From: Thermosediminibacter oceani DSM 16646
Lineage (GTDB): Bacteria > Bacillota > Thermosediminibacteria > Thermosediminibacterales > Thermosediminibacteraceae
NCBI RefSeq assembly: GCF_000144645.1
Contig: NC_014377.1
Span: 1,550,001-1,614,000 of the forward strand
Direction of reading: 5' to 3'
Length of the DNA: 64,000 bases
The notes beneath the pieces are model-generated. The model made no database searches. It worked only from the letters and a program-made list of their open reading frames with translations, and had not been told where the DNA came from. The position numbers and the translations under genes are program-made. This document shows, one piece after another, positions 1 through 64,000 of this stretch. Position 1 is the stretch's first letter; every line of letters starts with the position of its first letter.

Positions 1-594
1 CATCAGGTCCAGCACGGCGGCGCCAACCTTGTCGAACTGCTTCAGTTTTGCACCCTCTATCTTCTTTGCTATTTCCTCACCTGTAGTGCCCAGCTGCACT
101 CCTATGGTTTTCCCATTGAGGTCTTCTTTGCTCTTGACGCCGCTGCCTTTATACGTGATGATCTGTTGACCCCCATCTATGTAGGGATCCGAGAAGTTTA
201 CGCTCTTTAATCGCTCTTCGGTTATGGTGAAACCGGCTATGCCCAGGTCAACGGTTTTGCTTAAAACAGCCGGAATTATACTTTCGAAAGCCATATCTTT
301 TATCTCCAGGTCGACGCCCAGTTCCTTCGCTATGGCCTTAGCGATGTCAATGTCGAAGCCTACGATTTCGTCTTTACCTCCGGTAACCTGGTGGAACTCA
401 AAGGGCGGATAATCGGCACTGGTACCGATGACAAGCTTCCCTGCCTTTTTGATCTTATCTACCGTATCCTGCTGCTCAACCTGACTGCTACCCGCATCCT
501 GCGAAGCCTTCTGGCCGCACCCGGTTACACCAAGAACCGCGGCCGTTATGAAAACCAGAATGAACAGTGTCAAAAAAAACTTCTTCGTTGCCAT
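1..594 (-). CDS. Amino-acid ABC transporter substrate-binding lipoprotein (3' end outside window)
   Basis: The first 198 residues of a polar amino-acid binding protein (family 3 solute-binding protein, periplasmic-type fold). An N-terminal hydrophobic signal ends in a lipobox, VTGC, with the lipidated cysteine at residue 26, so the protein should be anchored outside the membrane. Characteristic blocks are KLVIGTSADYPPFEF, GFDIDIAKAIAKELG and DLGIAGFTITEERLK, which line the ligand cleft in this family and contact the amino-acid backbone. The reading frame is open to base 1, so the C-terminal lobe lies outside the window. A GGGG-rich ribosome site (TTGGGGGGTC) lies just upstream of the ATG. The specific amino acid cannot be read from the sequence. 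In an amino-acid fermenter it would feed substrate uptake. Confidence 0.9.
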   Translation of the reverse strand, partial: MATKKFFLTLFILVFITAAVLGVTGCGQKASQDAGSSQVEQQDTVDKIKKAGKLVIGTSADYPPFEFHQVTGGKDEIVGFDIDIAKAIAKELGVDLEIKDMAFESIIPAVLSKTVDLGIAGFTITEERLKSVNFSDPYIDGGQQIITYKGSGVKSKEDLNGKTIGVQLGTTGEEIAKKIEGAKLKQFDKVGAAVLDLM

Positions 595-692
595 CTTTGA
601 CCCCCCAACTTCTCATCAGTTAAACTAGGTATAATTATACATTAATGCGTATAATTTTTCAATACATTATTTATTAACTTTTATTGAATATG

Positions 693-725
693 ACAAAAAA
701 ATAAAAGGCCCGGTTTTTCCGGACC
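693..725 (-). terminator. Intrinsic terminator of the zinc-ribbon gene
   Basis: On the minus strand a 7-bp GC stem (GGTCCGG with CCGGGCC, loop AAAAA, one G-U pair) is followed by TTTTATTTTTTT. It lies 17 bases beyond the zinc-ribbon stop codon, between that gene and the upstream region of the ABC lipoprotein gene. Confidence 0.85.
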
Positions 726-741
726 CCTGCTTTCCCTTTAA

Positions 742-1047
742 TTATATTTCATTTTCTACCCGGTGTTTCTGGAAGCACTCGCTGCAGTATACGGGCCTGT
801 CGTTTCTCGGCTTAAAGGGAACCTTTGTTTCTGCACCGCAGTCCGCACACACAGCATCGTATAGAGTCCTCTGGCCCTTCTTCGCGCCGAAGTCCCTCCT
901 GCTGGCTTTTCTTGCGTCGCGGCACGGCTTGCAGCGGCTGGGCTCGTTTTCAAAGCCCTTTTCTGCGTAGAATTCCTGTTCGCCTGCTGTAAAGACGAAC
1001 TCCTTCCCGCAGTCTTTACATACTAATACCTTGTCCTGGAATGCCAT
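742..1047 (-). CDS. Small zinc-ribbon protein (zf-trcl type)
   Basis: A 101-residue protein with two zinc-knuckle halves. The N-terminal half has CKDCGKEFVFTAGEQEFY followed by CKPC, the pattern of the probable zinc-ribbon family zf-trcl (PF13451). The C-terminal half has CADCG and CSEC. That makes four CxxC pairs, enough for two zinc ions. Between them is a basic stretch (RKASRRDFGAKKGQR), consistent with nucleic-acid contact, but no function is established. The ribosome site AGTGAGGGG lies 8 bases before the ATG. The gene stands alone, between its own promoter and terminator. Its leader (1084-1205) folds into a branched RNA whose 3' arm is complementary to the first codons, suggesting control of translation. 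Confidence 0.85.
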   Translation of the reverse strand: MAFQDKVLVCKDCGKEFVFTAGEQEFYAEKGFENEPSRCKPCRDARKASRRDFGAKKGQRTLYDAVCADCGAETKVPFKPRNDRPVYCSECFQKHRVENEI

Positions 1048-1083
1048 TAAAAAAACCCCTCACTTTGAATTAAGATTATTTTC

Positions 1084-1205
1084 TGGCATTCCTTAGCTGA
1101 CCTGGTCATACCCTCTTTCGCCGCACTTGCAGGTGAGACCACCCGAGGGAGTCGCTTTGCCCGCGGCCGGCATCGACTTTCAACCACAGACCTAAGTAAT
1201 GCCTA
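1084..1205 (-). ncRNA. Structured leader RNA of the zinc-ribbon gene, family not recognised
   Basis: The minus strand starts about 6 bases after the -10 box and folds into a branched structure. A closing helix joins GGCATTACTTAG (1203-1192) to CTAAGGAATGCC (1096-1085) with one mismatch. Next come GGTC/GACC, then an arm AGTCG/CGACT enclosing a GC-rich hairpin, then an arm CCCTC/GAGGG enclosing GGTG/CACC and GCA/TGC hairpins. The form is that of a riboswitch or regulatory leader with a multi-branched core. I compared it from memory with the glycine, SAM, ydaO, THF, M-box, ZTP, fluoride, cobalamin, guanidine and yybP consensus motifs and found no match. The RNA could also be a stand-alone small RNA. 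The helices are seen in the sequence; the regulatory role is inferred. Confidence 0.5.
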
Positions 1206-1211
1206 TTGTTA

Positions 1212-1240
1212 ATTATATACCTGGAAAATAAAAAAAGCAA
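1212..1240 (-). promoter_or_regulatory. SigA-type promoter of the leader RNA and zinc-ribbon gene
   Basis: On the minus strand TTGCTT (1240-1235) and TATAAT (1217-1212) are separated by 17 bases. The predicted start lies at about 1205, exactly where the folded leader begins. Confidence 0.7.
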
Positions 1241-1260
1241 GAAAAATTTAGGATTATTTT

Positions 1261-2079
1261 TTAGGTTATAGAGGAGACCCATTGCTTGCAACCGTTATTG
1301 GCAATGTCCGTTATGAATCGCACGAAGCTTTCTTTGCTAAATCTATAACTTTTATTTAAATTCAATTCTACCATATTATCCCATCGTTCGATTTCCTTTA
1401 CAGCATTTTTACAATCCATTTTCCTAAAAGGATACAAGTAAAAATATTCTTTTTCTTCTTTAGTGAAAATTATAAGTATTTTACAGTGTTCTTTAAAAAC
1501 ATCCTCCAATAATTCATTAAAAGACAGGCATTGGCCGTATCCAATATATCCATAAACATTATCACCCGACTCTTTAGAGAATGTTTTTTCCTCTATGAAA
1601 ATAGAGTTTGGAAGTAGAAAATCTATATCTGTCATGGAAAAACCAGCACCTAAATTTTCCCTAAAAAATTTACTAAACGGAGACGATTCTTCGCTACCTT
1701 TTGCCGATGAACATACATACGGGCATACTGTTTTCGTCAAAATAAATCTTTTAAAATCCAAAAAGCTTAGTTCTCTTTCTTCACCATAAAAGTTTTTTAA
1801 GTAAATCTTTTTCTGTTTTTCATCCAAAAATAAAATATACGACCTATGCAAAAAAATATCGTTAATACTGTTTTTAATATATGTAAAATCTTTTTCATTA
1901 AATTCCGCTTTACTTAGTGCCTCTAAAAATATTAAATATCTTGTGTTTACTTTACTATTGTATTTTTTTCTACACGTTATAAAATAAATGTTTTTCTCAA
2001 AACGGATTTTATTTTTTTCGAAAATAGGTTGTAAAATAGATGGTCTACTGCCAAACTTTTCTTCTTTAACTTTATCCAT
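1261..2079 (-). CDS. Third protein of the type III-like restriction operon, possible PD-(D/E)xK nuclease fold
   Basis: A protein of about 272 residues that I do not recognise. It starts 41 bases after the res stop codon and has the same AT-rich character, so it is probably co-transcribed. A block DIDFLLPNSIFIEEKTF resembles the D...ExK core of PD-(D/E)xK nucleases, followed by an aromatic segment YGYIGYGQ. The rest is rich in Lys, Phe and Tyr. The first ATG in frame (2106) overlaps the ribosome site GGAGGTGA, so the ATG at 2079, 13 bases after that site, is the more likely start. It could be a further nuclease, an anti-restriction control protein or an unrelated passenger. The catalytic assignment rests on one short motif and is weak. 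Confidence 0.55.
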   Translation of the reverse strand: MDKVKEEKFGSRPSILQPIFEKNKIRFEKNIYFITCRKKYNSKVNTRYLIFLEALSKAEFNEKDFTYIKNSINDIFLHRSYILFLDEKQKKIYLKNFYGEERELSFLDFKRFILTKTVCPYVCSSAKGSEESSPFSKFFRENLGAGFSMTDIDFLLPNSIFIEEKTFSKESGDNVYGYIGYGQCLSFNELLEDVFKEHCKILIIFTKEEKEYFYLYPFRKMDCKNAVKEIERWDNMVELNLNKSYRFSKESFVRFITDIANNGCKQWVSSIT

Positions 2080-2120
2080 AAGTAAGTCATCTTCACCTCC
2101 TCTCAATGAAATTTTGATAC

Positions 2121-5060
2121 TCAGCAGCCGGCGAGTTCTGCTTTGAAGAAATCGCCGAGACTATCTTTTTCAATCCAAAACTTTTCATACTCACCCGGCT
2201 TTACCTTATCAGTTGTATAGAACTTCAGGCTTACGGTAACCTCTAGGCCGTTGAAAGTAAACTTTTTCTTCATAAGCCTACCGCTAGCATCCGGTACAGT
2301 AAAAAGCTTCTTATACCCCTCCACCTTCATTTCGTAGTCCACAAAGCTTGTCGCTTTCGGATCTATAAACACTATTTTATATTCGTTCCCTTTCTTTAGC
2401 CAGAATACAAAGTCCGGAATGAACTTCGATAATTCTCCCCTGTTCGAATTAAAATAAGGGATGTAAATATCTACATCGTAGTGTTCGTTCAGCTTGCTAA
2501 ACATCCACCAATCGCAGCATCTGTCTATTTCATGCATTACATCGACTAATTCTTTAAGGAAGGAAACCTCGCCCGGCTCGGTAATTATGTTCTTAATCCA
2601 GTCTACCGTACTGCTTTCAGAGTAGACCACGGGGATGTAGTAATGTCTCCCAAGCTTCTGCAGGCAAATATCATCGATTACATTAACCCTTCTGCCGTAC
2701 TTTTTCAGTGCCTGCTCCAGGGTGACACCTTCTTCCTCACTTTTCCGGAAGATATCTTCGTCTGACAGCGGTTTATACTCCTTTACCGCCCGCGCTCCTT
2801 CTTCGAAAGAGGTCTTTTGGTCGATCCTTACTTTGATCTTTCTGAAGTGCACTATCTCGTCCTGCAACGGCTTAAATGCGCTTACATCTTGATCCTTTGC
2901 CCCGACGTATGCCATAAACCTTTGCACAAGCAAATCTACGTCCCTATAGTTTTTGTTTTCATCGAAACGTATAAATTTGCTCTTTTGGCCGACAATCCTT
3001 TTCATCCTATCGTATATATCTGGAGTTGCGCCGTATTTTACTACAAAGACCTCTTCCGGCAGCAAGTCAAGATACCATTTCAGCAAAGTGTAGTTTTGCT
3101 CGCTCATCTCAAACTTCGGCACGGCCTTTTGATTTTCTATCTGCAGCCTTCCGGTATTTTTGTAAACGGGGATTAAGAGCGTCTTTCCTTCCAGTTCATC
3201 TTCATTCGTCCATAAAGAAACTTCTTCAAATTCATCAATTTTCTTGACAAGTTCAAGTTCCGTAAGTATGGTTTCCATTGCGCTTTTATTTGTTGCCATA
3301 ACAAAGACAGACTCAAGCGGTTTCACCAGGTTCTTTATTTCTTTATATAGCTTGTCATCGAGTTCGTTCTGCAGATACCACAGCCTCTTTCTTTTACCTC
3401 TGAAAGGTTCAATCCTCACGCCCCTGCCAATCGCCTGGAGTGCAAACTTCTTTGCGTCCTCGTTAGTTCCTATATTTATGAAGTTTATTATGTTTGGCCT
3501 GTTACTGTCCCAACCTTCATAAAACGTTCTGCTGCCCAGGAGTATATTTATAGGGCTTGCTGGAACATTTAGCTCTTCGAAGTACCCACCTTCTTGTGTT
3601 ATGTGCTTTTCCTCTACTTTGTAAGTTTTCAATCCCTCTTTAATCCATTTCGATATATCCCCCATGCGTATCAGCGCAAAAGGCCTGTCAGAAGTGTCCA
3701 GCTTCAACGCTATTTCGTTGTTTTTCTTATCCACAATCGCTTCTATGTTGCCGGGTTTTTCGGCATTGTATACAAGATTCAGTATGTCATCTTTGGTAAC
3801 TTCAATAATGGACCCGGCAAAATCTCTCAGTGTGCCGTCCGGTTTTCCATCCCCCACTATGTACTCTGTATTCCTGAACTCGTTTGCCAATTCGTTTTTA
3901 GCAGCACTCAGCATGCTGTCGTCAATACGGTGTGCGAGAGCCTCTATCTGTTTAAATACCAGGTACATATCCGCATCCTTTGTATTTACCGAATTGACAA
4001 GAAAAACTGCTAAGGGATTATGATAAGTTGCCTTTTCCTTAATCCCTTCACATACCTTCTTCGTAAACGCAAGCAGTATCAGCGATTTTAAGACAACCTT
4101 TCGCTTCGCCGCCTCGTTCAAATCCTCTTTTTCTTTGAATGCCTTCAGTTCTTCCTGTAACAGCATGATCTTTTTACCAAACCCGGCTTTTACAAATTCT
4201 GCGAGATTAAAGTTGTAAACGGTGGTGGCTATATCAATAAGCGAAGTAAAAGTGGCCGAGAAGTTGAAGAGAAAACCGTTTTTTGAAAGGATGGAGAATA
4301 TATGCTGCCTTTTACTGTCATCCGGATCGCCTTTGTGCGCCTCATCAAGGATAACGTACCAGTTCCCGCCGTCCTTTCCTGCAAGATAATCTTTGTAGTT
4401 CAGCACGTTTTCTTTTCTTTCGTCTGAAATAAGGTCCGAGCGGTAGTAGAATACCTCTATATTTCCGTATGGTTTGGACGACACATGCGCTCTCGCTTTT
4501 TCGAAATCTTTCAAATTTGTCAGGTTAATTCTTTCATGCCAGGTTCTTGCGCGATTGTATTCCTCAATATGCTCCATAAATTGCTTTATCAGGTCTTCCC
4601 TGTAAGTAAGAAAGAGGATTTCCCCCTCTGGAATAAGCCCGCATTTCATTAACCTGTACAGTACTTCTATGAGCTTTACGATCACAAGAGTCTTTCCGCT
4701 GCCTGTTGCCATCCAGAACGACATGCGGTTGGCAAAGTTAAAGAACGGATACTTGCCGCCTGCCACCTGGTAAAACTCATCTAGTACTTTCACGCTCTTG
4801 TTTTTGACCACAATATCAAGCGCAGAGCCCAATTCGCTGTAGATTTCCGCGAATTTACGCTTATCCCGGTTGCAACAACCATAGTATATCCAGAGTACCT
4901 TTATCGCATTTTCCAGTGCTTTCAGTTGATAGTCAAAAAGATTCTTTGCCTCGGAAAACCGCTTATCTATAACATTCCATTCTGCAGGGAAGGCAGCATT
5001 CTCTGCCACACCCTGCAGCACTATGCACGATTTTACCTCTGTCTTCTTTGCTTTTGCCAT
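2121..5060 (-). CDS. res: Type III restriction enzyme, helicase/endonuclease subunit
   Basis: A 979-residue DEAD/DEAH-type protein. The Walker A motif ATGSGKT is near residues 118-124, the Walker B motif LDEAH near 239-242, motif III SAT near 268, and the motif VI region reads QAIGRGVRIEP. At the C-terminus PDFVFWLKK...FIDPKA (P882-D883 and D900-P-K902) fits a PD-(D/E)xK nuclease core. Together these give the ATP-driven translocase and cutting subunit of a type III system, which cleaves when unmodified sites are met. It follows the methyltransferase gene by 3 bases, so the two should be translated as a unit and assemble as a Mod/Res complex. The length matches Res subunits (about 900-1000 residues), and no disruption was seen. 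Confidence 0.92.
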   Translation of the reverse strand: MAKAKKTEVKSCIVLQGVAENAAFPAEWNVIDKRFSEAKNLFDYQLKALENAIKVLWIYYGCCNRDKRKFAEIYSELGSALDIVVKNKSVKVLDEFYQVAGGKYPFFNFANRMSFWMATGSGKTLVIVKLIEVLYRLMKCGLIPEGEILFLTYREDLIKQFMEHIEEYNRARTWHERINLTNLKDFEKARAHVSSKPYGNIEVFYYRSDLISDERKENVLNYKDYLAGKDGGNWYVILDEAHKGDPDDSKRQHIFSILSKNGFLFNFSATFTSLIDIATTVYNFNLAEFVKAGFGKKIMLLQEELKAFKEKEDLNEAAKRKVVLKSLILLAFTKKVCEGIKEKATYHNPLAVFLVNSVNTKDADMYLVFKQIEALAHRIDDSMLSAAKNELANEFRNTEYIVGDGKPDGTLRDFAGSIIEVTKDDILNLVYNAEKPGNIEAIVDKKNNEIALKLDTSDRPFALIRMGDISKWIKEGLKTYKVEEKHITQEGGYFEELNVPASPINILLGSRTFYEGWDSNRPNIINFINIGTNEDAKKFALQAIGRGVRIEPFRGKRKRLWYLQNELDDKLYKEIKNLVKPLESVFVMATNKSAMETILTELELVKKIDEFEEVSLWTNEDELEGKTLLIPVYKNTGRLQIENQKAVPKFEMSEQNYTLLKWYLDLLPEEVFVVKYGATPDIYDRMKRIVGQKSKFIRFDENKNYRDVDLLVQRFMAYVGAKDQDVSAFKPLQDEIVHFRKIKVRIDQKTSFEEGARAVKEYKPLSDEDIFRKSEEEGVTLEQALKKYGRRVNVIDDICLQKLGRHYYIPVVYSESSTVDWIKNIITEPGEVSFLKELVDVMHEIDRCCDWWMFSKLNEHYDVDIYIPYFNSNRGELSKFIPDFVFWLKKGNEYKIVFIDPKATSFVDYEMKVEGYKKLFTVPDASGRLMKKKFTFNGLEVTVSLKFYTTDKVKPGEYEKFWIEKDSLGDFFKAELAGC

Positions 5061-5063
5061 GGT

Positions 5064-7619
5064 TTATTCCCACCACAATAAAGGTTTAAATTCTTTGTAG
5101 TCAAGATCGTCGAAATATTCCCTGCTCCCGTTGTCGAATTCCACATAGTCCATGGTAATCTTCTTTATGCCTTTACCCGTAACGTTCGAGAGTGTTTCTG
5201 CCACATCTACATTTTTGCCTGGGTAAAGCGCACCAAGGTTCAGCCTCACTTTATTGTTTTCTCTATCGATTTCGACGGCCCTCAATAACTTCTTGTCGGC
5301 GAGGAATATTTTCGCCTGGTAAACGTCAAGCTCCGGGATGTCAAACAAGCCCTTCGGATTTTCCACATCCTGATAGTCTACAGTCCTTAGGATGTCTTCA
5401 TACTGTTCAAGTTCGTAATACTTGAAGAATCCCCCTGCGTTTTTCTCATTATATCTTTCCTTAACATCCTTTTCTTTTGAAATTCCCGATTTGTCGTAGA
5501 ATAAAACTTTCTTCATCCTCGGCAGGACTACGGTATAAAAGTGCTCACCCATTTCTACTCCGATCCACTTTCTCTTCAGTTTATGCGCTACTGCCGTTGT
5601 GGTGCCGGAGCCGAGAAAAAAGTCCATAACAAGATCGCCTTCTTTTGACGTTGATTCTATAACACGCTTCAGGAGAATTTCGGAGTTTTCTGTTGGGAAT
5701 CCGCAAATCTGGGAATAGCCTGGAATATCAGTCCAGCTTGAATCTAATAGTTCCATCTCCCCCGTCAAGTATTGAGGCATCCCTTGAACTTTATTCCCCA
5801 ACATATCGATGTACTCTGCCTCTTCATATATTCTAATTCTCCCTTGCCTTTCCAGTTCCGCAATCCTTTCCTGCACAAAAGTCCAGTGCCTTCCCTTTGG
5901 AGGGTAGAATAAACGCCCCAAAATAATCCTCTCCGGTGGCCTTCGTTCTCCCGGAGAATGCATATTTATCCATTTTTGTTTGCCTTCCCGCTGTTTATAT
6001 TGGGGAACAAAGTAAAAATCGCTGTCCTTTGAGTAAAAAAACAAACTATCAGTGGCTACATTATAACCTCTAACCCCTGCAAAAATTTTCTTTGTCCTGT
6101 TAACTACTATCTCATTCCTGAAATTCTCTTCTCCAAACACCTTATTCATTAACAGCCTGACATACATATTACCGTTATAATCGCACCTAACAAAAATACT
6201 CCCTCTTTTATTCAACAATTCCTTCCCTAAACTGATCCTGTTTTCCAGCATGGTAATCCATGTAGAGTCCTTAAACTTGACCGTGTAGTAATAATCAGCG
6301 TCCTGTTCTTTGTTGAAGGGGGGATCTATGTAGATAGTCTGCACCTTTTCCTTAAACTTAGGGAGTATTGTATTTAGCGCCTGCCAGTTTTCGCTCTTTA
6401 TAAGCCAGCCGTCAAGCTGGTGGTCCAGGTTGTCAAACAGCGCCAGAATTTCTACCTCGATGTCTTTAAAGTATTTAGTATCGACCGGGAGAAATTTGTA
6501 ATCCTCGCTCAACTTTTTCTTGCCATCAGGATCTTCTTCGATGATTTCGATCCCTTGAAAGTCGCTTTTTACTATACCTAAATCCTTCCATTCCTTCATC
6601 TGTTCCTTCAAACCACCGTGCCGCAGTATCTTTTCCACAACTTCAATGCCGCCTTCCCTGCTGGCTATCCTGTCCAACGTGATCACATAGTTTGAGTTAA
6701 AGGCAAATCTCGGCTTTTCCCATATTTTTCTCAGTTCATCTTCAAACTGGGATATAAAGTCTATCACTTTATAGGCGATCCTCTTTAGCACCTGTAGTTC
6801 CTTTATTCTCTTTTCGGACCAGTTTGTGTCCTGAGAAAAGATGTACTGGTACATCCACAGGTCAAACTGTTCTTTCAAAAATTTGCTTGCATCCTTGCTT
6901 ATGAAGTAATCTACTTCGGCCTGTTTCTCAAAAGTCCTTATCGCTTTATTCAAGGTCTCCTCGGATACCCTGATGCCATTTGCTTTTAATTGCTTTAGTA
7001 TCTCGTTCGCTTTCGTTTTTCTGCCGTTTTCGGCATATATGACTTTAAGAACTATTGTCCCGCCTTTTCCAACTTTCTCGAAGCTATATATCGTTTCCTT
7101 TTTTTCGTTTCCTTTCTTTAGCTCAATACTGGAGGCGTCAAAGAAAAATTTAACACCATCAACTTCCACAGTCATGCTTCTGATAATCCTATCAGTTTTT
7201 ACGTAGTAAAGCATGTGCGTCTTCCAAAATAGCGATACGTCTTCTTTATCCGATATTACCCTCTCAAAACTATGATCATAGGCTTCTACTCTTTTCCACT
7301 TTTCTTTTTCATCTTCGTAAACTCTTTCGTAAACATTGTAGTAAAGCGGAGTATAGGAAAAATAGATGCTTCCGCTTTCCGAAAAGTACCTATGAAAGAA
7401 AGAATAAAGTTTTGTATAAAGTTCCTCTCTAAAATCCGGAAATACAACTAAAGCCCCTTCTATATCACCCATCAGCTTTTCTTTTATTACGCTAAAGTAC
7501 TTCGATTTAGCCTTTAGAAGATTCACATAGCCGGATTTACCTTCTATTTCAGCTCCGACGAATAAATTTTCTAGCGCCTGCCAAAACTTGGTCTCAAAAT
7601 TCTGAATGCTTTCAGACAT
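5064..7619 (-). CDS. mod: Type III-like DNA methyltransferase, modification subunit with long N-terminal extension
   Basis: An 851-residue methyltransferase. The catalytic motif IV, DPPF, is near residues 432-435 and precedes the SAM-binding motif FLGSGTT near 668-674, the beta-class order of adenine-N6/cytosine-N4 enzymes including type III Mod. DPPF (a D/NPPY variant) favours N6-adenine methylation. The roughly 250 residues between the motifs should carry the target-recognition region. The first 400 residues are an extension without a motif I recognise; standard Mod proteins are about 600-680 residues. It is the first gene of the operon and recognises the site for both modification and restriction. 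Confidence 0.9.
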   Translation of the reverse strand: MSESIQNFETKFWQALENLFVGAEIEGKSGYVNLLKAKSKYFSVIKEKLMGDIEGALVVFPDFREELYTKLYSFFHRYFSESGSIYFSYTPLYYNVYERVYEDEKEKWKRVEAYDHSFERVISDKEDVSLFWKTHMLYYVKTDRIIRSMTVEVDGVKFFFDASSIELKKGNEKKETIYSFEKVGKGGTIVLKVIYAENGRKTKANEILKQLKANGIRVSEETLNKAIRTFEKQAEVDYFISKDASKFLKEQFDLWMYQYIFSQDTNWSEKRIKELQVLKRIAYKVIDFISQFEDELRKIWEKPRFAFNSNYVITLDRIASREGGIEVVEKILRHGGLKEQMKEWKDLGIVKSDFQGIEIIEEDPDGKKKLSEDYKFLPVDTKYFKDIEVEILALFDNLDHQLDGWLIKSENWQALNTILPKFKEKVQTIYIDPPFNKEQDADYYYTVKFKDSTWITMLENRISLGKELLNKRGSIFVRCDYNGNMYVRLLMNKVFGEENFRNEIVVNRTKKIFAGVRGYNVATDSLFFYSKDSDFYFVPQYKQREGKQKWINMHSPGERRPPERIILGRLFYPPKGRHWTFVQERIAELERQGRIRIYEEAEYIDMLGNKVQGMPQYLTGEMELLDSSWTDIPGYSQICGFPTENSEILLKRVIESTSKEGDLVMDFFLGSGTTTAVAHKLKRKWIGVEMGEHFYTVVLPRMKKVLFYDKSGISKEKDVKERYNEKNAGGFFKYYELEQYEDILRTVDYQDVENPKGLFDIPELDVYQAKIFLADKKLLRAVEIDRENNKVRLNLGALYPGKNVDVAETLSNVTGKGIKKITMDYVEFDNGSREYFDDLDYKEFKPLLWWE

Positions 7620-7721
7620 AGAGGTACACCCTCTCTCTCAGTAATTGCCCTTCTCCATAATATCACAAAAAGTCCTGTCACGCCATGGCAGTTATGCTGC
7701 GTTTAAGGATGGCGGAAAAAT

Positions 7722-7763
7722 AAAGCGGCGCTGCTACGCAATATAATTAGCGCCGCTTTTTCC
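7722..7763. terminator. Bidirectional terminator between mod and the fliD-fliS operon
   Basis: AAAGCGGCGCT (7722-7732) pairs perfectly with AGCGCCGCTTT (7749-7759). T-rich tracts flank it on both strands: TTTTT on the plus strand, TTTATTTTT on the minus strand. It ends the minus-strand flagellar operon that finishes at 7776. Confidence 0.85.
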
Positions 7764-7775
7764 CAATTATATACC

Positions 7776-8231
7776 CTATTTTTTCTCATCTATAAAAGCT
7801 CCGAACGGTATAACGGCGTTTTCATAGAGATTTCTATACTTCGTATAAGCCTTTTTTGTTCTATAGTGTTCATCGATCTTCTGTTGAAGGCCTTCAATGG
7901 CTTTTCTTGCCTTTTCATTTAACTCATCATCGAAGGCTTTTAACTCGTTTAGCACTTTTCTTATTTCGTTTACATGAAAAGCCGATTCTCTTTCTTTTAA
8001 CATTAAGGCAAAATTTTCGCGCCCGCCGGCTTCCTGAAGGATTTTATCATCGATTCTCCCCGACTCATCCATCGCCTCCCGGCGCAGCGGCAAAAGCGCC
8101 ATAAATTCTTCATGTCTTTCATCTTCGAGAGCCTTTATCATTTCAGCGGTGAGCTTTTTTATGTTTTCCAATGTATTTTTCTTTTTCTTTAGAAGGACCG
8201 TCAAGTTGGTGTCCTTTTCTTCACTTACCAT
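7776..8231 (-). CDS. Probable FliT-like flagellar chaperone
   Basis: A 151-residue, almost entirely helical, charged protein with heptad-like Leu spacing and a C-terminal segment AYTKYRNLYENAV. It overlaps the end of fliS by 11 bases in a flaG-fliD-fliS-orf arrangement. In Firmicutes the gene at this place is commonly a FliT/FlgN-like export chaperone for the filament cap or a hook-associated protein. Sequence alone gives only the coiled-coil character; the role is inferred from position. It is the last gene before the terminator. Confidence 0.6.
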   Translation of the reverse strand: MVSEEKDTNLTVLLKKKKNTLENIKKLTAEMIKALEDERHEEFMALLPLRREAMDESGRIDDKILQEAGGRENFALMLKERESAFHVNEIRKVLNELKAFDDELNEKARKAIEGLQQKIDEHYRTKKAYTKYRNLYENAVIPFGAFIDEKK

Positions 8232-8607
8232 TTTTCCCTAACCCGCTCACTTCAATATATACCCTTTGCCATGTATCCTTTAGATCTTCCAAGAGAGGTT
8301 CTATTTCCTCTACAACCCCGCCGTCTTTTTTTAGATTTGCTTCTATCAGCCGCTGGTAAATGAAGTTGTAAAGGCTCCTCAAATTTTTGGATATTTCATA
8401 TTCCATGTCAAGGCTGGCGTTCAGCTCCATTATTATATCCTGCGTTCTTATAAGATAATTGTTGGCTTCCGCATAATTCTTTTCTTCAATAGCTTTCTTA
8501 GCGAGCCTTGCAAATTTCAGAGCGCCTTCGCAGAGCATTACCACAAGCTTCTCCGGTGGTGCCGAGAGTATGTAGTTTTGCTGGTACTGCTGGTATGCGT
8601 TAATCAC
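8221..8607 (-). CDS. fliS: Flagellin export chaperone FliS
   Basis: A 128-residue protein with the hallmark start NAYQQYQQNYILSAPPEKLVVMLCEGALKF and a later block ALFxLY-like NLRSLYNFIYQRLIEAN. FliS binds the C-terminal disordered end of flagellin in the cytoplasm, prevents early polymerisation and delivers it to the export gate. It lies 15 bases after fliD and overlaps the next gene. In organisms with FliW and CsrA, as here, FliS is also part of the flagellin homeostasis loop. Length and motif agree with the family. Confidence 0.95.
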   Translation of the reverse strand: MINAYQQYQQNYILSAPPEKLVVMLCEGALKFARLAKKAIEEKNYAEANNYLIRTQDIIMELNASLDMEYEISKNLRSLYNFIYQRLIEANLKKDGGVVEEIEPLLEDLKDTWQRVYIEVSGLGKNGK

Positions 8608-8622
8608 GGATAACCCCCCTTA

Positions 8623-10542
8623 TTAAGACTGCGAACCGTAAAGTCCCATCTGGCTTGCCAGCCACAGGCTCTGCTGGTTCATGGCTGATATTGCCTTCTC
8701 CATCTCCGTAAACTGGCGCCAGTAGCGGTCTTCGATTTCCTTTAGCTGTTCTTCCATACTATCGATTCTTTCGTTTATATCCCTTATCTTTTTTGCGAGC
8801 AGGCTGTTGTCGAAAATCTCAAAATCCCCGCCTCCGGCCTTATCGGTTATGCTCTTCATGCCGGACTTCAGGATGTCGTACAGTTTTACCGCAATGCCGT
8901 TTTGAGCAGAGTCTGTCTCATTCGTGTTGGTAAAAAGCCTCATAACGGCATTTAAATCCTTTGAAAGGGCCTGCCGCAGCTTGTTCTCGTCAAGATACAG
9001 TTTTCCTTTCTCGATGTAGCTACCCGTCGTTATCCCGATATCGTACAGCGAATCAAATTCTGCCGGCAACCCACTGATAGGTGTATATATCGCCTCTCTC
9101 ATTTTACTGACTATACCTGAAAGCAGCGGGTCGGACCTCAAAAGCCCGCTTTTGGCCTTTTCCTCCCAGAGCTTTATCTCATCCTCCGTCATTTCCTTTT
9201 TCTGTGCGTCTGTCAGCGGAGGATAATCCCGGTAGCGTTCTTCCGATAGTTTCTTGTTTATGGCGTCGATGGTGTCGTTGTAGAGGTTTATGAAGTTTTT
9301 TATGCTCTCAACAACGCCGTCGATGTCGGATTCGATTCTTAGAGTTGCGGTTTCGGTATCGGGCATGGCCTGCTTCAGGGTGAACTGGATGCCGTTTAAG
9401 GTGAAGCTGTTGGTGGGATTTTCCATTGTAACTCCGTTGATTACAACGGTCGAATTCGTTCCCCAAGCAGCCTCTCCTGAAGCAATATTAAAAGCGCCAG
9501 GAGTACTGCCATCGCCGAACAAATGGCCGGTTTCGTTCACTATTTTTATGCTGGTGTTTGCACCGGTATCCTTGGACTTGAACACCACCTTATCGGTTAG
9601 GGGATCGTAATATGCCGTAACTTTTATGTTTTCACTGGAAGATATCTTGGAGAGAATATAGTTTATTGAGTCCGTAACGTTAAAAGTAAATGTTTCAGAT
9701 TTATCGCCATTGTATATGGTAAATTTAAATTCGGTGAGATTTTCGTTTCCGCCGAAAGGATCATTTTTAAAAATCAATCTTTGATCCTTAATAGATTTAG
9801 CCGGGTCTATCTCTGTATACGTGGCACCATCGGAAAAACCAAGGGTTCCGAGTGCATCGACACTTGGATCAGCATTGAGGACAATCTTTATATTATGGTT
9901 GTAGTTATCAGCAGGAGCAAAAGTCAACCTATAGTTACCCGCAACGGAATCGTAAAAATACCCAACTTTCACTTTATTTTTTATAAGACTGTCAGAAGCA
10001 TCTAATTTCGATTGAATATGGTCCACCAGAGTGTTTATGGTATAGCTACCCGAACCAAGAGTAATCTCCTGGATAATTCCATCCACGGAAATTTTGAATT
10101 TATTATTTGAAGGAGAGATATTAATGGTATCCGTCAAATTTGATACAATTCCACTGCCCTGCAGTTCTTTTGTGATCGGCGCGCCGCTTTCTATTTTCGC
10201 ATAGTCGGCAAGCCCGACCACTTTGACGGTATACTCTCCCGCCATAGCTGTCGAACCGGCCACGGCGGTAAAATACACATCCGACGATGCGCCAGATGAT
10301 AGAGTGCCGGTAGCCTTATATTTCAAATATGTACCCTGAAGTTTCATATTAAAGACATTGTCATAGAGCGCCTTCAGCTTGAGGTTTATATCCCGGTAAT
10401 CCTGTCTCTGCCATTCCAGTATCTGTCTTTGCTGGTACAATTTATCGACCCTCATGCGCTCGACCTTCATGAGGTCCGAAATAATCTGGTCTATGTCTAT
10501 GCCCGAAGCAAGACCGCCTATCCTTAAAGTATTGTAAGGCAT
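8623..10542 (-). CDS. fliD: Flagellar filament cap protein FliD (HAP2)
   Basis: A 639-residue cap protein. The N-terminal domain begins LRIGGLASGIDIDQIISDLMKVERMRVDKLYQQ, the FliD_N signature. The C-terminal domain contains DSMEEQLKEIEDRYWRQFTEMEKAISAMNQQSLWLASQ, a coiled coil typical of FliD_C. The central region, rich in Thr, Ser and Asn, is the variable surface-exposed part. FliD caps the growing filament and folds incoming flagellin monomers. The start ATG follows flaG by 31 bases, and fliS follows by 15 bases. Length is within the usual 450-700 range for Firmicutes. Confidence 0.95.
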   Translation of the reverse strand: MPYNTLRIGGLASGIDIDQIISDLMKVERMRVDKLYQQRQILEWQRQDYRDINLKLKALYDNVFNMKLQGTYLKYKATGTLSSGASSDVYFTAVAGSTAMAGEYTVKVVGLADYAKIESGAPITKELQGSGIVSNLTDTINISPSNNKFKISVDGIIQEITLGSGSYTINTLVDHIQSKLDASDSLIKNKVKVGYFYDSVAGNYRLTFAPADNYNHNIKIVLNADPSVDALGTLGFSDGATYTEIDPAKSIKDQRLIFKNDPFGGNENLTEFKFTIYNGDKSETFTFNVTDSINYILSKISSSENIKVTAYYDPLTDKVVFKSKDTGANTSIKIVNETGHLFGDGSTPGAFNIASGEAAWGTNSTVVINGVTMENPTNSFTLNGIQFTLKQAMPDTETATLRIESDIDGVVESIKNFINLYNDTIDAINKKLSEERYRDYPPLTDAQKKEMTEDEIKLWEEKAKSGLLRSDPLLSGIVSKMREAIYTPISGLPAEFDSLYDIGITTGSYIEKGKLYLDENKLRQALSKDLNAVMRLFTNTNETDSAQNGIAVKLYDILKSGMKSITDKAGGGDFEIFDNSLLAKKIRDINERIDSMEEQLKEIEDRYWRQFTEMEKAISAMNQQSLWLASQMGLYGSQS

Positions 10543-10573
10543 TTATTCGCACCTACCCTTCGACATATAAAAA

Positions 10574-10942
10574 TTAAACCCTCTTGTCTATTATGAGTCC
10601 TACTTGCTTCCATATATTTGCAATAAGATCCAAAAACTTCTCCGGTGGTATTTCGCTTATGAGCTCGTCCGTATTTTTGTCGTAAATCCTTACAATTACC
10701 CTTTTTGTCTCTTCATGGACGGAAAACTCGAACCGGGTGTTTTTAATTTCTAAAGCGAAATCCTCCAGCTTTTCGGTAAGGTTTTGAAAATCCTCTTCCC
10801 CAAAAACCACTTCTTCACCCGGTGGATTTTCTCTAGAACCAGGCTTCTTTAGATTTTCCGCTGGAATTATTGAACCCGAATCCGTCCTGTATTCGAGCTT
10901 TTCCAGCTGAAAGGTGAGGTTTTTTGTGCCTTCTATGCGCAT
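10574..10942 (-). CDS. flaG: FlaG family flagellar protein
   Basis: A 122-residue protein whose C-terminal half, LEFSVHEETKRVIVRIYDKNTDELISEIPPEKFLDLIANI-like, is the FlaG domain. Family members affect filament length, but the mechanism is not settled. The N-terminal half is low in similarity and disordered-looking. It is the first gene of the flaG-fliD-fliS-orf operon. A possible sigma-28 promoter lies about 90 bases upstream. Confidence 0.88.
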   Translation of the reverse strand: MRIEGTKNLTFQLEKLEYRTDSGSIIPAENLKKPGSRENPPGEEVVFGEEDFQNLTEKLEDFALEIKNTRFEFSVHEETKRVIVRIYDKNTDELISEIPPEKFLDLIANIWKQVGLIIDKRV

Positions 10943-11028
10943 GAAACTTCACCCTTTTTTAGAAAATTGGCTAATGAACTTGCAGTTTATCTTTTCACAT
11001 GCGAAGCTAGATACTCCTTCTATTTTGT

Positions 11029-11055
11029 TTATCGAATTTCTTTTTACACAAATTA
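11029..11055 (-). promoter_or_regulatory. Possible sigma-28 promoter of the flaG-fliD operon
   Basis: Minus strand: TAAT (11055-11052), 15 bases, then TTCGATAA (11036-11029), a 6/8 match to the sigma-28 -10 box GCCGATAA. It is weaker than the flagellin promoter at 15263-15290. The rest of the 309-base interval 10943-11251 holds no gene that I can see. Confidence 0.4.
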
Positions 11056-11206
11056 AATCGAAATATCGCTTATTTTGGCAAATATAACTGCTTACCTTAA
11101 TTTACCGCGCCATTTTTTAACATTAAATCAATTTTTCTCTCGAAAGCTCAATCTATACAATCCCACTTATTGGAGGTTTACCCTAACCATGCTCCAGAAA
11201 ATTTTT

Positions 11207-11231
11207 AGCCGGGAGCCTATTACCCCCGGCT
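11207..11231. terminator. Possible terminator hairpin after the toxin-antitoxin pair
   Basis: AGCCGGG (11207-11213) pairs with CCCGGCT (11225-11231) around an 11-base loop. On the minus strand it lies 20 bases after the toxin stop, but the following bases are AAAAATTTT rather than a clean T-tract. Confidence 0.4.
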
Positions 11232-11251
11232 ATCGAGTAAAAATCAACTAA

Positions 11252-11617
11252 TTAGTCCTTTTCTAATTTCAAAAATCCATTCGAAAATAATGCGGTTCCG
11301 TATTTGTTTTTTCTTTTAGTTGCTATTAAGTAACAATAATCATCATCCCTTGGAGAAACAGCAACTATATTTATGAGCTTTTTGTCCCTAACGAGTGTAT
11401 ATACAACCCTAATTCCTATGCCCCTGTATTTAATTTTTAAAAAAACAGTTAAGTTGTTGCCGTTCCTGGTGCCGAGATGTTTTCCATATCCTCCCTCGCT
11501 TTTGGAAAGAGGATTTTGACTTACTTTTTTAATACCTGCATAAACTATTTTTTGTATGGATTTGTCCAGTTTTAAAATGTCTTTTTGAGCTTCAGGTATT
11601 AAAGAAATCTGCCACAT
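11252..11617 (-). CDS. RelE/ParE-family toxin
   Basis: About 121 residues starting MWQISLIPEAQKDILKLDKSIQKIVYAGIKKVSQNP, a RelE/ParE fold pattern, with a later strand block GIGIRVVYTLVRDKKLINIVAVSPRDDD. RelE-like toxins usually cleave mRNA in the ribosome; ParE-like members poison gyrase. The sequence does not decide which. A longer frame starting at 11641 exists, but the ATG at 11617 sits 2 bases after the antitoxin stop with GGTGGAG upstream, typical of coupled toxin translation. The tail after residue 95 (YCYLIATKRKNKYG) is longer than in most family members. Confidence 0.8.
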   Translation of the reverse strand: MWQISLIPEAQKDILKLDKSIQKIVYAGIKKVSQNPLSKSEGGYGKHLGTRNGNNLTVFLKIKYRGIGIRVVYTLVRDKKLINIVAVSPRDDDYCYLIATKRKNKYGTALFSNGFLKLEKD

Positions 11618-11618
11618 G

Positions 11619-11984
11619 TTATTCGATCTCCACCAAATCAATGTACTGCTCTAATTCTTTTTCGTTTAAACTAGCTTCTTTTAAAGCTTCATCAAATGGT
11701 ATAAGATCCTCTTCTTTTAAGTTTTTCATTCTTTCAATTGCAAGCTGTAGAAGTTCTAACTCTTCCTGCGCTTCCATAAGTTCATCATACTGATCAATAG
11801 GTATAATTACCGCCTGAGGCTTATTATTTTTAATTATTATATAGTGCTCTTTCCTATTAGCAACTTCTTCTATAATTTTAGACGCCTTTCCTCTCCCCAA
11901 ATCACTAACGGAGATCATATACGAAACCAGATCTTTAAGATCAAAAAATCTTCTTCTCATAATTGCATCGCCCACTCCTAACAC
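11619..11984 (-). CDS. Phd/YefM-family antitoxin
   Basis: A 121-residue antitoxin. The DNA-binding N-terminal fold is visible in VSYMISVSDLGRGKASKIIEEV and YIIIKNNKPQAVIIPIDQYDEL, the Phd/YefM core. The acidic C-terminal half (QEELELLQLAIERMKNLKEEDL) would wrap the toxin. The GTG start at 11984 is chosen because AGGAGGG lies 7 bases before it; an ATG nine codons in has only a poorly spaced site. It precedes and overlaps the control region of the toxin gene, and such antitoxins normally repress their own promoter together with the toxin. Confidence 0.8.
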   Translation of the reverse strand: MLGVGDAIMRRRFFDLKDLVSYMISVSDLGRGKASKIIEEVANRKEHYIIIKNNKPQAVIIPIDQYDELMEAQEELELLQLAIERMKNLKEEDLIPFDEALKEASLNEKELEQYIDLVEIE

Positions 11985-12231
11985 AGTCTATCCCTCCTTC
12001 CTATTGTATTCTTTGCTTAATTTAATTATACGGGTAATACGAAAAATTCACAATGAATTCTAGTGAAAATTTTTATGAAAATATTACTGCGGATTTTATT
12101 CTTACCCGCAACGCTTTCTCCGCTTACTAACGCCGTAAAGAATAATATCTTATATTCGTTTATAGCTCTACATTTCTTCCTAATTCCAGCTCGATAGCCT
12201 TTCGTAAATTTTAACCGACGCGTTGGCAAAA

Positions 12232-12450
12232 TCAATTCATCCTAAAAAGCTCCATTACTTCTTCCTTCGAAAGGGAATTTATGAAAACTTCACCCTCCGA
12301 TACGTCGAACCTATAAGATCCTTCTTCTTTTTCTGAAGCTCGTCGATCTTCTCTTCTATGGTGCCCCGAGTTATTAGCCTGAAAACCTGGACATTGTTTT
12401 CCTGCCCCATCCTGTATGCCCGGTCGGCGGCCTGCTCCTCCACGGCGGGA
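12232..12450 (-). pseudogene. C-terminal remnant of an SNF2-family helicase
   Basis: The minus strand from about 12450 reads [17 protein letters not shown] followed by [21 protein letters not shown], the last helicase motifs of SWI2/SNF2 proteins (motif VI region). The frame is then lost near 12310, and the tail [17 protein letters not shown] appears in another frame. Everything upstream of the motif is missing. The remnant is joined head to head at about 12450 with a GntP permease remnant, marking a rearrangement junction. Confidence 0.75.
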
Positions 12451-12849
12451 TTCCACCAAGCTCTGGGACAGGTATTGAGGGATAGCGGAGTCGGAAACTA
12501 CATCGCAAATCTTATTGCAAGTACGCCCATGCCGCCGGTCCTGCTACCGTTTTTTGTAGCGACACTTGTACGTCTTGTACAAGGGAGCGGTACAGTCGCT
12601 ATGATTACTTCAGCATCGATTACAGCCCCCATCCTGGCAAATCTCTCGGTAAATCCTTTAATAGCAGCCCAAGCCGCCGCACTCGGCGCAATGATATTTT
12701 CTTATTTTAATGATAGCTTTTTCTGGGTAGTAAATAGGCTTTTAGGGATAGAAAACGTAAAAGAACAAACTCTAACATGGTCAATACCTACTACCATCGG
12801 ATGGGGTGTTTCGTTAATATTAATCTTGATAGCCGAAACCATTTTCTAG
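12450..12849 (+). pseudogene. C-terminal remnant of a GntP-family gluconate/organic-acid permease
   Basis: About 130 codons of a GntP-type transporter: [19 protein letters not shown], then VRLVQGSGTVAMITSASITAP and FSYFNDSFFWVVNRLLG. These are the last three or four membrane helices. The N-terminal two thirds are absent; the open frame extends back into the helicase remnant only by chance. Without its first helices the product cannot transport. GntP permeases are H+ symporters for gluconate and related sugar acids. Confidence 0.8.
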
Positions 12850-12903
12850 CTAAAGATATAAATCCCTGGGAATGATCGTTAGGATTTCCCTAGGGCTTAT
12901 ATT

Positions 12904-13025
12904 TTACTTATCATTAATATCGCGTCCAGCTTCTCTAAATACTTTTCTTGCCAGTCCATATAATCCCCCTCTAGGATAAGCGTATTGCCTATATATTTCC
13001 AAAGGTTCAATTGTAGGAATAAGAG
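12904..13025 (-). pseudogene. C-terminal fragment of an unrecognised gene, cut by the IS256-type element
   Basis: Reading the minus strand from the edge of the IS256-type remnant gives a plausible protein end, LIPTIEPLEIYRQYAYPRGG followed by LYGLARKVFREAGRDINDK and a stop at 12904. The composition looks coding, but I do not recognise the family. Its position suggests that the insertion sequence removed or separated the rest of the gene. Confidence 0.35.
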
Positions 13026-13066
13026 TTAAGTCCATATAATTGCGTAAAATGGTGTTGAGCCACCCC

Positions 13067-13119
13067 CATCCCTCTGGTTAGAATTAAATTGCCAACACAA
13101 AAACCTAACTGGAGGGATG
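13067..13119 (+). promoter_or_regulatory. Hairpin that hides the transposase ribosome site
   Basis: CATCCCTCTGGTTAG (13067-13081) is complementary at 13 of 15 positions to CTAACTGGAGGGATG (13105-13119). The second arm contains the ribosome site GGAGG, 8 bases before the transposase ATG at 13124. In RNA that enters from outside the element this hairpin would block translation, a common way for insertion sequences to limit transposase made from flanking promoters. Confidence 0.55.
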
Positions 13120-13123
13120 AGAA

Positions 13124-14021
13124 ATGGCTCAATATAATATTACCATCGATTCTGAAATTTTGCACCACCTTTTTCTAAAGGGAGCTAAAGATGAGGGGAT
13201 GGCCAAACTATTGGAGTCCATACTCAACCAAATACTCCAAGCCCAGGCTACCGAACAAATCAAAGCCGAACCTTATGAAAGAACCGAAGAAAGACAAGCC
13301 TACCGTAACGGATACTATCCGAGAAATTTAGTCACCAGAGTCGGTACCCTTACGTTAAGGATCCCCATGCTCCGCAACGGTAAGCTAACTACTGACATCT
13401 TTCGCCGTTACCACAGAAGCAAACAAGCCCTCTTACTGGCATTAATGGAAATGGTGGTTAACGGCGTATCTACATACGAGCTTTGCGGTACCGAGTTTTC
13501 AAAATCTACAATCTCCGAGCTTTGCAAAAACCTTGACCCTATTGTTACAGCCTGGAATTCCAGTCCTCTTAGAGAAAAGAAATTCCCCTTCGTCATAGTA
13601 GATGCTATGGTTATAAGAGTTAGGGAAGATGGCCGGGTTCGAAGCGGAACCTATTAATCGCCGTTGGTGTAAACGAAAAAGGCTACACCAAAGGCCATGG
13701 ATGTATTAGAATCTGGATTTGAAGATGCTATAGCGGTATTAGAGTTTCCCGAGCGGTATAGGAAAAGACTTCGAACCACAAACGGGAAAGAAGCGGCTAA
13801 ACGAAGAAATACGCCAAAGTGAAAGGTTTTAAGAATCTTCCAAACCGTGAATTAGCTATTCGTCTAATTGGAGCATTACTTATGAAACAGGACGAAAAAT
13901 GGGCTTCTGGAAAAAAAATACTTAGATATGGCCGAATACTTTGAGTGGCAAAAAGAAAGCTCGAAAAAAGTAAAGGAAAAGGTGGTTTCAGAGGGAATTT
14001 TACACAAAAAATTGGACTTGA
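13124..14021 (+). pseudogene. IS256-family transposase, frameshifted and internally deleted
   Basis: The first 178 codons encode an intact N-terminal half of a mutator-type transposase: NGYYPRNLVTRVGTLTLRIP, then ALMEMVVNGVSTYELCG and KKFPFVIVDAMVIRVREDGR, in which D of VDAM would be the first catalytic Asp. A 1-base shift at about 13655 interrupts it, and the next frame continues LLIAVGVNEKGYTKGHG. The central part with the second Asp is missing. Later pieces, YRKRLRTTNG and LIGALLMKQDEKWASG, belong to the C-terminus and lie in different frames. The gene is dead. Confidence 0.85.
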
Positions 14022-14308
14022 TCTAAAGAAAAGATTAATATTTTGTTTTTACGTAGGAGTAGAATACCTCCATCACAGTAAAATTCATATTTGTGTCAAC
14101 CGTCAATGAAAATGTAGGCTTTTGATCTTCAGCCTGTACGTAATTTTCTCAAAAGACATTTATGACTTTCTTCAGGTAAGAGTTGTTTTTGACGCTCTAA
14201 AGCCGTTTTTGTGTGTTGATAAAATTATTTCTGAAGAACGTCGCATAGCAATGATTTAGAAAAAAACCTTCTCCTTGTGAATTCTTAATACCTAACTTAA
14301 TAATATTC

Positions 14309-14335
14309 AAAAGGCCCCGGGGAACCGGGGCCTTT
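14309..14335 (-). terminator. Terminator of the flagellin gene
   Basis: A strong hairpin, AAAGGCCCCGG (14309-14319) with CCGGGGCCTTT (14325-14335), follows the flagellin stop codon by about 30 bases on the minus strand. Only a short TTTT follows, but the stem is entirely GC in its core. Confidence 0.8.
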
Positions 14336-14364
14336 GGCCGTGGCACTATATATTATTTTTAAAT

Positions 14365-15177
14365 TTAGCCCAATAGTTTGAGTACCGACTGCGGCAACAT
14401 GTTGGCTTGAGCAAGCATTGCCGTCGCTGCCTGGTTCAGTATGCTCTGTCTCGTGAACTCCATCATTTCCTTGGCCATATCTACGTCGCGGATACGGGAT
14501 TCGGCAGCGGTGAGGTTTTCGGTAGCCACCGAGAGGTTGTTGATGGTGTGCTCCAGGCGGTTCTGGTAAGCGCCTAGTTTCGCGCGCTCATCGGATACAG
14601 TTTTGATTGCAGCATCTATTGTAGAAATTGCGGTATTTGCGCCGGTCTGGTTAGTTATAGCAACAGCATCTACACCGAGAGCGGCTGCATCCATATCCGC
14701 AATGCCTATAGTTATAGACTGTCCAATGTTGGCGCCGATATGGAATACTTTGCCGGTGAAAGAAGCATCGAGAAGTTTCTGCGTATTGAACTCTGTATTA
14801 TCCGCAATCCTGTTGATTTCGGCAATCAGCTGGTTTACTTCTTCCTGAAGTGCCTTTCTGTCATCCACAGTGTTGGTATCATTGGCAGCCTGCACAGCAA
14901 GTTCTCTCATTCTCTGCAGTATAGCATGGGTCTCTGTTAAAGCTCCTTCGGCTGTCTGGATCAGAGAGATGCCGTCCTGAGCGTTTTTAACAGCCATATT
15001 GAGACCTCTGATCTGAGCCCTCATCTTTTCCGATATTGCAAGACCCGCAGCATCGTCTCCTGCTCTGTTGATCCTGTATCCGGATGACAGTTTCTCAAGG
15101 GATTTCTGCATGGAGGTGTTGTTAATGGTCAATTGCCTGTAAGCATTAAGGGCGCTGATATTGTGGTTAATCCTCAT
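14365..15177 (-). CDS. hag: Flagellin
   Basis: A 270-residue flagellin. The N-terminal D0/D1 domain begins [20 protein letters not shown] and contains [26 protein letters not shown]; the C-terminal domain ends [41 protein letters not shown]-like, with the final leucines that polymerise the core. The variable middle is very short (about residues 150-185), so the filament has almost no outer domain. Thr and Ser residues in the middle could carry glycans made by the neighbouring operon. Expression is expected from the sigma-28-type promoter at 15263-15290 and under CsrA control through the leader hairpin. The ribosome site AAGGAGG is 8 bases before the ATG. Confidence 0.96.
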
Positions 15178-15185
15178 AATATTTT

Positions 15186-15244
15186 CCTCCTTGATTTTTT
15201 ATTTTCCGCTTCCCTGCGGAATACCTTCGGCCGGCCGGACCGAA
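15186..15244 (-). promoter_or_regulatory. Flagellin leader with CsrA-type binding sites
   Basis: On the minus strand TTCCGC (15221-15216) and GCGGAA (15209-15204) form a hairpin that presents AGGGAA in its loop, a GGA core as bound by CsrA. A second GGA is the ribosome site AAGGAGG at 15192-15186. Upstream, TTCGG and CCGAA (15244-15226) form another hairpin. The same two-site layout, one hairpin plus the ribosome site, is known for hag of Bacillus subtilis. csrA and fliW are encoded 11 kb away in this window. Confidence 0.55.
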
Positions 15245-15262
15245 ATTTTTCTTCCACTATAG

Positions 15263-15290
15263 TTATCGCCGTTTTATTTATTGCAATTTA
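15263..15290 (-). promoter_or_regulatory. Sigma-28 (SigD/FliA) promoter of flagellin
   Basis: Minus strand: TAAA (15290-15287), 16 bases, then GGCGATAA (15270-15263), a 7/8 match to GCCGATAA. This is the clearest sigma-28 site in the window and fits late flagellar expression released by FlgM export. Confidence 0.75.
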
Positions 15291-15387
15291 ACTCTGATAA
15301 ACTCCATTTTTGTCCAAATCATTTTATTGTGACATTTTATCGACAGATTTCTTATCTATTGGCCAATTTTACTCAGAAAATCTCCAC

Positions 15388-18300
15388 CTACGTTCGAAAC
15401 ATGTTTGCAACAAATATGTTTAGAGGCTTTGCAATTTCTTCATAACTAGATGCGGCGAGTTTAATATATTTTAAAGCATTACCCGGGTTCTTTTTGCTGA
15501 GTTCATCGAGTGCGTCAAGGATCGAATTTAGGAATAAAAGCTCTTTTTGGGATAGCAAGTCTTCTCTGTTATTTGCCACTAGCTGGCACAGTGTACCTAA
15601 ATAAGTATCGAGAAGGCTTAAAATCCTTTCATCGGGCAAACTATCAACTATAAATGGGTTTATAAGGGTAAATTTTAACGCGTTTTTATACTTTTTGAGC
15701 ATTTCTACGTCGATCAGTATGTTTTTATCTATTTTATCAATTCCGATAAAATATGCATCCAGGTCTTCCGAATTACCCGTATTGAGGATATCATTTACTT
15801 TTAGTAAATCGATGAAATCGTCTTCAATGTCGAGATTTCTAAAAGCCTCCAGACACTTTCTAACTTTTTCCGGAGTGAATTTTTTAAAAATTTCTTGCAT
15901 AAGGTAAACAAACGAATCCCTTAGTTCGCGCTCATTAAAGGTAAGGACTATATTTTTGTATATATCTGCTAGTTCCTTATACCTCTCCGATTCGAAAGCA
16001 CATTCGATCATGATTGTCGCTATTTCCGGCAGCAGCTGATAGTCAATAACTGATAGTCCTAACTCGATACATTCGGTATATTTTTTCAATCTGTAGTATG
16101 AAATCAGAAGCATTTTTAAAGCCTCATTTCTTGAATCTAGGGTATAAAATACCAATGAATCGTTGCCGGCTATATCCCGCTGCAGAAAATCGTCGTAAAG
16201 ATCCAAGTAATTTTTCAGGTATTTTATGGCAGGTTCGTATTCTTCTTTCTTAAATAAAACTGCGGCTTTATAAAATACTAAATCTATATAATCTGGTTGG
16301 ATTTTAAGTGCTTTGTCGCAAATCCTTAATGCGTCATCGTACATTAAATTTCTCAAATAAACTCTGGCAGCGTGAGCATAGTACATAAGTTCCCGGGGAG
16401 TTACGACCTCTTTGTTTTCTAATATTTCCATATATTGCTGCACATGCCGCAATGCTTCTTTTTCATCGCCGTACATACCGTAGCTAACGCTGAGCTGGAA
16501 TCTGTAATATATATTGTGCGGATCCTTGGCGAGCTCTTTTTTCAGTAAAGTGGCCGTTCGTTTAAATTTTTTCTCCCTTACCTCTTCATCGGCCATTATA
16601 TAACCGTAATGGAGCACGACGGCGTCGAGGTGCTTTATCGGAAGCTTATACATCGGTTGATTGTGGACGCTACCCTCGTAATAAAAGGTTCCATCATTTT
16701 TGAATATAAGGGCTTGAGTGTTAATGCTGTATTTAGTTAGTTCAACGTTGCTAAAGTTTTTTACTTTTAATGTGTAAGTACTGTATTTCCAATACCCATC
16801 CGAATTGAATGTTTCTATGAGCTCATTTACCCCTTCAGGTTCAAGTTCTTCATCGGCGTCTATTATGAATATATACTCCCCTTGGGCGAGGGATATGCTG
16901 TAGTTGCGCGCTTCGGAAAAGCTACCCTGCCAGGGATGCAAAAATACTTTGTCGGTATATTTTTTAGCAATTGAAATTGTATCATCTTTCGACCCTGTAT
17001 CCACTATTATAAGTTCGGCTAACCCGGAATCGACCAGCGGTTTTAGACTGGAAAGGCAACGATCCAGGTTTTTTTCTTCGTCTTTTACGATCATGCAAAT
17101 ACTAAGTTTATATGGTTTTACCTGATTTTCAATTCGAAGTTTTTGTATGTAATACATAATGGCTTTTTCCATTGCAGGATAAATTTTGGCGGCATTAAGC
17201 AATAAATCTATGGCATCTTCTATATTCCCCTGGTTTAACTTTCCGATAGCCTTATCGATTTCTATGATGAATTTGGTCTCCTGATCGATGAAAATATTTG
17301 CGTTTTTCCTCATGCGGTCATTTACTGTATAAATAGCATAATTGGTATAATCGACGAAGACCTGAACCAATTTCTGTTTTTTTTCTATATCGTCCGCTTT
17401 TGCAGACATTTCCGTTATATAAGTCCTGGTTATTTCTTTAAATAAATACACTCTTTTGTTGTTCTTCATTTTTATTTCCTTGGGAAGGTCTATGGAAATC
17501 AAAAAATTATATAACTTATCATAAAAATTTTCATGGGAAGAAAGAAAATATGATATATAAGTTTTTGTTAAATCCATACCGATGGTTTCCAAAAAATAAA
17601 TCAATAAATCGCCATCTTCCATAAATAGAGGAATAAAATAGGTTAAAAAGGTGTTCTTACTCGATACATTTAACTTTTTAATATTATTTTTAACAAGATC
17701 GCGGTAGCCTTCCTTTTTTTCCAAATACAATCTTTTTGTATTTAAGTACTTTTTATACTCTCCAAATTCTTCGTTTCTAAAAAGGTCCTCAATTTTATAT
17801 TGTTCCTCTAGATTAAGCTTGAGTTTAATTTTTTCCAACGCCTCTAGAAACTTTAATCTCAGATTACCATCCTTGTCCTCTTCTGAAATATATCTCCACC
17901 AATTATAAACGATATCGTAAGCTTTATATTTTATCAGCTTCCATAAATTTTTCTCAATATTTTCTATACAACTTTCAAGCAAACCATAATCTTCTATTAC
18001 ACAATCTATACTTTTTTCCACAGCTTCGGTATTTTTTTTATTGAAGACTAAAGGCACTTTTATTTCCGCAAACTTATCTGGGCTATAGTAAATTCTACAT
18101 TTACATGTAATAAAGGTGTTCTTGTCCAAAATTAAAAGACTTTCTCCCAAGTTTTCTACAAACTTTTGTTCAAGTTTCCAACCGTTTCTAATTATAATTA
18201 TGTGGTCATTTCGGCATAGGGAAAAACAATATTCTTCCAAATTACTGTAATCGCCAAAGTATTCGTAAACAGGATATTCTTGCTCCAATGCGGATTCAAT

Positions 18301-18414
18301 TTCACCATCACTTATTACAACTACCTCGGCATTGAATTTTTCGATAAGAGGTTTAAATGTTTCCATATACGTATCGACAATGTTTTTACACGTATCTAGA
18401 ACTAGACTAAACAT
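15388..18414 (-). CDS. Large GT2-family glycosyltransferase with TPR region
   Basis: A 1008-residue protein. Residues 1-430 are helical and unrecognised. A GT-A glycosyltransferase domain of family 2 starts near 437 with YKLSICMIVKDEEKNLDRCL, has VDTGSKDDT near 472, and a metal-binding DADEE near 519-523. From about 640 TPR-like helices follow (YYRFQLSVSYGMYGDEKEAL, then ALRICDKALKIQPDYIDLVFY). Such enzymes add sugars to proteins or cell-surface glycans. It is the gene next to flagellin and follows the nucleotide-sugar pathway genes, so flagellin glycosylation is the likely role, by inference. No signal peptide, so it acts in the cytoplasm, where flagellin is modified before export. Confidence 0.85.
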   Translation of the reverse strand: MFSLVLDTCKNIVDTYMETFKPLIEKFNAEVVVISDGEIESALEQEYPVYEYFGDYSNLEEYCFSLCRNDHIIIIRNGWKLEQKFVENLGESLLILDKNTFITCKCRIYYSPDKFAEIKVPLVFNKKNTEAVEKSIDCVIEDYGLLESCIENIEKNLWKLIKYKAYDIVYNWWRYISEEDKDGNLRLKFLEALEKIKLKLNLEEQYKIEDLFRNEEFGEYKKYLNTKRLYLEKKEGYRDLVKNNIKKLNVSSKNTFLTYFIPLFMEDGDLLIYFLETIGMDLTKTYISYFLSSHENFYDKLYNFLISIDLPKEIKMKNNKRVYLFKEITRTYITEMSAKADDIEKKQKLVQVFVDYTNYAIYTVNDRMRKNANIFIDQETKFIIEIDKAIGKLNQGNIEDAIDLLLNAAKIYPAMEKAIMYYIQKLRIENQVKPYKLSICMIVKDEEKNLDRCLSSLKPLVDSGLAELIIVDTGSKDDTISIAKKYTDKVFLHPWQGSFSEARNYSISLAQGEYIFIIDADEELEPEGVNELIETFNSDGYWKYSTYTLKVKNFSNVELTKYSINTQALIFKNDGTFYYEGSVHNQPMYKLPIKHLDAVVLHYGYIMADEEVREKKFKRTATLLKKELAKDPHNIYYRFQLSVSYGMYGDEKEALRHVQQYMEILENKEVVTPRELMYYAHAARVYLRNLMYDDALRICDKALKIQPDYIDLVFYKAAVLFKKEEYEPAIKYLKNYLDLYDDFLQRDIAGNDSLVFYTLDSRNEALKMLLISYYRLKKYTECIELGLSVIDYQLLPEIATIMIECAFESERYKELADIYKNIVLTFNERELRDSFVYLMQEIFKKFTPEKVRKCLEAFRNLDIEDDFIDLLKVNDILNTGNSEDLDAYFIGIDKIDKNILIDVEMLKKYKNALKFTLINPFIVDSLPDERILSLLDTYLGTLCQLVANNREDLLSQKELLFLNSILDALDELSKKNPGNALKYIKLAASSYEEIAKPLNIFVANMFRT

Positions 18415-18537
18415 TTACGTATCTCCTCCGGAAAACATAAACATTAGTGGGGCTATTATTTACAACCACTTATCAACTTAACTTTCCGCCAACCATCAGA
18501 GTCAAGGGAATTTTATCTATAAAAAAACTCTAAAGGC

Positions 18538-21500
18538 TTAGATGATAATATTTTTTAACATTTCTCTATACCTCTCGTAATTTGTTAAAAATATGTTTCC
18601 CATTTCACTCCCATAAGTACTTAAAACCTTTTCTTTTACAGTGTTTTCAAAATGGTTATCAATTAGTTTTTCCCCTAAAAGATAATTAATGTTAAAAGCA
18701 ATAGTTAAAGGTATACCGTTGAGTCTATAATGTAAATTTCTTGAAAATGATTGTCTGGAAAACCTATACCCTCGTAAAGTATAGTAAACAGGAAGGATTC
18801 TGTATATTGCACCTCTCATTGCTAGAAAATCAAAAACTACAGTGTCTTCCCCCACTTTAATTTTCTCTTTCTTGATAATCCCACCTAAAAGAGTACTTAG
18901 TTCCTCGTAGTATTGAATAAGCATTTCTTTTTTAAATAGAGTGTTTATTATAGAAACCTTACCGCAAAGAGACAACACCTCTTCAACTAAATAATCCGCA
19001 GCCGACGGCAGGATAGAATGATACCATATCTGACCGTTATAACCATTTTCATCCATCAGTGCACAGGATACAGGAATATGTATGCTATCACTATTGCTGA
19101 AATTTCCCATATCATTAATAAGTTTTTTGAACCCTTTTCTATAAATAATATCATCCATATCATGGAAAAACACATATTCGCCGGAAGAATGTTTTATGCC
19201 TTCAAGTCTCGAAAAAAACTGACCTCTATTGTCATCAAATCTTATAAATGTTGTGTTGATATTTTTTATTGCTGACATTTCTTTTTTAAGGATCTCTTCA
19301 GTGTTTTCTTCAGAGCCGTCATTCACAAATACGACTTCGAAGTTATCATATTCTATTTGAGATAGATTTTCAACTAATCCGGCAACATACTCGCTACCAT
19401 TGTAAAAGGGTATTATTATGGAAACGGATGGATTCTTTCCCTCTCTTACTTTCACTCCCTTAGAAAACTCAACTCTACCCTTCAACTGCCTTGCTTTATT
19501 AAATATTTCACTGTACTGTTCGCTCAAAGTTCCTATCGAAATCAACCAGCTACCGATTTTTTCATTATCACTGAGAAACAACCGCGCAATATTTTCTCCT
19601 AAAGCAACTTCATAAGCTCCTAGATTTATCCTTTTTAAATATTGGCATTCTGATTGATAACCTATGACATCCTCATACAGTAATTTTAATCCTGCTTTTT
19701 CAAATAAGTGTCCGAGGGTATGAAAGTCCCTTTCATACCCGTATTCCCAGGTACCCGTTTTCTGTGAAAATTTCTTTGCAACACTGTAAATTTTCGAACC
19801 ACTATATGGCACTCCAATTACGACGTACTTGCCTGCTCTAGCCATTTCTTTCAGCATCTTTATTATGTCATCGTCGGTGAAATGCTCAATCACATCCATG
19901 TTGAATACTATGTCAAATTGCCCATTTGGGTAACTTAAATCAAACCCATCTCCAAGCTTAAAATTACAATTCTTTAAACTGTAAAAGCTTGAAAGTTTTC
20001 TTGCTAAATCAATTGCATCTTTACTCAAATCAATCCCTTCATAAAATGCATTTCTTAGACAAAATTCCAAGGAAAATTGACCGCCACCACAACCGACCTC
20101 CAGGATTTTTGCACTTTTTAGTACGAAAAAATTATTTAAAAGATCGATAAACTCAGACCTTAATACCATCCCACCCGGTTCATTAGCAATCTTTACCGGT
20201 CCCTCGGATTTATAATGGCTCCATATTTTATCCCACACACTTTTTACTTGGGTTGTTTGCTTGCTTGTTATAGAGTTTATCTCAATCATGTTCCCTAAAG
20301 AATTAAGTAGTTCCCTTATCTTCTTAATTTGAATTTCCAAAGAATAATTACCTTCGATAAATCGCCTGTATTCTAGCGAATTATATTCATTAGAAAGAAC
20401 CATTTCAACTGCTGTATTTATGGTAGTCCATAAATATCTATTTTCAAATATATCCTTTGCTCCAACAAAACAGTGAATAACAGGTTTTATTCCTTTAGCC
20501 ATTGCTTCCATAACAGAATAAGGATGCCCTTCCAGAACACTAGTAGAAACAATATAATTCTTATCTTCAAGCCATTTATCTATATCATCAACCCAACCAT
20601 AAAATATTACATTATCCTTAATACCCATTTCTTCGATCATTTGTTTATAATATAGTTTATATCGCTCGTCTTGAAAAACACCAGCAATGTGAAGTTTATA
20701 TCTCTTATCAATATCAACAAGAGCTTTTATCAACTGTAAAAGCAACATCGGCCCTTTTTTGTAATTTATATACCCCACATATGCAACATCAAAACCTTTG
20801 CATCTATTTTTAAAAGTAAATTTGTTTAAGTCAATACCGTTATTTATAACGATGCTTTTACCTTTTTCTTTAATTCCGGAAAACCTTTTTGCAACTATAT
20901 CATAAATGTGTTTTGCAACAAATATTACTTTATCAACATTAGCCCAATTCACTTTGGCTGGGTAATCCGTAAAAGCCTCATAGCTATGTAATCTGCAAAT
21001 AACTTTCTTCTTCTCTGCGAGTAGGTGTTTGCTTCCGTAAATAACAAGCTCATCACACCACTCAAACCAGCAAATATCCGCCCATTCCATACCTTCATCG
21101 ATTTGCTTTAAATTGTTCACTATAACTTTCCTGGTTTCATATTCATCGGTTAATCCCATTATTATATCATTAATGAAATTATCTAGACCCGGCTTTACAA
21201 AAAATACTATTTTTTTGGGGATTTCCATTTCATTGTCGCCTTTCAACGTCGAAATCAGATCTCGTATCTCTCTCTTCAATTCGTCTTCTGAAGAATAAAA
21301 TAGTGCTCTCACTAAGTATTTCAAAGCCGTCCCGCCATCATTTAAGTGCATTTTTAATTTTGCCAAATTATACAGTAAATCCACATTATTATATTCAAGC
21401 AGCAATCCTTTTTTAAAATATCTCTCCGCTTCGTCGTATTTCCCTTCTATAAAACGTATGATCCCCTTCATCGAGTAAACATCAGCATCCCCAGTGATGC

Positions 21501-21612
21501 TTTTTTCATACTCATTCAAATACTTTTCAGCACTTTCCAGATCACCGTCGTTAATGAGTTCTTCAATGAGTTCTTTAAATCGTTTTTTCTTCAATTCCAG
21601 ATCGTTCATCAA
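18538..21612 (-). CDS. Multidomain GT1 glycosyltransferase - methyltransferase - GT2 glycosyltransferase
   Basis: A 1024-residue fusion. Residues 1-110 are TPR-like (DVYSMKGIIRFIEGKYDEAER). Residues 130-435 are a GT-B glycosyltransferase of family 1/4 (VAYVGYINYKKGP and STSVLEGHPYSVMEAMAKG, the donor-binding EX7E region). Residues 500-650 are a SAM-dependent methyltransferase (ILEVGCGGGQFSLEF, FDIVFNMDVIEHF). Residues 728-930 are a GT2 domain (VSIIIPFYNGSEYV, VFVNDGSEENT, FHDMDD). The order suggests successive addition and methylation of sugars on one chain, perhaps a methylated cap. The frame is intact throughout. The start overlaps the acetyltransferase gene by 4 bases, placing it in the glycan operon. 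Confidence 0.85.
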   Translation of the reverse strand: MMNDLELKKKRFKELIEELINDGDLESAEKYLNEYEKSITGDADVYSMKGIIRFIEGKYDEAERYFKKGLLLEYNNVDLLYNLAKLKMHLNDGGTALKYLVRALFYSSEDELKREIRDLISTLKGDNEMEIPKKIVFFVKPGLDNFINDIIMGLTDEYETRKVIVNNLKQIDEGMEWADICWFEWCDELVIYGSKHLLAEKKKVICRLHSYEAFTDYPAKVNWANVDKVIFVAKHIYDIVAKRFSGIKEKGKSIVINNGIDLNKFTFKNRCKGFDVAYVGYINYKKGPMLLLQLIKALVDIDKRYKLHIAGVFQDERYKLYYKQMIEEMGIKDNVIFYGWVDDIDKWLEDKNYIVSTSVLEGHPYSVMEAMAKGIKPVIHCFVGAKDIFENRYLWTTINTAVEMVLSNEYNSLEYRRFIEGNYSLEIQIKKIRELLNSLGNMIEINSITSKQTTQVKSVWDKIWSHYKSEGPVKIANEPGGMVLRSEFIDLLNNFFVLKSAKILEVGCGGGQFSLEFCLRNAFYEGIDLSKDAIDLARKLSSFYSLKNCNFKLGDGFDLSYPNGQFDIVFNMDVIEHFTDDDIIKMLKEMARAGKYVVIGVPYSGSKIYSVAKKFSQKTGTWEYGYERDFHTLGHLFEKAGLKLLYEDVIGYQSECQYLKRINLGAYEVALGENIARLFLSDNEKIGSWLISIGTLSEQYSEIFNKARQLKGRVEFSKGVKVREGKNPSVSIIIPFYNGSEYVAGLVENLSQIEYDNFEVVFVNDGSEENTEEILKKEMSAIKNINTTFIRFDDNRGQFFSRLEGIKHSSGEYVFFHDMDDIIYRKGFKKLINDMGNFSNSDSIHIPVSCALMDENGYNGQIWYHSILPSAADYLVEEVLSLCGKVSIINTLFKKEMLIQYYEELSTLLGGIIKKEKIKVGEDTVVFDFLAMRGAIYRILPVYYTLRGYRFSRQSFSRNLHYRLNGIPLTIAFNINYLLGEKLIDNHFENTVKEKVLSTYGSEMGNIFLTNYERYREMLKNIII

Positions 21613-22346
21613 CTTTTCTCCTTCCCACTAACAGATAAATCATCCTTCTCCCTCGCTGGATTCCCGATTACTACCTTGCCATCTTCCACGTCTTTCGTAA
21701 CAACGGCTCCAGCCCCCACAAAGGCGTCCTCGCCTATGACCTTCCCAGGGAGGATCGTTGCGTTTACTCCAATCCTTGCTTTTTTCTTTACAGTTACACC
21801 CTTCATCTTCTTTACCCGGTCAGGATCCCGCCCAGCAGAGTTGTCGTTGGAGGTGGCTACGCAGGGGGCTACGAAAACTTGGTCTTCTATTTCCGATAGG
21901 GCGGTTATGTAGGCGTTTGTCTCTATTTTGCACTTCGACCCTATTTTGCAGTAGTTTTCTACTGCAACTCCCCGGCCTATTATGGTCATGTCGCCTATTG
22001 TCACGTCTTCTCTTACGGTAGCAAGGTCGGCAATGAGGCATTTTGAACCGATGACGCTCCCGGCGTATATTACTGCCGATGTACCTATTATGGTCTCGTC
22101 GCCTATACGGCAGGGAGGTTTTTCTGCAGTGTCCTTGAATATGCTGTTTTGGGCTCGCATGGGCTGTTTGCCTATTACAGCATTGTCGTCTATTCTTACG
22201 TTTTTGCCTATTTTCGTTCCTTTATATATAGTGACGTTATTACCGATTACAGTGCCTTTACCAATTTCTACGTCGTCTTCTATTACGGTGAACTTTCCTA
22301 TTTTTACGTCAGGGGCTATTTTTGCTCTGTTGGATATGTGGTTCAT
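21609..22346 (-). CDS. wbpD: Left-handed beta-helix N-acetyltransferase (WbpD/WlbB type)
   Basis: A 245-residue protein built of hexapeptide repeats ([LIV]-G-x4), for example IGKGTVIGNNVTIYKGTKIG and later ATILPGKVIGEDAFVGAGAV, giving a trimeric left-handed beta helix that binds acetyl-CoA. In the WbpA-B-E-D pathway this enzyme acetylates the 3-amino group to give UDP-2,3-diacetamido-2,3-dideoxy-glucuronic acid. The assignment rests on the full set of three partner genes upstream. It is 3 bases after the dehydrogenase gene and overlaps the next by 4. Confidence 0.82.
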   Translation of the reverse strand: MNHISNRAKIAPDVKIGKFTVIEDDVEIGKGTVIGNNVTIYKGTKIGKNVRIDDNAVIGKQPMRAQNSIFKDTAEKPPCRIGDETIIGTSAVIYAGSVIGSKCLIADLATVREDVTIGDMTIIGRGVAVENYCKIGSKCKIETNAYITALSEIEDQVFVAPCVATSNDNSAGRDPDRVKKMKGVTVKKKARIGVNATILPGKVIGEDAFVGAGAVVTKDVEDGKVVIGNPAREKDDLSVSGKEKS

Positions 22347-22349
22347 TTT

Positions 22350-23411
22350 TTATCCCCCTATCATGTGTTCTGTTGAAAAGTCGCCGGGAGGCAGTTTCAC
22401 CGGCTTTTTTGTGAGGGAGGATTTGTATATGGAAAGCACAAGTTCTACGGCTTTTTGACCTTCTTTGGCGTTTATTAGGGGTTCGCGGTTTTCTTTTACT
22501 GCGTTTATCATGTCTTCGTAAAGCAGGACATGAAGGTCCTTCTGTTCTTTTTCGGTTTCATAAGGTTTTTGGTCTTTAATGTTCCAGGTTTTTACTATGT
22601 CGAGGGTTTTCCCTCCGATTACAACGGTGCCTTTTTCTCCGAAAACGCCCAGGGTTTCTTCCAGATTTTCGGGGTATACACAGACACTAGCCTCTATGAC
22701 GCCCAGGGCATCATTTTTGAATCTGAGTAAAGCCGCTCCTGCGTCTTCCGCTTCGATTTTTTTGATGAAAGTGCCGGTCTCGGCGTAGACGGTTTGGACG
22801 GGTCCCATAATCCATAAAAGTAGGTCTATAAGGTGTATGGCCTGGTTCATGAAAGCACCGCCGTCGTGTTTCCAGGTGCCCCTCCAGGGAGATGAGGAGT
22901 AATATTCGTTGCTGCGGTTCCAGCGCATGGCTGCAGCTGCGTGGACTATTTTCCCCATAGTGCCGGAGTTTACGATTTCTTTTAGTTTCTGTATATGGGG
23001 TAAAAATCGCAGCTGATGGCATACAGTGACTTTTAGGCCTTTCTGTTCGGCTTTTTTTGTTATATGGTCTGCATCTTTCGTTGAAAGGGCCATGGGTTTT
23101 TCAAGGATGAGGTGTTTTCCTTCATCAAGGGCTCCTATGGCTATTTTGGGTCTTATACCGCTGGAGGTGGTGATGGCAACTATGTCTATTTCCTGGTCTT
23201 TTAATATTTTCTCATAGTCGGTGTGTTTTTTTATTTTCCCTGGCTCTTTGCCGGTAAGCTGTTGATAACCGGCAGCGAGCTGTTCAGTCTTTTGAGGGTC
23301 AATGTCGCATAGGGCTGTGAGTTCTAATTTGTCTTTGTTTTCCGCTATAGCTTTTATGTGTTTTCTAGCTATGCTGCCGCAGCCTATTACAGCAATTTTT
23401 AGTTTTTCCAT
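22350..23411 (-). CDS. wbpB: Gfo/Idh/MocA-family dehydrogenase (WbpB type)
   Basis: About 353 residues. The NAD-binding Rossmann start MEKLKIAVIGCGSIARKHIK and the EKPMALS motif (ILEKPMALSTKDADHI) identify the GFO_IDH_MocA family. In the pathway with the neighbouring genes it oxidises the 3-hydroxyl of UDP-GlcNAc uronic acid to the 3-keto form. A GTG at 23423 also opens the frame, but the ATG at 23411 lies 9 bases after AGGTGA and matches the family start. It is nearly fused to the upstream dehydrogenase gene. Confidence 0.82.
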   Translation of the reverse strand: MEKLKIAVIGCGSIARKHIKAIAENKDKLELTALCDIDPQKTEQLAAGYQQLTGKEPGKIKKHTDYEKILKDQEIDIVAITTSSGIRPKIAIGALDEGKHLILEKPMALSTKDADHITKKAEQKGLKVTVCHQLRFLPHIQKLKEIVNSGTMGKIVHAAAAMRWNRSNEYYSSSPWRGTWKHDGGAFMNQAIHLIDLLLWIMGPVQTVYAETGTFIKKIEAEDAGAALLRFKNDALGVIEASVCVYPENLEETLGVFGEKGTVVIGGKTLDIVKTWNIKDQKPYETEKEQKDLHVLLYEDMINAVKENREPLINAKEGQKAVELVLSIYKSSLTKKPVKLPPGDFSTEHMIGG

Positions 23412-23423
23412 AAAGTTTTTCAC

Positions 23424-24779
23424 CTACAGTTTATGGATTTTGGGGTGAGAGAGGTTTTTCATGGCGTTTCTAGTATCAAGGATCAGTTTCGAATGTTCCA
23501 GGATGAAGTTAGGGTCGTAGGTACTGTGGTCGGTGGCTATTATTACGAGGTCGGCATCTTTGAGGAGTTCTTCTGTTATTTTTATTGATCTATAATGTTT
23601 TCCTTTGTGGGTGAACTCGGGTATATAGGGATCGTTGTATTTTACATCTGCACCCACTTTTTCGAGTTCTTCTATTATTTTAAGCACCGGACTTTCTCTC
23701 ATGTCATCGATGTCTTTTTTATAGGCTACGCCCAGGATTAGTATTTTAGCGTTTTTTAGGGGTCTTGATGCTTCATTGAGGATTTCAGCAGCTCTTTCTA
23801 CGGTGTATTTAGGCATGTATTCGTTTATTTCACCGGCAAGTTCGATGAATCTGGTGTGAAAGTCATACTCTCTTGCTTTCCAGAGGAGATAGTAAGGGTC
23901 TACTGGAATGCAGTGGCCGCCTATGCCCGGACCCGGGTAAAAGGGCATGAAGCCGTAAGGTTTGGTTTTTGCCGCTTCTATTACTTCCCAGACGTCTATA
24001 CCCATCCGTCGGCAAAGGAGGGCCATTTCGTTAGCCAGGGCTATATTTACGTGCCGGAACACATTTTCGTAGATTTTTTCCATTTCGGCAACTTTGGGAC
24101 TTGAAACTTCGAAGACCTCTCCTTCAAGGACGTTGCGGTAGAGCGCTGCCGCCACTTTTGTGCAGAATTTCGTGACTCCACCCACTACTTTGGGGGTGTT
24201 TTTGGTGTTGTATCGTTTGTTACCCGGGTCGACTCTTTCGGGAGAGTAGGCTAGGAAGAAGTCCTGCCCGCATTTTAACCCGGTATCTTCGAGGATGGGT
24301 TTTAATACTTCTTCTGTTGTACCCGGGTATGTAGTGCTTTCGAGGACTATTAACATGCCGGTGTGAAGTCTTTTTGCTATTTCTTTTGTAGAGTTTTTTA
24401 CGTAGGTGAGGTCGGGCTGCTTGTTTTTGTCTATCGGGGTGGGGACGCATATGGTTACTATATCTAATTCCCTTATTTCGTCATAATCAGAGGATGCCTT
24501 CAGTTTCCCACTTTCCACCACTTTTTTGAGGTCGCCGTCAATGACGTCACCTATGTAGTTTATGCCGCTGTTTACCATTTCAACTTTTTTCTGCTGTATG
24601 TCAAAGCCGATGACCTGGTAGCCGACTTTGGCTTTTTCTACGGCCAAGGGAAGGCCCACATACCCCAGGCCTATTACGCCTATTTTTGCGGTTTTCGTGT
24701 TTATTTTTTCTATTAGCTCGAGGGCTGTATTGTTTTCTATTAATTCCATTGTTCCCTGATTTGTTGTCATCGGGTTCAC
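23424..24779 (-). CDS. wbpA: UDP-N-acetylglucosamine 6-dehydrogenase (WbpA type)
   Basis: A 451-residue nucleotide-sugar dehydrogenase. The N-terminal NAD site reads GVIGLGYVGLPLAVEKAKVG, the catalytic cysteine lies in GPGIGGHCIPVDPYYL, and the C-terminal domain begins ILGVAYKKDIDDMRESP. It oxidises the C6 hydroxyl of UDP-GlcNAc twice to the uronic acid, the first step of the di-N-acetyl uronic acid pathway. Its start codon overlaps the stop of the aminotransferase gene by 4 bases. Confidence 0.88.
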   Translation of the reverse strand: MNPMTTNQGTMELIENNTALELIEKINTKTAKIGVIGLGYVGLPLAVEKAKVGYQVIGFDIQQKKVEMVNSGINYIGDVIDGDLKKVVESGKLKASSDYDEIRELDIVTICVPTPIDKNKQPDLTYVKNSTKEIAKRLHTGMLIVLESTTYPGTTEEVLKPILEDTGLKCGQDFFLAYSPERVDPGNKRYNTKNTPKVVGGVTKFCTKVAAALYRNVLEGEVFEVSSPKVAEMEKIYENVFRHVNIALANEMALLCRRMGIDVWEVIEAAKTKPYGFMPFYPGPGIGGHCIPVDPYYLLWKAREYDFHTRFIELAGEINEYMPKYTVERAAEILNEASRPLKNAKILILGVAYKKDIDDMRESPVLKIIEELEKVGADVKYNDPYIPEFTHKGKHYRSIKITEELLKDADLVIIATDHSTYDPNFILEHSKLILDTRNAMKNLSHPKIHKL

Positions 24780-25882
24780 CCTTTTTTGTAGTATTCGATT
24801 ATGGCGTCTGCTATGTATTTTATGTGTTTTTCGGGAAGTTCAGGGTAAAGTGGAAGCGAGAGGTTTTTTTCACACGTTTCTTCAGCGACGGGCAGGTCAC
24901 CTTTTTTGTAGCCTAGGTTTTTATATGCCTCCTGTAAGTGCAGGGGTAAGGGGTAATATATCCCCGTTGGTATGCCTTTTTGTTCCAGGTATTTTTTAAG
25001 TTCGTCCCTTTCGGGAGCAAGGATTGTGTAGAGGTGATATACATGACTTTTTTCGTCTTTTACGCCGGGCGTTTTCACAGGGGTGTTTTGCAATAGCTCG
25101 TTATACAGTTTTGCCTTTTGTCTTCGCGCCTCGTTCCAGGCATCGATATGCTTTAGCTTTACCCTCAATATCGCCGCCTGGATTTCGTCGAGGCGGCTGT
25201 TGTATCCTATGATTGTATGAAAGTATTTCACTCTGCTTCCGTGTACCCGAAGGAGTTTTATTTTCTCGGCGAGATCATCGTCGTTTGTTACTACAAGGCC
25301 TCCGTCCCCGTAAGCTCCTAAGTTCTTGGTGGGAAAAAAGGAAAAGCAGCCGGCTTTGCCAATGGTGCCTAGTTTCCTGCCGTTTATTTCGGCTCCTATG
25401 GCCTGGCAGGCGTCTTCTATTACGTGAAGGCCATATTTCTCCGCAATGGCCATTATTCTTTCTATGTCAGCAGCTTGACCGAAGATATGGACGGGGATTA
25501 TGGCTTTTGTCTTTTCTGTGATTTTTTTCTCTATTTCTTCAGGATTCATGTTTAAGGTGTCGGCATCTATGTCGGTGAATACGGGTTTTGCTCCCACCCG
25601 GGATATGCATTCGGCCGAGGCGAAAAAGGTATACGGGGATGTGATAACTTCGTCGCCGGGGCCTATACGCAGGGCGTCCAGAGTCATGACCAGGGCATCG
25701 GTACCGTTGGCCACGGCGATGGCGTGTTTTACGCCAAGATATGAGGCTATTTCTTGTTCGAAGACCTTGACGTTAGGACCCATTATGTACTGGCCGCTTT
25801 CTACGGCCGCTAAGAGGACATTTTTTATTTCTTCTTTTATCGTTTCATACTGGGTTTTGAGATCCAGAAAGTTTATTTGCAT
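24776..25882 (-). CDS. wbpE: PLP-dependent sugar aminotransferase (WbpE/DegT type)
   Basis: A 368-residue DegT/DnrJ/EryC1 aminotransferase. The PLP lysine lies in CFSFFPTKNLGAYGDGG; other family blocks are VANGTDALVMTLDALRIGPG and VIEDACQAIGA. It transfers an amino group, usually from glutamate, to the 3-keto sugar made by the WbpB-type enzyme. It is the first gene of the sugar operon, 29 bases after csrA, with no clear separate promoter, so the sugar genes may be read together with the flagellar genes. Confidence 0.87.
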   Translation of the reverse strand: MQINFLDLKTQYETIKEEIKNVLLAAVESGQYIMGPNVKVFEQEIASYLGVKHAIAVANGTDALVMTLDALRIGPGDEVITSPYTFFASAECISRVGAKPVFTDIDADTLNMNPEEIEKKITEKTKAIIPVHIFGQAADIERIMAIAEKYGLHVIEDACQAIGAEINGRKLGTIGKAGCFSFFPTKNLGAYGDGGLVVTNDDDLAEKIKLLRVHGSRVKYFHTIIGYNSRLDEIQAAILRVKLKHIDAWNEARRQKAKLYNELLQNTPVKTPGVKDEKSHVYHLYTILAPERDELKKYLEQKGIPTGIYYPLPLHLQEAYKNLGYKKGDLPVAEETCEKNLSLPLYPELPEKHIKYIADAIIEYYKKG

Positions 25883-25911
25883 GGCTAGATGTCCTTTCTA
25901 TATACTTGAAA

Positions 25912-26139
25912 TCACTTTTTTATAATATTATCGAGCTTTTTTAATACCTCATAGGAAGAGCCATTAGCCCCACGGTTTTCTTCTTTTATCTCTTCGTAAA
26001 GTTCAGCCCGGAGGATTTTAGCGCCGGGCGGTGCATTGATTCCTAATTTTACCCTATCCCCTTCTATATCCACTATAGTAATCACTATATCAGACCCGAT
26101 GAGGATCTTCTCTTCTTTTTTTCTGGACAGCACAAGCAT
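25912..26139 (-). CDS. csrA: Carbon storage regulator CsrA
   Basis: A 75-residue RNA-binding protein, MLVLSRKKEEKILIGSDIVI...GINAPPGAKILRAELYEEI, with the conserved beta strand 1 and R44-type residues of the RNA-binding surface. It binds GGA in hairpin loops and blocks ribosome sites. In Firmicutes its main target is the flagellin mRNA and its antagonist is FliW. fliW ends 6 bases upstream. A matching target exists in the hag leader at 15186-15221. Confidence 0.96.
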   Translation of the reverse strand: MLVLSRKKEEKILIGSDIVITIVDIEGDRVKLGINAPPGAKILRAELYEEIKEENRGANGSSYEVLKKLDNIIKK

Positions 26140-26145
26140 TATAAA

Positions 26146-26592
26146 TCACCGCCCCTCGTTAGCATCACTCAACAGCTTAATGGGGTGCTTCGTTTTGTAT
26201 TCGGGGTTTTCGGCAATGATTTGATCAGCCAGACTCTCTATAGGATTCAGGATAATCGGTGCTTTTAAATTCACGGTTACCTTTAAGTCCTGCGGAACCG
26301 TTAGAACGCACAGTACAACCGCATCAGCCAGCGACTGGATTTTGAGAGGAGAAATGTACTCTTTGGATACTGTCGGAGAGTAGTCCGGAAAGAAAAGCAG
26401 GGGATCGACCAATGGAAGGGCAAAATTAGGTTCTTCAACGGACTGGAGCCATTTTATCTGTTCATTACCGGGATGATCTATGAGGATAAACTTTTTAAGC
26501 GACTCGAAACCCACAATACCGCTGACAAAAGTAATTATCTTGTTTTCGTCGATTTCAATTTGCCCGAAATATTTGGTTTTAATTTTTAACAT
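26146..26592 (-). CDS. fliW: Flagellar assembly factor FliW
   Basis: A 148-residue protein with the FliW signature LKIKTKYFGQIEIDENKIITF, GIVGFESLKKFILID and the block LCVLTVPQDLKVTVNLKAPIILNP. FliW binds either free flagellin or CsrA; when flagellin is exported, FliW releases it, captures CsrA and allows hag translation. It is directly upstream of csrA, the usual arrangement. Confidence 0.95.
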   Translation of the reverse strand: MLKIKTKYFGQIEIDENKIITFVSGIVGFESLKKFILIDHPGNEQIKWLQSVEEPNFALPLVDPLLFFPDYSPTVSKEYISPLKIQSLADAVVLCVLTVPQDLKVTVNLKAPIILNPIESLADQIIAENPEYKTKHPIKLLSDANEGR

Positions 26593-26625
26593 ATTTTAAT
26601 TAGCCCTCCAAATTTTTTAATGAAA

Positions 26626-27201
26626 TCACAGTTTAATATCGATCCTCTCCCCGGATTTTACTACATTAATATCTATGAAAGGTTTTTTCTCAAGATAAGC
26701 TTTAACTGCCGCCCTATAATGATTAAACTTAACCGGGAAGCGACCCACATCCACATTTACATGACCAGGGCGATAATTAAATGAAAGCTCTGCAGAAGTC
26801 GCTCTGATTTTCGGCCTTGACTTAGGAACAAAGTCAATATTGAAATCTTTTTCGGTGAAAACCTCAGATAAAGCCAAATCCTGAATTTGGATTCCTTTTT
26901 CTATGGCACCCAACATATCACCTTCAACAGCCTTTTTTTCAATGTAATCAAGGGTCGAATTTTTAGCATCCTCGAAAAAGTTCACCGCAAGTTCTTGAGG
27001 AGGAAAATATCCAATTTCCATCCAGCATTGCGAGGAATCTATTGTTATCTGTGGTAAACTAGCTTTATTATCTAGTTCCGGTTCTTTTTTTTCAATATTG
27101 AATTGATTTATAATATCGGTTTTTATTTTCACATCTCCCGGGTAAATATTAAAACCCAACTGTCCGAATCCGAATTTTATATCGACGCGATATAAAAGCA
27201 A
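26626..27201 (-). CDS. DUF6470-family flagellar-operon protein (YviE-like)
   Basis: About 191 residues. It matches the conserved gene between flgL and fliW in Firmicutes (YviE, DUF6470), with the repeated pattern QITIDSSQCWMEIGYFPPQE and a C-terminal PxxVxxxV strand set. Function unknown; it is probably a cytoplasmic or assembly factor. A GTG at 27210 overlaps the ribosome site; the TTG at 27201, 8 bases after GGAGG, is a better start. Confidence 0.75.
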   Translation of the reverse strand: MLLYRVDIKFGFGQLGFNIYPGDVKIKTDIINQFNIEKKEPELDNKASLPQITIDSSQCWMEIGYFPPQELAVNFFEDAKNSTLDYIEKKAVEGDMLGAIEKGIQIQDLALSEVFTEKDFNIDFVPKSRPKIRATSAELSFNYRPGHVNVDVGRFPVKFNHYRAAVKAYLEKKPFIDINVVKSGERIDIKL

Positions 27202-27251
27202 CAGGATCACCTCCCGCCATAAATTTAAGGCCCTTTCAGGGCCATATTATG

Positions 27252-28136
27252 CTATCTTAGAAAATCCACCAGGGTGGGCTGGATTATGCGGGCGCCTACA
27301 GCCAGTGATGCTCTATATACGTTTTCCTCCATTTTCAGGTCCATTATGAGTTTTGCCACATCGACGTCTTCCGTCTTGGAAAGCAGTTCAGTATAATCGA
27401 TGTTGTTGTATTCCAGTCTGGTCTTTGTGGCTTCCAGCCTGTTTATCCTGGCGCCTATTTGCGAGCGGTATTTTAAGACTGTGTCTATGGCATTGTCCAG
27501 TTGATCAAGCCTTCCAGATAAACTTGCAGAATCGTTGTTCAGCAGGTCCTGCTCGATGTCTTCTACGGTCAGAAATATATCCGTGAAAACATCGTTACCC
27601 ATTACATTCACCTGAATGCTATTGGACCTTCCGATGTTGTAGTCCACCGTCTCGCTCGTCGCAACTGAAGGTTTTATCTTACCATCCATTGCATCTATAT
27701 AAAACGGAGCCTGATCGGTGTGATAACCGTTAAACAAATACTTTTTGTTATGGCTCGCATTGGCTTCCTGCAGCAGCTGGTGTTTTAGCTGGGTTATCTC
27801 ATCCAGCACCATTTCTCGTTCCTCGGCAGAGAGGGTATCGTTGGCCGCATATACGGTGAGCTCCCTTATTCGCTGTAGAATCTCCCCCGTATTGGCCAGG
27901 GCGGTTTCGGTGCTTTTAAGCCAGGTTATAGCATCCTCGGTGTTTTTGGTGTACTGCTCTACGGTTAAGAGGGTATCGCGAAGTCTCATGGCGAGCGTGG
28001 CTGAGACCGGATCGTCGGAAGGCAGCCGTACTTTTTTGCCTGAAGCCAGCATGTCTTCCTTTTTACCGAGCCTTCTCAGGTTTTGAGACAGGTTTCTTAT
28101 AAATGCTTCGGTTATCATACTCTGGGTTACCCGCAT
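27252..28136 (-). CDS. flgL: Flagellar hook-associated protein 3 FlgL
   Basis: A 294-residue flagellin-like junction protein: MRVTQSMITEAFIRNLSQNL at the N-terminus, LPSDDPVSATLAMRLRDTL in the D1 helix, and a C-terminal helix ending IIQPTLVDFLR. It joins the hook to the filament together with FlgK. It starts 8 bases after the flgK stop. Confidence 0.94.
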   Translation of the reverse strand: MRVTQSMITEAFIRNLSQNLRRLGKKEDMLASGKKVRLPSDDPVSATLAMRLRDTLLTVEQYTKNTEDAITWLKSTETALANTGEILQRIRELTVYAANDTLSAEEREMVLDEITQLKHQLLQEANASHNKKYLFNGYHTDQAPFYIDAMDGKIKPSVATSETVDYNIGRSNSIQVNVMGNDVFTDIFLTVEDIEQDLLNNDSASLSGRLDQLDNAIDTVLKYRSQIGARINRLEATKTRLEYNNIDYTELLSKTEDVDVAKLIMDLKMEENVYRASLAVGARIIQPTLVDFLR

Positions 28137-28144
28137 TTACATCC

Positions 28145-29542
28145 CTACCTTCCGGTTATTCCCATACGGCTCACAATAGTGTCCAGCATTTCGTCGATGG
28201 CCGTTATCATTCTGGCCGCCGCATTGTAGGCGTGCTGGTACATGATCATTCTGCTCATTTCCTCATCCAGCGAGACCGATGACACGGCTTTCCTCTGCTC
28301 ATCCAGCTGGCTCACCATGAACTCCTGGCTCTCCGTCATGCGTATGGATTGCTGGGAATCGATCCCCAGCCTTGCAATCAGGGACCCGTAGTATTCGTCC
28401 AGCGTGCCACCCAGCGTGGTCAGTTTCATATACTTTAGATCAGCCAGCTTAAGTGCGTTGCGGTTATCGCCGGGAACCGCATCCGGGTCTTGAGCGGCTG
28501 CGATCTTTTTAACATCATTCAGTATGCTTTGATTTACCGAGAGGATGCTGCCCGAAAGGGAATTATTATATATGAAGAAGTCTTCTCCTGGATCTCCCAT
28601 TAGGTCGTAGCCGCTTTTATGAATTTTGTTGAACTCCCCCGCCAGGGTTTGGGCAAAGGTCTTGATGGAATCAAGGTATGTTTTGACTTTTTGATCCCTC
28701 AGTTCAAGCAAACCTTTCAGTTCACCCTTCGCTATGTTTACCGGAGTGTTATAAACCTGCCATTTGATGTCCGCCCCGTCGAAGGACATTACTTCGTAGT
28801 CGCTGCCCTTCACCAGGATGGCGCCTCCCACGTTAACCGTAAAGACGCCGTTCTCATCCTCGTATGTGTTTATGTTAACCAGTTTCGACAGGTCGTCCAG
28901 CAGCACGTCGCGCTTGTCCCTCAGGTCGCTGGCGGTGATTCCGGTTATTTCCATCTGCTGTATCTGGGCGTTCAAGTCCGCTATCTGGCGCGCCAGGGTG
29001 TTGACTTCGTCTACCTTTACCGAAATCCTGAAGTTTATATCATCTAGTATTTCCGTGAGTTTGGTGGCCACGTGGTTCACGGTGTCGGCAAGGGTTACCG
29101 CTCTCTCCTTTACCGTTTCCCTTATTTCTATGGCCTCGGGATTTTTGGAAAGTTCCTCCAGCGCCTGCCAGAACTGGGTCAGCACCGAAGAAACGCCTAT
29201 ATCGGAAGGTTCGTTGAACACCGCCTCCACCTGCCGGAGTATATCGGTCTGGACCGACCACTGGCCGAGAGACGAGTTCTCGTCCCTGTACTGCATATCG
29301 GCAAAAGCATCCCTTATCCTGACGATATCGGCCACCCGGACCCCGGTCCCGGCCTGGACCGCTCCGGCAGCGGTATACATGCCGGCCCACGGCTTCGTAT
29401 AGGTGGCCTCCATTACCGGTCGCTGCCTGGAGTATCCGGGCGTGTTAGCGTTGGCCACGTTATGGGATACGTTTTCCTGGGCCCTCTGCTGGGCAAAGAG
29501 CGCCCTTTTTGCGATTTCAATGCCGAAAAAGCTGGAATACAA
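28145..29542 (-). CDS. flgK: Flagellar hook-associated protein 1 FlgK
   Basis: A 465-residue protein with the flagellar rod/hook N-terminal motif FGIEIAKRALFAQQRAQENV followed by ANTPGYSRQRP, and the C-terminal flg_bbr block SLDEEMSRMIMYQHAYNAAARMITAIDEMLDTI. It connects hook and filament. Length is normal for Firmicutes. It is followed closely by flgL. Confidence 0.95.
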   Translation of the reverse strand: MYSSFFGIEIAKRALFAQQRAQENVSHNVANANTPGYSRQRPVMEATYTKPWAGMYTAAGAVQAGTGVRVADIVRIRDAFADMQYRDENSSLGQWSVQTDILRQVEAVFNEPSDIGVSSVLTQFWQALEELSKNPEAIEIRETVKERAVTLADTVNHVATKLTEILDDINFRISVKVDEVNTLARQIADLNAQIQQMEITGITASDLRDKRDVLLDDLSKLVNINTYEDENGVFTVNVGGAILVKGSDYEVMSFDGADIKWQVYNTPVNIAKGELKGLLELRDQKVKTYLDSIKTFAQTLAGEFNKIHKSGYDLMGDPGEDFFIYNNSLSGSILSVNQSILNDVKKIAAAQDPDAVPGDNRNALKLADLKYMKLTTLGGTLDEYYGSLIARLGIDSQQSIRMTESQEFMVSQLDEQRKAVSSVSLDEEMSRMIMYQHAYNAAARMITAIDEMLDTIVSRMGITGR

Positions 29543-29560
29543 AATAGTTCACCGTCCCGT

Positions 29561-30046
29561 CTACGCTCTTTTGTCGATAAGCCTTATGGTCTCCTTTTCC
29601 GCGGTTTTGCCATCGGCGCCGTAGCCGGTAGCCTCTTTGCCGACCCCGGCTATGATTTCAATAGAGTAATTGATGTATTCAAGAGCTCTTTGAATGAGCT
29701 TTTCGTTGATTTGATTCCTGTCGCGAAGTTTTGCGAGAACTTCGATAAGTTCTCCGGATATCCTTCCGAGTTCCATCTTTATATTATCCGGGAGTTTCTC
29801 CTCCAACCGGCTGACGGTAATTTCTCCGCCGGCGATCACCGCGACTATTTTTATCCTCTCCTCTTCTATTCTGCCGAGCCTTACTATCAATTCCTGTTCT
29901 ATTTCCGTTATCTCCCCTAGGGTTTTTACATCACCTTTGACCAGGATATCTGTTTTCTTTTCCGAAAGCCCTAGCAGCTCCTCATAGATTTCCAGCTGTC
30001 TTTTTAGATTTTCAACAAGTTCATTTGCAGCCCCCAAAAAGTTCAT
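29561..30046 (-). CDS. flgN: FlgN-family export chaperone
   Basis: A 161-residue all-helical protein, NELVENLKRQLEIYEELLGLSEKKTDILVKGDVKTLGEI, with the FlgN pattern. FlgN escorts FlgK and FlgL to the export apparatus. The position between flgM and flgK is the standard one. Confidence 0.88.
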   Translation of the reverse strand: MNFLGAANELVENLKRQLEIYEELLGLSEKKTDILVKGDVKTLGEITEIEQELIVRLGRIEEERIKIVAVIAGGEITVSRLEEKLPDNIKMELGRISGELIEVLAKLRDRNQINEKLIQRALEYINYSIEIIAGVGKEATGYGADGKTAEKETIRLIDKRA

Positions 30047-30059
30047 ACAAAAGCCCCCG

Positions 30060-30356
30060 TTATATCAATTTTCCCCCCAGAAAATCCTCGACCATTTTTT
30101 CGGCTATGAGCCTTCCCTCGATATTGTAGGTGCCCTTTTCAATCCTCTCCTTGAGCTCTGCAACCTTTTCCGTCCTTATTTCTCCGGTCTTTGAGGCAAG
30201 TTCTAAAGCTCTTTTTATTTCTACGGCATCGGAGGAAAGGCTGAGCCTGTCGGTCAAATACCTACCGGACTTTTTTTCTGATTTTCTCTCTATCTCTCTT
30301 GCAGCGGTTTCGTAGAGTTTTATGATACCCTGAAGGCCCGTCCGGTTTATATTCAC
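30060..30356 (-). CDS. flgM: Anti-sigma-28 factor FlgM
   Basis: 98 residues: MNINRTGLQGIIKLYETA at the start and VAELKERIEKGTYNIEGRLIAEKMV in the C-terminal helix that binds sigma-28. It holds the flagellar sigma factor until hook completion, then leaves through the export channel. The frame extends back to 30425, but the GTG at 30356 with AGGGG upstream gives the normal family length and start, so I prefer it. It should control the hag promoter at 15263-15290. Confidence 0.85.
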   Translation of the reverse strand: MNINRTGLQGIIKLYETAAREIERKSEKKSGRYLTDRLSLSSDAVEIKRALELASKTGEIRTEKVAELKERIEKGTYNIEGRLIAEKMVEDFLGGKLI

Positions 30357-30491
30357 GGTATATTCCCCTTTCGCGTAACTTCTATATAATTTATCGCATA
30401 AAAAAAGCGCGCGAATGAGGCGCATATCCGGCGGTTTGCCGCAAATATCTTAAAATTAATCCGAAATTCTTTGTTTTTTGCCCGCGTTTCT

Positions 30492-30905
30492 CTAAATTTT
30501 TTGCTTTTGGTAACGGCTGAGGTGTATCCTGCCCTTCATGTCCCCACTTTGATTCAGGGGAGTTTTGCCGATGCCGAACTTTCTCTTCATCTCTCCGGCG
30601 CACTTTTCACAGACCCGTCCGGTGAGAATTGGAGAACCGCACATTTCGCAATGGAGCAGTATGTTCGCGTTTTCCCTTTTGAGGATCAGCCGCCCTTCCC
30701 TTAAAAATTCCAGTATCTTCTTGGTAGAAACCCCGGTTTTTTCGGAAATTTCTTCCATAGTGGCACCCGGAACTTCATACAGGTAATCCTTTACCTTTCG
30801 GAATTCCTCCTCCTCTTTGGCCGCGCATTCCGAGCAGAGGTTCCTGGTCACGAAAACAAATACTTTACCGCACACCGGACAGTTCCTGATTTCCACTCCA
30901 TTCAC
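30492..30905 (-). CDS. yvyF: YvyF-family flagellar operon protein
   Basis: A 137-residue protein with two zinc-knuckle pairs (CPVCGKVF...CSEC and CEMCGSP...CEKC) around an HTH-like segment GATMEEISEKTGVSTKKILEFLREGRL. This is the TIGR03826 family that sits between comFC and flgM in Bacillus. The fold suggests DNA or RNA binding, but no function is established. It starts 9 bases after comFC. Confidence 0.85.
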   Translation of the reverse strand: MNGVEIRNCPVCGKVFVFVTRNLCSECAAKEEEEFRKVKDYLYEVPGATMEEISEKTGVSTKKILEFLREGRLILKRENANILLHCEMCGSPILTGRVCEKCAGEMKRKFGIGKTPLNQSGDMKGRIHLSRYQKQKI

Positions 30906-30914
30906 CTCCAGTAA

Positions 30915-31637
30915 TCACCCTCTTGCAGCGGTCAGTACGTAAACACCGGAAGCCCCGGCTTGAAGCAGGGCCTTTGAGCATTCATCGGCCGTGCTCCCCG
31001 TAGTATAGACGTCATCGATGAGAAGCAGGGTCTTTTCTTTTATCGCAGAGCCGTCTTTTACCGCAAAAGCTCCGGCTACATTGGTTTCTCTGGAGCTTTT
31101 CTCTAAAAAGGTCTGGTGTTCGGTCGGCCTTGCCCTGATGAGGCCTTTGAAAACAGGTATACCGGTCTTGCTGCTGATCACATCAGCAAGCAGCAGGGAC
31201 TGATTGAACCCCCTCTCTCGCTCCCTTTTCGGGTGCAGGGGGACGGGTGCCAGGTAGTCGAAGGAAGGCCAGTTCTGTCTTTCGAGAGCCTCGAGCATTT
31301 TTAGGCCTAATAAGTAGCTCAGGCGGCGCTCTCCCCGGTACTTGTAAAGGTGTATAACCTGTTTTAAAACGCCCCGGTAAACGCCCCAGGCTCTTGCCCC
31401 CACAAAATAGCGGTTTTTATCGCTACAGTCGGCGCATACCGCATTTTCGCAATAAAGCGGCCGGCCGCATTTTAAGCAAAACGGCTGGCTTATCGGCTCC
31501 ATCCTATCCCTGCACGAACCGCAGAGCAGGCGCTCACCCTGCGGCAGCCTGGAGCCGCACACAGCGCAAAAGGGGCTTTCAGGGAAAAGGGCATCCAGTA
31601 AAAAGCCGGTAATTTTTTTGATTCCAACGTACAGCAT
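30915..31637 (-). CDS. comFC: ComF-family phosphoribosyltransferase-like protein (ComFC)
   Basis: A 240-residue protein. An N-terminal zinc finger (CAVCGSRLPQGERLLCGSC, CLKCGRPLYCENAVCADC) precedes a PRTase domain with the PRPP loop LLIDDVYTTGSTADECS. ComFC takes part in DNA uptake in naturally competent bacteria; the exact reaction is unknown. comFA was not seen next to it. It is the first gene of the run that continues into yvyF and flgM. Confidence 0.9.
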   Translation of the reverse strand: MLYVGIKKITGFLLDALFPESPFCAVCGSRLPQGERLLCGSCRDRMEPISQPFCLKCGRPLYCENAVCADCSDKNRYFVGARAWGVYRGVLKQVIHLYKYRGERRLSYLLGLKMLEALERQNWPSFDYLAPVPLHPKRERERGFNQSLLLADVISSKTGIPVFKGLIRARPTEHQTFLEKSSRETNVAGAFAVKDGSAIKEKTLLLIDDVYTTGSTADECSKALLQAGASGVYVLTAARG

Positions 31638-32021
31638 AAATTTTTTATACCTTTATAAAAATTTTCATTCAAGATATACTTCGACAGATTTCTATTTTTC
31701 TCCTGCCTGACGAGGCAAAAATTACCTCGGGGTTTCACTTTTGCACCACGGCTCATATTATTTAGTAGGTTGCCTTTATCAAGAAAGCAGGTATTTTTAT
31801 GGGCGACGAAATATTGAAAATACAGGAACTTTTGAATCAAGACTTTTTCCAAAAAATCAATATTAAGAGCAGTTCCGGCAATCCCTTAACCCTGATCCTA
31901 CCGCTGATTACGTTTTGCTTTTGTTGTAGAGTTTAGACCCGAGAATTCGGATGAATTTTCCAGATTTAAAATTATCATTATCCAAGCAATAGGGTCAATT
32001 TCAGCGTGGAGTTTAAAATTT
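31638..32021. other. Intergenic region without a supported gene
   Basis: Nearly 400 bases between hpf and comFC. A 45-codon plus-strand frame (31799-31936) and an overlap-prone minus-strand frame exist, but neither has a ribosome site or recognisable sequence. The promoter for comFC is presumably here; I could not pick one with confidence. Confidence 0.5.
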
Positions 32022-32047
32022 AAAAAAGCCTACCCGACAGGTAGGCT
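32022..32047 (-). terminator. Terminator of hpf
   Basis: AGCCTACC (32027-32034) pairs with GGTAGGCT (32040-32047), loop CGACA. On the minus strand it is followed by TTTTTT, and the hairpin includes the hpf stop codon. Confidence 0.9.
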
Positions 32048-32588
32048 AGAGCATTTCGGGGACTATCAGGCCGTAATCCCCGTCTTTTCTCTTGTAAACA
32101 ACGTTTATTTCATCGGTTTCAGCATTGACGAAAACAAAGAAATCGTGCCCGAGGAGGTCCATCTGCAGTACCGCTTCGTCTACGCTCATCGGCTTTACTG
32201 CAAATCTTTTAACCTTGACGATCCTCGGCTCATTTTCTTCGGGGATTTCGCTCTCGACCACAGCGTCGTTTTTGTTGGAATTCTTCCTCAGGGCTTTTGT
32301 GAGCTTTGTCTTGTATTTTTCAATTTGTCTGTTCAGTTTATCAACAACCAGGTCTATGGAAGAATACATGTCCTGGGTTTCTTCTTCGCCTCTAAGTATT
32401 ATATCGTTTACTGGTATCGTAACTTCTACGATATGCCTGTCTTTTTCTACGTGAAGCGTCACCTGTGCCTCCAGGTTGTCGTTATTTAAATGATTGAAAT
32501 GCCTGCCCAATTTTCCTATCTTCTTTTCCGCGTATTCTCTCAGAGCCGGAGTCACTTCAAAATTCTTGCCGCTTACCGTTACTTTCAT
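32046..32588 (-). CDS. hpf: Long ribosome hibernation promoting factor
   Basis: 180 residues. The N-terminal S30AE domain (MKVTVSGKNFEVTPALREYAEKKIGKL) sits in the mRNA/tRNA channel; a linker is followed by the C-terminal dimerisation domain (IVKVKRFAVKPMSVDEAVLQMDLLGHDFFVF). Long HPF alone joins ribosomes into 100S dimers in resting cells. The length is that of the long form typical of Firmicutes. Confidence 0.95.
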   Translation of the reverse strand: MKVTVSGKNFEVTPALREYAEKKIGKLGRHFNHLNNDNLEAQVTLHVEKDRHIVEVTIPVNDIILRGEEETQDMYSSIDLVVDKLNRQIEKYKTKLTKALRKNSNKNDAVVESEIPEENEPRIVKVKRFAVKPMSVDEAVLQMDLLGHDFFVFVNAETDEINVVYKRKDGDYGLIVPEML

Positions 32589-32680
32589 AACAGATGCTCC
32601 CCTCTGTTTTTAATATTCTGTAATTATAATTATAACAGCAATCTCTATCAAAATCCACCGGGTATTCCCCCTATTTTCCG

Positions 32681-34336
32681 CTATCCCACCCTAAAGCAGC
32701 TGCTGCCAACGAATTCGCGGATTATTGATGTGGCCGGTATTTCCCATTCGTCTTCCAGAGGTTCAAAGTACTCCAGCAATTTCAGAAGATGCCCGGCCGT
32801 CACGTATTCCGGATGCTCGGGTTTGATCTCTCTGAGCAAGGGCTCGGCGTATTTTTTCAATACCGCAAACTCATATACCAGGGCCGAGTTAAACATTACG
32901 TCTGCTTCCTCCTGAAACGAGAAAATATGCTTTCGGGCTCCCTTTTGAACCGAAGGCCACATGGCTATGGTCATCCTGGCGTCGGCCCCGCGGGTGCGGC
33001 TGTCCCGGACGATGCGCCTGAGGAGCCTTGTATCTGTGGTTGAGATATAGTTATGATTGTCTATAGAAAGCTGCGTAAGGGCACTCACGTAAATTTTGAA
33101 TTTATCCTCTTTCGGGATGGCAAAAGTGAGTTTCTCGTTGAGGGCATGTATGCCTTCAACCAGGATGGGCTGATCCTTGTCGATCTTGACTGGAAACTTT
33201 TGAAATTCCCTCTTTCCAGTAATGAAATTGTATTTGGGCAGGTATACCTCCTTGCCCTGTATTAAGGCAGCGAGGTGCTGATTGAAAAGTTTCAGATCTA
33301 TAGCTTCCAGAGCTTCGAAATCGGGCTTTCCATCGCTGTCCAGCGGCGTTTTGTCCCGGTCAACGAAATAATCGTCCAGGGATATGGATACGGGCCTTAA
33401 TCCGTTTACCCTGAGCTGTACCATCAACCTCTGTGCGAAGGTGGTCTTGCCGGACGACGATGGACCGGCGATCAGTATAACCCTGAGCATATCCCTGTTT
33501 TCGGAAATGGTGTCGGCAATCTGGGCAATCTTCTTTTCGTGGAGAGCTTCGGCTATCCTTATAATTTCCCCGGCCCGGCCGGAGGTAATGTAATCGTTCA
33601 ACGCTCCGGCGTCGGCGACTCCCAGGATATGGGCCCAGCGCTCGGATTCCCTGATTACCTTAAACAGCTTGGGCTGTTCCTTAAAGGTAGGCAGTTCGGT
33701 CGGGTTTTCCGGACGAGGATGCTGCAGGATGATGCCCGGCAGGTAAAACTTCAGCTTGAACCACTGGACGTAACCGGTGGACGGCAGTAGATAGCCGGGA
33801 AAAAAGCCTTTCAAACCGTCGAGTTCATATACATCTACATAATCTTTTTTTACATATTTCAACACTCTTACCTTGTCGTCCCATCCCATTTTCTTGAACT
33901 CGATTGCCGCATCTTCGACGGCCATCCTTCTTTTAACTATAGGTATATCCTTATCGACCAGTTCCCGCATCCTCTTTTCTATCGATTCCACATCATCTTC
34001 ACCGATGGGTTCCTTCCAGTACACTTCACAGTATATTCCATCGCCTATGGAGTGCTCCACGTGCACCCGGCTGCCCGGCAGAACATCGCCGCATGCCTTT
34101 ATAAAAATAAAAACGAGGGTCCTCAAGTAAATCCTCATGCCGATCTCGGTAGAAAGATCCAGAAATTCTATATCCGCATCGCCGGTAAGGGTGTGCTCAA
34201 GGTCGTAAACCCTGTTTCCCATGACGGCGGCAGCTACAGGCGATGAAAAGGCCGCCTGAACTTCCCGGGATATTTCAAGGAAAGTAACGGGACCCTCGTA
34301 AGACCTTTCTCCGATGCCTTTAATGAAAACCCTCAA
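32681..34336 (-). CDS. Nucleoside (uridine) kinase-like protein with TGS and ThrRS-like domains
   Basis: A 551-residue protein. The N-terminus has a TGS-like domain and a threonyl-tRNA-synthetase second-domain-like region (GSRVHVEHSIGDGIYCEVYW). The C-terminal half is a P-loop kinase with VILIAGPSSSGKTTFAQRLM and VSISLDDYFVDRDKTPLD, as in uridine kinases. Such fusions are common in Clostridia; the substrate is usually annotated as a nucleoside but is not proven. The gene lies alone, 92 bases upstream of hpf. Confidence 0.85.
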   Translation of the reverse strand: MRVFIKGIGERSYEGPVTFLEISREVQAAFSSPVAAAVMGNRVYDLEHTLTGDADIEFLDLSTEIGMRIYLRTLVFIFIKACGDVLPGSRVHVEHSIGDGIYCEVYWKEPIGEDDVESIEKRMRELVDKDIPIVKRRMAVEDAAIEFKKMGWDDKVRVLKYVKKDYVDVYELDGLKGFFPGYLLPSTGYVQWFKLKFYLPGIILQHPRPENPTELPTFKEQPKLFKVIRESERWAHILGVADAGALNDYITSGRAGEIIRIAEALHEKKIAQIADTISENRDMLRVILIAGPSSSGKTTFAQRLMVQLRVNGLRPVSISLDDYFVDRDKTPLDSDGKPDFEALEAIDLKLFNQHLAALIQGKEVYLPKYNFITGKREFQKFPVKIDKDQPILVEGIHALNEKLTFAIPKEDKFKIYVSALTQLSIDNHNYISTTDTRLLRRIVRDSRTRGADARMTIAMWPSVQKGARKHIFSFQEEADVMFNSALVYEFAVLKKYAEPLLREIKPEHPEYVTAGHLLKLLEYFEPLEDEWEIPATSIIREFVGSSCFRVG

Positions 34337-34426
34337 AATCAGTCACCCGCCCTTTGGGAAAATAAAAAAATTCCGTTATGATTATTATAACGTAACACCA
34401 GTCAAAAAATACCTGTACCGGAAGTT

Positions 34427-35278
34427 TTACCGGCTTGCTCCCCCGCCGCCGCTGGAGCCTCCTCCGAAACTACCACCTCCGCCGCCGAAACCTCCTCCAA
34501 AACCGCCGCCAAAGCCGCCACCGCCACCGAAACCTCCGCCAAATCCGCCTCCGCCGAAGGGACCCCAGAAAGGCCCGTGATCGTCGAAGGGCCACCGGCG
34601 CGCCGCTCTTCTACCTCTGTTTATAACCATAATCGCAGCAATAATAAATACTATAATAGCAAGGATCAGATCAAAAGGTATGCCCTCTTCCCGGACATAA
34701 TCGGAGAGGCCGGAAAGCTCACCCTGTTCCAGATCGAGGGCATACTCCCGGGCGACTTCGGCTGAAACGGCCATGAAGGTATCCGCTATACCTCTGGAGA
34801 ATTCCCCTTTTTCAAAAGCGGGCAGTGCATAGGTGTCGAGGATCCATCCGGCCTTCCCATCGGTTATCGCCCCTTCAAGGCCGTAACCCACCTCTATGCG
34901 AATCCGGCCGCTCCTTCCGGCCAGCAGGTTCTCCTTGTTCACCAGGATGAGGACTCCGTTGTTCTTTTCCCTGTCTCCTATGCCCCAGCTCCTGAAAAGG
35001 GTCAGGGCATAGTCTTCTATCGTCCTGCCTGCCAGGTCGTTCACCGTCACAACTACCACCTGAGCCCCGCTCTTATCGTCTATAACTTTCGCCACTTCCC
35101 TCATCTTTGCCTCATCGGCTTCGTCTATAAGGCCGGCGTAGTCGTAGACGTAAAAAAGTTCCGAAGGCCGGGCGGGAACGGGCTCGGCAGCGTGGACGGC
35201 CGGTAAAAATCCCGCAAGACACATTACGGCGGTTAAAACCACAAAAAGAAGTGTTAAAATGGATTTTTTAATATCCAT
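34427..35278 (-). CDS. TPM-domain membrane protein (YgcG family)
   Basis: 283 residues: signal peptide (LLFVVLTAVMCLAGFLPAVHA), a TPM domain (YVYDYAGLIDEADEAKMREV, then DDKSGAQVVVVTVNDLAGRTIEDYALTLFRSWGIG), one transmembrane helix (FDLILAIIVFIIAAIMVI) and a glycine/phenylalanine-rich tail of about 55 residues ending GGSSGGGGASR. TPM proteins are extracytoplasmic and are often paired with LemA, as here (2 bases apart). Function unknown, possibly in envelope maintenance. Confidence 0.88.
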   Translation of the reverse strand: MDIKKSILTLLFVVLTAVMCLAGFLPAVHAAEPVPARPSELFYVYDYAGLIDEADEAKMREVAKVIDDKSGAQVVVVTVNDLAGRTIEDYALTLFRSWGIGDREKNNGVLILVNKENLLAGRSGRIRIEVGYGLEGAITDGKAGWILDTYALPAFEKGEFSRGIADTFMAVSAEVAREYALDLEQGELSGLSDYVREEGIPFDLILAIIVFIIAAIMVINRGRRAARRWPFDDHGPFWGPFGGGGFGGGFGGGGGFGGGFGGGFGGGGGSFGGGSSGGGGASR

Positions 35279-35280
35279 TT

Positions 35281-35865
35281 TTATTGGTCTCCTTTTTTAT
35301 CAAAGTCCACCTTCGGTGCCTCTTTGGCCCCCTCTTCTGCTTTAAAGTATTCTTTTTTATCAAAACCCATAAGTCTTGCAATGATGACCGTCGGGAAGCT
35401 GCGTATTTTGCTGTTGTACCTCTGGACGGCGTTGTTATAGTCCATTCTGGCCACGGCTATGCGGTTCTCGGTGCCCACCAGCTCGTCGGACAGCTGTCTG
35501 AAGTTGGCGTCGGCTTTCAAATTAGGATAGTTCTCCACGATGGCCAGCAAACGCGATAGGGCGCTGGAAAGCTCTGCCTCGGCCTGAGCCTTTTCCACCA
35601 CGGAACCGGCGCTAATGAGTTTTTCGCGGGCCCTGGTGACCTCTGTGAATATCTCCTGCTCGTGAGCCGCGTAACCCTTTACCGTTTCCACCAGATTGGG
35701 AATAAGGTCGGCTCTTCTCTGGAGCTGGTTTTCCACCTGGCTCCACTTGCCGTTTACGTCTTCCTCCGCGGCCACAAGGCCGTTGTAGCCGCCCAGGACA
35801 TATGCTACAAGCATCACGAGTATTACGGCAATGGCCACCAACGTTGTCGTGGCTTTATACTTCAA
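35281..35865 (-). CDS. LemA family protein
   Basis: 194 residues with one N-terminal membrane helix (TTLVAIAVILVMLVAYVLG) and the LemA blocks VNGKWSQVENQLQRRADLIPNLVETVKGY and AVQRYNSKIRSFPTVIIARLMGF. LemA proteins have a short outside N-terminus and a long helical intracellular or extracellular body; role not established. It forms a two-gene operon with the TPM protein. Confidence 0.92.
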   Translation of the reverse strand: MKYKATTTLVAIAVILVMLVAYVLGGYNGLVAAEEDVNGKWSQVENQLQRRADLIPNLVETVKGYAAHEQEIFTEVTRAREKLISAGSVVEKAQAEAELSSALSRLLAIVENYPNLKADANFRQLSDELVGTENRIAVARMDYNNAVQRYNSKIRSFPTVIIARLMGFDKKEYFKAEEGAKEAPKVDFDKKGDQ

Positions 35866-35951
35866 AAAAGACCCCTCCTATTATCATTTTCTTTATATTA
35901 TAACATTAATTTGCCTCCATTGCATTTTGCAAATTATACTTGACAAAAATA

Positions 35952-35980
35952 TTGACATTTTCAATTAATCGAATTAAAAT
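35952..35980 (+). promoter_or_regulatory. SigA-type promoter of the TAXI-TRAP operon
   Basis: TTGACA (35952-35957) and TAAAAT (35975-35980) with a 17-base spacer. The start would be near 35987, giving a leader of about 105 bases before the lipoprotein ATG. Confidence 0.75.
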
Positions 35981-35984
35981 CAAT

Positions 35985-36000
35985 TGTATACATGTATGCA
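35985..36000 (+). promoter_or_regulatory. Near-palindromic operator at the TAXI-TRAP start site
   Basis: TGTATACATGTATGCA reads almost the same on both strands (14/16). It covers the predicted transcription start, so a bound protein would block it. TGTATACA half-sites are typical of GntR-family repressors; no repressor gene is in the window. Confidence 0.45.
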
Positions 36001-36094
36001 TTTTAGTGGGGTTTTTTTAGAAAATAGTATATTTAGAGTTACTTGTAAATTAAAATTAGAATAGAATTAATTAACAAAAAAAGGAGGCCTGAAT

Positions 36095-37057
36095 ATGGGT
36101 AAAAAAATTTTTAGCCTTCTAACCATCTTGCTGCTGGTTGCCCTCTTCACTGCCGGCTGCGGTGGCAGCAACGCCGGAGGGCAGAAATTCATCAATATAG
36201 CAACCGGCGGAACTTCAGGTACCTATTTTCCTCTCGGCGGAGCTTTAGCGGAAATCTGGAATAAAAACATACAGGGGGTAAACGCCACCGCTCAGACCAC
36301 CGGCGCTTCGGTGGCGAACGTAAACCTTTTAAAAGACGGAAAAGCCGAAGTGATTTTCGTACAGAACGACATCGCTTATTACGCTTACAACGGCACCGAG
36401 ATGTTTAAGGACAACAAGTACGAGGACATAAGGGGCCTTGCGACTCTCTACCCCGAGACGATCCAGATCGTCACCAGAGCCGATAAGGGGATCAAAACCC
36501 TCGACGACCTCAAGGGCAAGAAGGTGGCCGTGGGTTCCGCGGGCAGCGGCACCGAAGCCAACGCCAGGCAGATCCTCGAAGCTGCCGGTATAACCTACAA
36601 CGATATTCAGGTTCAATACTTAAGCTTCGCTGATGCTGCCAACAACCTGAAAGACGGCAATATCGACGCAGCCTTTGTTACGGCCGGATACCCAACGGCA
36701 GCGATACAGGATATCGCCGCCCAGCATAAGATAGTGCTCATACCCCTTGACGACAAGACCATCGAAACCCTTACCTCCAAGTACCCGTTCTACACCCGGA
36801 CGGTAATACCGGCTAACACGTACAGCGGACAGACGGAAGATGTTGTGACGGTATCGGTCAAATCCATGCTTGCGGTAAGTGCTAAATACGACGAAGATAC
36901 GGTCTACCAGCTGGTTAAGACCATGTACGAAAACCAGGAGCGCTTGAAAGCGGCTCACTCAAGCGGCGAGCTCATAGTGCCCGACACCGGCAAAGAGGGT
37001 ATGTCCATACCGCTTCATCCCGGAGCCGAAAAATACTTTAACGAGATCGGCAAATAG
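36095..37057 (+). CDS. TAXI-family TRAP transporter substrate-binding lipoprotein
   Basis: 320 residues. The lipobox FTAGC puts the lipidated Cys at residue 22. The mature part starts FINIATGGTSGTYFPLGGALAEIW, the TAXI family signature, with TGASVANVNLLKDGKAEVIFVQNDIAYYAY and GSAGSGTEANARQILEAAGI following. It captures a small acid (glutamate or a dicarboxylate in known members) and passes it to the fused permease. AAGGAGG precedes the ATG at 36095. It is followed by a hairpin at 37075 that may lower expression of the permease relative to the binding protein. Confidence 0.92.
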   Translation: MGKKIFSLLTILLLVALFTAGCGGSNAGGQKFINIATGGTSGTYFPLGGALAEIWNKNIQGVNATAQTTGASVANVNLLKDGKAEVIFVQNDIAYYAYNGTEMFKDNKYEDIRGLATLYPETIQIVTRADKGIKTLDDLKGKKVAVGSAGSGTEANARQILEAAGITYNDIQVQYLSFADAANNLKDGNIDAAFVTAGYPTAAIQDIAAQHKIVLIPLDDKTIETLTSKYPFYTRTVIPANTYSGQTEDVVTVSVKSMLAVSAKYDEDTVYQLVKTMYENQERLKAAHSSGELIVPDTGKEGMSIPLHPGAEKYFNEIGK

Positions 37058-37074
37058 CTGAAGGAGGGGTTTTC

Positions 37075-37104
37075 GAGCATTGGAGCCATTCCAATGCTCC
37101 TTTT
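37075..37104 (+). promoter_or_regulatory. Hairpin between binding-protein and DUF1850 genes
   Basis: GAGCATTGGA (37075-37084) pairs with TCCAATGCTC (37090-37099), a 10-bp stem, followed by CTTTT and immediately the DUF1850 ATG. The only good ribosome site (AAGGAGGGG, 37061-37069) lies before the hairpin. It could be a partial terminator, an RNA-stability element for the binding-protein mRNA, or a spacer that brings the ribosome site near the start. Confidence 0.6.
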
Positions 37105-37626
37105 ATGAAAGCTGAGAAACTCCTGTGCGTGGTTATATTAACGGTATTGACAGCGATTTTCTTCACCCATTTCCGCTTAGAACAGGAAAAGGTACTTATC
37201 ATATATAACGAGCATAAAAAAAGCAGAACGGTCATTCCGGTTAAAAACGGTGAGTTTACCCTTACTTTCCTGCACTCCATAGAAAAAACCCCGGTTTACG
37301 AGCTTTATAACATAAACGATGACAACACCATGACTATTAAAGAAGTGCGTTTTTATTCGCTCGGTACGGGATTGCCCTTTTCATCCGAGGGGGGATTTAA
37401 AAATGAAAACGGCGAATTCGTCGTGAGGGAATCGAAGACTTTAGACAAAATACCCCTCTGGGTTTCTCCGCTGCCCGGTCACGCAGTAATCGTTGACGGC
37501 AGGCGCATAAATTTCACCGATATCGCGGAAAGAGAAGACCTGCTCACTATTTCCGCCGGGCATCGATGGATTATAAAAAAATCAACAGAAGGGAGTGGAA
37601 AAAATGAGCGAAAAACCAAATTTTAA
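37105..37626 (+). CDS. DUF1850 protein of the TAXI-TRAP operon
   Basis: 173 residues with an N-terminal membrane helix (LLCVVILTVLTAIFFTHF) and the DUF1850 blocks FTLTFLHSIEKTPVYELYNI and FYSLGTGLPFSSEGGFKNENG. It lies between binding protein and permease in many TAXI-TRAP operons; the role is unknown, perhaps a helper of the binding protein at the membrane. The 3' end overlaps the permease start by 23 bases. Confidence 0.82.
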   Translation: MKAEKLLCVVILTVLTAIFFTHFRLEQEKVLIIYNEHKKSRTVIPVKNGEFTLTFLHSIEKTPVYELYNINDDNTMTIKEVRFYSLGTGLPFSSEGGFKNENGEFVVRESKTLDKIPLWVSPLPGHAVIVDGRRINFTDIAEREDLLTISAGHRWIIKKSTEGSGKNERKTKF

Positions 37627-39580
37627 TGCAGACGCCGAAAAAATTGCCCAGGAAATATTAAGAAAAGTCGATGCAGAATCCGACTATAGAACACTCCGGG
37701 GTTTTGCGGCAAAGTTGGTCGCCGCTATCGCCATAACTTTTTCCGTGTTTCAGCTTTACACCGCCGCCGAAGGTGCCTTGGACGCCATGATCCAGAGGTC
37801 CATTCACCTTTCATTCGCACTGTGTCTCATATTCCTTTTATACCCAGCGCGAAAATCCTGGTCCAGAGAAAGTATTCATCCTATCGACATAGTTTTTTCA
37901 ATACTGGGAGCGGCAGTTCCCCTGTATATACCCGCATTTTACCAGCAGCTGGTAGAGCGGGCCGGAACGGTTACCACTCTCGACTACATCATAGGCTTGG
38001 TAGGAATTCTCCTGGTGCTGGAGGCCGTGAGGAGGGTAGTAGGACCGCCAATGGTCATCATCGCTTCTCTCTTCATTATCTACGCTCTTTTCGGGCGACA
38101 AATGCCGGGACCACTAGCTCACAGGGGTGTAGACCTGCCGGGCCTCGTCCAGCACCAGTTCTTTACAACGGAAGGTATATTCGGTATACCCATCGGAGTT
38201 TCTTCGCAGTTTATTTTCCTGTTTATACTGCTCGGTGCCTTCCTTGAAAAAACCGGGCTTGGCCAGCTGTTCATTGACCTTGCCAACGCAATAGCCGGAT
38301 GGGCAGCAGGAGGACCGGCCAAAGTGGCGGTCATTTCTTCCGCTCTTGAAGGAACCGTATCCGGCAGTTCAGTGGCCAACACCGCGGGTTCCGGAAGTTT
38401 CACCATCCCGATGATGAAAAGCCTTGGGTACAGGCCCGAATTTGCCGGCGCCGTGGAAGCCGTCGCGTCCACCGGAGGGCAGATCATGCCGCCTATAATG
38501 GGCGCAGCAGCTTTCTTAATGGTCGAATTCATTGGAGTTCCTTATTTGAGAATAATCCAGGCGGCAGTCATACCCGCGCTTCTTTACTATTTCGGGGTAT
38601 GGACTCAGGTTCACTTTGAAGCAAAGAAGCTCGGGCTCAGGGGCATGAAGCGCGAGGAACTCCCGAAACTCGGTATAATTTTGAAAGAAAGGGGTCACCT
38701 GCTCATCCCCCTCATCGCATTAATTTATCTGCTGGCAACAGGCCGTACTCCAATGAAGGCGGCGCTTTTTGCAATTATGCTCGTAATCCTTTCTTCGATG
38801 CTGAGAAAAAATACACGTATAAGCTTTTCGGATATTGTAAAAGGCCTGGAACAGGGAGCCCGGAGCGCCCTCGGAGTAGTGGCCGCTACCGCTTGCGCCG
38901 GTATAATCGTCGGCGTCGTCACCCAGACGGGACTAGGCCTTAAGCTAGGCTCAACGCTGGTGGATCTCGCCAACCAAAACCTTTTCCTAACCCTGTTTTT
39001 CACCATGATAACATCCCTTATCCTGGGCATGGGGGTGCCGACAACAGCCAACTATGTCATAACTTCTACTATAGCGGCTCCGGCACTGATAATGATGAAC
39101 GTTCCCGTGCTGGCGGCTCACATGTTCGCCTTTTACTTCGGCATCATCGCCGACGTAACGCCGCCTGTGGCTTTAGCTGCTTTCGTCGGCGCCGGTATAG
39201 CAAAGGCAAATCCTTTCCGGACCGGTATAGAGGCGTCAAAGCTGGCAATAGCTGCATTCCTGGTACCTTATGTTTTTGTTTACCACCCTTCGATGCTCCT
39301 CATAAATGTCACGGCTGCAGATATCATTGAAATCGTTATAACCTCCATTATAGGTATAATCGGAGTAGGTTCAGCGGTATCCGGGTACTTCCTCACCCAT
39401 CAATCGATACTGGAACGAATTATTTTCTTTGCCGGTGGTGTTCTAATGGTGACTCCTGGTATCGAAACCGACCTGGTAGGCCTGGGGTTGCTTATAGCCG
39501 GATATTTTATACAGAAACAGAAAGTAAAGAAAGGTCTTTTAGAAATCCCCCCGAAAGTCAATTCCGGTGGTGTCGCCTAA
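37604..39580 (+). CDS. Fused TRAP transporter permease (small and large membrane subunits)
   Basis: About 658 residues with many hydrophobic helices. The first 4 or so correspond to the small DctQ-like part, the rest to the DctM part (VAVISSALEGTVSGSSVANTAGSGSFTIPMMK, then GQIMPPIMGAAAFLM and LGMGVPTTANYVITSTIAAPAL). TRAP systems use a sodium or proton gradient, not ATP. A GTG at 37595 opens the frame earlier, but GGGAG is best placed for the ATG at 37604. It forms the transporter with the TAXI protein two genes upstream. Confidence 0.93.
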   Translation: MSEKPNFNADAEKIAQEILRKVDAESDYRTLRGFAAKLVAAIAITFSVFQLYTAAEGALDAMIQRSIHLSFALCLIFLLYPARKSWSRESIHPIDIVFSILGAAVPLYIPAFYQQLVERAGTVTTLDYIIGLVGILLVLEAVRRVVGPPMVIIASLFIIYALFGRQMPGPLAHRGVDLPGLVQHQFFTTEGIFGIPIGVSSQFIFLFILLGAFLEKTGLGQLFIDLANAIAGWAAGGPAKVAVISSALEGTVSGSSVANTAGSGSFTIPMMKSLGYRPEFAGAVEAVASTGGQIMPPIMGAAAFLMVEFIGVPYLRIIQAAVIPALLYYFGVWTQVHFEAKKLGLRGMKREELPKLGIILKERGHLLIPLIALIYLLATGRTPMKAALFAIMLVILSSMLRKNTRISFSDIVKGLEQGARSALGVVAATACAGIIVGVVTQTGLGLKLGSTLVDLANQNLFLTLFFTMITSLILGMGVPTTANYVITSTIAAPALIMMNVPVLAAHMFAFYFGIIADVTPPVALAAFVGAGIAKANPFRTGIEASKLAIAAFLVPYVFVYHPSMLLINVTAADIIEIVITSIIGIIGVGSAVSGYFLTHQSILERIIFFAGGVLMVTPGIETDLVGLGLLIAGYFIQKQKVKKGLLEIPPKVNSGGVA

Positions 39581-39596
39581 GAAAGTCCATCTGCTT

Positions 39597-40247
39597 TTAG
39601 AATTTCCATAAAACCCTGGCCACGGCCAGAAATATAAACAACCCACCGGGAATAAAAGAAAAATAGCTTTTTTGCCCCTGGAACCTTTTAAATCCCAAAT
39701 GCAGTCCTATCATCATGAAAATGAACCCCATAAATGTTACAAGTGTGATTGTCGGAAGCACCTTAAATCCAGCAGCTCCAGCCCCCAAGCCCGCACCGAA
39801 GGCATCCAAAGCCAGGGCTGTACCCAGCAGGAAAGCTTCTCTGGTTTCTATAGTGCCCGAAATATTCAGGTCCGCTACAACGGGTTCTTTCAGTATCTTT
39901 ACGACAAGCCCCAGCGGTTTTATCTTAAAGGTGGCTATCATCCTGGGTCTCGGGTTTTGGCGATCTTCGGGCAAATCCCTCCGGGCCAGGGTTTCTCTCA
40001 ACGATGATACGCCTAACAAAAATAAAATGAAGCTGCCGGCATATTCGGTAAGGTGCGGGCTTATAAATTTCTCCAGCAGCTTACCCCCTGCCATTGCCAG
40101 TGAAAGGGCCACCGAAGTCGAAAAGGCAATTATAAGCTGGGAAAGTACGGGTATTTTTATCTTTCTCATTCCATAGGCGATTCCTGCAGAAAAACTGTCT
40201 ACGCTTACCGCAACGGCAAGCAGAAAGCTCGATAATAATTCCGGCAT
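39597..40247 (-). CDS. ytaF: YtaF-like sporulation membrane protein (MntP-related)
   Basis: 216 residues with six hydrophobic helices and two copies of an Asp-containing motif: FLLAVAVSVDSFSAGIAYG near the N-terminus and TALALDAFGAGLGAG in the second half, the repeat of the MntP/YtaF family. YtaF is annotated with sporulation in Bacillus; the substrate is unknown and could be a metal ion. It converges with the TRAP permease gene, 16 bases apart, without a clear terminator. Confidence 0.82.
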   Translation of the reverse strand: MPELLSSFLLAVAVSVDSFSAGIAYGMRKIKIPVLSQLIIAFSTSVALSLAMAGGKLLEKFISPHLTEYAGSFILFLLGVSSLRETLARRDLPEDRQNPRPRMIATFKIKPLGLVVKILKEPVVADLNISGTIETREAFLLGTALALDAFGAGLGAGAAGFKVLPTITLVTFMGFIFMMIGLHLGFKRFQGQKSYFSFIPGGLFIFLAVARVLWKF

Positions 40248-40270
40248 AAACCCTTCCCCCGGTTAATTTT

Positions 40271-41071
40271 TTAACACTTTATATCCCTGGCTTTGAGCAC
40301 TTCTTCCCGCAAAAGCCCCCAGATTTCTTTGTAAAGCTCTACAAACTGCGGAGAGGACTTTATCGAAAGCATATCCCGCGGCCTCGCCAGCCCCACTTCG
40401 AGAATGGCTTTTATTTTTCCCGGCAGTGCAGTCATTACTATTATCCTATCCCCAAGAAGCAGAGCTTCATCGATGCTGTGGGTTATGAAAACGGTGGTTT
40501 TGCCGCTTCCTTCCCATATCCGCAAAAGTTCCTGCTGCAGGATTAGCCTGTTTTGTTCGTCGAGAGCGCCGAAAGGCTCATCCATAAGGAGTATTTCCGG
40601 GTCACTGGCAAAGGCCCTCGCGACGTTTATCCTCTGCTTCATACCACCGGAGAGCTGGTGGGGATAATAATCGGCAAATTTTTCAAGCCCCATCAATTTT
40701 AGATACTTCAGTGCGATTTCCTTCCTCTCGCGGGCGGGAATTCCCCTCATTCGCAGGCCGTATTCCACGTTTTCCGTCACCTTCATCCACGGAAAAATGG
40801 AGTCTCCCTGAAACACCATCGCGGTGAGGGGGTTATCGGTATTTTTAACCCTGAGGTACACCTTTCCATGAGTTTGTCTCTCCAGCCCCGCAAAAATCCT
40901 GAGAAGGGTGGTCTTGCCGCATCCGCTGGGTCCGACTATGCAGAGAAACTCCCCTTCCTTAACCGACAGATTTACGTTTTCCAGAGCAACGATCTCGGAA
41001 TCACGGGTCCTGAAAATTTTTGTCAGGTTTTCCACTCGAATAACTTCCGCAGCGCCCAAGATTATCCCCAC
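40271..41071 (-). CDS. ABC transporter ATP-binding protein, nitrate/sulfonate/taurine type
   Basis: 266 residues with Walker A GPSGCGKTTLL, Q-loop VFQGDSIFPWM, signature LSGGMKQRINVARAFA, Walker B LLMDEPFGALD and the switch His in FITHSIDEA. This is the SsuB/TauB class. Of the possible starts, the GTG at 41071 has little ribosome site, and a TTG four codons in (after AGGTGGGG) is an alternative. It powers the permease encoded 3 bases upstream. Confidence 0.92.
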   Translation of the reverse strand: MGIILGAAEVIRVENLTKIFRTRDSEIVALENVNLSVKEGEFLCIVGPSGCGKTTLLRIFAGLERQTHGKVYLRVKNTDNPLTAMVFQGDSIFPWMKVTENVEYGLRMRGIPARERKEIALKYLKLMGLEKFADYYPHQLSGGMKQRINVARAFASDPEILLMDEPFGALDEQNRLILQQELLRIWEGSGKTTVFITHSIDEALLLGDRIIVMTALPGKIKAILEVGLARPRDMLSIKSSPQFVELYKEIWGLLREEVLKARDIKC

Positions 41072-41074
41072 CTT

Positions 41075-41908
41075 TCAGCGATTCTTCCAAGGAATTACAA
41101 CTTTCTCGACAAAGTCCAGGGCGTAAGAAAAGATGTACCCCAAAATAGCCAGGACTATCAGCGCACAGAACATCTTTTCTATGTCGAACATGTCGTACGC
41201 CCGCCAGATCATCCACCCCACACCAGCCTGGGCGGCAGAAAGCTCTGCCGCTACGATAAGAAGGAGCGCGGTGCCCATTCCCAGCTTTAACCCCGCGAAG
41301 ATCATCGGAAGGGCGCCGGGAAACGCCACCGTCGTATAAAATTGAGCCCTGTTCGCACCGAAGCTCCTGGCCACATCCATATATATGGTGTCGATGTTCA
41401 GGACTCCCGCCATGGTATTAATCAGCACCAGGTAAAATACGCCAATAGCTATTGTAAATATTTTCGAGGTTTCACCAAGCCCGAAAACTATAAGTATCAA
41501 TGGCATAATGGCCAGTTTGGGTATGGGAAAGGTGACGGCCACCAGTGGCATGAGTAAAGCTCTCACCGGAGGAAAAAGTCCCATGGAAAGGCCCAGGATT
41601 ACCCCGGGCACGGCGCCTGCGATAAATCCAAGAAATATTCTTCCGGCGCTGATCAGAGTGTGGTACAGCAGTTCTCCCGAAGAAATAAGCGGCACCAGTG
41701 TAGCGAAGATCCGCGAAGGGCTGGAAAAAAGGCGGACGTCTATAACATTTAATCTGGCCAGGATCTCCCATATTAAAAGTAAAAATAAGGGGGAAAGAAA
41801 GGAGAGGACTTTGAGTAAGAGAGCCCTTCCCTGCAGCGATTTATCGGTACCGCTACTTACTTCTTCGATTTTTATGATCCGGTTTAGCTTATCTTCAACA
41901 GCACTCAC
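41075..41908 (-). CDS. ABC transporter permease, nitrate/sulfonate/taurine type
   Basis: 277 residues with about six membrane helices and the permease-ATPase coupling region ARSFGANRAQFYTTVAFPGALPMIFAGLK. The N-terminal 25 residues are cytoplasmic. GTG start with GGGGGG upstream. It works as a dimer with the ATP-binding protein and the lipoprotein at 41960-43042. Confidence 0.9.
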   Translation of the reverse strand: MSAVEDKLNRIIKIEEVSSGTDKSLQGRALLLKVLSFLSPLFLLLIWEILARLNVIDVRLFSSPSRIFATLVPLISSGELLYHTLISAGRIFLGFIAGAVPGVILGLSMGLFPPVRALLMPLVAVTFPIPKLAIMPLILIVFGLGETSKIFTIAIGVFYLVLINTMAGVLNIDTIYMDVARSFGANRAQFYTTVAFPGALPMIFAGLKLGMGTALLLIVAAELSAAQAGVGWMIWRAYDMFDIEKMFCALIVLAILGYIFSYALDFVEKVVIPWKNR

Positions 41909-41959
41909 GATGCTTCCCCCCTTTCAGATGCGTAAACTGGTCCATATAATCTACCATTT

Positions 41960-43042
41960 TTATTCATACTTTCCAAGGACACTCAGAGCGTAATCTACGT
42001 AGCTGTTATCTACAACGTCTTCGGCCTTAAGTTCGCCCTTCAATAATCCCCTCTTGCTATACCAATCCAGGTCCATTCGGATGCCCTTCATTTTAACATA
42101 GCCGTCGGGGTTCAAACCTACCGGAAACATCTTATCGTAAAGGGCTCTGTCCTTGACCACCGAGTATTCGGCAAGAATTGATACGATCTCGTCCTTATTA
42201 ATATTCTTGAAAAAGGCATCGTTGTAATCCCTGAGGGATTTTATATATGCCAGCATGAATCTTTTTGCGACCTCCGGCCTTTCTATCATGCTCTTTCCGT
42301 AAACCAGCAGCGCGGTCTGGGCATCAGGATCGTACTCGGAAGGGTCTTTCCACGGATCCGCTATGTTCTTTTCTACAGCCGCGGCTATAAAAGGCTCTAT
42401 GAGCATGCCGCCGTCAATGCTCTTGTTGCTCATGGCAGCCACGATATCGGGAAAGGATCTTATGACCTGCAGGTCTACGTCACGAGTGGTCAAACCCGCT
42501 TTGTTCAGGACCCGGTCCAGGGCGATCTCATCGAGAGATGCAGTGCCGACCACAGCCAGTTTCCGTCCCTTCAGGTCCTTGTAGTCCTTTATTTCGTCCA
42601 CCAGGTCCTTACGGATTACCAGCCGGTAGTATCCCCTGCCCGGCACATTTATTCCTTTGTCGGCCACTATCTTTATCGGAATCCCCCGTAACATCGCATT
42701 GAACAGGCCGGACGCCGTCACGGTACACCCCACGTCAAGCTGGCCAGCCCCGAGGGCGTTTATCATGTCCTGTCCCGTGTTGAACTGTACGGGCTCGATT
42801 TCTATACCGAGTTCTTTGTAATATCCTTTAGCCATGCCGATTAGTATTCCCGCATCGGAAACCACCTGCTTCATCCCCACTGTCACCTTTACCGCGGGCG
42901 AAAGCGGTTGAACCCCCGGGAAATGGCCTCCCTGCACACCACCGCCTTGCGCGGACTGCTCTTTTTGAATCTCGCGGCTACATCCCGCCGCAAAGACAGA
43001 TACCAGCAGGACAATAACCATAATTAGCGCTATTTTTCTCAA
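41960..43042 (-). CDS. ABC transporter substrate-binding lipoprotein, SsuA/TauA/ThiY type
   Basis: About 360 residues. Lipobox FAAGC gives the lipidated Cys near residue 21. Family blocks are VTVGMKQVVSDAGILIGMAKGYYKELGIEIEP and ALGAGQLDVGCTVTASGLFNAM. The TTG at 43042, 8 bases after AAGGAG, is preferred to the ATG at 43096, because the extra residues would precede the signal peptide. The ligand (sulfonate, nitrate, pyrimidine precursor or another) cannot be told from sequence. First gene of the ABC operon. Confidence 0.88.
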   Translation of the reverse strand: MRKIALIMVIVLLVSVFAAGCSREIQKEQSAQGGGVQGGHFPGVQPLSPAVKVTVGMKQVVSDAGILIGMAKGYYKELGIEIEPVQFNTGQDMINALGAGQLDVGCTVTASGLFNAMLRGIPIKIVADKGINVPGRGYYRLVIRKDLVDEIKDYKDLKGRKLAVVGTASLDEIALDRVLNKAGLTTRDVDLQVIRSFPDIVAAMSNKSIDGGMLIEPFIAAAVEKNIADPWKDPSEYDPDAQTALLVYGKSMIERPEVAKRFMLAYIKSLRDYNDAFFKNINKDEIVSILAEYSVVKDRALYDKMFPVGLNPDGYVKMKGIRMDLDWYSKRGLLKGELKAEDVVDNSYVDYALSVLGKYE

Positions 43043-43156
43043 TTTCGTCACTCCTTCCTTCCGCCAAAAATCTATCTCTTCATATAATATTTTCAAAGGC
43101 GCATTCTGGTTACTTTAAAAATTCTCCTGCGACGAAAGAGGATTTATCAAGATCGA

Positions 43157-43199
43157 AAAAAAAAAAGACCTGTGTCTTAATATTAAAAGACACAGGTCT
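43157..43199 (-). terminator. Original terminator of the glycine reductase operon, left copy
   Basis: A 12-bp stem, GACCTGTGTCTT (43167-43178) with AAGACACAGGTC (43187-43198), followed on the minus strand by ten T. Bases 43168-43199 are the left target duplication of the IS1182-type element. Before the insertion this hairpin would have stood directly after grdD. Confidence 0.85.
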
Positions 43200-43201
43200 C
43201 A

Positions 43202-43237
43202 GACTGTCGACAAAGTAACTGTCGACAGTCTTTTTTT
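43202..43237 (+). terminator. Terminator-like hairpin at the IS1182 left end, copy 1
   Basis: GACTGTCGAC (43202-43211) pairs perfectly with GTCGACAGTC (43221-43230) and is followed by seven T. It would stop plus-strand transcription entering the element before it reaches the transposase gene. The same hairpin is at 61536-61571 in copy 2. Confidence 0.8.
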
Positions 43238-43311
43238 GCAAAAGCCAGTACAAAAATCATCAGCTTTTTAGTAAAATTAAAGAAGATACAAAAATATTGT
43301 GGGGCGATGAA

Positions 43312-44772
43312 ATGTTAACGAAGAAAAATCGAGAAATAATAGAGCAGGTAGAATTAGTAAGCATCGATAGCTTAGTACCTCAAGACCATCTCCTTAGGGC
43401 AGTAGAAGAAAGCATCGACTTTAATTTCATTTATGATGAAGTAAAAGACCTATATAGCGAAAATACAGGAAGACCTAGTATTGACCCGGTAGTGTTAATT
43501 AAGCTACTCATGCTCCAAGCATTGTATGGAATCCGCTCCATGCGCCAAACCATCAGAGAAGTAGAAGTCAATGTAGCTTACCGTTGGTTTTTAGGCTATG
43601 GATTACAAGAAAAAATACCTCACTTTTCAACTTTTGGAAAAAACTATGAACGGCGGTTTAAGGAAAGTGATCTATTTGAAAAGATATTCGAGCGGGTGTT
43701 GATGGAAGCAATAGAATGCGGGTTTGTTAAAACAGATGCAGTATTTATCGATGCTACTCACATAAAAGCCAGTGCCAATAAGAATAAATATATCGAGAAA
43801 GTCGCTAAGCAACGGACTCAAAAATATAAGAAAGAACTTTTAAAAGAAATCAACGCCGAACGGGAAGCAAACGGTAAAAAGCCCTTTGAAGAAGAAGATG
43901 ATGATGACGATAACAACAAAGGAGAAAATAGCTCTAAAAAAGTCAGGGTAAGCACCACAGATCCTGAAAGTGGGATGTTTCAAAAAGGGGAAAAAGAGCG
44001 CTGCTTTGCCTACACAGCTTCTGTAGCCTGTGACCGGAACAACTTTGTCCTTGGTGTCAAAATAGCACCTGGAAATGTTCATGACAGCCAGGTATTCTCC
44101 GATTTATTTCAAGAAGTAAACGATAAATTTTCTAAAATAGAGGCGGTAGTGGTTGATGCAGGCTACAAAACCCCCGGGATATGCAGAGAAATCATTGAGG
44201 CAGGAGCGCTTCCCGTTATGCCCTACAAGAGGCCGATGACCAAAGATGGCTACTTTAAAAAACGCGAATACGTCTATGACGAATATTATGATTGTTACAT
44301 ATGCCCCAACAACCAAATATTAGAATACAGCACCACCAACCGGGCGGGATACCGGGAATATAGGAGCAACCCCCAAATATGCTGTAAATGTCCCATGCGC
44401 CTACAGTGCACCAAAAGTAAAAATTACACAAAAATCATAACTCGGCATATATGGGAGCATTACATAGAAATAGCGGAAGATATAAGACACACCCAATGGG
44501 GTAAAGAACTATACAAAATGCGCGGCCAGACCATCGAGCGGGTATTTGCCGATGCGAAGGAAAAGCATGGCATGCGCTATACAAATCTACGAGGCTTGAG
44601 GAAAGTTGGACATTACCTCACGCTTCTTTTCGCATGCATGAATTTAAAAAAGCTGGCTTTATGGAAGAAAAGACGGGGAACGTTTCCGCCAACAGTCCCC
44701 GCTTTACATTCGTTTTTCTTAAAAATTTTCTTCGCCTTCAACAAAAAGCCGCTTTTAGGTTATGCATCCTAA
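43312..44772 (+). CDS. IS1182-family transposase, copy 1
   Basis: About 486 residues, DDE type. The N-terminal domain begins MLTKKNREIIEQVELVSIDSLVPQDHLLRAVEESIDF; the DDE core includes TDAVFIDATHIKASANKNKY, VVVDAGYKTPGI and, near the end, RGQTIERVFADAKEKHGMRY, giving D, D and E. A cysteine cluster CCKCPMRLQCTKSK lies before the last block. A TTG 15 bases earlier also opens the frame; the ATG at 43312 has GGGG before it. The stop codon is inside the right-end hairpin. Confidence 0.93.
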   Translation: MLTKKNREIIEQVELVSIDSLVPQDHLLRAVEESIDFNFIYDEVKDLYSENTGRPSIDPVVLIKLLMLQALYGIRSMRQTIREVEVNVAYRWFLGYGLQEKIPHFSTFGKNYERRFKESDLFEKIFERVLMEAIECGFVKTDAVFIDATHIKASANKNKYIEKVAKQRTQKYKKELLKEINAEREANGKKPFEEEDDDDDNNKGENSSKKVRVSTTDPESGMFQKGEKERCFAYTASVACDRNNFVLGVKIAPGNVHDSQVFSDLFQEVNDKFSKIEAVVVDAGYKTPGICREIIEAGALPVMPYKRPMTKDGYFKKREYVYDEYYDCYICPNNQILEYSTTNRAGYREYRSNPQICCKCPMRLQCTKSKNYTKIITRHIWEHYIEIAEDIRHTQWGKELYKMRGQTIERVFADAKEKHGMRYTNLRGLRKVGHYLTLLFACMNLKKLALWKKRRGTFPPTVPALHSFFLKIFFAFNKKPLLGYAS

Positions 44773-44782
44773 AAGCGGCTTT
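44745..44782. terminator. Terminator-like hairpin at the IS1182 right end, copy 1
   Basis: AAAGCCGCTTTTAGG (44745-44759) pairs perfectly with CCTAAAAGCGGCTTT (44768-44782). It contains the transposase stop codon. T-rich tracts lie on both sides of the stem, so it can act in both directions. The same hairpin is at 63079-63116 in copy 2. Confidence 0.8.
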
Positions 44783-44794
44783 GTCTACAAGCTG

Positions 44795-44826
44795 ACCTGT
44801 GTCTTAATATTAAAAGACACAGGTCT
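44795..44826. repeat. Right target duplication of IS1182 copy 1 (terminator hairpin copy)
   Basis: A 32-base direct repeat of 43168-43199, itself a hairpin with a 12-bp stem. It is followed by TTTTT, so it can terminate in the plus direction, but on the minus strand after grdD its T-tract is now replaced by the element. Confidence 0.92.
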
Positions 44827-44850
44827 TTTTAAGTTTTTTTGATCCCAATT

Positions 44851-45999
44851 TTATAGATACCCTGCGGCCTTCAGGGTGTCTACCGCGGATTTCAAGTCTT
44901 CATGGGCCACCAGTATAACGGGACCGGTACACCCCATACCGCTTTCCGCATATATGCCGTTCTTCCATAAAACTTTCACAGCATCCTCCACCTGGAGCAC
45001 GTCGATACCGGCTATCTCTTCTGTAACGCTCTTTTTCGGCGGGGGTGTAATCTCGGCCGCTTCTGCCGGTTTTGCGGCTTTATCCAGTTCGGCGAGTATC
45101 TCGTGAAATTTTACCGCTCTCAACTTTTCAAATTCCTGGGCCGCTTTTTCCAGGAGGTTGCCTCTTACCAATTCCGCCGCGTACTTTATCGCTCCCTCTA
45201 CCACCGGAGCGCCGGACGCCCTGGAGAGGATCAGAATTATCCTCCGATACCCTTCGCCTATGCCCGGGCCGTACCCCCATCCCAGAGCTTCATAATCACC
45301 GCCGGTGGTGTAGGCAGAAAACACTTTCATGAGTATGTTTCCGGTTAGCGTGTCGGTCACCATGACGTCACAGGAGCCGGCCAGCAGGTCATTCCCCCGC
45401 ATTATGCAGCCACCGTCGGCCCTTACGGACTCGGCAAAATTAATCTCGTACCCCCGCTCGGCCAGCAGCTTCAACGTTCGCTCCACCTGTCGGGAGCCGT
45501 CCAGATTCAGGATGCCCACCCTAGGGTTTTCGATGCCGAGAGCTTTTGCCGTGATGATACCGTACACGGCGTTTTTAACCATGGCTTCCACCCGGTTGGT
45601 GGCGGAAGTCCCCGTCGTTGTGGCAATCAGCATGGACCTGCCGCGGGCCGGCGTCACGACCCTGCCGACGGTGGAAACGCCTATGGGGAAATTGTAGTGC
45701 ATGGTGACTGCAGCATCGAGCTCCCCACTATCCAGCATTCTTTCCATAATGCGGTGAGCTTCCTCCAGGGTCGAGGCTTCTATGCTCTCGAGCCCCGGGG
45801 CGGATATCTCCTTCCCGGGGCCGATGACCACCACATCGACTCCCTTCAGGTTTTGGGCCGCTTGTTGTGCCGCATCCACCAGCATTTTCGGCGGGTGTTC
45901 GCTGCCGAGCGCGGTCAGGCCTATTTTTACCCGCCTGCCGCCCCGGCCTTCAAGGGCGTCGGCCAGCATGTAGAAAAGACCCGATTTATCTAGAGGCAT
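44851..45999 (-). CDS. grdD: Glycine/sarcosine/betaine reductase complex component C, subunit alpha (GrdD)
   Basis: About 382 residues, PlsX-like phosphotransacetylase fold (VKIGLTALGSEHPPKMLVDAA, then GWGYGPGIGEGYRRIILILSRASGAPVVEGAIKYAAELV). With GrdC it converts the acetyl group formed from glycine into acetyl phosphate, which acetate kinase turns into ATP. The ATG at 45999 with GGGGGAAGG upstream is chosen over a frame start at 46038; it overlaps the grdC stop by 14 bases. Last gene of the operon. A Pro/Ala-rich linker (AKPAEAAEITPPPKK) precedes the last 60 residues. Confidence 0.93.
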   Translation of the reverse strand: MPLDKSGLFYMLADALEGRGGRRVKIGLTALGSEHPPKMLVDAAQQAAQNLKGVDVVVIGPGKEISAPGLESIEASTLEEAHRIMERMLDSGELDAAVTMHYNFPIGVSTVGRVVTPARGRSMLIATTTGTSATNRVEAMVKNAVYGIITAKALGIENPRVGILNLDGSRQVERTLKLLAERGYEINFAESVRADGGCIMRGNDLLAGSCDVMVTDTLTGNILMKVFSAYTTGGDYEALGWGYGPGIGEGYRRIILILSRASGAPVVEGAIKYAAELVRGNLLEKAAQEFEKLRAVKFHEILAELDKAAKPAEAAEITPPPKKSVTEEIAGIDVLQVEDAVKVLWKNGIYAESGMGCTGPVILVAHEDLKSAVDTLKAAGYL

Positions 46000-47533
46000 C
46001 GACCTTCCCCCTTGTCTCGAGGTATTCTGCGAACTCACGGAAGGCCTCTGCCAGGTACGACGAAACGTCGATTGTCTTGGCCGCCTCTTTTTGTATGCCG
46101 GGGTTCTTTTCCATTATAAAGGATATACCGTCGAACATATTAGTCATACGGCCAAGGAAAAGGCTGCCCTTACCTATTATCATAGCTCTCTTCATACTAC
46201 CTGCCAGGATCTGTTCCCTTGCGTACCCTATTATGGGGACACCCGAAGGGATATGGCCCTGGGTCGGGGCAAAGCCGGTTACTCCGTGCTTCTCTACGAA
46301 GGAATCCAGGTCTTCCTTCCTGAGCTCTCCCCGTTTTACGCCGATGGCTGCTATCATCCTGTAGTTCGCCCTCGGCACGTCGCCGGCCCCGGCGGGTTCC
46401 GTGATCTCCGGGTTCTGGAGCTCGGGCGCGTATTTGTCCACGTCAGAAGCTTTGAGGCCAAGCCTATCCAGAGGATTATAAACTATATTTTGCATTACGG
46501 CCTGGGGAGCAGCGCCGGCGGCGATCGGGTGCTTTCCTATCGAATCGAGCCTTATGATGGGGTTCATACCGTCGTCGGCACTGACGAGCACTGCAAACCC
46601 GCCCAGGACGTCTTCCAGCACGGGCATTCCCTTGTTGACATGGTCCCTGCCGTTCATGCCCAGTTTTGCCGTAGCGCCTCCGGCAACCACTACCACGTTC
46701 CTATATATACCGGAGCTTACTAAGGCGGCCGCGCTTATGAGGGCATGGGTGGGCCCGGCGCAGAACCCTCTCATGTCAGCCCCCGTCGCATTGCCGCAGC
46801 CGGCTATTTCGCCGATGGCCTTGGCGAAATTTCCGCCACCCCTCTGGTTCATGTCGCCGCAGGCTTCTTCGGAACATTCTATGATATAGTCCACATCCGT
46901 CGGGGCAATGCCGGTAACTTTCAGCAGGTACCTTAATGCCATCACCGCCGAGGCTTTGGTAGCCAGGTTTTCGATCATCACGTGAGCCGATAGAGTTTCA
47001 TCCTTGTCGTGGGCTTTCCTAACGCAGCCTACGAGCTTTCCGCCGTACATCAATTCGACGGCGCCGTTTTCTAAATGCTTTTTGATGGTCTCCTCATCGG
47101 CCACCATTTTTATGCGGTTTACATCGTTCTCCGACAAAAGCGGGTGGCGGGAAAGTTTTTGCTTTACGCCTTCGGCGAATTCTTTTTCCAGAATTACCAG
47201 GTCGAAAACGTCGGAGATGGCCATCAAACCGTAAAACTCGTCCTCGGGCATTATTTCACCGTATCTGCCGAACCTCGATGCGCCTTTTATGGGGTTCTCG
47301 TACCAGGGCCTTTTTATGCTTCTCAGGTCTCCGGGGGATATATTTCCTATATAGGCCTGATTTGGCGGGTAGGCGATGGCGTCATCGTAGCTTCTAATGT
47401 GGTCCTTTATCCGCTTTATATACTCCGAATTGGGATTTTCCTTTTCTAAAAGCTGGGTGGTGCCAGCCACCATCATGATGTTGGGAGCGTGCACCAGGAC
47501 GTAGCCGGCACCTGAAATAACAGCATTGCTCAC
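45986..47533 (-). CDS. grdC: Glycine/sarcosine/betaine reductase complex component C, subunit beta (GrdC)
   Basis: About 515 residues, a condensing-enzyme-like fold (ISGAGYVLVHAPNIMMVAGT at the start; IIECSEEACGDMNQRGGGNFAKAIGEIAGC around the active-site region; DMRGFCAGPTHALISAAALV). It accepts the carboxymethyl group from the selenocysteine of GrdA as an enzyme-bound acetyl thioester and hands it to GrdD. The GTG at 47533, 7 bases after GGAGG, is the better start than an upstream ATG at 47581 inside the end of grdB. Confidence 0.93.
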   Translation of the reverse strand: MSNAVISGAGYVLVHAPNIMMVAGTTQLLEKENPNSEYIKRIKDHIRSYDDAIAYPPNQAYIGNISPGDLRSIKRPWYENPIKGASRFGRYGEIMPEDEFYGLMAISDVFDLVILEKEFAEGVKQKLSRHPLLSENDVNRIKMVADEETIKKHLENGAVELMYGGKLVGCVRKAHDKDETLSAHVMIENLATKASAVMALRYLLKVTGIAPTDVDYIIECSEEACGDMNQRGGGNFAKAIGEIAGCGNATGADMRGFCAGPTHALISAAALVSSGIYRNVVVVAGGATAKLGMNGRDHVNKGMPVLEDVLGGFAVLVSADDGMNPIIRLDSIGKHPIAAGAAPQAVMQNIVYNPLDRLGLKASDVDKYAPELQNPEITEPAGAGDVPRANYRMIAAIGVKRGELRKEDLDSFVEKHGVTGFAPTQGHIPSGVPIIGYAREQILAGSMKRAMIIGKGSLFLGRMTNMFDGISFIMEKNPGIQKEAAKTIDVSSYLAEAFREFAEYLETRGKVDASR

Positions 47534-47570
47534 TCTAAGCCCTCCTCCGTTACTTTCCTTGCGCAAACGC

Positions 47571-48881
47571 CTAGTCCTCAAAAACCGTCTGGCTTTCTAC
47601 GTCAATCGTCAGGGCTTTCAAAGCCTTGAGGACCAGCTTGCGCCTGAGGGATTTTTCCTGCTCCTTGGTGAGCGACGGGTTACCCAGCGGGTGCGGTATG
47701 GCCACGGCCGGGACTATCCTGTTGGCGCCCACCGTCATGGAAATCGGCACTATCGTGCAGATATGAGTTGTGGGCAGGCCTGCCCTTTCGAGTTCTTTTA
47801 CCATCGTTGCACCGCAACGAGTACAGGTCCCTCAGGTGGAGGTGAGGATTACGGCCTGGACGCCGTCGGCAATGAGCTCTTTTGCAATTTCCTGGGCAAA
47901 TCTCCTGGCATTTGCCACCGATGTGCCGTTGCCCACCGTGGCGTAGTAGTACCTGTGGAGCTTCCCTATAACGCCTTCCTGCTCCAATTCGCGCATTACG
48001 TCAACAGGCAGAACTCTGTTGGGGTCCTCATTGGCGTAGGTGGGGTCATAACCGCCGTGGGCGGTCTGGTATTTATCGGGAGTAAGGTATTCCACTCCTT
48101 CGATATCGTACTTACCGTACTTGGAAGCGCTGGAAGCCTCAATCTTGTCGGGATTGCCCTTGGGCACTATGCCGCCCGAAGTGACCAGGGCTACAACCGC
48201 CTTCGAGAGATCTTTTACGGCCGGTGCGGGCGTCACCCTGTCGAAGTTGGGCATGGGATACTCCGTGATGAAGGGCTCACCCTTCAGCTTCTTTATCAGC
48301 ATATCTACAGCCCGCTTAGCGCCGTATTCCTCCACGAAAACGTTCTTTCTGATTCCGCGGGGTATGTAACCTTCTTCTTGGGGCGTGCCGATCTGTTCGC
48401 GCTTTAGAAGCTTCAGGGCAAGTTTGGCCATTTTTGGCACCGCATCGCGCATACCCGCAGCCGAACCGGCAGTCTCTATAATGTATACATCTTTTTTATA
48501 TACCTCCACGCCGGGGTTTTCTATAAACATGCCGGTAACGGCGGGTATTTTTAGGGCTTCCCTAACCGCCTTACATACGCTGCCGCAAGCCATCCCGTAA
48601 CGGCCGGCGTTGAAGGCGGGACCGGCGATCACCAGATCCGGATTGTATTTTTTTATACACTCCATAATGTCGGCTATGGCCTCTTCCTGGTGTTCGTTGA
48701 AATACGAGTCGCCGCAGATCACGGTACCCACTATTTCTGCTTCACCGGCGAAGGCGGCATTAAAAGCCATGCCGGGGCCGACAGCCCCTTCCCTATCCTG
48801 CGGGGGTGTGTCGGCCTTGTCCTCGCCTCCTATCTGGCCAAAAAACTGGTTAATGTAATGGACAACCCTGAATTTACCCAT
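47571..48881 (-). CDS. grdB: Glycine reductase complex component B, selenoprotein subunit GrdB
   Basis: 436 residues if the in-frame UGA at 47834-47832 is read as selenocysteine (residue 350), in the context STUGTCTRCGA. The open part before it begins GKFRVVHYINQFFGQIGGEDKAD, the part after ends LTIDVESQTVFED. The sum equals the normal family length, so this is recoding, not a broken gene. GrdB with the pyruvoyl protein GrdE binds glycine as a Schiff base; its selenol helps to release ammonia and pass the carboxymethyl group to GrdA. A hairpin with a GGU loop lies 12 bases after the UGA (47805-47819). ATG start with AAGGAGA. Confidence 0.95.
47805..47819 (-). promoter_or_regulatory. Candidate bacterial SECIS hairpin of grdB
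   Basis: Minus strand CGTTGC, loop GGT, GCAACG, a perfect 6-bp stem starting 12 bases after the UGA codon. The GGU loop recalls the SelB-binding loop of the E. coli fdhF element. Confidence 0.6.
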
Positions 48882-48901
48882 CGCGCAGCTCTCCTTCCAG
48901 G

Positions 48902-49372
48902 CTATGCCCTATACTTGGAATACTGCTCGCGGTACTTTTTGACTTCTTTTGCTATAGCCTCCACATCCAGCACCATCTCCACTACTCCGACCTGTTCCTC
49001 GTACACGGCCGGGTCAACGGCTGCTTTTACTTCGGGTTCCACTATGTGGTACACTGCAAGCCCCAGCGACACACCGGCCAGAGGACCGGCGAAGGTCGGG
49101 TCGCCGTTGGTTACGGTTTCCGCCGCGATTCCTGCAGCTTCAGGTTCAGCACCGCCTAAAATCACGACTACGTTTTCGGGGCCGTGCTCATCGGCCAGTT
49201 CTTTGATTCTCCTTTGGATCTCCAGATCCATCGCACCGGCGGCCGTTCAGACGAAGCACTCGGTGGTGGAGAACACCACTTCACCCGGAGTTGTCTTCAT
49301 ACATGCTTCTATGGCCGGACCGGGAACACCGTCCCTGTCACCCACTATAACTATCTTTTTGCCTTCAAACAT
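48902..49372 (-). CDS. grdA: Glycine reductase complex selenoprotein A (GrdA)
   Basis: 156 residues with a UGA at 49249-49247 read as selenocysteine 42, in the family motif [13 protein letters not shown]. The N-terminal part is [19 protein letters not shown]; the C-terminal part reads [20 protein letters not shown]. GrdA is the shared small carrier: its selenol takes the carboxymethyl group from GrdB and transfers it to GrdC, then is re-reduced through thioredoxin. The Cys at 39 pairs with the selenocysteine. GGGAGG is 7 bases before the ATG. A 5-bp hairpin lies 17 bases after the UGA. Confidence 0.96.
49216..49229 (-). promoter_or_regulatory. Candidate bacterial SECIS hairpin of grdA
   Basis: Minus strand GGATC, loop TGGA, GATCC, 17 bases after the selenocysteine UGA. 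Short but perfect; distance is within the known range for SelB-dependent reading. Confidence 0.5.
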
Positions 49373-49396
49373 AATTCCGCCTCCCTCGCTATTTTA

Positions 49397-50680
49397 TTAC
49401 AGGGTTATTGCGCTCAGGCGCGTCAGGCCCACTTCCGACGTAGCGCCGGTTATCGCCTGAAGCTCGATTTCTATGCTGCCGTCTTCTCTCAAAGCCTTCT
49501 GCGACCCGCCAGCTATAACGGCGGCGGTATCCACAAGGCCTATTACCTTCTTCATAGGAGGTAATACGATTACCTCGTTGGCATTGCCAGCGGTAACCAC
49601 CGCATCGGCCTTCGGGTCGGCATCGGCCAGCGACTGGGATGCCCCATCCCTACCGGCGTATTCGTCAGTAATGAGGACCGTCTTGATTCCTTTTGATTCT
49701 ATCTTTCTGCAGTTCATTATGAGGTCGGTATCCGGATTGCCGAAGCCTTCCTCGGTGATGATAACGCCGTCAAGGCCCAGGTACTCGGCGAGTTTTGCCG
49801 TGTAGTCGGAAGAGCGCACCTTATCGGCAAGAGTAACGTTCTCGTTGGTTATGATTACACCTACAAAGTTTATATCCTCGCCGTGGCGTTTGTAGAGTTC
49901 TTCGACGACGGGGTTGTTCTGATGCACATAGGTGGTATTCTTGTCGCAGGCGGAAACGCAGTTACCGCTTACGACAGCTCCATCCATTAGCTCGGTGGGA
50001 TATATGAGGGTAGGTATAATCTTTTTGGCGTCGACACCGTATACGTATGTATCGTGCAGCAGTCCCTGGCTCTGAAGTTGATAGACGTAGGCCACCTTCG
50101 GCAGCTCGGGGTATTCTTTTAAGGCCTGGGCGATGGGTTTTGTCTCATAGACCTTGATTTCCTCGGGCTCTTTTTCCTTCACGCAGGCCGCAAGATAAGC
50201 TGCAGCCTTCAGCCCGGCTATGCGGAGGGCTTCTTCGTGTTCGTGGGCGGAAAGGCCGTCCACGGGGTTTGCTATTACCACCAGGTTGATCAGTTTCGAG
50301 AACGGGGTGTATTCGGCTCCGGGGCCGCTCATGTCGATTATGCCTTCCTGAAAGCCCACGATCCTTCCGCAGGTAACAACGGCCATGCCTCTCAGGACGT
50401 GGGTCCTTCCTTGGCCGACGGTGGTCGGTTTGCCGAGAAACCCCGGAAAGACAGTGCCATCGGTTACCTTAACGCGGGGCTCGATTACGTCTTTGACCGG
50501 AATTATCCTCACTTCCTCGCCGGGTTTTGCCACATCAAAATCCACATCTTTTATCCGGTTGTCGGCAAGTAAAAGCTCGGCAAGTTCTTTCTTATTGACT
50601 GTTAGAACGCCGTCTTCAAACCGGGTGGTGTCACCGAACACCACTTCTTTTACGTTAAAATACCCGAGCTCCAGTCTCAT
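49397..50680 (-). CDS. grdE: Glycine reductase complex component B, pyruvoyl proprotein GrdE
   Basis: 427 residues. The self-cleavage site is VVSGN|CVSACDKNTTY, cutting before Cys241, which becomes the pyruvoyl group that binds glycine. The N-terminal fragment begins MRLELGYFNVKEVVFGDTT, the C-terminal fragment ends EVGLTRLSAITL. Both fragments stay with GrdB in protein B. It is the second gene after trxA (13 bases) and precedes grdA by 24 bases. Confidence 0.95.
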   Translation of the reverse strand: MRLELGYFNVKEVVFGDTTRFEDGVLTVNKKELAELLLADNRIKDVDFDVAKPGEEVRIIPVKDVIEPRVKVTDGTVFPGFLGKPTTVGQGRTHVLRGMAVVTCGRIVGFQEGIIDMSGPGAEYTPFSKLINLVVIANPVDGLSAHEHEEALRIAGLKAAAYLAACVKEKEPEEIKVYETKPIAQALKEYPELPKVAYVYQLQSQGLLHDTYVYGVDAKKIIPTLIYPTELMDGAVVSGNCVSACDKNTTYVHQNNPVVEELYKRHGEDINFVGVIITNENVTLADKVRSSDYTAKLAEYLGLDGVIITEEGFGNPDTDLIMNCRKIESKGIKTVLITDEYAGRDGASQSLADADPKADAVVTAGNANEVIVLPPMKKVIGLVDTAAVIAGGSQKALREDGSIEIELQAITGATSEVGLTRLSAITL

Positions 50681-50693
50681 TATTACCCTCCCC

Positions 50694-51008
50694 TTATATG
50701 TTCCTCTTAATCATTTCCTCCACCATTTCAATAGTGACTTCTTTCGTTACCTGATCAACCTTCTCTCCGTTCTTGTAAATCGTGAGCGTCGGGAGTCCCA
50801 TGACTTTCTGGCTTATAGCAAGCCGCATGTTTTTAGAGGTGTCGAGCTTGCAGAACTTAACCCTGTCGCCGTATACATCTTCGAGCTTTTCCACGTGCGG
50901 CATCAGTGCCTTACAGGGCTCGCACCTCGGGCTCCAGAAATCGACCAGCACCGGTTTTTCAGACCTTAATACCTCCTGCTCAAAATTTTCGCTGTTTACC
51001 TCGATCAA
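50694..51008 (-). CDS. trxA: Thioredoxin of the glycine reductase operon
   Basis: 104 residues with the thioredoxin fold and active site SPRCEPCKA (CEPC instead of the standard CGPC, a variant known for amino-acid reductase thioredoxins). It re-reduces the GrdA selenocysteine. The start is TTG at 51008, 10 bases after AGGAGG. No thioredoxin reductase gene is adjacent, although other glycine reductase clusters have one. First gene after the riboswitch. Confidence 0.93.
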   Translation of the reverse strand: MIEVNSENFEQEVLRSEKPVLVDFWSPRCEPCKALMPHVEKLEDVYGDRVKFCKLDTSKNMRLAISQKVMGLPTLTIYKNGEKVDQVTKEVTIEMVEEMIKRNI

Positions 51009-51050
51009 AACATCGCACCTCCTTAAATTTAATTATGCCCTAAAACGTCA

Positions 51051-51090
51051 AATAAAAAAGAGAAATAAAGGGATAAACCTTTATTTCTCT
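51051..51090 (-). terminator. Riboswitch-controlled terminator before trxA
   Basis: AGAGAAATAAAGG and CCTTTATTTCTCT (minus strand, 51090-51078 with 51071-51059) form a 13-bp stem followed by TTTTTTAT. The first arm begins inside the last helix of the second glycine aptamer, so glycine binding and terminator formation exclude each other, making an ON switch. Confidence 0.8.
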
Positions 51091-51262
51091 CTGTCCTTTA
51101 CCTGAGAGATTCTTTCCCGAATTCTCATAATTCAGGAAATTGCCCCGTCGGCGCCTTGCGGCTTTCCAGAGGCATGTCGGGATACGGTCCTTTTGCCTGA
51201 GAGTTTCATGGCTAAGCCACTTACCCCTTCGGCGCCCCTTAGTGGGGTCTCTCCCGCATCCT
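51088..51262 (-). ncRNA. Tandem glycine riboswitch (two aptamers)
   Basis: Aptamer 1 (minus strand from 51262) has GCGGGAGAGACCCC, GGCGCCGAAGGGG and CTCTCAGGCAAAAGGACC. Aptamer 2 has CTCTGGAAAGCC, GGCGCCGACGGGG and ATCTCTCAGGTAAAGGACAG. Both share the glycine-aptamer core (GGAGA..., GCCGA-GGGG, CTCAGGYAAAGGAC). The pair lies directly upstream of trxA-grdEABCD, so the operon should be expressed when glycine is plentiful. Confidence 0.95.
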
Positions 51263-51306
51263 TCATCCACAGGGCTATTTAGTTTAATAATTTTCTATCC
51301 GTTTAT

Positions 51307-51335
51307 ATTATATTATAAATTTTTTCAATAAGCAA
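51307..51335 (-). promoter_or_regulatory. SigA-type promoter of the glycine reductase operon
   Basis: Minus strand TTGCTT (51335-51330), 17 bases, TATAAT (51312-51307). Transcription starts about 35 bases before the first glycine aptamer. Confidence 0.75.
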
Positions 51336-51385
51336 GGCTCAGTTCACTATATTAGTATTGCATGATAACTTTTAAAAAAGTATGG

Positions 51386-51805
51386 TCAAATTTCTTTTTT
51401 TATAATTCTCAAGAATTCCTCCGGACTTACTGTTTTGATTGCTTTGTCCGCAAACCCCATCTTATCCCTGGTTATTATATAATCGACTTTTTTACGCTTT
51501 GCACTCTGGAAAACGACTGCATCCTCAAAGTCTGCACTTTTCATTTTTAAAGCCCTCAAAACATCCACTTTAGTAGTACTTATTATATCGACAAGCTTTA
51601 AATATTCAGTTAGCATTAATATTCGTTCCTTCTGCGTTTTATACTTTCGCATAATAAAATAAATGTCGGTTACCGATGAGGCTGTAATGCAGGCTTCAAT
51701 TTCGTTATTTTTTACCATTACTAAAATTTTATTTACCGGCTCAAAAAATGGCTCCCTTTTAAGCAAGAAGTCAAGAGAGATATTTGTGTCAAGTAATATT
51801 ATCAT
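51386..51805 (-). CDS. PIN-domain toxin (VapC-like)
   Basis: 139 residues of the PIN_3 type: first acidic residue in IILLDTNISLDFLLKREP, later acidic block ALKMKSADFEDAVVFQSA and YIITRDKMGFADKAIKTVSPEEFL. PIN toxins are magnesium-dependent RNases acting on tRNA or rRNA. The ATG overlaps the end of the antitoxin gene by 17 bases. Confidence 0.87.
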   Translation of the reverse strand: MIILLDTNISLDFLLKREPFFEPVNKILVMVKNNEIEACITASSVTDIYFIMRKYKTQKERILMLTEYLKLVDIISTTKVDVLRALKMKSADFEDAVVFQSAKRKKVDYIITRDKMGFADKAIKTVSPEEFLRIIKKEI

Positions 51806-52040
51806 ATCTTTTTAGCCTCTCTTCTCTCATGGCCTCCAGGTCAATTTCTTCGCTAACCGGTTTACTTCTTTTTATCATCTCCAAAAGTCTGTCATAAGCA
51901 ATCTCTTTATCATTTTTTGATACTGCTGTAAGTTTTGCAACAGCCTTCCCGTTTTTTAAAATCAAGATATCCTCTTTCTTTGAAAGTTTTATAAACTTTC
52001 CCACATTGTTTTTAAACTCTGTTGCACTAACCTGTATCAT
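51789..52040 (-). CDS. Phd/YefM-type antitoxin of the PIN toxin
   Basis: 83 residues: MIQVSATEFKNNVGKFIKLSKKEDILILKNGKAVAKLTAV, the Phd fold, then a short C-terminal tail that should bind the toxin. AGGAGG lies 10 bases before the ATG. It likely represses its own promoter. Confidence 0.85.
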   Translation of the reverse strand: MIQVSATEFKNNVGKFIKLSKKEDILILKNGKAVAKLTAVSKNDKEIAYDRLLEMIKRSKPVSEEIDLEAMREERLKRYDNIT

Positions 52041-52285
52041 TGCTAATCACCTCCTTATTGCCTAATTTTATTATATCGTATATTAGCCATTTTGAATACT
52101 ACATATTATAGCGAGTTGTAACAGATAGTGTACACAATTGCAAGTTTATTTCAATAAAATTTTTCTAATACTATATTGGGGTGATAATCCAGGTAATTCA
52201 TTACCGACAAATTATATGTAGTTGTAACAACAATATTTTTTATTTCATCCCATACTAAAAGTCGTGAGAAAGGAGATGTGGCAAA

Positions 52286-52882
52286 ATGGTGATGGTAGGT
52301 AAAAAGGCACCCGACTTTACGGCGAGGGCGTATCACAACGGCGAGTTCATTGATGTGAAACTCTCGGATTACTTGGGTCGGTGGGTGGTACTCTACTTTT
52401 ACCCCGGTGATTTCACCTTTGTCTGACCCACAGAACTGACGGCAGTTGCCGAGCGGTACAACGAACTAAAGTCGCTGGGAGTTGAGGTGCTCGCTATCAG
52501 CGTTGACAGCGTATTCGTACACAAGGCATGGCAGGAAGTGGAGCTTTCCAAGTTGGTGGAAGGCGGCCTCCCATACCCGATGCTCTCGGACGCCGGTGGA
52601 GATATAGGCAGAATTTACGGAGTTTACGACGAGGAAGTTAAAGTGGATGTGAGGGGAACTTTTATCATAGACCCTGACGGCGTAGTCCAGGCCTTCGAAA
52701 TCCTGACGCCTCCCGTAGGCAGGAACCCGGAAGAATTTATAAGATGGATAAAGGCCTTACAGCACGTGAGGAAAACCGGCGGCGCCGAGGTCACACCTTC
52801 CGGCTGGGAGCCCGGCTGCCCGGTATTAAAGCCCGGAGTCAACCTGGTGGGTAAAGTCTGGGAGGAATGGAAACAGAGTTAA
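52286..52882 (+). CDS. prxU: Selenocysteine-containing 2-Cys peroxiredoxin (PrxU)
   Basis: 198 residues when the in-frame UGA (52424-52426) is read as selenocysteine 47, at the peroxidatic position: [16 protein letters not shown], where the normal enzyme has Cys. The resolving Cys lies in [10 protein letters not shown] near the C-terminus. It reduces hydrogen peroxide and organic peroxides with electrons from a thioredoxin. The N-terminus is [20 protein letters not shown], with AGGAGA 8 bases before the ATG. PrxU selenoproteins are known from glycine-reducing Clostridia, matching the adjacent operon. A short hairpin follows the UGA (52434-52447). Confidence 0.93.
52434..52447 (+). promoter_or_regulatory. 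Candidate bacterial SECIS hairpin of prxU
   Basis: AACTG, loop ACGG, CAGTT, 7 bases after the selenocysteine UGA. The stem is weak and closer to the UGA than in the two grd genes. Confidence 0.4.
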
Positions 52883-52897
52883 TATTCAGATTGAATA

Positions 52898-52930
52898 GAG
52901 GAGGTGATTAGCCACCTCCTCAACTTTTTT
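52898..52930 (+). terminator. Terminator of prxU
   Basis: GAGGAGGTG (52898-52906) pairs with CACCTCCTC (52913-52921), followed by AACTTTTTT. It lies 16 bases after the prxU stop and also faces the end of the convergent regulator gene. Confidence 0.88.
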
Positions 52931-52935
52931 AACGC

Positions 52936-53247
52936 TTACTTTTCCACCCTTTCATCATCTTTCCTGCCCAAAAGTTCGAAAGCGAAGGCCACAACTTCCT
53001 CAAAGACCGAAGTGTTTAGGGAATAGTATATGTTCTGACCCTTTCTCTCGTCCACGACCATGCCCGCCTGTTTTAAAGTATTAAGGTGGTGAGAGATGCT
53101 AGGCCAGGATATATTAAACTGGGCTGCGATCTCCCCGGCGGTCATATCCTTTTCCTTCAGCATGGACAGGATCTTCCTTCTTACGGGATCGGAAGGGGCT
53201 TTAAAAACTATGCTGAGACTCGTATTCGGCACCTCCCCGTATTCCAT
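52936..53247 (-). CDS. ArsR-family repressor (SdpR-like)
   Basis: 103 residues with a winged helix-turn-helix: VFKAPSDPVRRKILSMLKEKDMTAGEIAAQFNISWPSISHHLNTLKQAGMV. No metal-binding cysteines of the classical ArsR kind. SdpR-type autorepressors are paired with SdpI; the gene starts 2 bases after the sdpI-like stop. It should act on the palindrome at 53932-53955. Confidence 0.88.
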   Translation of the reverse strand: MEYGEVPNTSLSIVFKAPSDPVRRKILSMLKEKDMTAGEIAAQFNISWPSISHHLNTLKQAGMVVDERKGQNIYYSLNTSVFEEVVAFAFELLGRKDDERVEK

Positions 53248-53249
53248 CG

Positions 53250-53915
53250 TTATACCCCGTTTTGAAGCTTCTTAAATACCACGTACGAATAAACCACCCC
53301 GAAGATGGTGACGGCAAACATCGATCCCATGCTGAGGATGAACCCCAGCTTTTCGTTGAAAAATACGCTTAAGACCCATACCGCTCCGGCGGCTACCCAT
53401 AAAGGTCCTGAAATCCTGTGGGTTTTGTTCCATACTTCCTCGCTGGCGAGCGTCCAGGGGGTTTTTATGCCGAAAGTGTAATTATGCCTTATCTTGCCCA
53501 TGTAATTGCCCAAAAAGACCAGCATTAACCCGATGGCAGGCATAATAACCTTCGCTACCGAAACCTGGATTCCCAGAGCGTACAAGGTGGCCGCTATATA
53601 TATCGCGGAAAGAATGAGGACCATTATCGTACGGAAGGCCTCAACAACGTTCTTGAACTTCTCGTAGCTCTCGGGTTTCGGGTCGATGACGGGAGCAAAC
53701 GACATCAGCAGGTATATGCCGAGTATAAGGGACGGAAAAAATACAATATGGTAGGTTTTAGCCATATATCCGTCAACCTGCCCGTAGATATTCCAGTGGG
53801 ACGGTACCATATCCGACAATACGGGGTATAAAATGAAACTTACGACGTACAGCGATAGTATCAATCCCAAAAGCAGCCAGTTCACCGGCAGGGCGGATTT
53901 TTTATTTTTGCCCAT
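53250..53915 (-). CDS. SdpI-family membrane protein
   Basis: 221 residues with about six hydrophobic helices. The DUF1648-type N-terminal block YPVLSDMVPSHWNIYGQVDGY and the SdpI block YMGKIRHNYTFGIKTPWTLASEEVWNKTHRISG identify the family. In B. subtilis SdpI gives immunity to the SdpC toxin and signals to SdpR by holding it at the membrane. No sdpC-like toxin gene is in the window, so here it may serve general toxin immunity or sensing. Confidence 0.88.
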   Translation of the reverse strand: MGKNKKSALPVNWLLLGLILSLYVVSFILYPVLSDMVPSHWNIYGQVDGYMAKTYHIVFFPSLILGIYLLMSFAPVIDPKPESYEKFKNVVEAFRTIMVLILSAIYIAATLYALGIQVSVAKVIMPAIGLMLVFLGNYMGKIRHNYTFGIKTPWTLASEEVWNKTHRISGPLWVAAGAVWVLSVFFNEKLGFILSMGSMFAVTIFGVVYSYVVFKKLQNGV

Positions 53916-53931
53916 TATAATCCCCCCTTAG

Positions 53932-53955
53932 ATATTTAGATAATCATCTAAATAT
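53932..53955 (-). promoter_or_regulatory. Palindromic operator of the sdpI-sdpR pair
   Basis: ATATTTAGAT and ATCTAAATAT form a perfect 10-base inverted repeat around AATC. An extended -10 box TGCTAAAAT (minus strand) lies directly upstream, so the operator covers the start site. It is a typical ArsR-type site. Confidence 0.7.
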
Positions 53956-54201
53956 ATTTTAGCACAAAAATAACTCTTTTGCTACAAATTTTGCAAAAAA
54001 ATTCTGGGCTTTACCCTTTCACTGTAATTATTTAGCCCAGATTTATATACTTTTATCTCCTTTTCCTTTTGTCTTTATCTGCTGCAGTTTATTAAAAAGT
54101 TCATTTGCTTCCTTCAAATTTACATTGAAATGTTTTTTGCAAGAGGAAATTCCCCATTTTTGCAAAGGTTTTTCCCCAGGCACCGGTGGGGAATTTTTAT
54201 G

Positions 54202-54933
54202 TTAACTTAATTGCCTCATGAGTGATTGCCTCATCCGGTAGCTTTGACCATCAAAGATCAATAGGTAACTGTGGTGTATTAGCCGGTCAATCATTGCTGC
54301 TGTCATCTGCTCATCGTAGAAAATGCTCGCCCAGCGGCTGAATTCCAGGTTAGTGGTAATTACTACACTGCGACGTTCATAGCAGTCCGAAATCACCTGA
54401 AAAAGTAGCTGCGCTCCTTCGCGGTCCAAAGGAACATAGCCCCATTCGTCGCAGATCAGAAGATCTGGTTTGGAAAGCTGTTTCAGTAACCCGGAAAGTT
54501 CACCTCCCTTCCGGGCTTCCACCAGCCGGTTTACCAGCGCTGCAGTGCGGAAAAACTTTACGTTGTAGCCTTTTTTACAGGCCTCCACACCGATGGCGGT
54601 GGCAAGATGGGTTTTGCCGGTTCCCACGTTGCCGTAAAGGATCAGGTTTTTCTTTTCTTCGAGAAATTTGCAATCTTTTAGGTCCTGCGGTGTAAGCCCC
54701 TGCGGGAGTTTGATTTCATCGAATATGTAGCCGGCAAAGGTCTTTATCGTGTAAAAGCCCGCATTTTTCAAAAGCCTGTCCTTTCGGCTTGCGTCTCTGT
54801 GCTCCAGTTCTAATCTTAGCAGCTTCAGCAGGTATTCTTCATGGCTTTGAGCCTCGATCTTGTCGCAGTTTTCCACTAGATTGCGGCTGAGTTTTAATGC
54901 TTTACAGCAGGCGGCGATTTCGTCCTTCAGCAT
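54202..54933 (-). CDS. istB: IS21-family helper ATPase IstB (element A)
   Basis: 243 residues, AAA+ ATPase with Walker A LYGNVGTGKTHLATAIG, Walker B LLICDEWGYVPLD, and an arginine-finger region later. It loads on target DNA and activates the IstA transposase. It overlaps the istA stop by 7 bases. Confidence 0.93.
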   Translation of the reverse strand: MLKDEIAACCKALKLSRNLVENCDKIEAQSHEEYLLKLLRLELEHRDASRKDRLLKNAGFYTIKTFAGYIFDEIKLPQGLTPQDLKDCKFLEEKKNLILYGNVGTGKTHLATAIGVEACKKGYNVKFFRTAALVNRLVEARKGGELSGLLKQLSKPDLLICDEWGYVPLDREGAQLLFQVISDCYERRSVVITTNLEFSRWASIFYDEQMTAAMIDRLIHHSYLLIFDGQSYRMRQSLMRQLS

Positions 54934-56450
54934 AAATTGGCACCGCCTTTCAGAAAGGCTTTGTCATAGTCTTCTGCATTGAAGCGGAATGCAGTGAGTT
55001 CAGGAACCCCTTCCGGAATCTTTACCGGCTCCAACTGCGGGGTTATACCCGTTATCCTGTTATGGATGGCTACGAGGCTGTCTAAATCCTGCACTCCGTA
55101 AAGGAGAGCCTCGGCTACAGCGTTCACAGCCTGTTCAAAACTGCTTTTGGTACAAAGCACAGCCAAAGCCTTGAGCGCTTTGCCGCGCTCACTTTTGCTT
55201 AAGCCGTCGAGGTATTCCCGGAGTGGGTCCGGCAGCATGCTGTATATTCCCGAATACTTAAGGGCTCCCGGACAGCGGGAAAGCTGGGTAAGATATGGCA
55301 GCCAGTCCATGCTTTCTTGCTTGTTGTCCCCGTAAAGCCGCCGGTGGCGCACGATTTCCCGGTGGCTCTCATCCAGCGGTATGACCTCATGGGCTGTTAT
55401 CTTTACAAGCACCCGGCTGTTGGCGTATTTGGGGGCGGTAGAGTATAGGTGCTTTCCACCGTTCAAGCTGAATTTGGCGTAGGCGTTGGTTTTGACTGTT
55501 ATGTAACCGGCTACCTCGTAAGGAACGGTAGGCAGCTCAAGCAGAGCCTTACGGTCTTCATTAAAAAGTTCGGCTATGGATGCCTCCTTCCGGTAGTGTT
55601 CGCGGTGCATGTCCCGGTCGCACAATCGTAAAAGTTCGCGGTTAAAATCCTCCAGCTTTTCAAACCTGGGGACCGGGACAAGGAAGTTGCGCCGGTGGTA
55701 TCCCACCTTGTTTTCCACATTACCCTTTTCATGGCCGGAAGCAGGGTTACAGAATACCGCTTCAAAACCATAGTGCTGCTTGAACCTCAGGAAGGCGTCG
55801 GTTAGTTTGCGCTCTCCATTTTTCGAGAGTTTCACGATAGTGCTGGCGTTATCAAACCATAGCTTACGGGGTACTCCCCCCAAGTGTTCAAATATGTCCT
55901 TAAGTCCCTGAAACAGGCATTCCTGGTTTTCTCCCTTGAAAAGCTGGGTATATCCTACGTTACTGTAGGGAAACGACAGGTTCAGATAAAATCCGTGATG
56001 CAGCGTCCCGTTTTCGTAAAAGTCTGCCTCACCGAAATCCACCTGCGCTTCACCCGGGATATGTTCCAGCGGCAGACGACATGAGTTGTCCTGGTACAAT
56101 TCTTTTTTTCTCATGGCTACGTAGCCTGCTACGGTGCGGTAAGAACAGTTAAACTTATCTTGGTATTTTTCACAGAGCCTGTCATAAATCCTTTTGGCGG
56201 TATGCCTCTGCTTTTTGCGAGCTTTTTTATCTTCTTCAAGCCACTGATCTATATCCGCCTTGAAAGGGTCGAGTTTTGGGAAGGTATGTTTAACTTCTTC
56301 AACTTTAACCCTGGTGTTCCAGTCTTCTTGATAAATATACTTGCGTATAGTTTTTCGGTCTTTTTGGAATTCCCGGGCTATCTCGCTGATATTTTGCCCT
56401 TTCATAAAGAACGCTTTTCTGATATTATCAATATGGGTCATTGTGAGCAT
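54927..56450 (-). CDS. istA: IS21-family transposase IstA (element A)
   Basis: About 507 residues. The N-terminal HTH reads KGQNISEIAREFQKDRKTIRKY. The DDE core is EAQVDFGEADFY (first Asp), LWFDNASTIVKL (second Asp) and HEKGNVENKVGYHRRNFL (Glu). The ATG at 56450 has GGGAGG 8 bases upstream; one at 56441, 9 bases after GGAGG, is equally possible. A longer frame to 56576 would run into the inverted-repeat region. Confidence 0.92.
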   Translation of the reverse strand: MLTMTHIDNIRKAFFMKGQNISEIAREFQKDRKTIRKYIYQEDWNTRVKVEEVKHTFPKLDPFKADIDQWLEEDKKARKKQRHTAKRIYDRLCEKYQDKFNCSYRTVAGYVAMRKKELYQDNSCRLPLEHIPGEAQVDFGEADFYENGTLHHGFYLNLSFPYSNVGYTQLFKGENQECLFQGLKDIFEHLGGVPRKLWFDNASTIVKLSKNGERKLTDAFLRFKQHYGFEAVFCNPASGHEKGNVENKVGYHRRNFLVPVPRFEKLEDFNRELLRLCDRDMHREHYRKEASIAELFNEDRKALLELPTVPYEVAGYITVKTNAYAKFSLNGGKHLYSTAPKYANSRVLVKITAHEVIPLDESHREIVRHRRLYGDNKQESMDWLPYLTQLSRCPGALKYSGIYSMLPDPLREYLDGLSKSERGKALKALAVLCTKSSFEQAVNAVAEALLYGVQDLDSLVAIHNRITGITPQLEPVKIPEGVPELTAFRFNAEDYDKAFLKGGANLC

Positions 56451-56614
56451 CCTCCAATCCTCCCTTGCAGTTAAGATTTCCCTAACTACAAGGGTAAAGG
56501 TTTTTAGGGGTGCCTGCAATGACCTTTGCAAATTTGGGGATTTTTGAGTTGCAAAAGTGGGGATTTTATTTTGCAACTCTGTCCATTTTAATTATGCAAT
56601 AAACAACATTGAAA

Positions 56615-56987
56615 CCAAAAAAGAATCGCCGCCGAAAAAGAAAGCTAGCCAGATCTTTTTATTCAGCGGCAGCCATGCTGTTATAATGTAAATGCACCTT
56701 AGACCCTATGGCTTTTGCACCCCTACCTTTCATTGAGTTTACCCTTTTCTCTGTGTATTATTTCTCTTTAATTGATAATTTTAAAATTTATATTTCCATA
56801 TTCCTTAATTTTCCTGCCGATATAGCCGAATACGTAAATATTTAATCCCAAATTATTCCCGAAAAAGGACATAAAAAAGAAATTAATCGTATCCCGAATG
56901 GGAAGGATTAAAAATTTTTTAATAGGGGGGTATTAAAATACCCTCTTATTTACTCTTTAAATAACAAGGGACAAACATAAGGAGGTG
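56615..56987. other. Spacer between the two IS21 elements, no gene seen
   Basis: About 370 AT-rich bases with no frame that carries a ribosome site or recognisable protein. It separates the target duplications of IS21-A and IS21-B, so it is ancestral chromosome sequence between two independent insertions. Confidence 0.6.
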
Positions 56988-57096
56988 GTTGATGTCACCG
57001 CCGGTGTATAATTGACCCAGGAGCAACGAAAAGGAATTGACCCACCCCCTGGCGAAATATCCCTCTGATACCAGCCAAAAGATCGGAGGGAAATAA

Positions 57097-58326
57097 GTGC
57101 TAGGGAGTGGATCTATTATCATGTTACACGAATTAAGAGCAATGGGCAAGAGCATCCGTGCAATTGCACGAGAAACAGGCCGTTCAAGGAATACGGTAAG
57201 AAAATACTTAAGGGCAGAGGGCATTCCCGAAAGGAAGCCGCATCCCAAAAGAGGATCAAAGCTCGATCCATACAAAGATACCATTCAAGAGCTCATAAAT
57301 CTTGGTATATTCAATTGCGAAGTTATCTACGAAAGAATCAAAGAAGAAGGCTATACCGGCGGCCGCACTATCTTAAGGGACTATGTAAGACAATTTAGAC
57401 CCCCAAAACAGGTTCCTGCCGTATGCCGCTACGAAACCAAGCCCGGCCAGCAGGCCCAGGTCGACTGGGGCGAATACACCTACATTGACGAGGAAACCGG
57501 CGAAATACGTAAGCTTTACGTCTTCGTCATGGTACTGGGTTACTCCAGAGCCATATACGTAGAATTCACAAACCGCTGCGACATACATACCTTCATCCGC
57601 TGCCTGATCCGCGGGTTTGAATACTTCGGCGGAGTGACCGACATAGTCCTTACCGACAGAATGAAGACCGTAATACTTGGCACCGGAGAAAACAGAAAGC
57701 CCATATGGAACTCCATCTTTGAAGACCTGGCTGTAACCCTTGGATTTACCCCTAAAGTGTGCAGAGCACGACGTCCACAGACCAAAGGCAAAGTAGAAAG
57801 CGGAATAGACTTTGTCAAAAGCAACTTCCTGCCGGGTAGGAAGTTCATAAACTACGGTGACTTAAACCACCAGGCAATAGTGTGGTGCGAAAAGAAAAAC
57901 AGGAGGATTCACGGCACCACCGGGGAAAAGCCTATTGACCGCCTGAAGGAAGAAAACCTCAAACCACTCCCTGCCTCTGACAGATACCAAAAATTCCTTG
58001 AAGAAGTAAGGAAAGTCCACAAAGACGGCCTCTTGAGCTTTAACGGCGTAAGATACGGCGTTCCCTGGCAATATAGCGGAAAAGAGGTGGTTGTAAGGGA
58101 CAAAAACGGCAAAATCGAAATCCTCTATGATGGGAAGGTGATAGCAACCCACGAAAAACATTATCGCTCAAGGACCATCGTTTTCCTCAAAGGTCAGTAT
58201 AAGGGTCTAAAAGAAGCCGAAGGCATGTTCTATCCTAGACCGAGGGCTATCAAGTTATCTTCCCTGGAAGTTGAGAAGCGTTCTCTGGGGGTTTACGAAA
58301 GCCTCCTGGAGGTGGGCACAGTATGA
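57097..58326 (+). CDS. istA: IS21-family transposase IstA (element B)
   Basis: 409 residues with an N-terminal HTH (MGKSIRAIARETGRSRNTVRKYL), a DDE core with QAQVDWGEYTYIDE, VLTDRMKTVILG and RRPQTKGKVESGIDFVKSNFLPGR, and a C-terminal beta barrel domain. The GTG at 57097 follows GGAGGGAAATAA. Much shorter than the IstA of element A and only distantly similar. It ends with an ATGA overlap into istB. Confidence 0.93.
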   Translation: MLGSGSIIMLHELRAMGKSIRAIARETGRSRNTVRKYLRAEGIPERKPHPKRGSKLDPYKDTIQELINLGIFNCEVIYERIKEEGYTGGRTILRDYVRQFRPPKQVPAVCRYETKPGQQAQVDWGEYTYIDEETGEIRKLYVFVMVLGYSRAIYVEFTNRCDIHTFIRCLIRGFEYFGGVTDIVLTDRMKTVILGTGENRKPIWNSIFEDLAVTLGFTPKVCRARRPQTKGKVESGIDFVKSNFLPGRKFINYGDLNHQAIVWCEKKNRRIHGTTGEKPIDRLKEENLKPLPASDRYQKFLEEVRKVHKDGLLSFNGVRYGVPWQYSGKEVVVRDKNGKIEILYDGKVIATHEKHYRSRTIVFLKGQYKGLKEAEGMFYPRPRAIKLSSLEVEKRSLGVYESLLEVGTV

Positions 58327-59093
58327 TAGACCTTGAAAAAGCTCGGTCCCACCTTGAAGAACTGGGGCTTTTAAACGCAGCATCTTTCCTTGACGCCCTC
58401 CTTGAAAGAGCTCAACGCCAAAATAGCACGTATCTTGATTTCTTAAATAACCTGCTCGAGGCTGAACTTGCTGAAAGGCAAAGGCGGAATATCGAGGTAA
58501 GGTCAAAACTTGCCCGGCTTCCATACCGCAAGACTCTAACCGAATTTGACTTTGCCTTCCAGCCCAGCATCGATGAAAAACTGATAAAAGAGCTTGCCAC
58601 AATGGCCTTTGTCCACCGGGTAGAAAACGTAATATTTCTTGGCCCGCCTGGAGTAGGGAAGACGCACCTTGCCGTGGCTCTTGCTATAGAAGCCCTATCT
58701 TGTGGTATATCAGTCTACTTCACGAGTCTTTCTAGGCTCATTGAGGACCTCAAAAAGGCATATAAAGAAAGCCGGTTAGAAAGGCGAATGAGGATCTACA
58801 CTAGGCCCAAGCTCCTTGTAATCGATGAAGTAGGCTATCTTCCATTAGATGGCCTTGGCTCGAACCTCTTTTTCCAGCTAATAAGTGCCCGATATGAAAA
58901 GGGGAGCATAATACTTACCAGCAACAAAGGCTTTGGAGAATGGGGGGAGCTCATGGGAGACCCTGTACTTGCTACTGCAGTGTTGGATAGACTATTACAC
59001 CATGCCCACATAATCAACATAAGGGGCAACAGCTACCGCCTAAAGGACAGGCTAAAGACCGGGTTGTATGGTAACCAACATAATAATGCTTAA
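58323..59093 (+). CDS. istB: IS21-family helper ATPase IstB (element B)
   Basis: 256 residues, AAA+ type: Walker A LGPPGVGKTHLAVALAIEA, Walker B LLVIDEVGYLPLDG, and SNKGFGEWGELMGDPVLATAVLDRLLHHA in the sensor region. The start overlaps the istA stop, giving coupled translation. It sits inside the right-end repeats at 59107-59163. Confidence 0.94.
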   Translation: MIDLEKARSHLEELGLLNAASFLDALLERAQRQNSTYLDFLNNLLEAELAERQRRNIEVRSKLARLPYRKTLTEFDFAFQPSIDEKLIKELATMAFVHRVENVIFLGPPGVGKTHLAVALAIEALSCGISVYFTSLSRLIEDLKKAYKESRLERRMRIYTRPKLLVIDEVGYLPLDGLGSNLFFQLISARYEKGSIILTSNKGFGEWGELMGDPVLATAVLDRLLHHAHIINIRGNSYRLKDRLKTGLYGNQHNNA

Positions 59094-59299
59094 ATTTAAA
59101 AAAAGCCAGGGTGGGTCAATTTAAAATCGCTGAAAATGGGTCAATTTAAATCCGCTATTGACAGTTGAAAATGTGAACTCCTAAATAATGTTGAGTAATT
59201 TATATTATTTCAAATTCAAAAAACCAAAATATTAAGACGTGCTATGAAAAGTCAATAGGCTAGAGCAAAAATTTCTTGACAATCACATAGAAATTCTGT

Positions 59300-60524
59300 T
59301 CACGCATTTTTGCCGGGAGGAGACCATTGATAATCCGGGTCATACGGCCGGTTATCCTTCCAGAGAGAGTAGATCAGGTGAACAAGTTTTCTTGCAACGG
59401 CTCCTGTAGCAACATTCGAGTGCTTTCCCTGGCTGCGTTTTTGCTCATAATAAGCCCTCAACTCCGGGTTAAAACGGCGGGCTGAAACAGCGGCTAACCA
59501 CAAGCTGTTTCTTAAAACAGGGGAACCGCGTTTAGACATACGGTTACGAGTACCCTCAAACAATCCTGAAGCCCTGACTGTAGCATCTAAACCGGCATAA
59601 GCTACGAGAGCCCGGGGGTTAGGGAAACGAGAAATATCACCTATCTCACCGATAATTGCGGCAGCCAGGACAGGGCCAATACCTGGAATAGTTTCAATTA
59701 CGTGGCGATAAGGGGTATCCTTACTAGGACGAAGCTCCTCCATAACCTCGTTAATTGCATCTTCAATAACCTTTATCTGTTCTTCAATAAATTCAATTTG
59801 CTCAACCAACAAACGAAGCTGTAATGTGAAAGCGTCTAAAGCCATGGTGATACCGAAGGTCCCCTTAGCCAGAGATTGAATCTTTTTAGCTCTTTCTTCA
59901 CCGAACCGACCGCGGGAATGTTCTTTCAGGAAAGCAGATAACTCTGAAAGGTCCACTTCGGCTAATTCTTCCCGGCTCCGGGTAAGATTTAAGCAGCTCC
60001 CTTGAAGTCCGGATAAACACATCGGAGAAGCAGTCTGGGTATTCAGGGAAAATCCTATCCAAAATACCAAGCACCCTGTTCTTAAGGCCACCGACCTGGC
60101 GTACGAACTCAAAGCGGAGTCGGGAGAGCGACTGCAATTTGAGGGTTGTTTCGGAAGGGAGTCTGGTCTCGGGGGCTCTTCCCAATCGCAGCAAGTCAGC
60201 AAGGAGCAGAGCATCTTTTTGGTCGGTTTTAGTTTTACGCACATAGAGATTCCGCAAAGCATCCGACTGAATGGGATTGATGACATGAAGTTCAAATCCC
60301 TGGTTAGTGAGGTAGCAGTAGATAGGGAGCCAGTAATGGCCGGTAGCCTCTAAGCAGAACTTTACGTCATCAGGCTTTAAACCGAGTCTTTCCAATGCCT
60401 GCAAAAGCTTATTCATTCCTTTATGGTTATTGTCTAGATGCATTTTTAAGACTATATCACCGGAGTCGTTTACGAGGCATACTTCGTGACTGTGTTTAGC
60501 CACATCAATACCGCCATAGAACAT
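59300..60524 (-). pseudogene. IS110-family transposase split by a frameshift
   Basis: The N-terminal half (frame from 60524) has MFYGGIDVAKHSHEVCLV, FCLEATGHYW and RKTKTDQKDALLLADLLR, the DEDD catalytic part. The C-terminal half in another frame has IPGIGPVLAAAIIGEIGDIS followed by RFPNPRALVAYAGLDATV and ends PGKNA. The frames change near 59985-59990, where LLKSYPEP should run on into EELAEVDLSEL. One base is lost or gained. IS110 enzymes have no known programmed shift, so this copy is probably inactive. Confidence 0.88.
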
Positions 60525-60751
60525 GATTTACATCCTCGCTTTCACTGAATTAGGCAGGGTTCCCGCAATCCTCTATAAGTCTCAACCTTGCGCGTAACTC
60601 GAGGCATGCAGCAAGCTACATCCGCAACGTGCTCATTCGAGACATCTCATAGAGGAGGGGCTTCACTCTTAATTTCGGGACAGCGAAAGAGCTTCCCAAG
60701 GAGGAAGATCGAAGTCCCCTGCCGCTACGAGAAATATTAGCTAAGTTTTAT
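60525..60751 (-). ncRNA. Probable bridge-RNA region of the IS110-family element
   Basis: Noncoding sequence between the element end and the transposase start. The minus strand contains TCCTCTAT (60657-60650 area) that can pair with ATAGAGGA (60579-60572 area), closing a large stem-loop with smaller hairpins inside. IS110-family elements are known to encode a bridge RNA in such a region, with loops that pair to target and donor DNA. The exact RNA ends and loops are not defined from sequence alone. Confidence 0.45.
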
Positions 60752-60840
60752 CAGAATTCCTGTGTGGTTGTCAAAAAACTTTGAATGACCCTTAATTACA
60801 TTATTAAAGCTAACTATATTGTACAAGGAGGATGGGTAAA

Positions 60841-61482
60841 ATGGCATATGGAATCCATACAGCTACAAATGTATCTAATGTTTTAAATTGTCTCAAAAAT
60901 AATGGTAAAACTTTTGTTGGAAGATACTTTGCAGTTACTAATACTTGGAAATCATTGACTAAAATTGAAGCTCAAAATATTTCTTCTGCGGGACTATATA
61001 TTGTATCAATTTGGGAAGACGGTCCTGCTGATAAACCTTCGTATTTCACATATGATCAAGGTAAAAAAGATGGTAACAATGCTTTTCACTATGCTGCAGA
61101 TATTCAGCAGACAGCTAATACCCCTGTTTTTTTTGCTGTAGATTTTGATGCTACTTCATCACATAAACAAGCTATTCTAGATTACTTTGTAGGAGTTAGA
61201 GATGGTTACTTACAATACCTTTATGAGCGTCGGAAATATGGTGAAGAAGAAATTTATTACAAAATTGGCGTATATGGAAGCTATGATGTACTAACTTGGT
61301 GTAAAGAACAAGACATTGCAACCTACTTCTTCCAAGCATATGCTCCAGCTTGGAGTAACGGGAGAAACAAAGATCCATGGCCTGGCTATCATTTACGTCA
61401 ACTTGGTTCAAATCAGGATCTTTGTAATATTAAAGTGGATCCTGATGAATCAAGCGGTGCTGCTGGTGGGTGGAAATATTAA
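60841..61482 (+). CDS. DUF1906 glycoside-hydrolase-like protein
   Basis: About 213 residues: YGIHTATNVSNVLNCLKNNG, FVGRYFAVTNTWKSLTKIEA, VFFAVDFDATSSHKQAILDY and KIGVYGSYDVLTWC, the blocks of the Rv2525c-like, glycoside-hydrolase-like domain (DUF1906). It resembles GH25 lysozymes in fold and may cut peptidoglycan or another glycan, but activity is unproven. No signal peptide is seen. The ATG at 60841, 9 bases after GGAGG, is preferred to that at 60832. AT-rich codon use unlike the flagellar genes suggests transfer, perhaps from a phage. Confidence 0.8.
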   Translation: MAYGIHTATNVSNVLNCLKNNGKTFVGRYFAVTNTWKSLTKIEAQNISSAGLYIVSIWEDGPADKPSYFTYDQGKKDGNNAFHYAADIQQTANTPVFFAVDFDATSSHKQAILDYFVGVRDGYLQYLYERRKYGEEEIYYKIGVYGSYDVLTWCKEQDIATYFFQAYAPAWSNGRNKDPWPGYHLRQLGSNQDLCNIKVDPDESSGAAGGWKY

Positions 61483-61508
61483 AAAAAGTTAGCCCGAATA
61501 TCACTAAA

Positions 61509-61533
61509 AGCTGCCTATCTTTTATAGGCAGCT
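61509..61533 (+). terminator. Terminator hairpin of the DUF1906 gene, left target duplication of IS1182 copy 2
   Basis: AGCTGCCTAT pairs with ATAGGCAGCT around a 5-base loop. This 25-base hairpin is repeated at 63129-63153. Its original T-tract is now at the right copy (63154 on). Downstream of this copy stands the IS left-end terminator. Confidence 0.9.
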
Positions 61534-63128
61534 CAGACTGTCGACAAAGTAACTGTCGACAGTCTTTTTTTGCAAAAGCCAGTACAAAAATCATCAGCTT
61601 TTTAGTAAAATTAAAGAAGATACAAAAATATTGTGGGGCGATGAAATGTTAACGAAGAAAAATCGAGAAATAATAGAGCAGGTAGAATTAGTAAGCATCG
61701 ATAGCTTAGTACCTCAAGACCATCTCCTTAGGGCAGTAGAAGAAAGCATCGACTTTAATTTCATTTATGATGAAGTAAAAGACCTATATAGCGAAAATAC
61801 AGGAAGACCTAGTATTGACCCGGTAGTGTTAATTAAGCTACTCATGCTCCAAGCATTGTATGGAATCCGCTCCATGCGCCAAACCATCAGAGAAGTAGAA
61901 GTCAATGTAGCTTACCGTTGGTTTTTAGGCTATGGATTACAAGAAAAAATACCTCACTTTTCAACTTTTGGAAAAAACTATGAACGGCGGTTTAAGGAAA
62001 GTGATCTATTTGAAAAGATATTCGAGCGGGTGTTGATGGAAGCAATAGAATGCGGGTTTGTTAAAACAGATGCAGTATTTATCGATGCTACTCACATAAA
62101 AGCCAGTGCCAATAAGAATAAATATATCGAGAAAGTCGCTAAGCAACGGACTCAAAAATATAAGAAAGAACTTTTAAAAGAAATCAACGCCGAACGGGAA
62201 GCAAACGGTAAAAAGCCCTTTGAAGAAGAAGATGATGATGACGATAACAACAAAGGAGAAAATAGCTCTAAAAAAGTCAGGGTAAGCACCACAGATCCTG
62301 AAAGTGGGATGTTTCAAAAAGGGGAAAAAGAGCGCTGCTTTGCCTACACAGCTTCTGTAGCCTGTGACCGGAACAACTTTGTCCTTGGTGTCAAAATAGC
62401 ACCTGGAAATGTTCATGACAGCCAGGTATTCTCCGATTTATTTCAAGAAGTAAACGATAAATTTTCTAAAATAGAGGCGGTAGTGGTTGATGCAGGCTAC
62501 AAAACCCCCGGGATATGCAGAGAAATCATTGAGGCAGGAGCGCTTCCCGTTATGCCCTACAAGAGGCCGATGACCAAAGATGGCTACTTTAAAAAACGCG
62601 AATACGTCTATGACGAATATTATGATTGTTACATATGCCCCAACAACCAAATATTAGAATACAGCACCACCAACCGGGCGGGATACCGGGAATATAGGAG
62701 CAACCCCCAAATATGCTGTAAATGTCCCATGCGCCTACAGTGCACCAAAAGTAAAAATTACACAAAAATCATAACTCGGCATATATGGGAGCATTACATA
62801 GAAATAGCGGAAGATATAAGACACACCCAATGGGGTAAAGAACTATACAAAATGCGCGGCCAGACCATCGAGCGGGTATTTGCCGATGCGAAGGAAAAGC
62901 ATGGCATGCGCTATACAAATCTACGAGGCTTGAGGAAAGTTGGACATTACCTCACGCTTCTTTTCGCATGCATGAATTTAAAAAAGCTGGCTTTATGGAA
63001 GAAAAGACGGGGAACGTTTCCGCCAACAGTCCCCGCTTTACATTCGTTTTTCTTAAAAATTTTCTTCGCCTTCAACAAAAAGCCGCTTTTAGGTTATGCA
63101 TCCTAAAAGCGGCTTTGTCTACAAGCTG
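61534..63128 (+). mobile_element. IS1182-family insertion sequence, copy 2
   Basis: 1595 bases, the same length, ends and transposase as copy 1 (43200-44794); no difference was noticed when reading the two. Flanked by 25-base direct repeats (61509-61533, 63129-63153), each a full terminator hairpin. Its terminator-like hairpins are at 61536-61571 and 63079-63116. It sits between two convergent genes. Confidence 0.92.
61646..63106 (+). CDS. IS1182-family transposase, copy 2
   Basis: The protein is identical over its whole length to that of copy 1, with the same DDE blocks (TDAVFIDATHIKAS, VVVDAGYKTPGI, TIERVFADAKEK). The ATG at 61646 is chosen as in copy 1. Identity between copies indicates recent movement and an intact enzyme. 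Confidence 0.93.
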   Translation: MLTKKNREIIEQVELVSIDSLVPQDHLLRAVEESIDFNFIYDEVKDLYSENTGRPSIDPVVLIKLLMLQALYGIRSMRQTIREVEVNVAYRWFLGYGLQEKIPHFSTFGKNYERRFKESDLFEKIFERVLMEAIECGFVKTDAVFIDATHIKASANKNKYIEKVAKQRTQKYKKELLKEINAEREANGKKPFEEEDDDDDNNKGENSSKKVRVSTTDPESGMFQKGEKERCFAYTASVACDRNNFVLGVKIAPGNVHDSQVFSDLFQEVNDKFSKIEAVVVDAGYKTPGICREIIEAGALPVMPYKRPMTKDGYFKKREYVYDEYYDCYICPNNQILEYSTTNRAGYREYRSNPQICCKCPMRLQCTKSKNYTKIITRHIWEHYIEIAEDIRHTQWGKELYKMRGQTIERVFADAKEKHGMRYTNLRGLRKVGHYLTLLFACMNLKKLALWKKRRGTFPPTVPALHSFFLKIFFAFNKKPLLGYAS

Positions 63129-63153
63129 AGCTGCCTATCTTTTATAGGCAGCT
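63129..63153. terminator. Right target duplication of IS1182 copy 2, terminator of the convergent BNR gene
   Basis: Second copy of the 25-base hairpin, followed by TTTTTAAAAAA. On the minus strand it comes 2 bases after the stop codon of the BNR-repeat gene, so it serves as that gene's terminator as well. Confidence 0.85.
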
Positions 63154-63155
63154 TT

Positions 63156-64000
63156 TTAAAAAATTCTTTTCCACGAAAGCCCGCCGCTATTGCTGTGAAG
63201 TATCTCTGTTCCCGTGTCAAGATTAATAAGTGCCCACCCTACTTTAGGATTAACGAACTGAATCTGAACTGCGCCTTTAGGATGATGGAGCTCGTTCCAA
63301 GTATTACCGCCATCGCGGGTTCCATATAGCTTTGATTCTGTTAAAACCCACCAATGGGATCTATCCGTTATATTTATAGAAATAATCCTTTCTTTTGCTC
63401 TGAAAGGAGGTGCTCCAGACCAGCTTTCCCCTTTATCATGGGTAATGAAGAAAACTACCGAATAGTCGCCTTCTTTATTCATAAACCAGACCGGTAATAT
63501 CCCGGTGGACTCTTTTTCATCATTGAAAAAGATAGGGGCAGTAATATAAATACTACTGTCACTGTATTCTGATGGTATTGGAAGAATACTTTGCAGCCAG
63601 GTATAACCACCGTCCCTGGTGACATATAAACCGTACTTTCCCAGTTCGCGGTATTCGATGGTTACAAATCCGGTTTTGGTATCCGGCAGGAATACAAAGC
63701 CGTTTTTATATCCGGCATAGGGGAGAGTGCCTGGTTTTTCTAATGTAGTACCCGGACCCTGACCCTTGTGAATCATCGACCAGGAGCCGTTTATCAGTTT
63801 ATATACATCGACGGGACTGCTTCCCGAAGCAGGGCCGTAATTTTTTAAAGCCCATCCGTTATAAGACTTTTCGCCGGGGATAAAGAATAGTAGCCCTAAA
63901 TTAAAAGGCACCTCCTCTTCAACCCAATGCCTTCCTCCATTTTCCGTTCTGTAGAGTGTACCCTTTAAATCTCTCGAAGATACGATCCACGCCAAATCTG
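63156..64000 (-). CDS. BNR/sialidase-like beta-propeller protein (5' end outside window)
   Basis: At least 281 residues, open to the edge of the window. Repeated Asp-box-like turns are visible: TENGGRHWVEEEV, VTRDGGYTWLQSI, ITHDKGESWSGAPP, GTRDGGNTWNELH and SNSGGLSWKRIF, spaced 40-70 residues apart, as in YCF48/BNR propellers. Such proteins are usually exported, but the N-terminus is not in view. Function unknown. An internal TTG near 63995 is not a likely start because the frame continues upstream. Confidence 0.75.
   Translation of the reverse strand, partial: DLAWIVSSRDLKGTLYRTENGGRHWVEEEVPFNLGLLFFIPGEKSYNGWALKNYGPASGSSPVDVYKLINGSWSMIHKGQGPGTTLEKPGTLPYAGYKNGFVFLPDTKTGFVTIEYRELGKYGLYVTRDGGYTWLQSILPIPSEYSDSSIYITAPIFFNDEKESTGILPVWFMNKEGDYSVVFFITHDKGESWSGAPPFRAKERIISINITDRSHWWVLTESKLYGTRDGGNTWNELHHPKGAVQIQFVNPKVGWALINLDTGTEILHSNSGGLSWKRIF

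What the first reader, a model, noticed from the sequence alone, without database searches (positions are those of the whole stretch)
1084..1205. Branched leader RNA before a zinc-ribbon gene, not matching a known riboswitch that I recall
The leader starts at the predicted transcription start and has a 12-bp closing helix with one mismatch, an inner GGTC/GACC helix and two further arms, i.e. the size and form of a riboswitch aptamer. The gene it controls is a small zinc-ribbon protein of unknown function, so the ligand, if any, is unknown too.
Basis: partly seen in the sequence, partly recalled or inferred. Interest (0 to 1): 0.68.

Follow-up and report, generated by a model that had tools for sequence, protein, structure and literature searches.

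The report
Miniature raiA (ModT) leader RNA
The leader RNA in front of this small zinc-finger gene is not an unknown riboswitch: it is a cut-down, about 119-base version of the known but poorly understood bacterial raiA/ModT RNA, found only in one order of bacteria, and it shows which half of that RNA evolution could not do without.

Summary
It belongs to a known family. Infernal gives raiA/ModT RNA (RF03072), 57 bits, E 1.9e-13, over the full model; it falls below Rfam's own cut-off (101.3 bits) because it is a miniature, about 119 nt against roughly 145-308 nt. It keeps P1, the GAAA turn, P3 and pseudoknot pk-1 nearly letter for letter, keeps P4/P5 in reduced, re-paired form, and lacks P6-P8, the pk-2 partner and the conserved GUAA at the base of P5. 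The miniature, one per genome, occurs in 20 of 22 genomes of its order (Thermosediminibacterales) and nowhere else that I found. Full-length raiA RNAs occupy the same place (fliD-fliS-fliT-RNA-zf_Tbcl, 42-51 nt before the gene) in other lineages, so it is an ortholog. Between two families its core is 97% identical while fourfold sites of the gene are 40% identical: maintained, not decaying. It most likely works through the raiA core. Its outer P1 strand can also pair with the zf_Tbcl start codon (7-9 bp): a possible, unproven translation switch.

The parts
1212..1240 (-). sigma-70-type promoter, TTGCTT (1240-1235), 17-nt spacer, TATAAT (1217-1212); start near 1206-1204
   Evidence: sequence; TTGC(T/A)T and TATAAT kept before the RNA in nearly all relatives, full-length ones included
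1085..1203 (-). miniature raiA/ModT RNA, 119 nt
   Evidence: RF03072 57 bits, E 1.9e-13, 3e-13 for the whole genome; own model R1 123 bits
1192..1203 (-). P1a 5' strand GGCAUUACUUAG, pairs with 1096-1085
   Evidence: and sequence; CUUAG/CUAAG and GGCAU invariant in the compact set
1182..1189 (-). P1b/P1c 5' strand CUG UGGUU, pairs with CAG 1099-1097 and GACCA 1107-1103; GU 1191-1190 bulged, GGU 1102-1100 internal loop
   Evidence: raiA consensus, pair counts
1151..1177 (-). P3: P3a GUCG/CGAC and P3b GCC/GGC, with the A-rich internal loop; loop GGCCGCG 1168-1162
   Evidence: all pairs invariant in the 8 counted; same letters as full-length raiA RNAs
1120..1125 (-). 3' half of pseudoknot pk-1, UGCGGC, pairs with GCCGCG 1167-1162
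   Evidence: 4 invariant pairs plus an outer pair C-G in one family and U-A/U-G in the other
1111..1150 (-). reduced P4 (CCCUC 1149-1145 / GAGGG 1115-1111) and P5 (GGGUG 1144-1140 / CACCU 1135-1131)
   Evidence: P4 outer pairs U-A and C-G in one family, A-U and G-C/G-U in the other; P5 varies and mostly stays paired
1056..1061 (-). ribosome-binding site GAGGGG
   Evidence: AAAG(U/C)GAGGG kept before zf_Tbcl in most raiA-led loci
1038..1092 (-). possible start-codon sequestor: GGAAUGCCA (1092-1084, outer P1a 3' strand) with UGGCAUUCC (1046-1038, start codon and codons 2-4)
   Evidence: inferred: 9 bp; 7-9 bp in all compact relatives and in L004 and L073
742..1047 (-). zf_Tbcl protein, 101 aa, two treble-clef zinc-finger domains
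   Evidence: PF13451 92.3 bits, PF23477 75.1 bits
704..728 (-). intrinsic-terminator-like hairpin after zf_Tbcl

Best explanation
The leader is a lineage-specific miniature of raiA/ModT RNA (RF03072), transcribed from its own promoter as the 5' part of the zf_Tbcl message. Shown here: family membership, orthology of the locus, the loss of P6-P8 and pk-2, and strong purifying selection on what is left. Inferred: it does what full-length raiA RNA does, as a compact tertiary core in which the sharply turned P1/P3 arm docks its loop through pk-1, acting mainly in trans as a ModT-type regulator of growth transition, either as part of the message or cut from it. The lost half would then be stabilising or peripheral. 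A second, less certain role is local: the outer P1a 3' strand can pair either with the RNA's 5' end or with the zf_Tbcl start codon, so that a closed P1 would favour zf_Tbcl translation.
For: RF03072 at E 1.9e-13 across model positions 1-209. Same miniature in 20 of 22 genomes of the order, one per genome and no full-length copy beside it. Same neighbours (FliD, FliS, FliT before, zf_Tbcl 42-51 nt after, substrate-binding protein next) for 19 compact and, for the zf_Tbcl spacing, 15 full-length RNAs. Core identity 97% against 40% at fourfold sites of the gene between the two families. Helices and pk-1 kept with changes on both sides. Trans action, abundance and structure of ModT: PMC11706538, PMC11751092. 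No terminator-like site between RNA and gene; one after the gene.
Against: Score is below Rfam's curated cut-off. Parts that the cryo-EM paper describes as organising the fold (pk-2, A57/A58 A-minor contact, P8) are absent, so the miniature may not do the full job. No expression data. One genome of the same family has lost the core and keeps the gene, so the RNA is dispensable there. Trans action is shown only for distant full-length RNAs.
Confidence: 0.8

Rival explanations
1. The miniature has become mainly a cis-acting switch for zf_Tbcl translation: a closed P1 leaves the start codon free, an open outer P1 lets GGAAUGCC trap it.
For: All compact leaders fold with the start codon trapped by the outer P1a 3' strand when energy alone decides. 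7-9 contiguous pairs in every compact leader, one pair G-C in one family and A-U in the other; kept by wobble pairs in the nearest full-length locus L004 and kept in G002, where the core itself is gone. In most compact loci the pairing is stronger than 95-98% of synonymous recodings. zf_Tbcl always 42-51 nt downstream.
Against: Not seen in most full-length zf_Tbcl loci (recoding fraction about 0.2-1.0; L007 0.06 and L006 0.10 borderline). The arms are related sequences, so these are few independent events; M-A-F coding already fixes AUGGC. Energies ignore pk-1 and tertiary contacts. ModT acts in trans elsewhere.
Confidence: 0.25
2. A decaying relic of raiA RNA on its way to loss, without function of its own.
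For: Half the RNA is gone; G002 in the same family has lost the core and kept promoter, outer stem and gene.
Against: Core and P1 tail 97% identical between families whose fourfold sites are 40% identical; reduced P4 and P5 re-paired by changes on both sides. Present in 20 of 22 genomes.
Confidence: 0.05
3. A new riboswitch class unrelated to raiA.
For: Below Rfam's cut-off; not reported in a standard scan.
Against: Full-model match at E 1.9e-13, letter-level identity of the 41-nt 5' core and 3' end to full-length raiA RNAs, and the same gene neighbourhood.
Confidence: 0.01
4. zf_Tbcl is the RNA's dedicated protein partner and the leader is its binding site (as in autoregulated leaders, or OLE RNA with OapA).
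For: Tight, conserved adjacency in many lineages; basic, zinc-finger protein; probing suggests that ModT binds proteins in vivo (PMC11706538).
Against: No co-occurrence: by my count of the listings zf_Tbcl is in 34 of 49 RNA-bearing genomes and 226 of 349 RNA-free genomes of the same 398. It cannot be an obligatory partner in general.
Confidence: 0.1

Closest known systems
raiA motif / ModT RNA, Rfam RF03072 (C. acetobutylicum, C. difficile)
   Same: P1 with GU and GGU bulges, GAAA turn, P3a/P3b with A-rich internal loop, pk-1 between P3 loop and the P5-P4 linker, 3' end CCAGGUCAGC; same locus fliD-fliS-fliT-RNA-zf_Tbcl as full-length members in related lineages
   Different: 119 nt instead of about 205-210; no P6, P7, P8; no pk-2 partner (CAAA reduced to 2-3 nt); no GUAA bulge at P5; P4/P5 of other sequence; no raiA or comFC gene next to it
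raiA RNA 'variant 1' (short P6, 32% of sequences, PMC11751092)
   Same: a reduced P6-P8 side
   Different: variant 1 still has a P6 hairpin and, in the short loci read here (L003, L010, L107), pk-2 letters and GUAA; the miniature has none of these
Translational riboswitches with a P1 strand as anti-sequestor
   Same: a closing-helix strand able to pair alternatively with the start-codon region, at a transcript's 5' end
   Different: no ligand known; the sequestor is lineage-specific and untested

Membership tests
raiA/ModT RNA (RF03072) | covariance-model match over the whole model | tested here: met
   57 bits, E 1.9e-13, positions 1-209; E 3e-13 on the whole genome
raiA/ModT RNA (RF03072) | score at or above Rfam's curated gathering cut-off (101.3 bits) | tested here: not met
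   57 bits; all order members 39-59 bits. A database inclusion threshold, not a structural feature; missed because half the model is deleted
raiA/ModT RNA (RF03072) | P1 with conserved bulges, discontinuous GAAA turn and P3 with A-rich internal loop | tested here: met
   identical or nearly identical letters to full-length RNAs, pairs intact
raiA/ModT RNA (RF03072) | pk-1, P3 loop with the linker after P5 | tested here: met
   5-6 pairs in most, 4 invariant, outer pair changed on both sides between families; published RNA has 7
raiA/ModT RNA (RF03072) | pk-2 between the linker and J4-1c (C181/A182) | tested here: not met
   J4-1c is 2-3 nt without CA in all compact members
raiA/ModT RNA (RF03072) | P6, alone (variant 1) or with P7 and P8 (variant 2) | tested here: not met
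   3-5 nt link pk-1 directly to P4 in the hand-aligned members
raiA/ModT RNA (RF03072) | conserved genomic locus shared with undisputed members | tested here: met
   zf_Tbcl 42-51 nt downstream of 19 compact and 15 full-length RNAs; fli genes upstream of many of both
raiA/ModT RNA (RF03072) | abundant, stable, trans-acting RNA | not testable with these tools
   needs RNA-seq and complementation; known only for other species (PMC11706538)
Riboswitch | ligand-binding aptamer | not testable with these tools
   no ligand known for any raiA RNA
Riboswitch | expression platform coupled to the aptamer | tested here: inconclusive
   outer P1a strand versus start codon, 7-9 bp, conserved in the order only; SD pairing with P4 (UCCCUC/GAGGGG) holds in one family only and was rejected

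The most novel reading that the evidence does not exclude
In this lineage raiA RNA has been pared to its P1-P3/pk-1 core and wired to zf_Tbcl translation through competition between P1a and a start-codon sequestor, so that an otherwise trans-acting RNA of unknown function works as a cis-acting, riboswitch-like sensor whose output gene reports what raiA RNA senses.
Probability: 0.2. Interest if true: 0.78.

Novelty: new variant of a known kind. Interest (0 to 1): 0.52.

Why it matters
raiA/ModT RNA is in more than 2,500 species, has cryo-EM structures and knock-out phenotypes (reported in PMC11706538 and PMC11751092), yet no molecular function. A natural miniature that keeps P1-P3 and pk-1 under very strong selection while dispensing with P6-P8, pk-2 and the P5 A-minor bulge is a ready-made deletion experiment: it says where the active core should be and gives a 119-nt construct for probing, ligand screens, pull-downs and complementation. 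It also shows that a threshold-based Rfam scan misses a whole order's raiA RNA, and the fixed link to zf_Tbcl offers a reporter gene if the cis switch is real.

Tried and rejected
Plus-strand structure: folds with better z (-3.2) but promoter, gene, family match and conservation are on the minus strand. SD sequestration by P4 (UCCCUC with GAGGGG): perfect in the window's family, absent in the other family (CUCCCAG), so not conserved. Link between reduction and loss of sporulation: Spo0A and SpoIVA genes are present in most of the order, so rejected. zf_Tbcl as obligatory RNA partner: no co-occurrence. A hidden helix between P1 5' strand (GUCUGUGGUUG) and P3 3' side: predicted by energy but its variants are already explained by pk-1 pairing, so no independent support. 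rli24 match: 13.9 bits, E 4.8, chance. The original raiA papers (Soares 2024, Weinberg 2017) are not held, so I could not check whether they list this form or the zf_Tbcl link; the accessible papers do not mention either. First alignment of other zf_Tbcl leaders had two rows on the wrong strand; repeated.

Full report
What is there. The leader lies on the minus strand. Reading 5' to 3': promoter TTGCTT (1240-1235), 17 nt, TATAAT (1217-1212), predicted start near 1206-1204, structured RNA 1203-1085, ribosome-binding site GAGGGG (1061-1056), a run of seven T, ATG at 1047 of a 101-aa protein with two treble-clef zinc-finger domains (PF13451 and PF23477), and a terminator-like hairpin after the gene (728-704). 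The GGTC/GACC helix is not the one that relatives support.

What it is. At Rfam's curated cut-offs nothing is reported here. With an E-value threshold the stretch matches raiA RNA, RF03072, 57.0 bits, E 1.9e-13, from the first to the last model position, with two large deletions; on the whole 2.28-Mb genome E is 3e-13 and it is the only match. The cut-off of 101.3 bits is missed because the RNA is a miniature.

Anatomy compared with the published structure (PMC11751092). Kept: P1 with its GU and GGU bulges, the GAAA of the discontinuous tetraloop, P3a and P3b with the A-rich internal loop, and pk-1 between the P3 loop and the linker after P5. These letters are almost those of full-length RNAs. 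Reduced: P4 and P5, of different sequence in the two families. Absent: the conserved GUAA at the base of P5 (the A-minor adenines), the linker letters GAGCAU, P6 (and P7, P8), and CAAA in J4-1c that makes pk-2. In the full-length loci read here the RNAs are 145-308 nt; the compact ones match the model over 110-121 nt.

Comparative evidence. On eight distinct sequences 95.8% of cells pair, 9 cells differ on both sides; no shuffle of 500 reaches the first value, 2 of 500 the second; sliding the partner drops pairing to 32-46%. Between the two families P4 changes U-A to A-U and C-G to G-C or G-U, pk-1 changes C-G to U-A or U-G, and P5 varies while mostly staying paired. These are few independent events. 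Core (23 nt) and P1 tail (16 nt) are 97% identical between the families, the P3 3' strand 90%, the P4-P5 segment 58%, fourfold-degenerate sites of zf_Tbcl 40%, and its protein 74%. The core is therefore under strong selection.

Distribution. The miniature is in 20 of 22 genomes of the order, one of them cut by a contig end, one per genome, with no full-length copy beside it. A pattern scan of 84,980 species genomes with exact core letters and the short spacing finds 13 contigs; those with a name are Thermosediminibacter, Fervidicola, Thermovorax and Tepidanaerobacter or MAGs assigned to their families, and the others correspond to genomes of the same order found. The NCBI order is Thermosediminibacterales. 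In 398 genomes of the phylum, 35 have a full-length RNA over the cut-off, 13 the miniature, all in this order, and one a divergent 259-nt form. The genome's size (2,280,035 bases, one contig) suggests Thermosediminibacter oceani, from memory; not tested.

Locus. zf_Tbcl begins 42-51 nt after the RNA, on the same strand, for all 19 compact RNAs and for 15 full-length RNAs of other families; FliD, FliS and FliT genes lie upstream in many of both. Other full-length RNAs lie between comFC and the raiA/HPF gene, the arrangement reported as commonest (PMC11706538). So the miniature is the ortholog of full-length raiA RNA at the fli-zf_Tbcl locus. In the window a type III restriction-modification pair has taken the place of the fli genes.

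How it most likely works. Shown by others: ModT is abundant and acts in trans in C. difficile, where its loss raises c-di-GMP and lowers sporulation; trans complementation is also reported for C. acetobutylicum (PMC11706538). Inferred here: the miniature does the same with the retained core, made as the 5' part of the zf_Tbcl message since no terminator-like site separates them. zf_Tbcl is not a general partner: by my count it occurs in 34 of 49 RNA-bearing and 226 of 349 RNA-free genomes. The order has not lost sporulation genes.

A possible cis role. The outer P1a 3' strand GGAAUGCCA (1092-1084) is perfectly complementary to UGGCAUUCC (1046-1038), the start codon and codons 2-4. Energy-only folding traps the start codon this way in all 18 compact leaders tested. 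The pairing is 7-9 bp in every compact leader; one pair is G-C in one family and A-U in the other; it persists by wobble in L004 and in G002, which lost the core. Against synonymous recodings of codons 2-6 it ranks in the top 2-5% for most compact loci but not for most full-length loci. I hold this at about one in four or five. Energies leave out pk-1 and tertiary contacts, and P1 forms first during transcription.

Novelty. New variant of a known kind. The accessible structure paper divides raiA RNAs into two P6 variants, 32% and 68%, which leaves no P6-less form; the papers that founded the family were not available to me.

Noticed in passing
L073 (genome G002, same family), about 110 nt upstream of zf_Tbcl: The raiA core is gone, but promoter, outer stem GGCAUUC.../...GGAAUGCC, start-codon complement and SD remain: an apparent natural loss of the RNA with its frame kept.
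   Followed up: partly
L113, L115, L119, L131, L132, L133 upstream of zf_Tbcl: zf_Tbcl genes without raiA RNA often have other long leaders with CCUCC able to pair with the GGAGG ribosome-binding site and a GCCC/GGGC hairpin between; no Rfam match at E 0.01 and no clear consensus structure from 6 sequences.
   Followed up: partly
L111 (genome G060): Leader of zf_Tbcl keeps the raiA 3' end (AACCAGGUCGGCUAAG) but not the 5' core: another eroded or highly divergent raiA RNA.
   Followed up: no
G183:C21:8444-8702, locus L118: Divergent 259-nt raiA RNA (50 bits), also before a zf_Tbcl gene.
   Followed up: no
N-terminus of zf_Tbcl, L109-L133: raiA-led zf_Tbcl proteins start M(A/E/V)F.DK and use AAAG(U/C)GAGGG; those without raiA mostly start M(Y/F).DK with ordinary GGAGG sites, as if two ortholog groups differ in leader type.
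   Followed up: no
window 56665-56753 (-): c-di-GMP-I riboswitch (39.6 bits); of interest because ModT is linked to c-di-GMP in C. difficile.
   Followed up: no
window 51175-51266 (-) and 47794-47831 (-): Glycine riboswitch (74.9 bits) and a SECIS_4 selenocysteine element (64.3 bits), as expected of a glycine-reductase region (the region is recalled, not read).
   Followed up: no
window 1261-7619 (-): Type III restriction-like helicase and DNA methylase genes plus a 281-aa protein without a Pfam match, directly upstream of the leader where relatives have fliD-fliS-fliT.
   Followed up: partly
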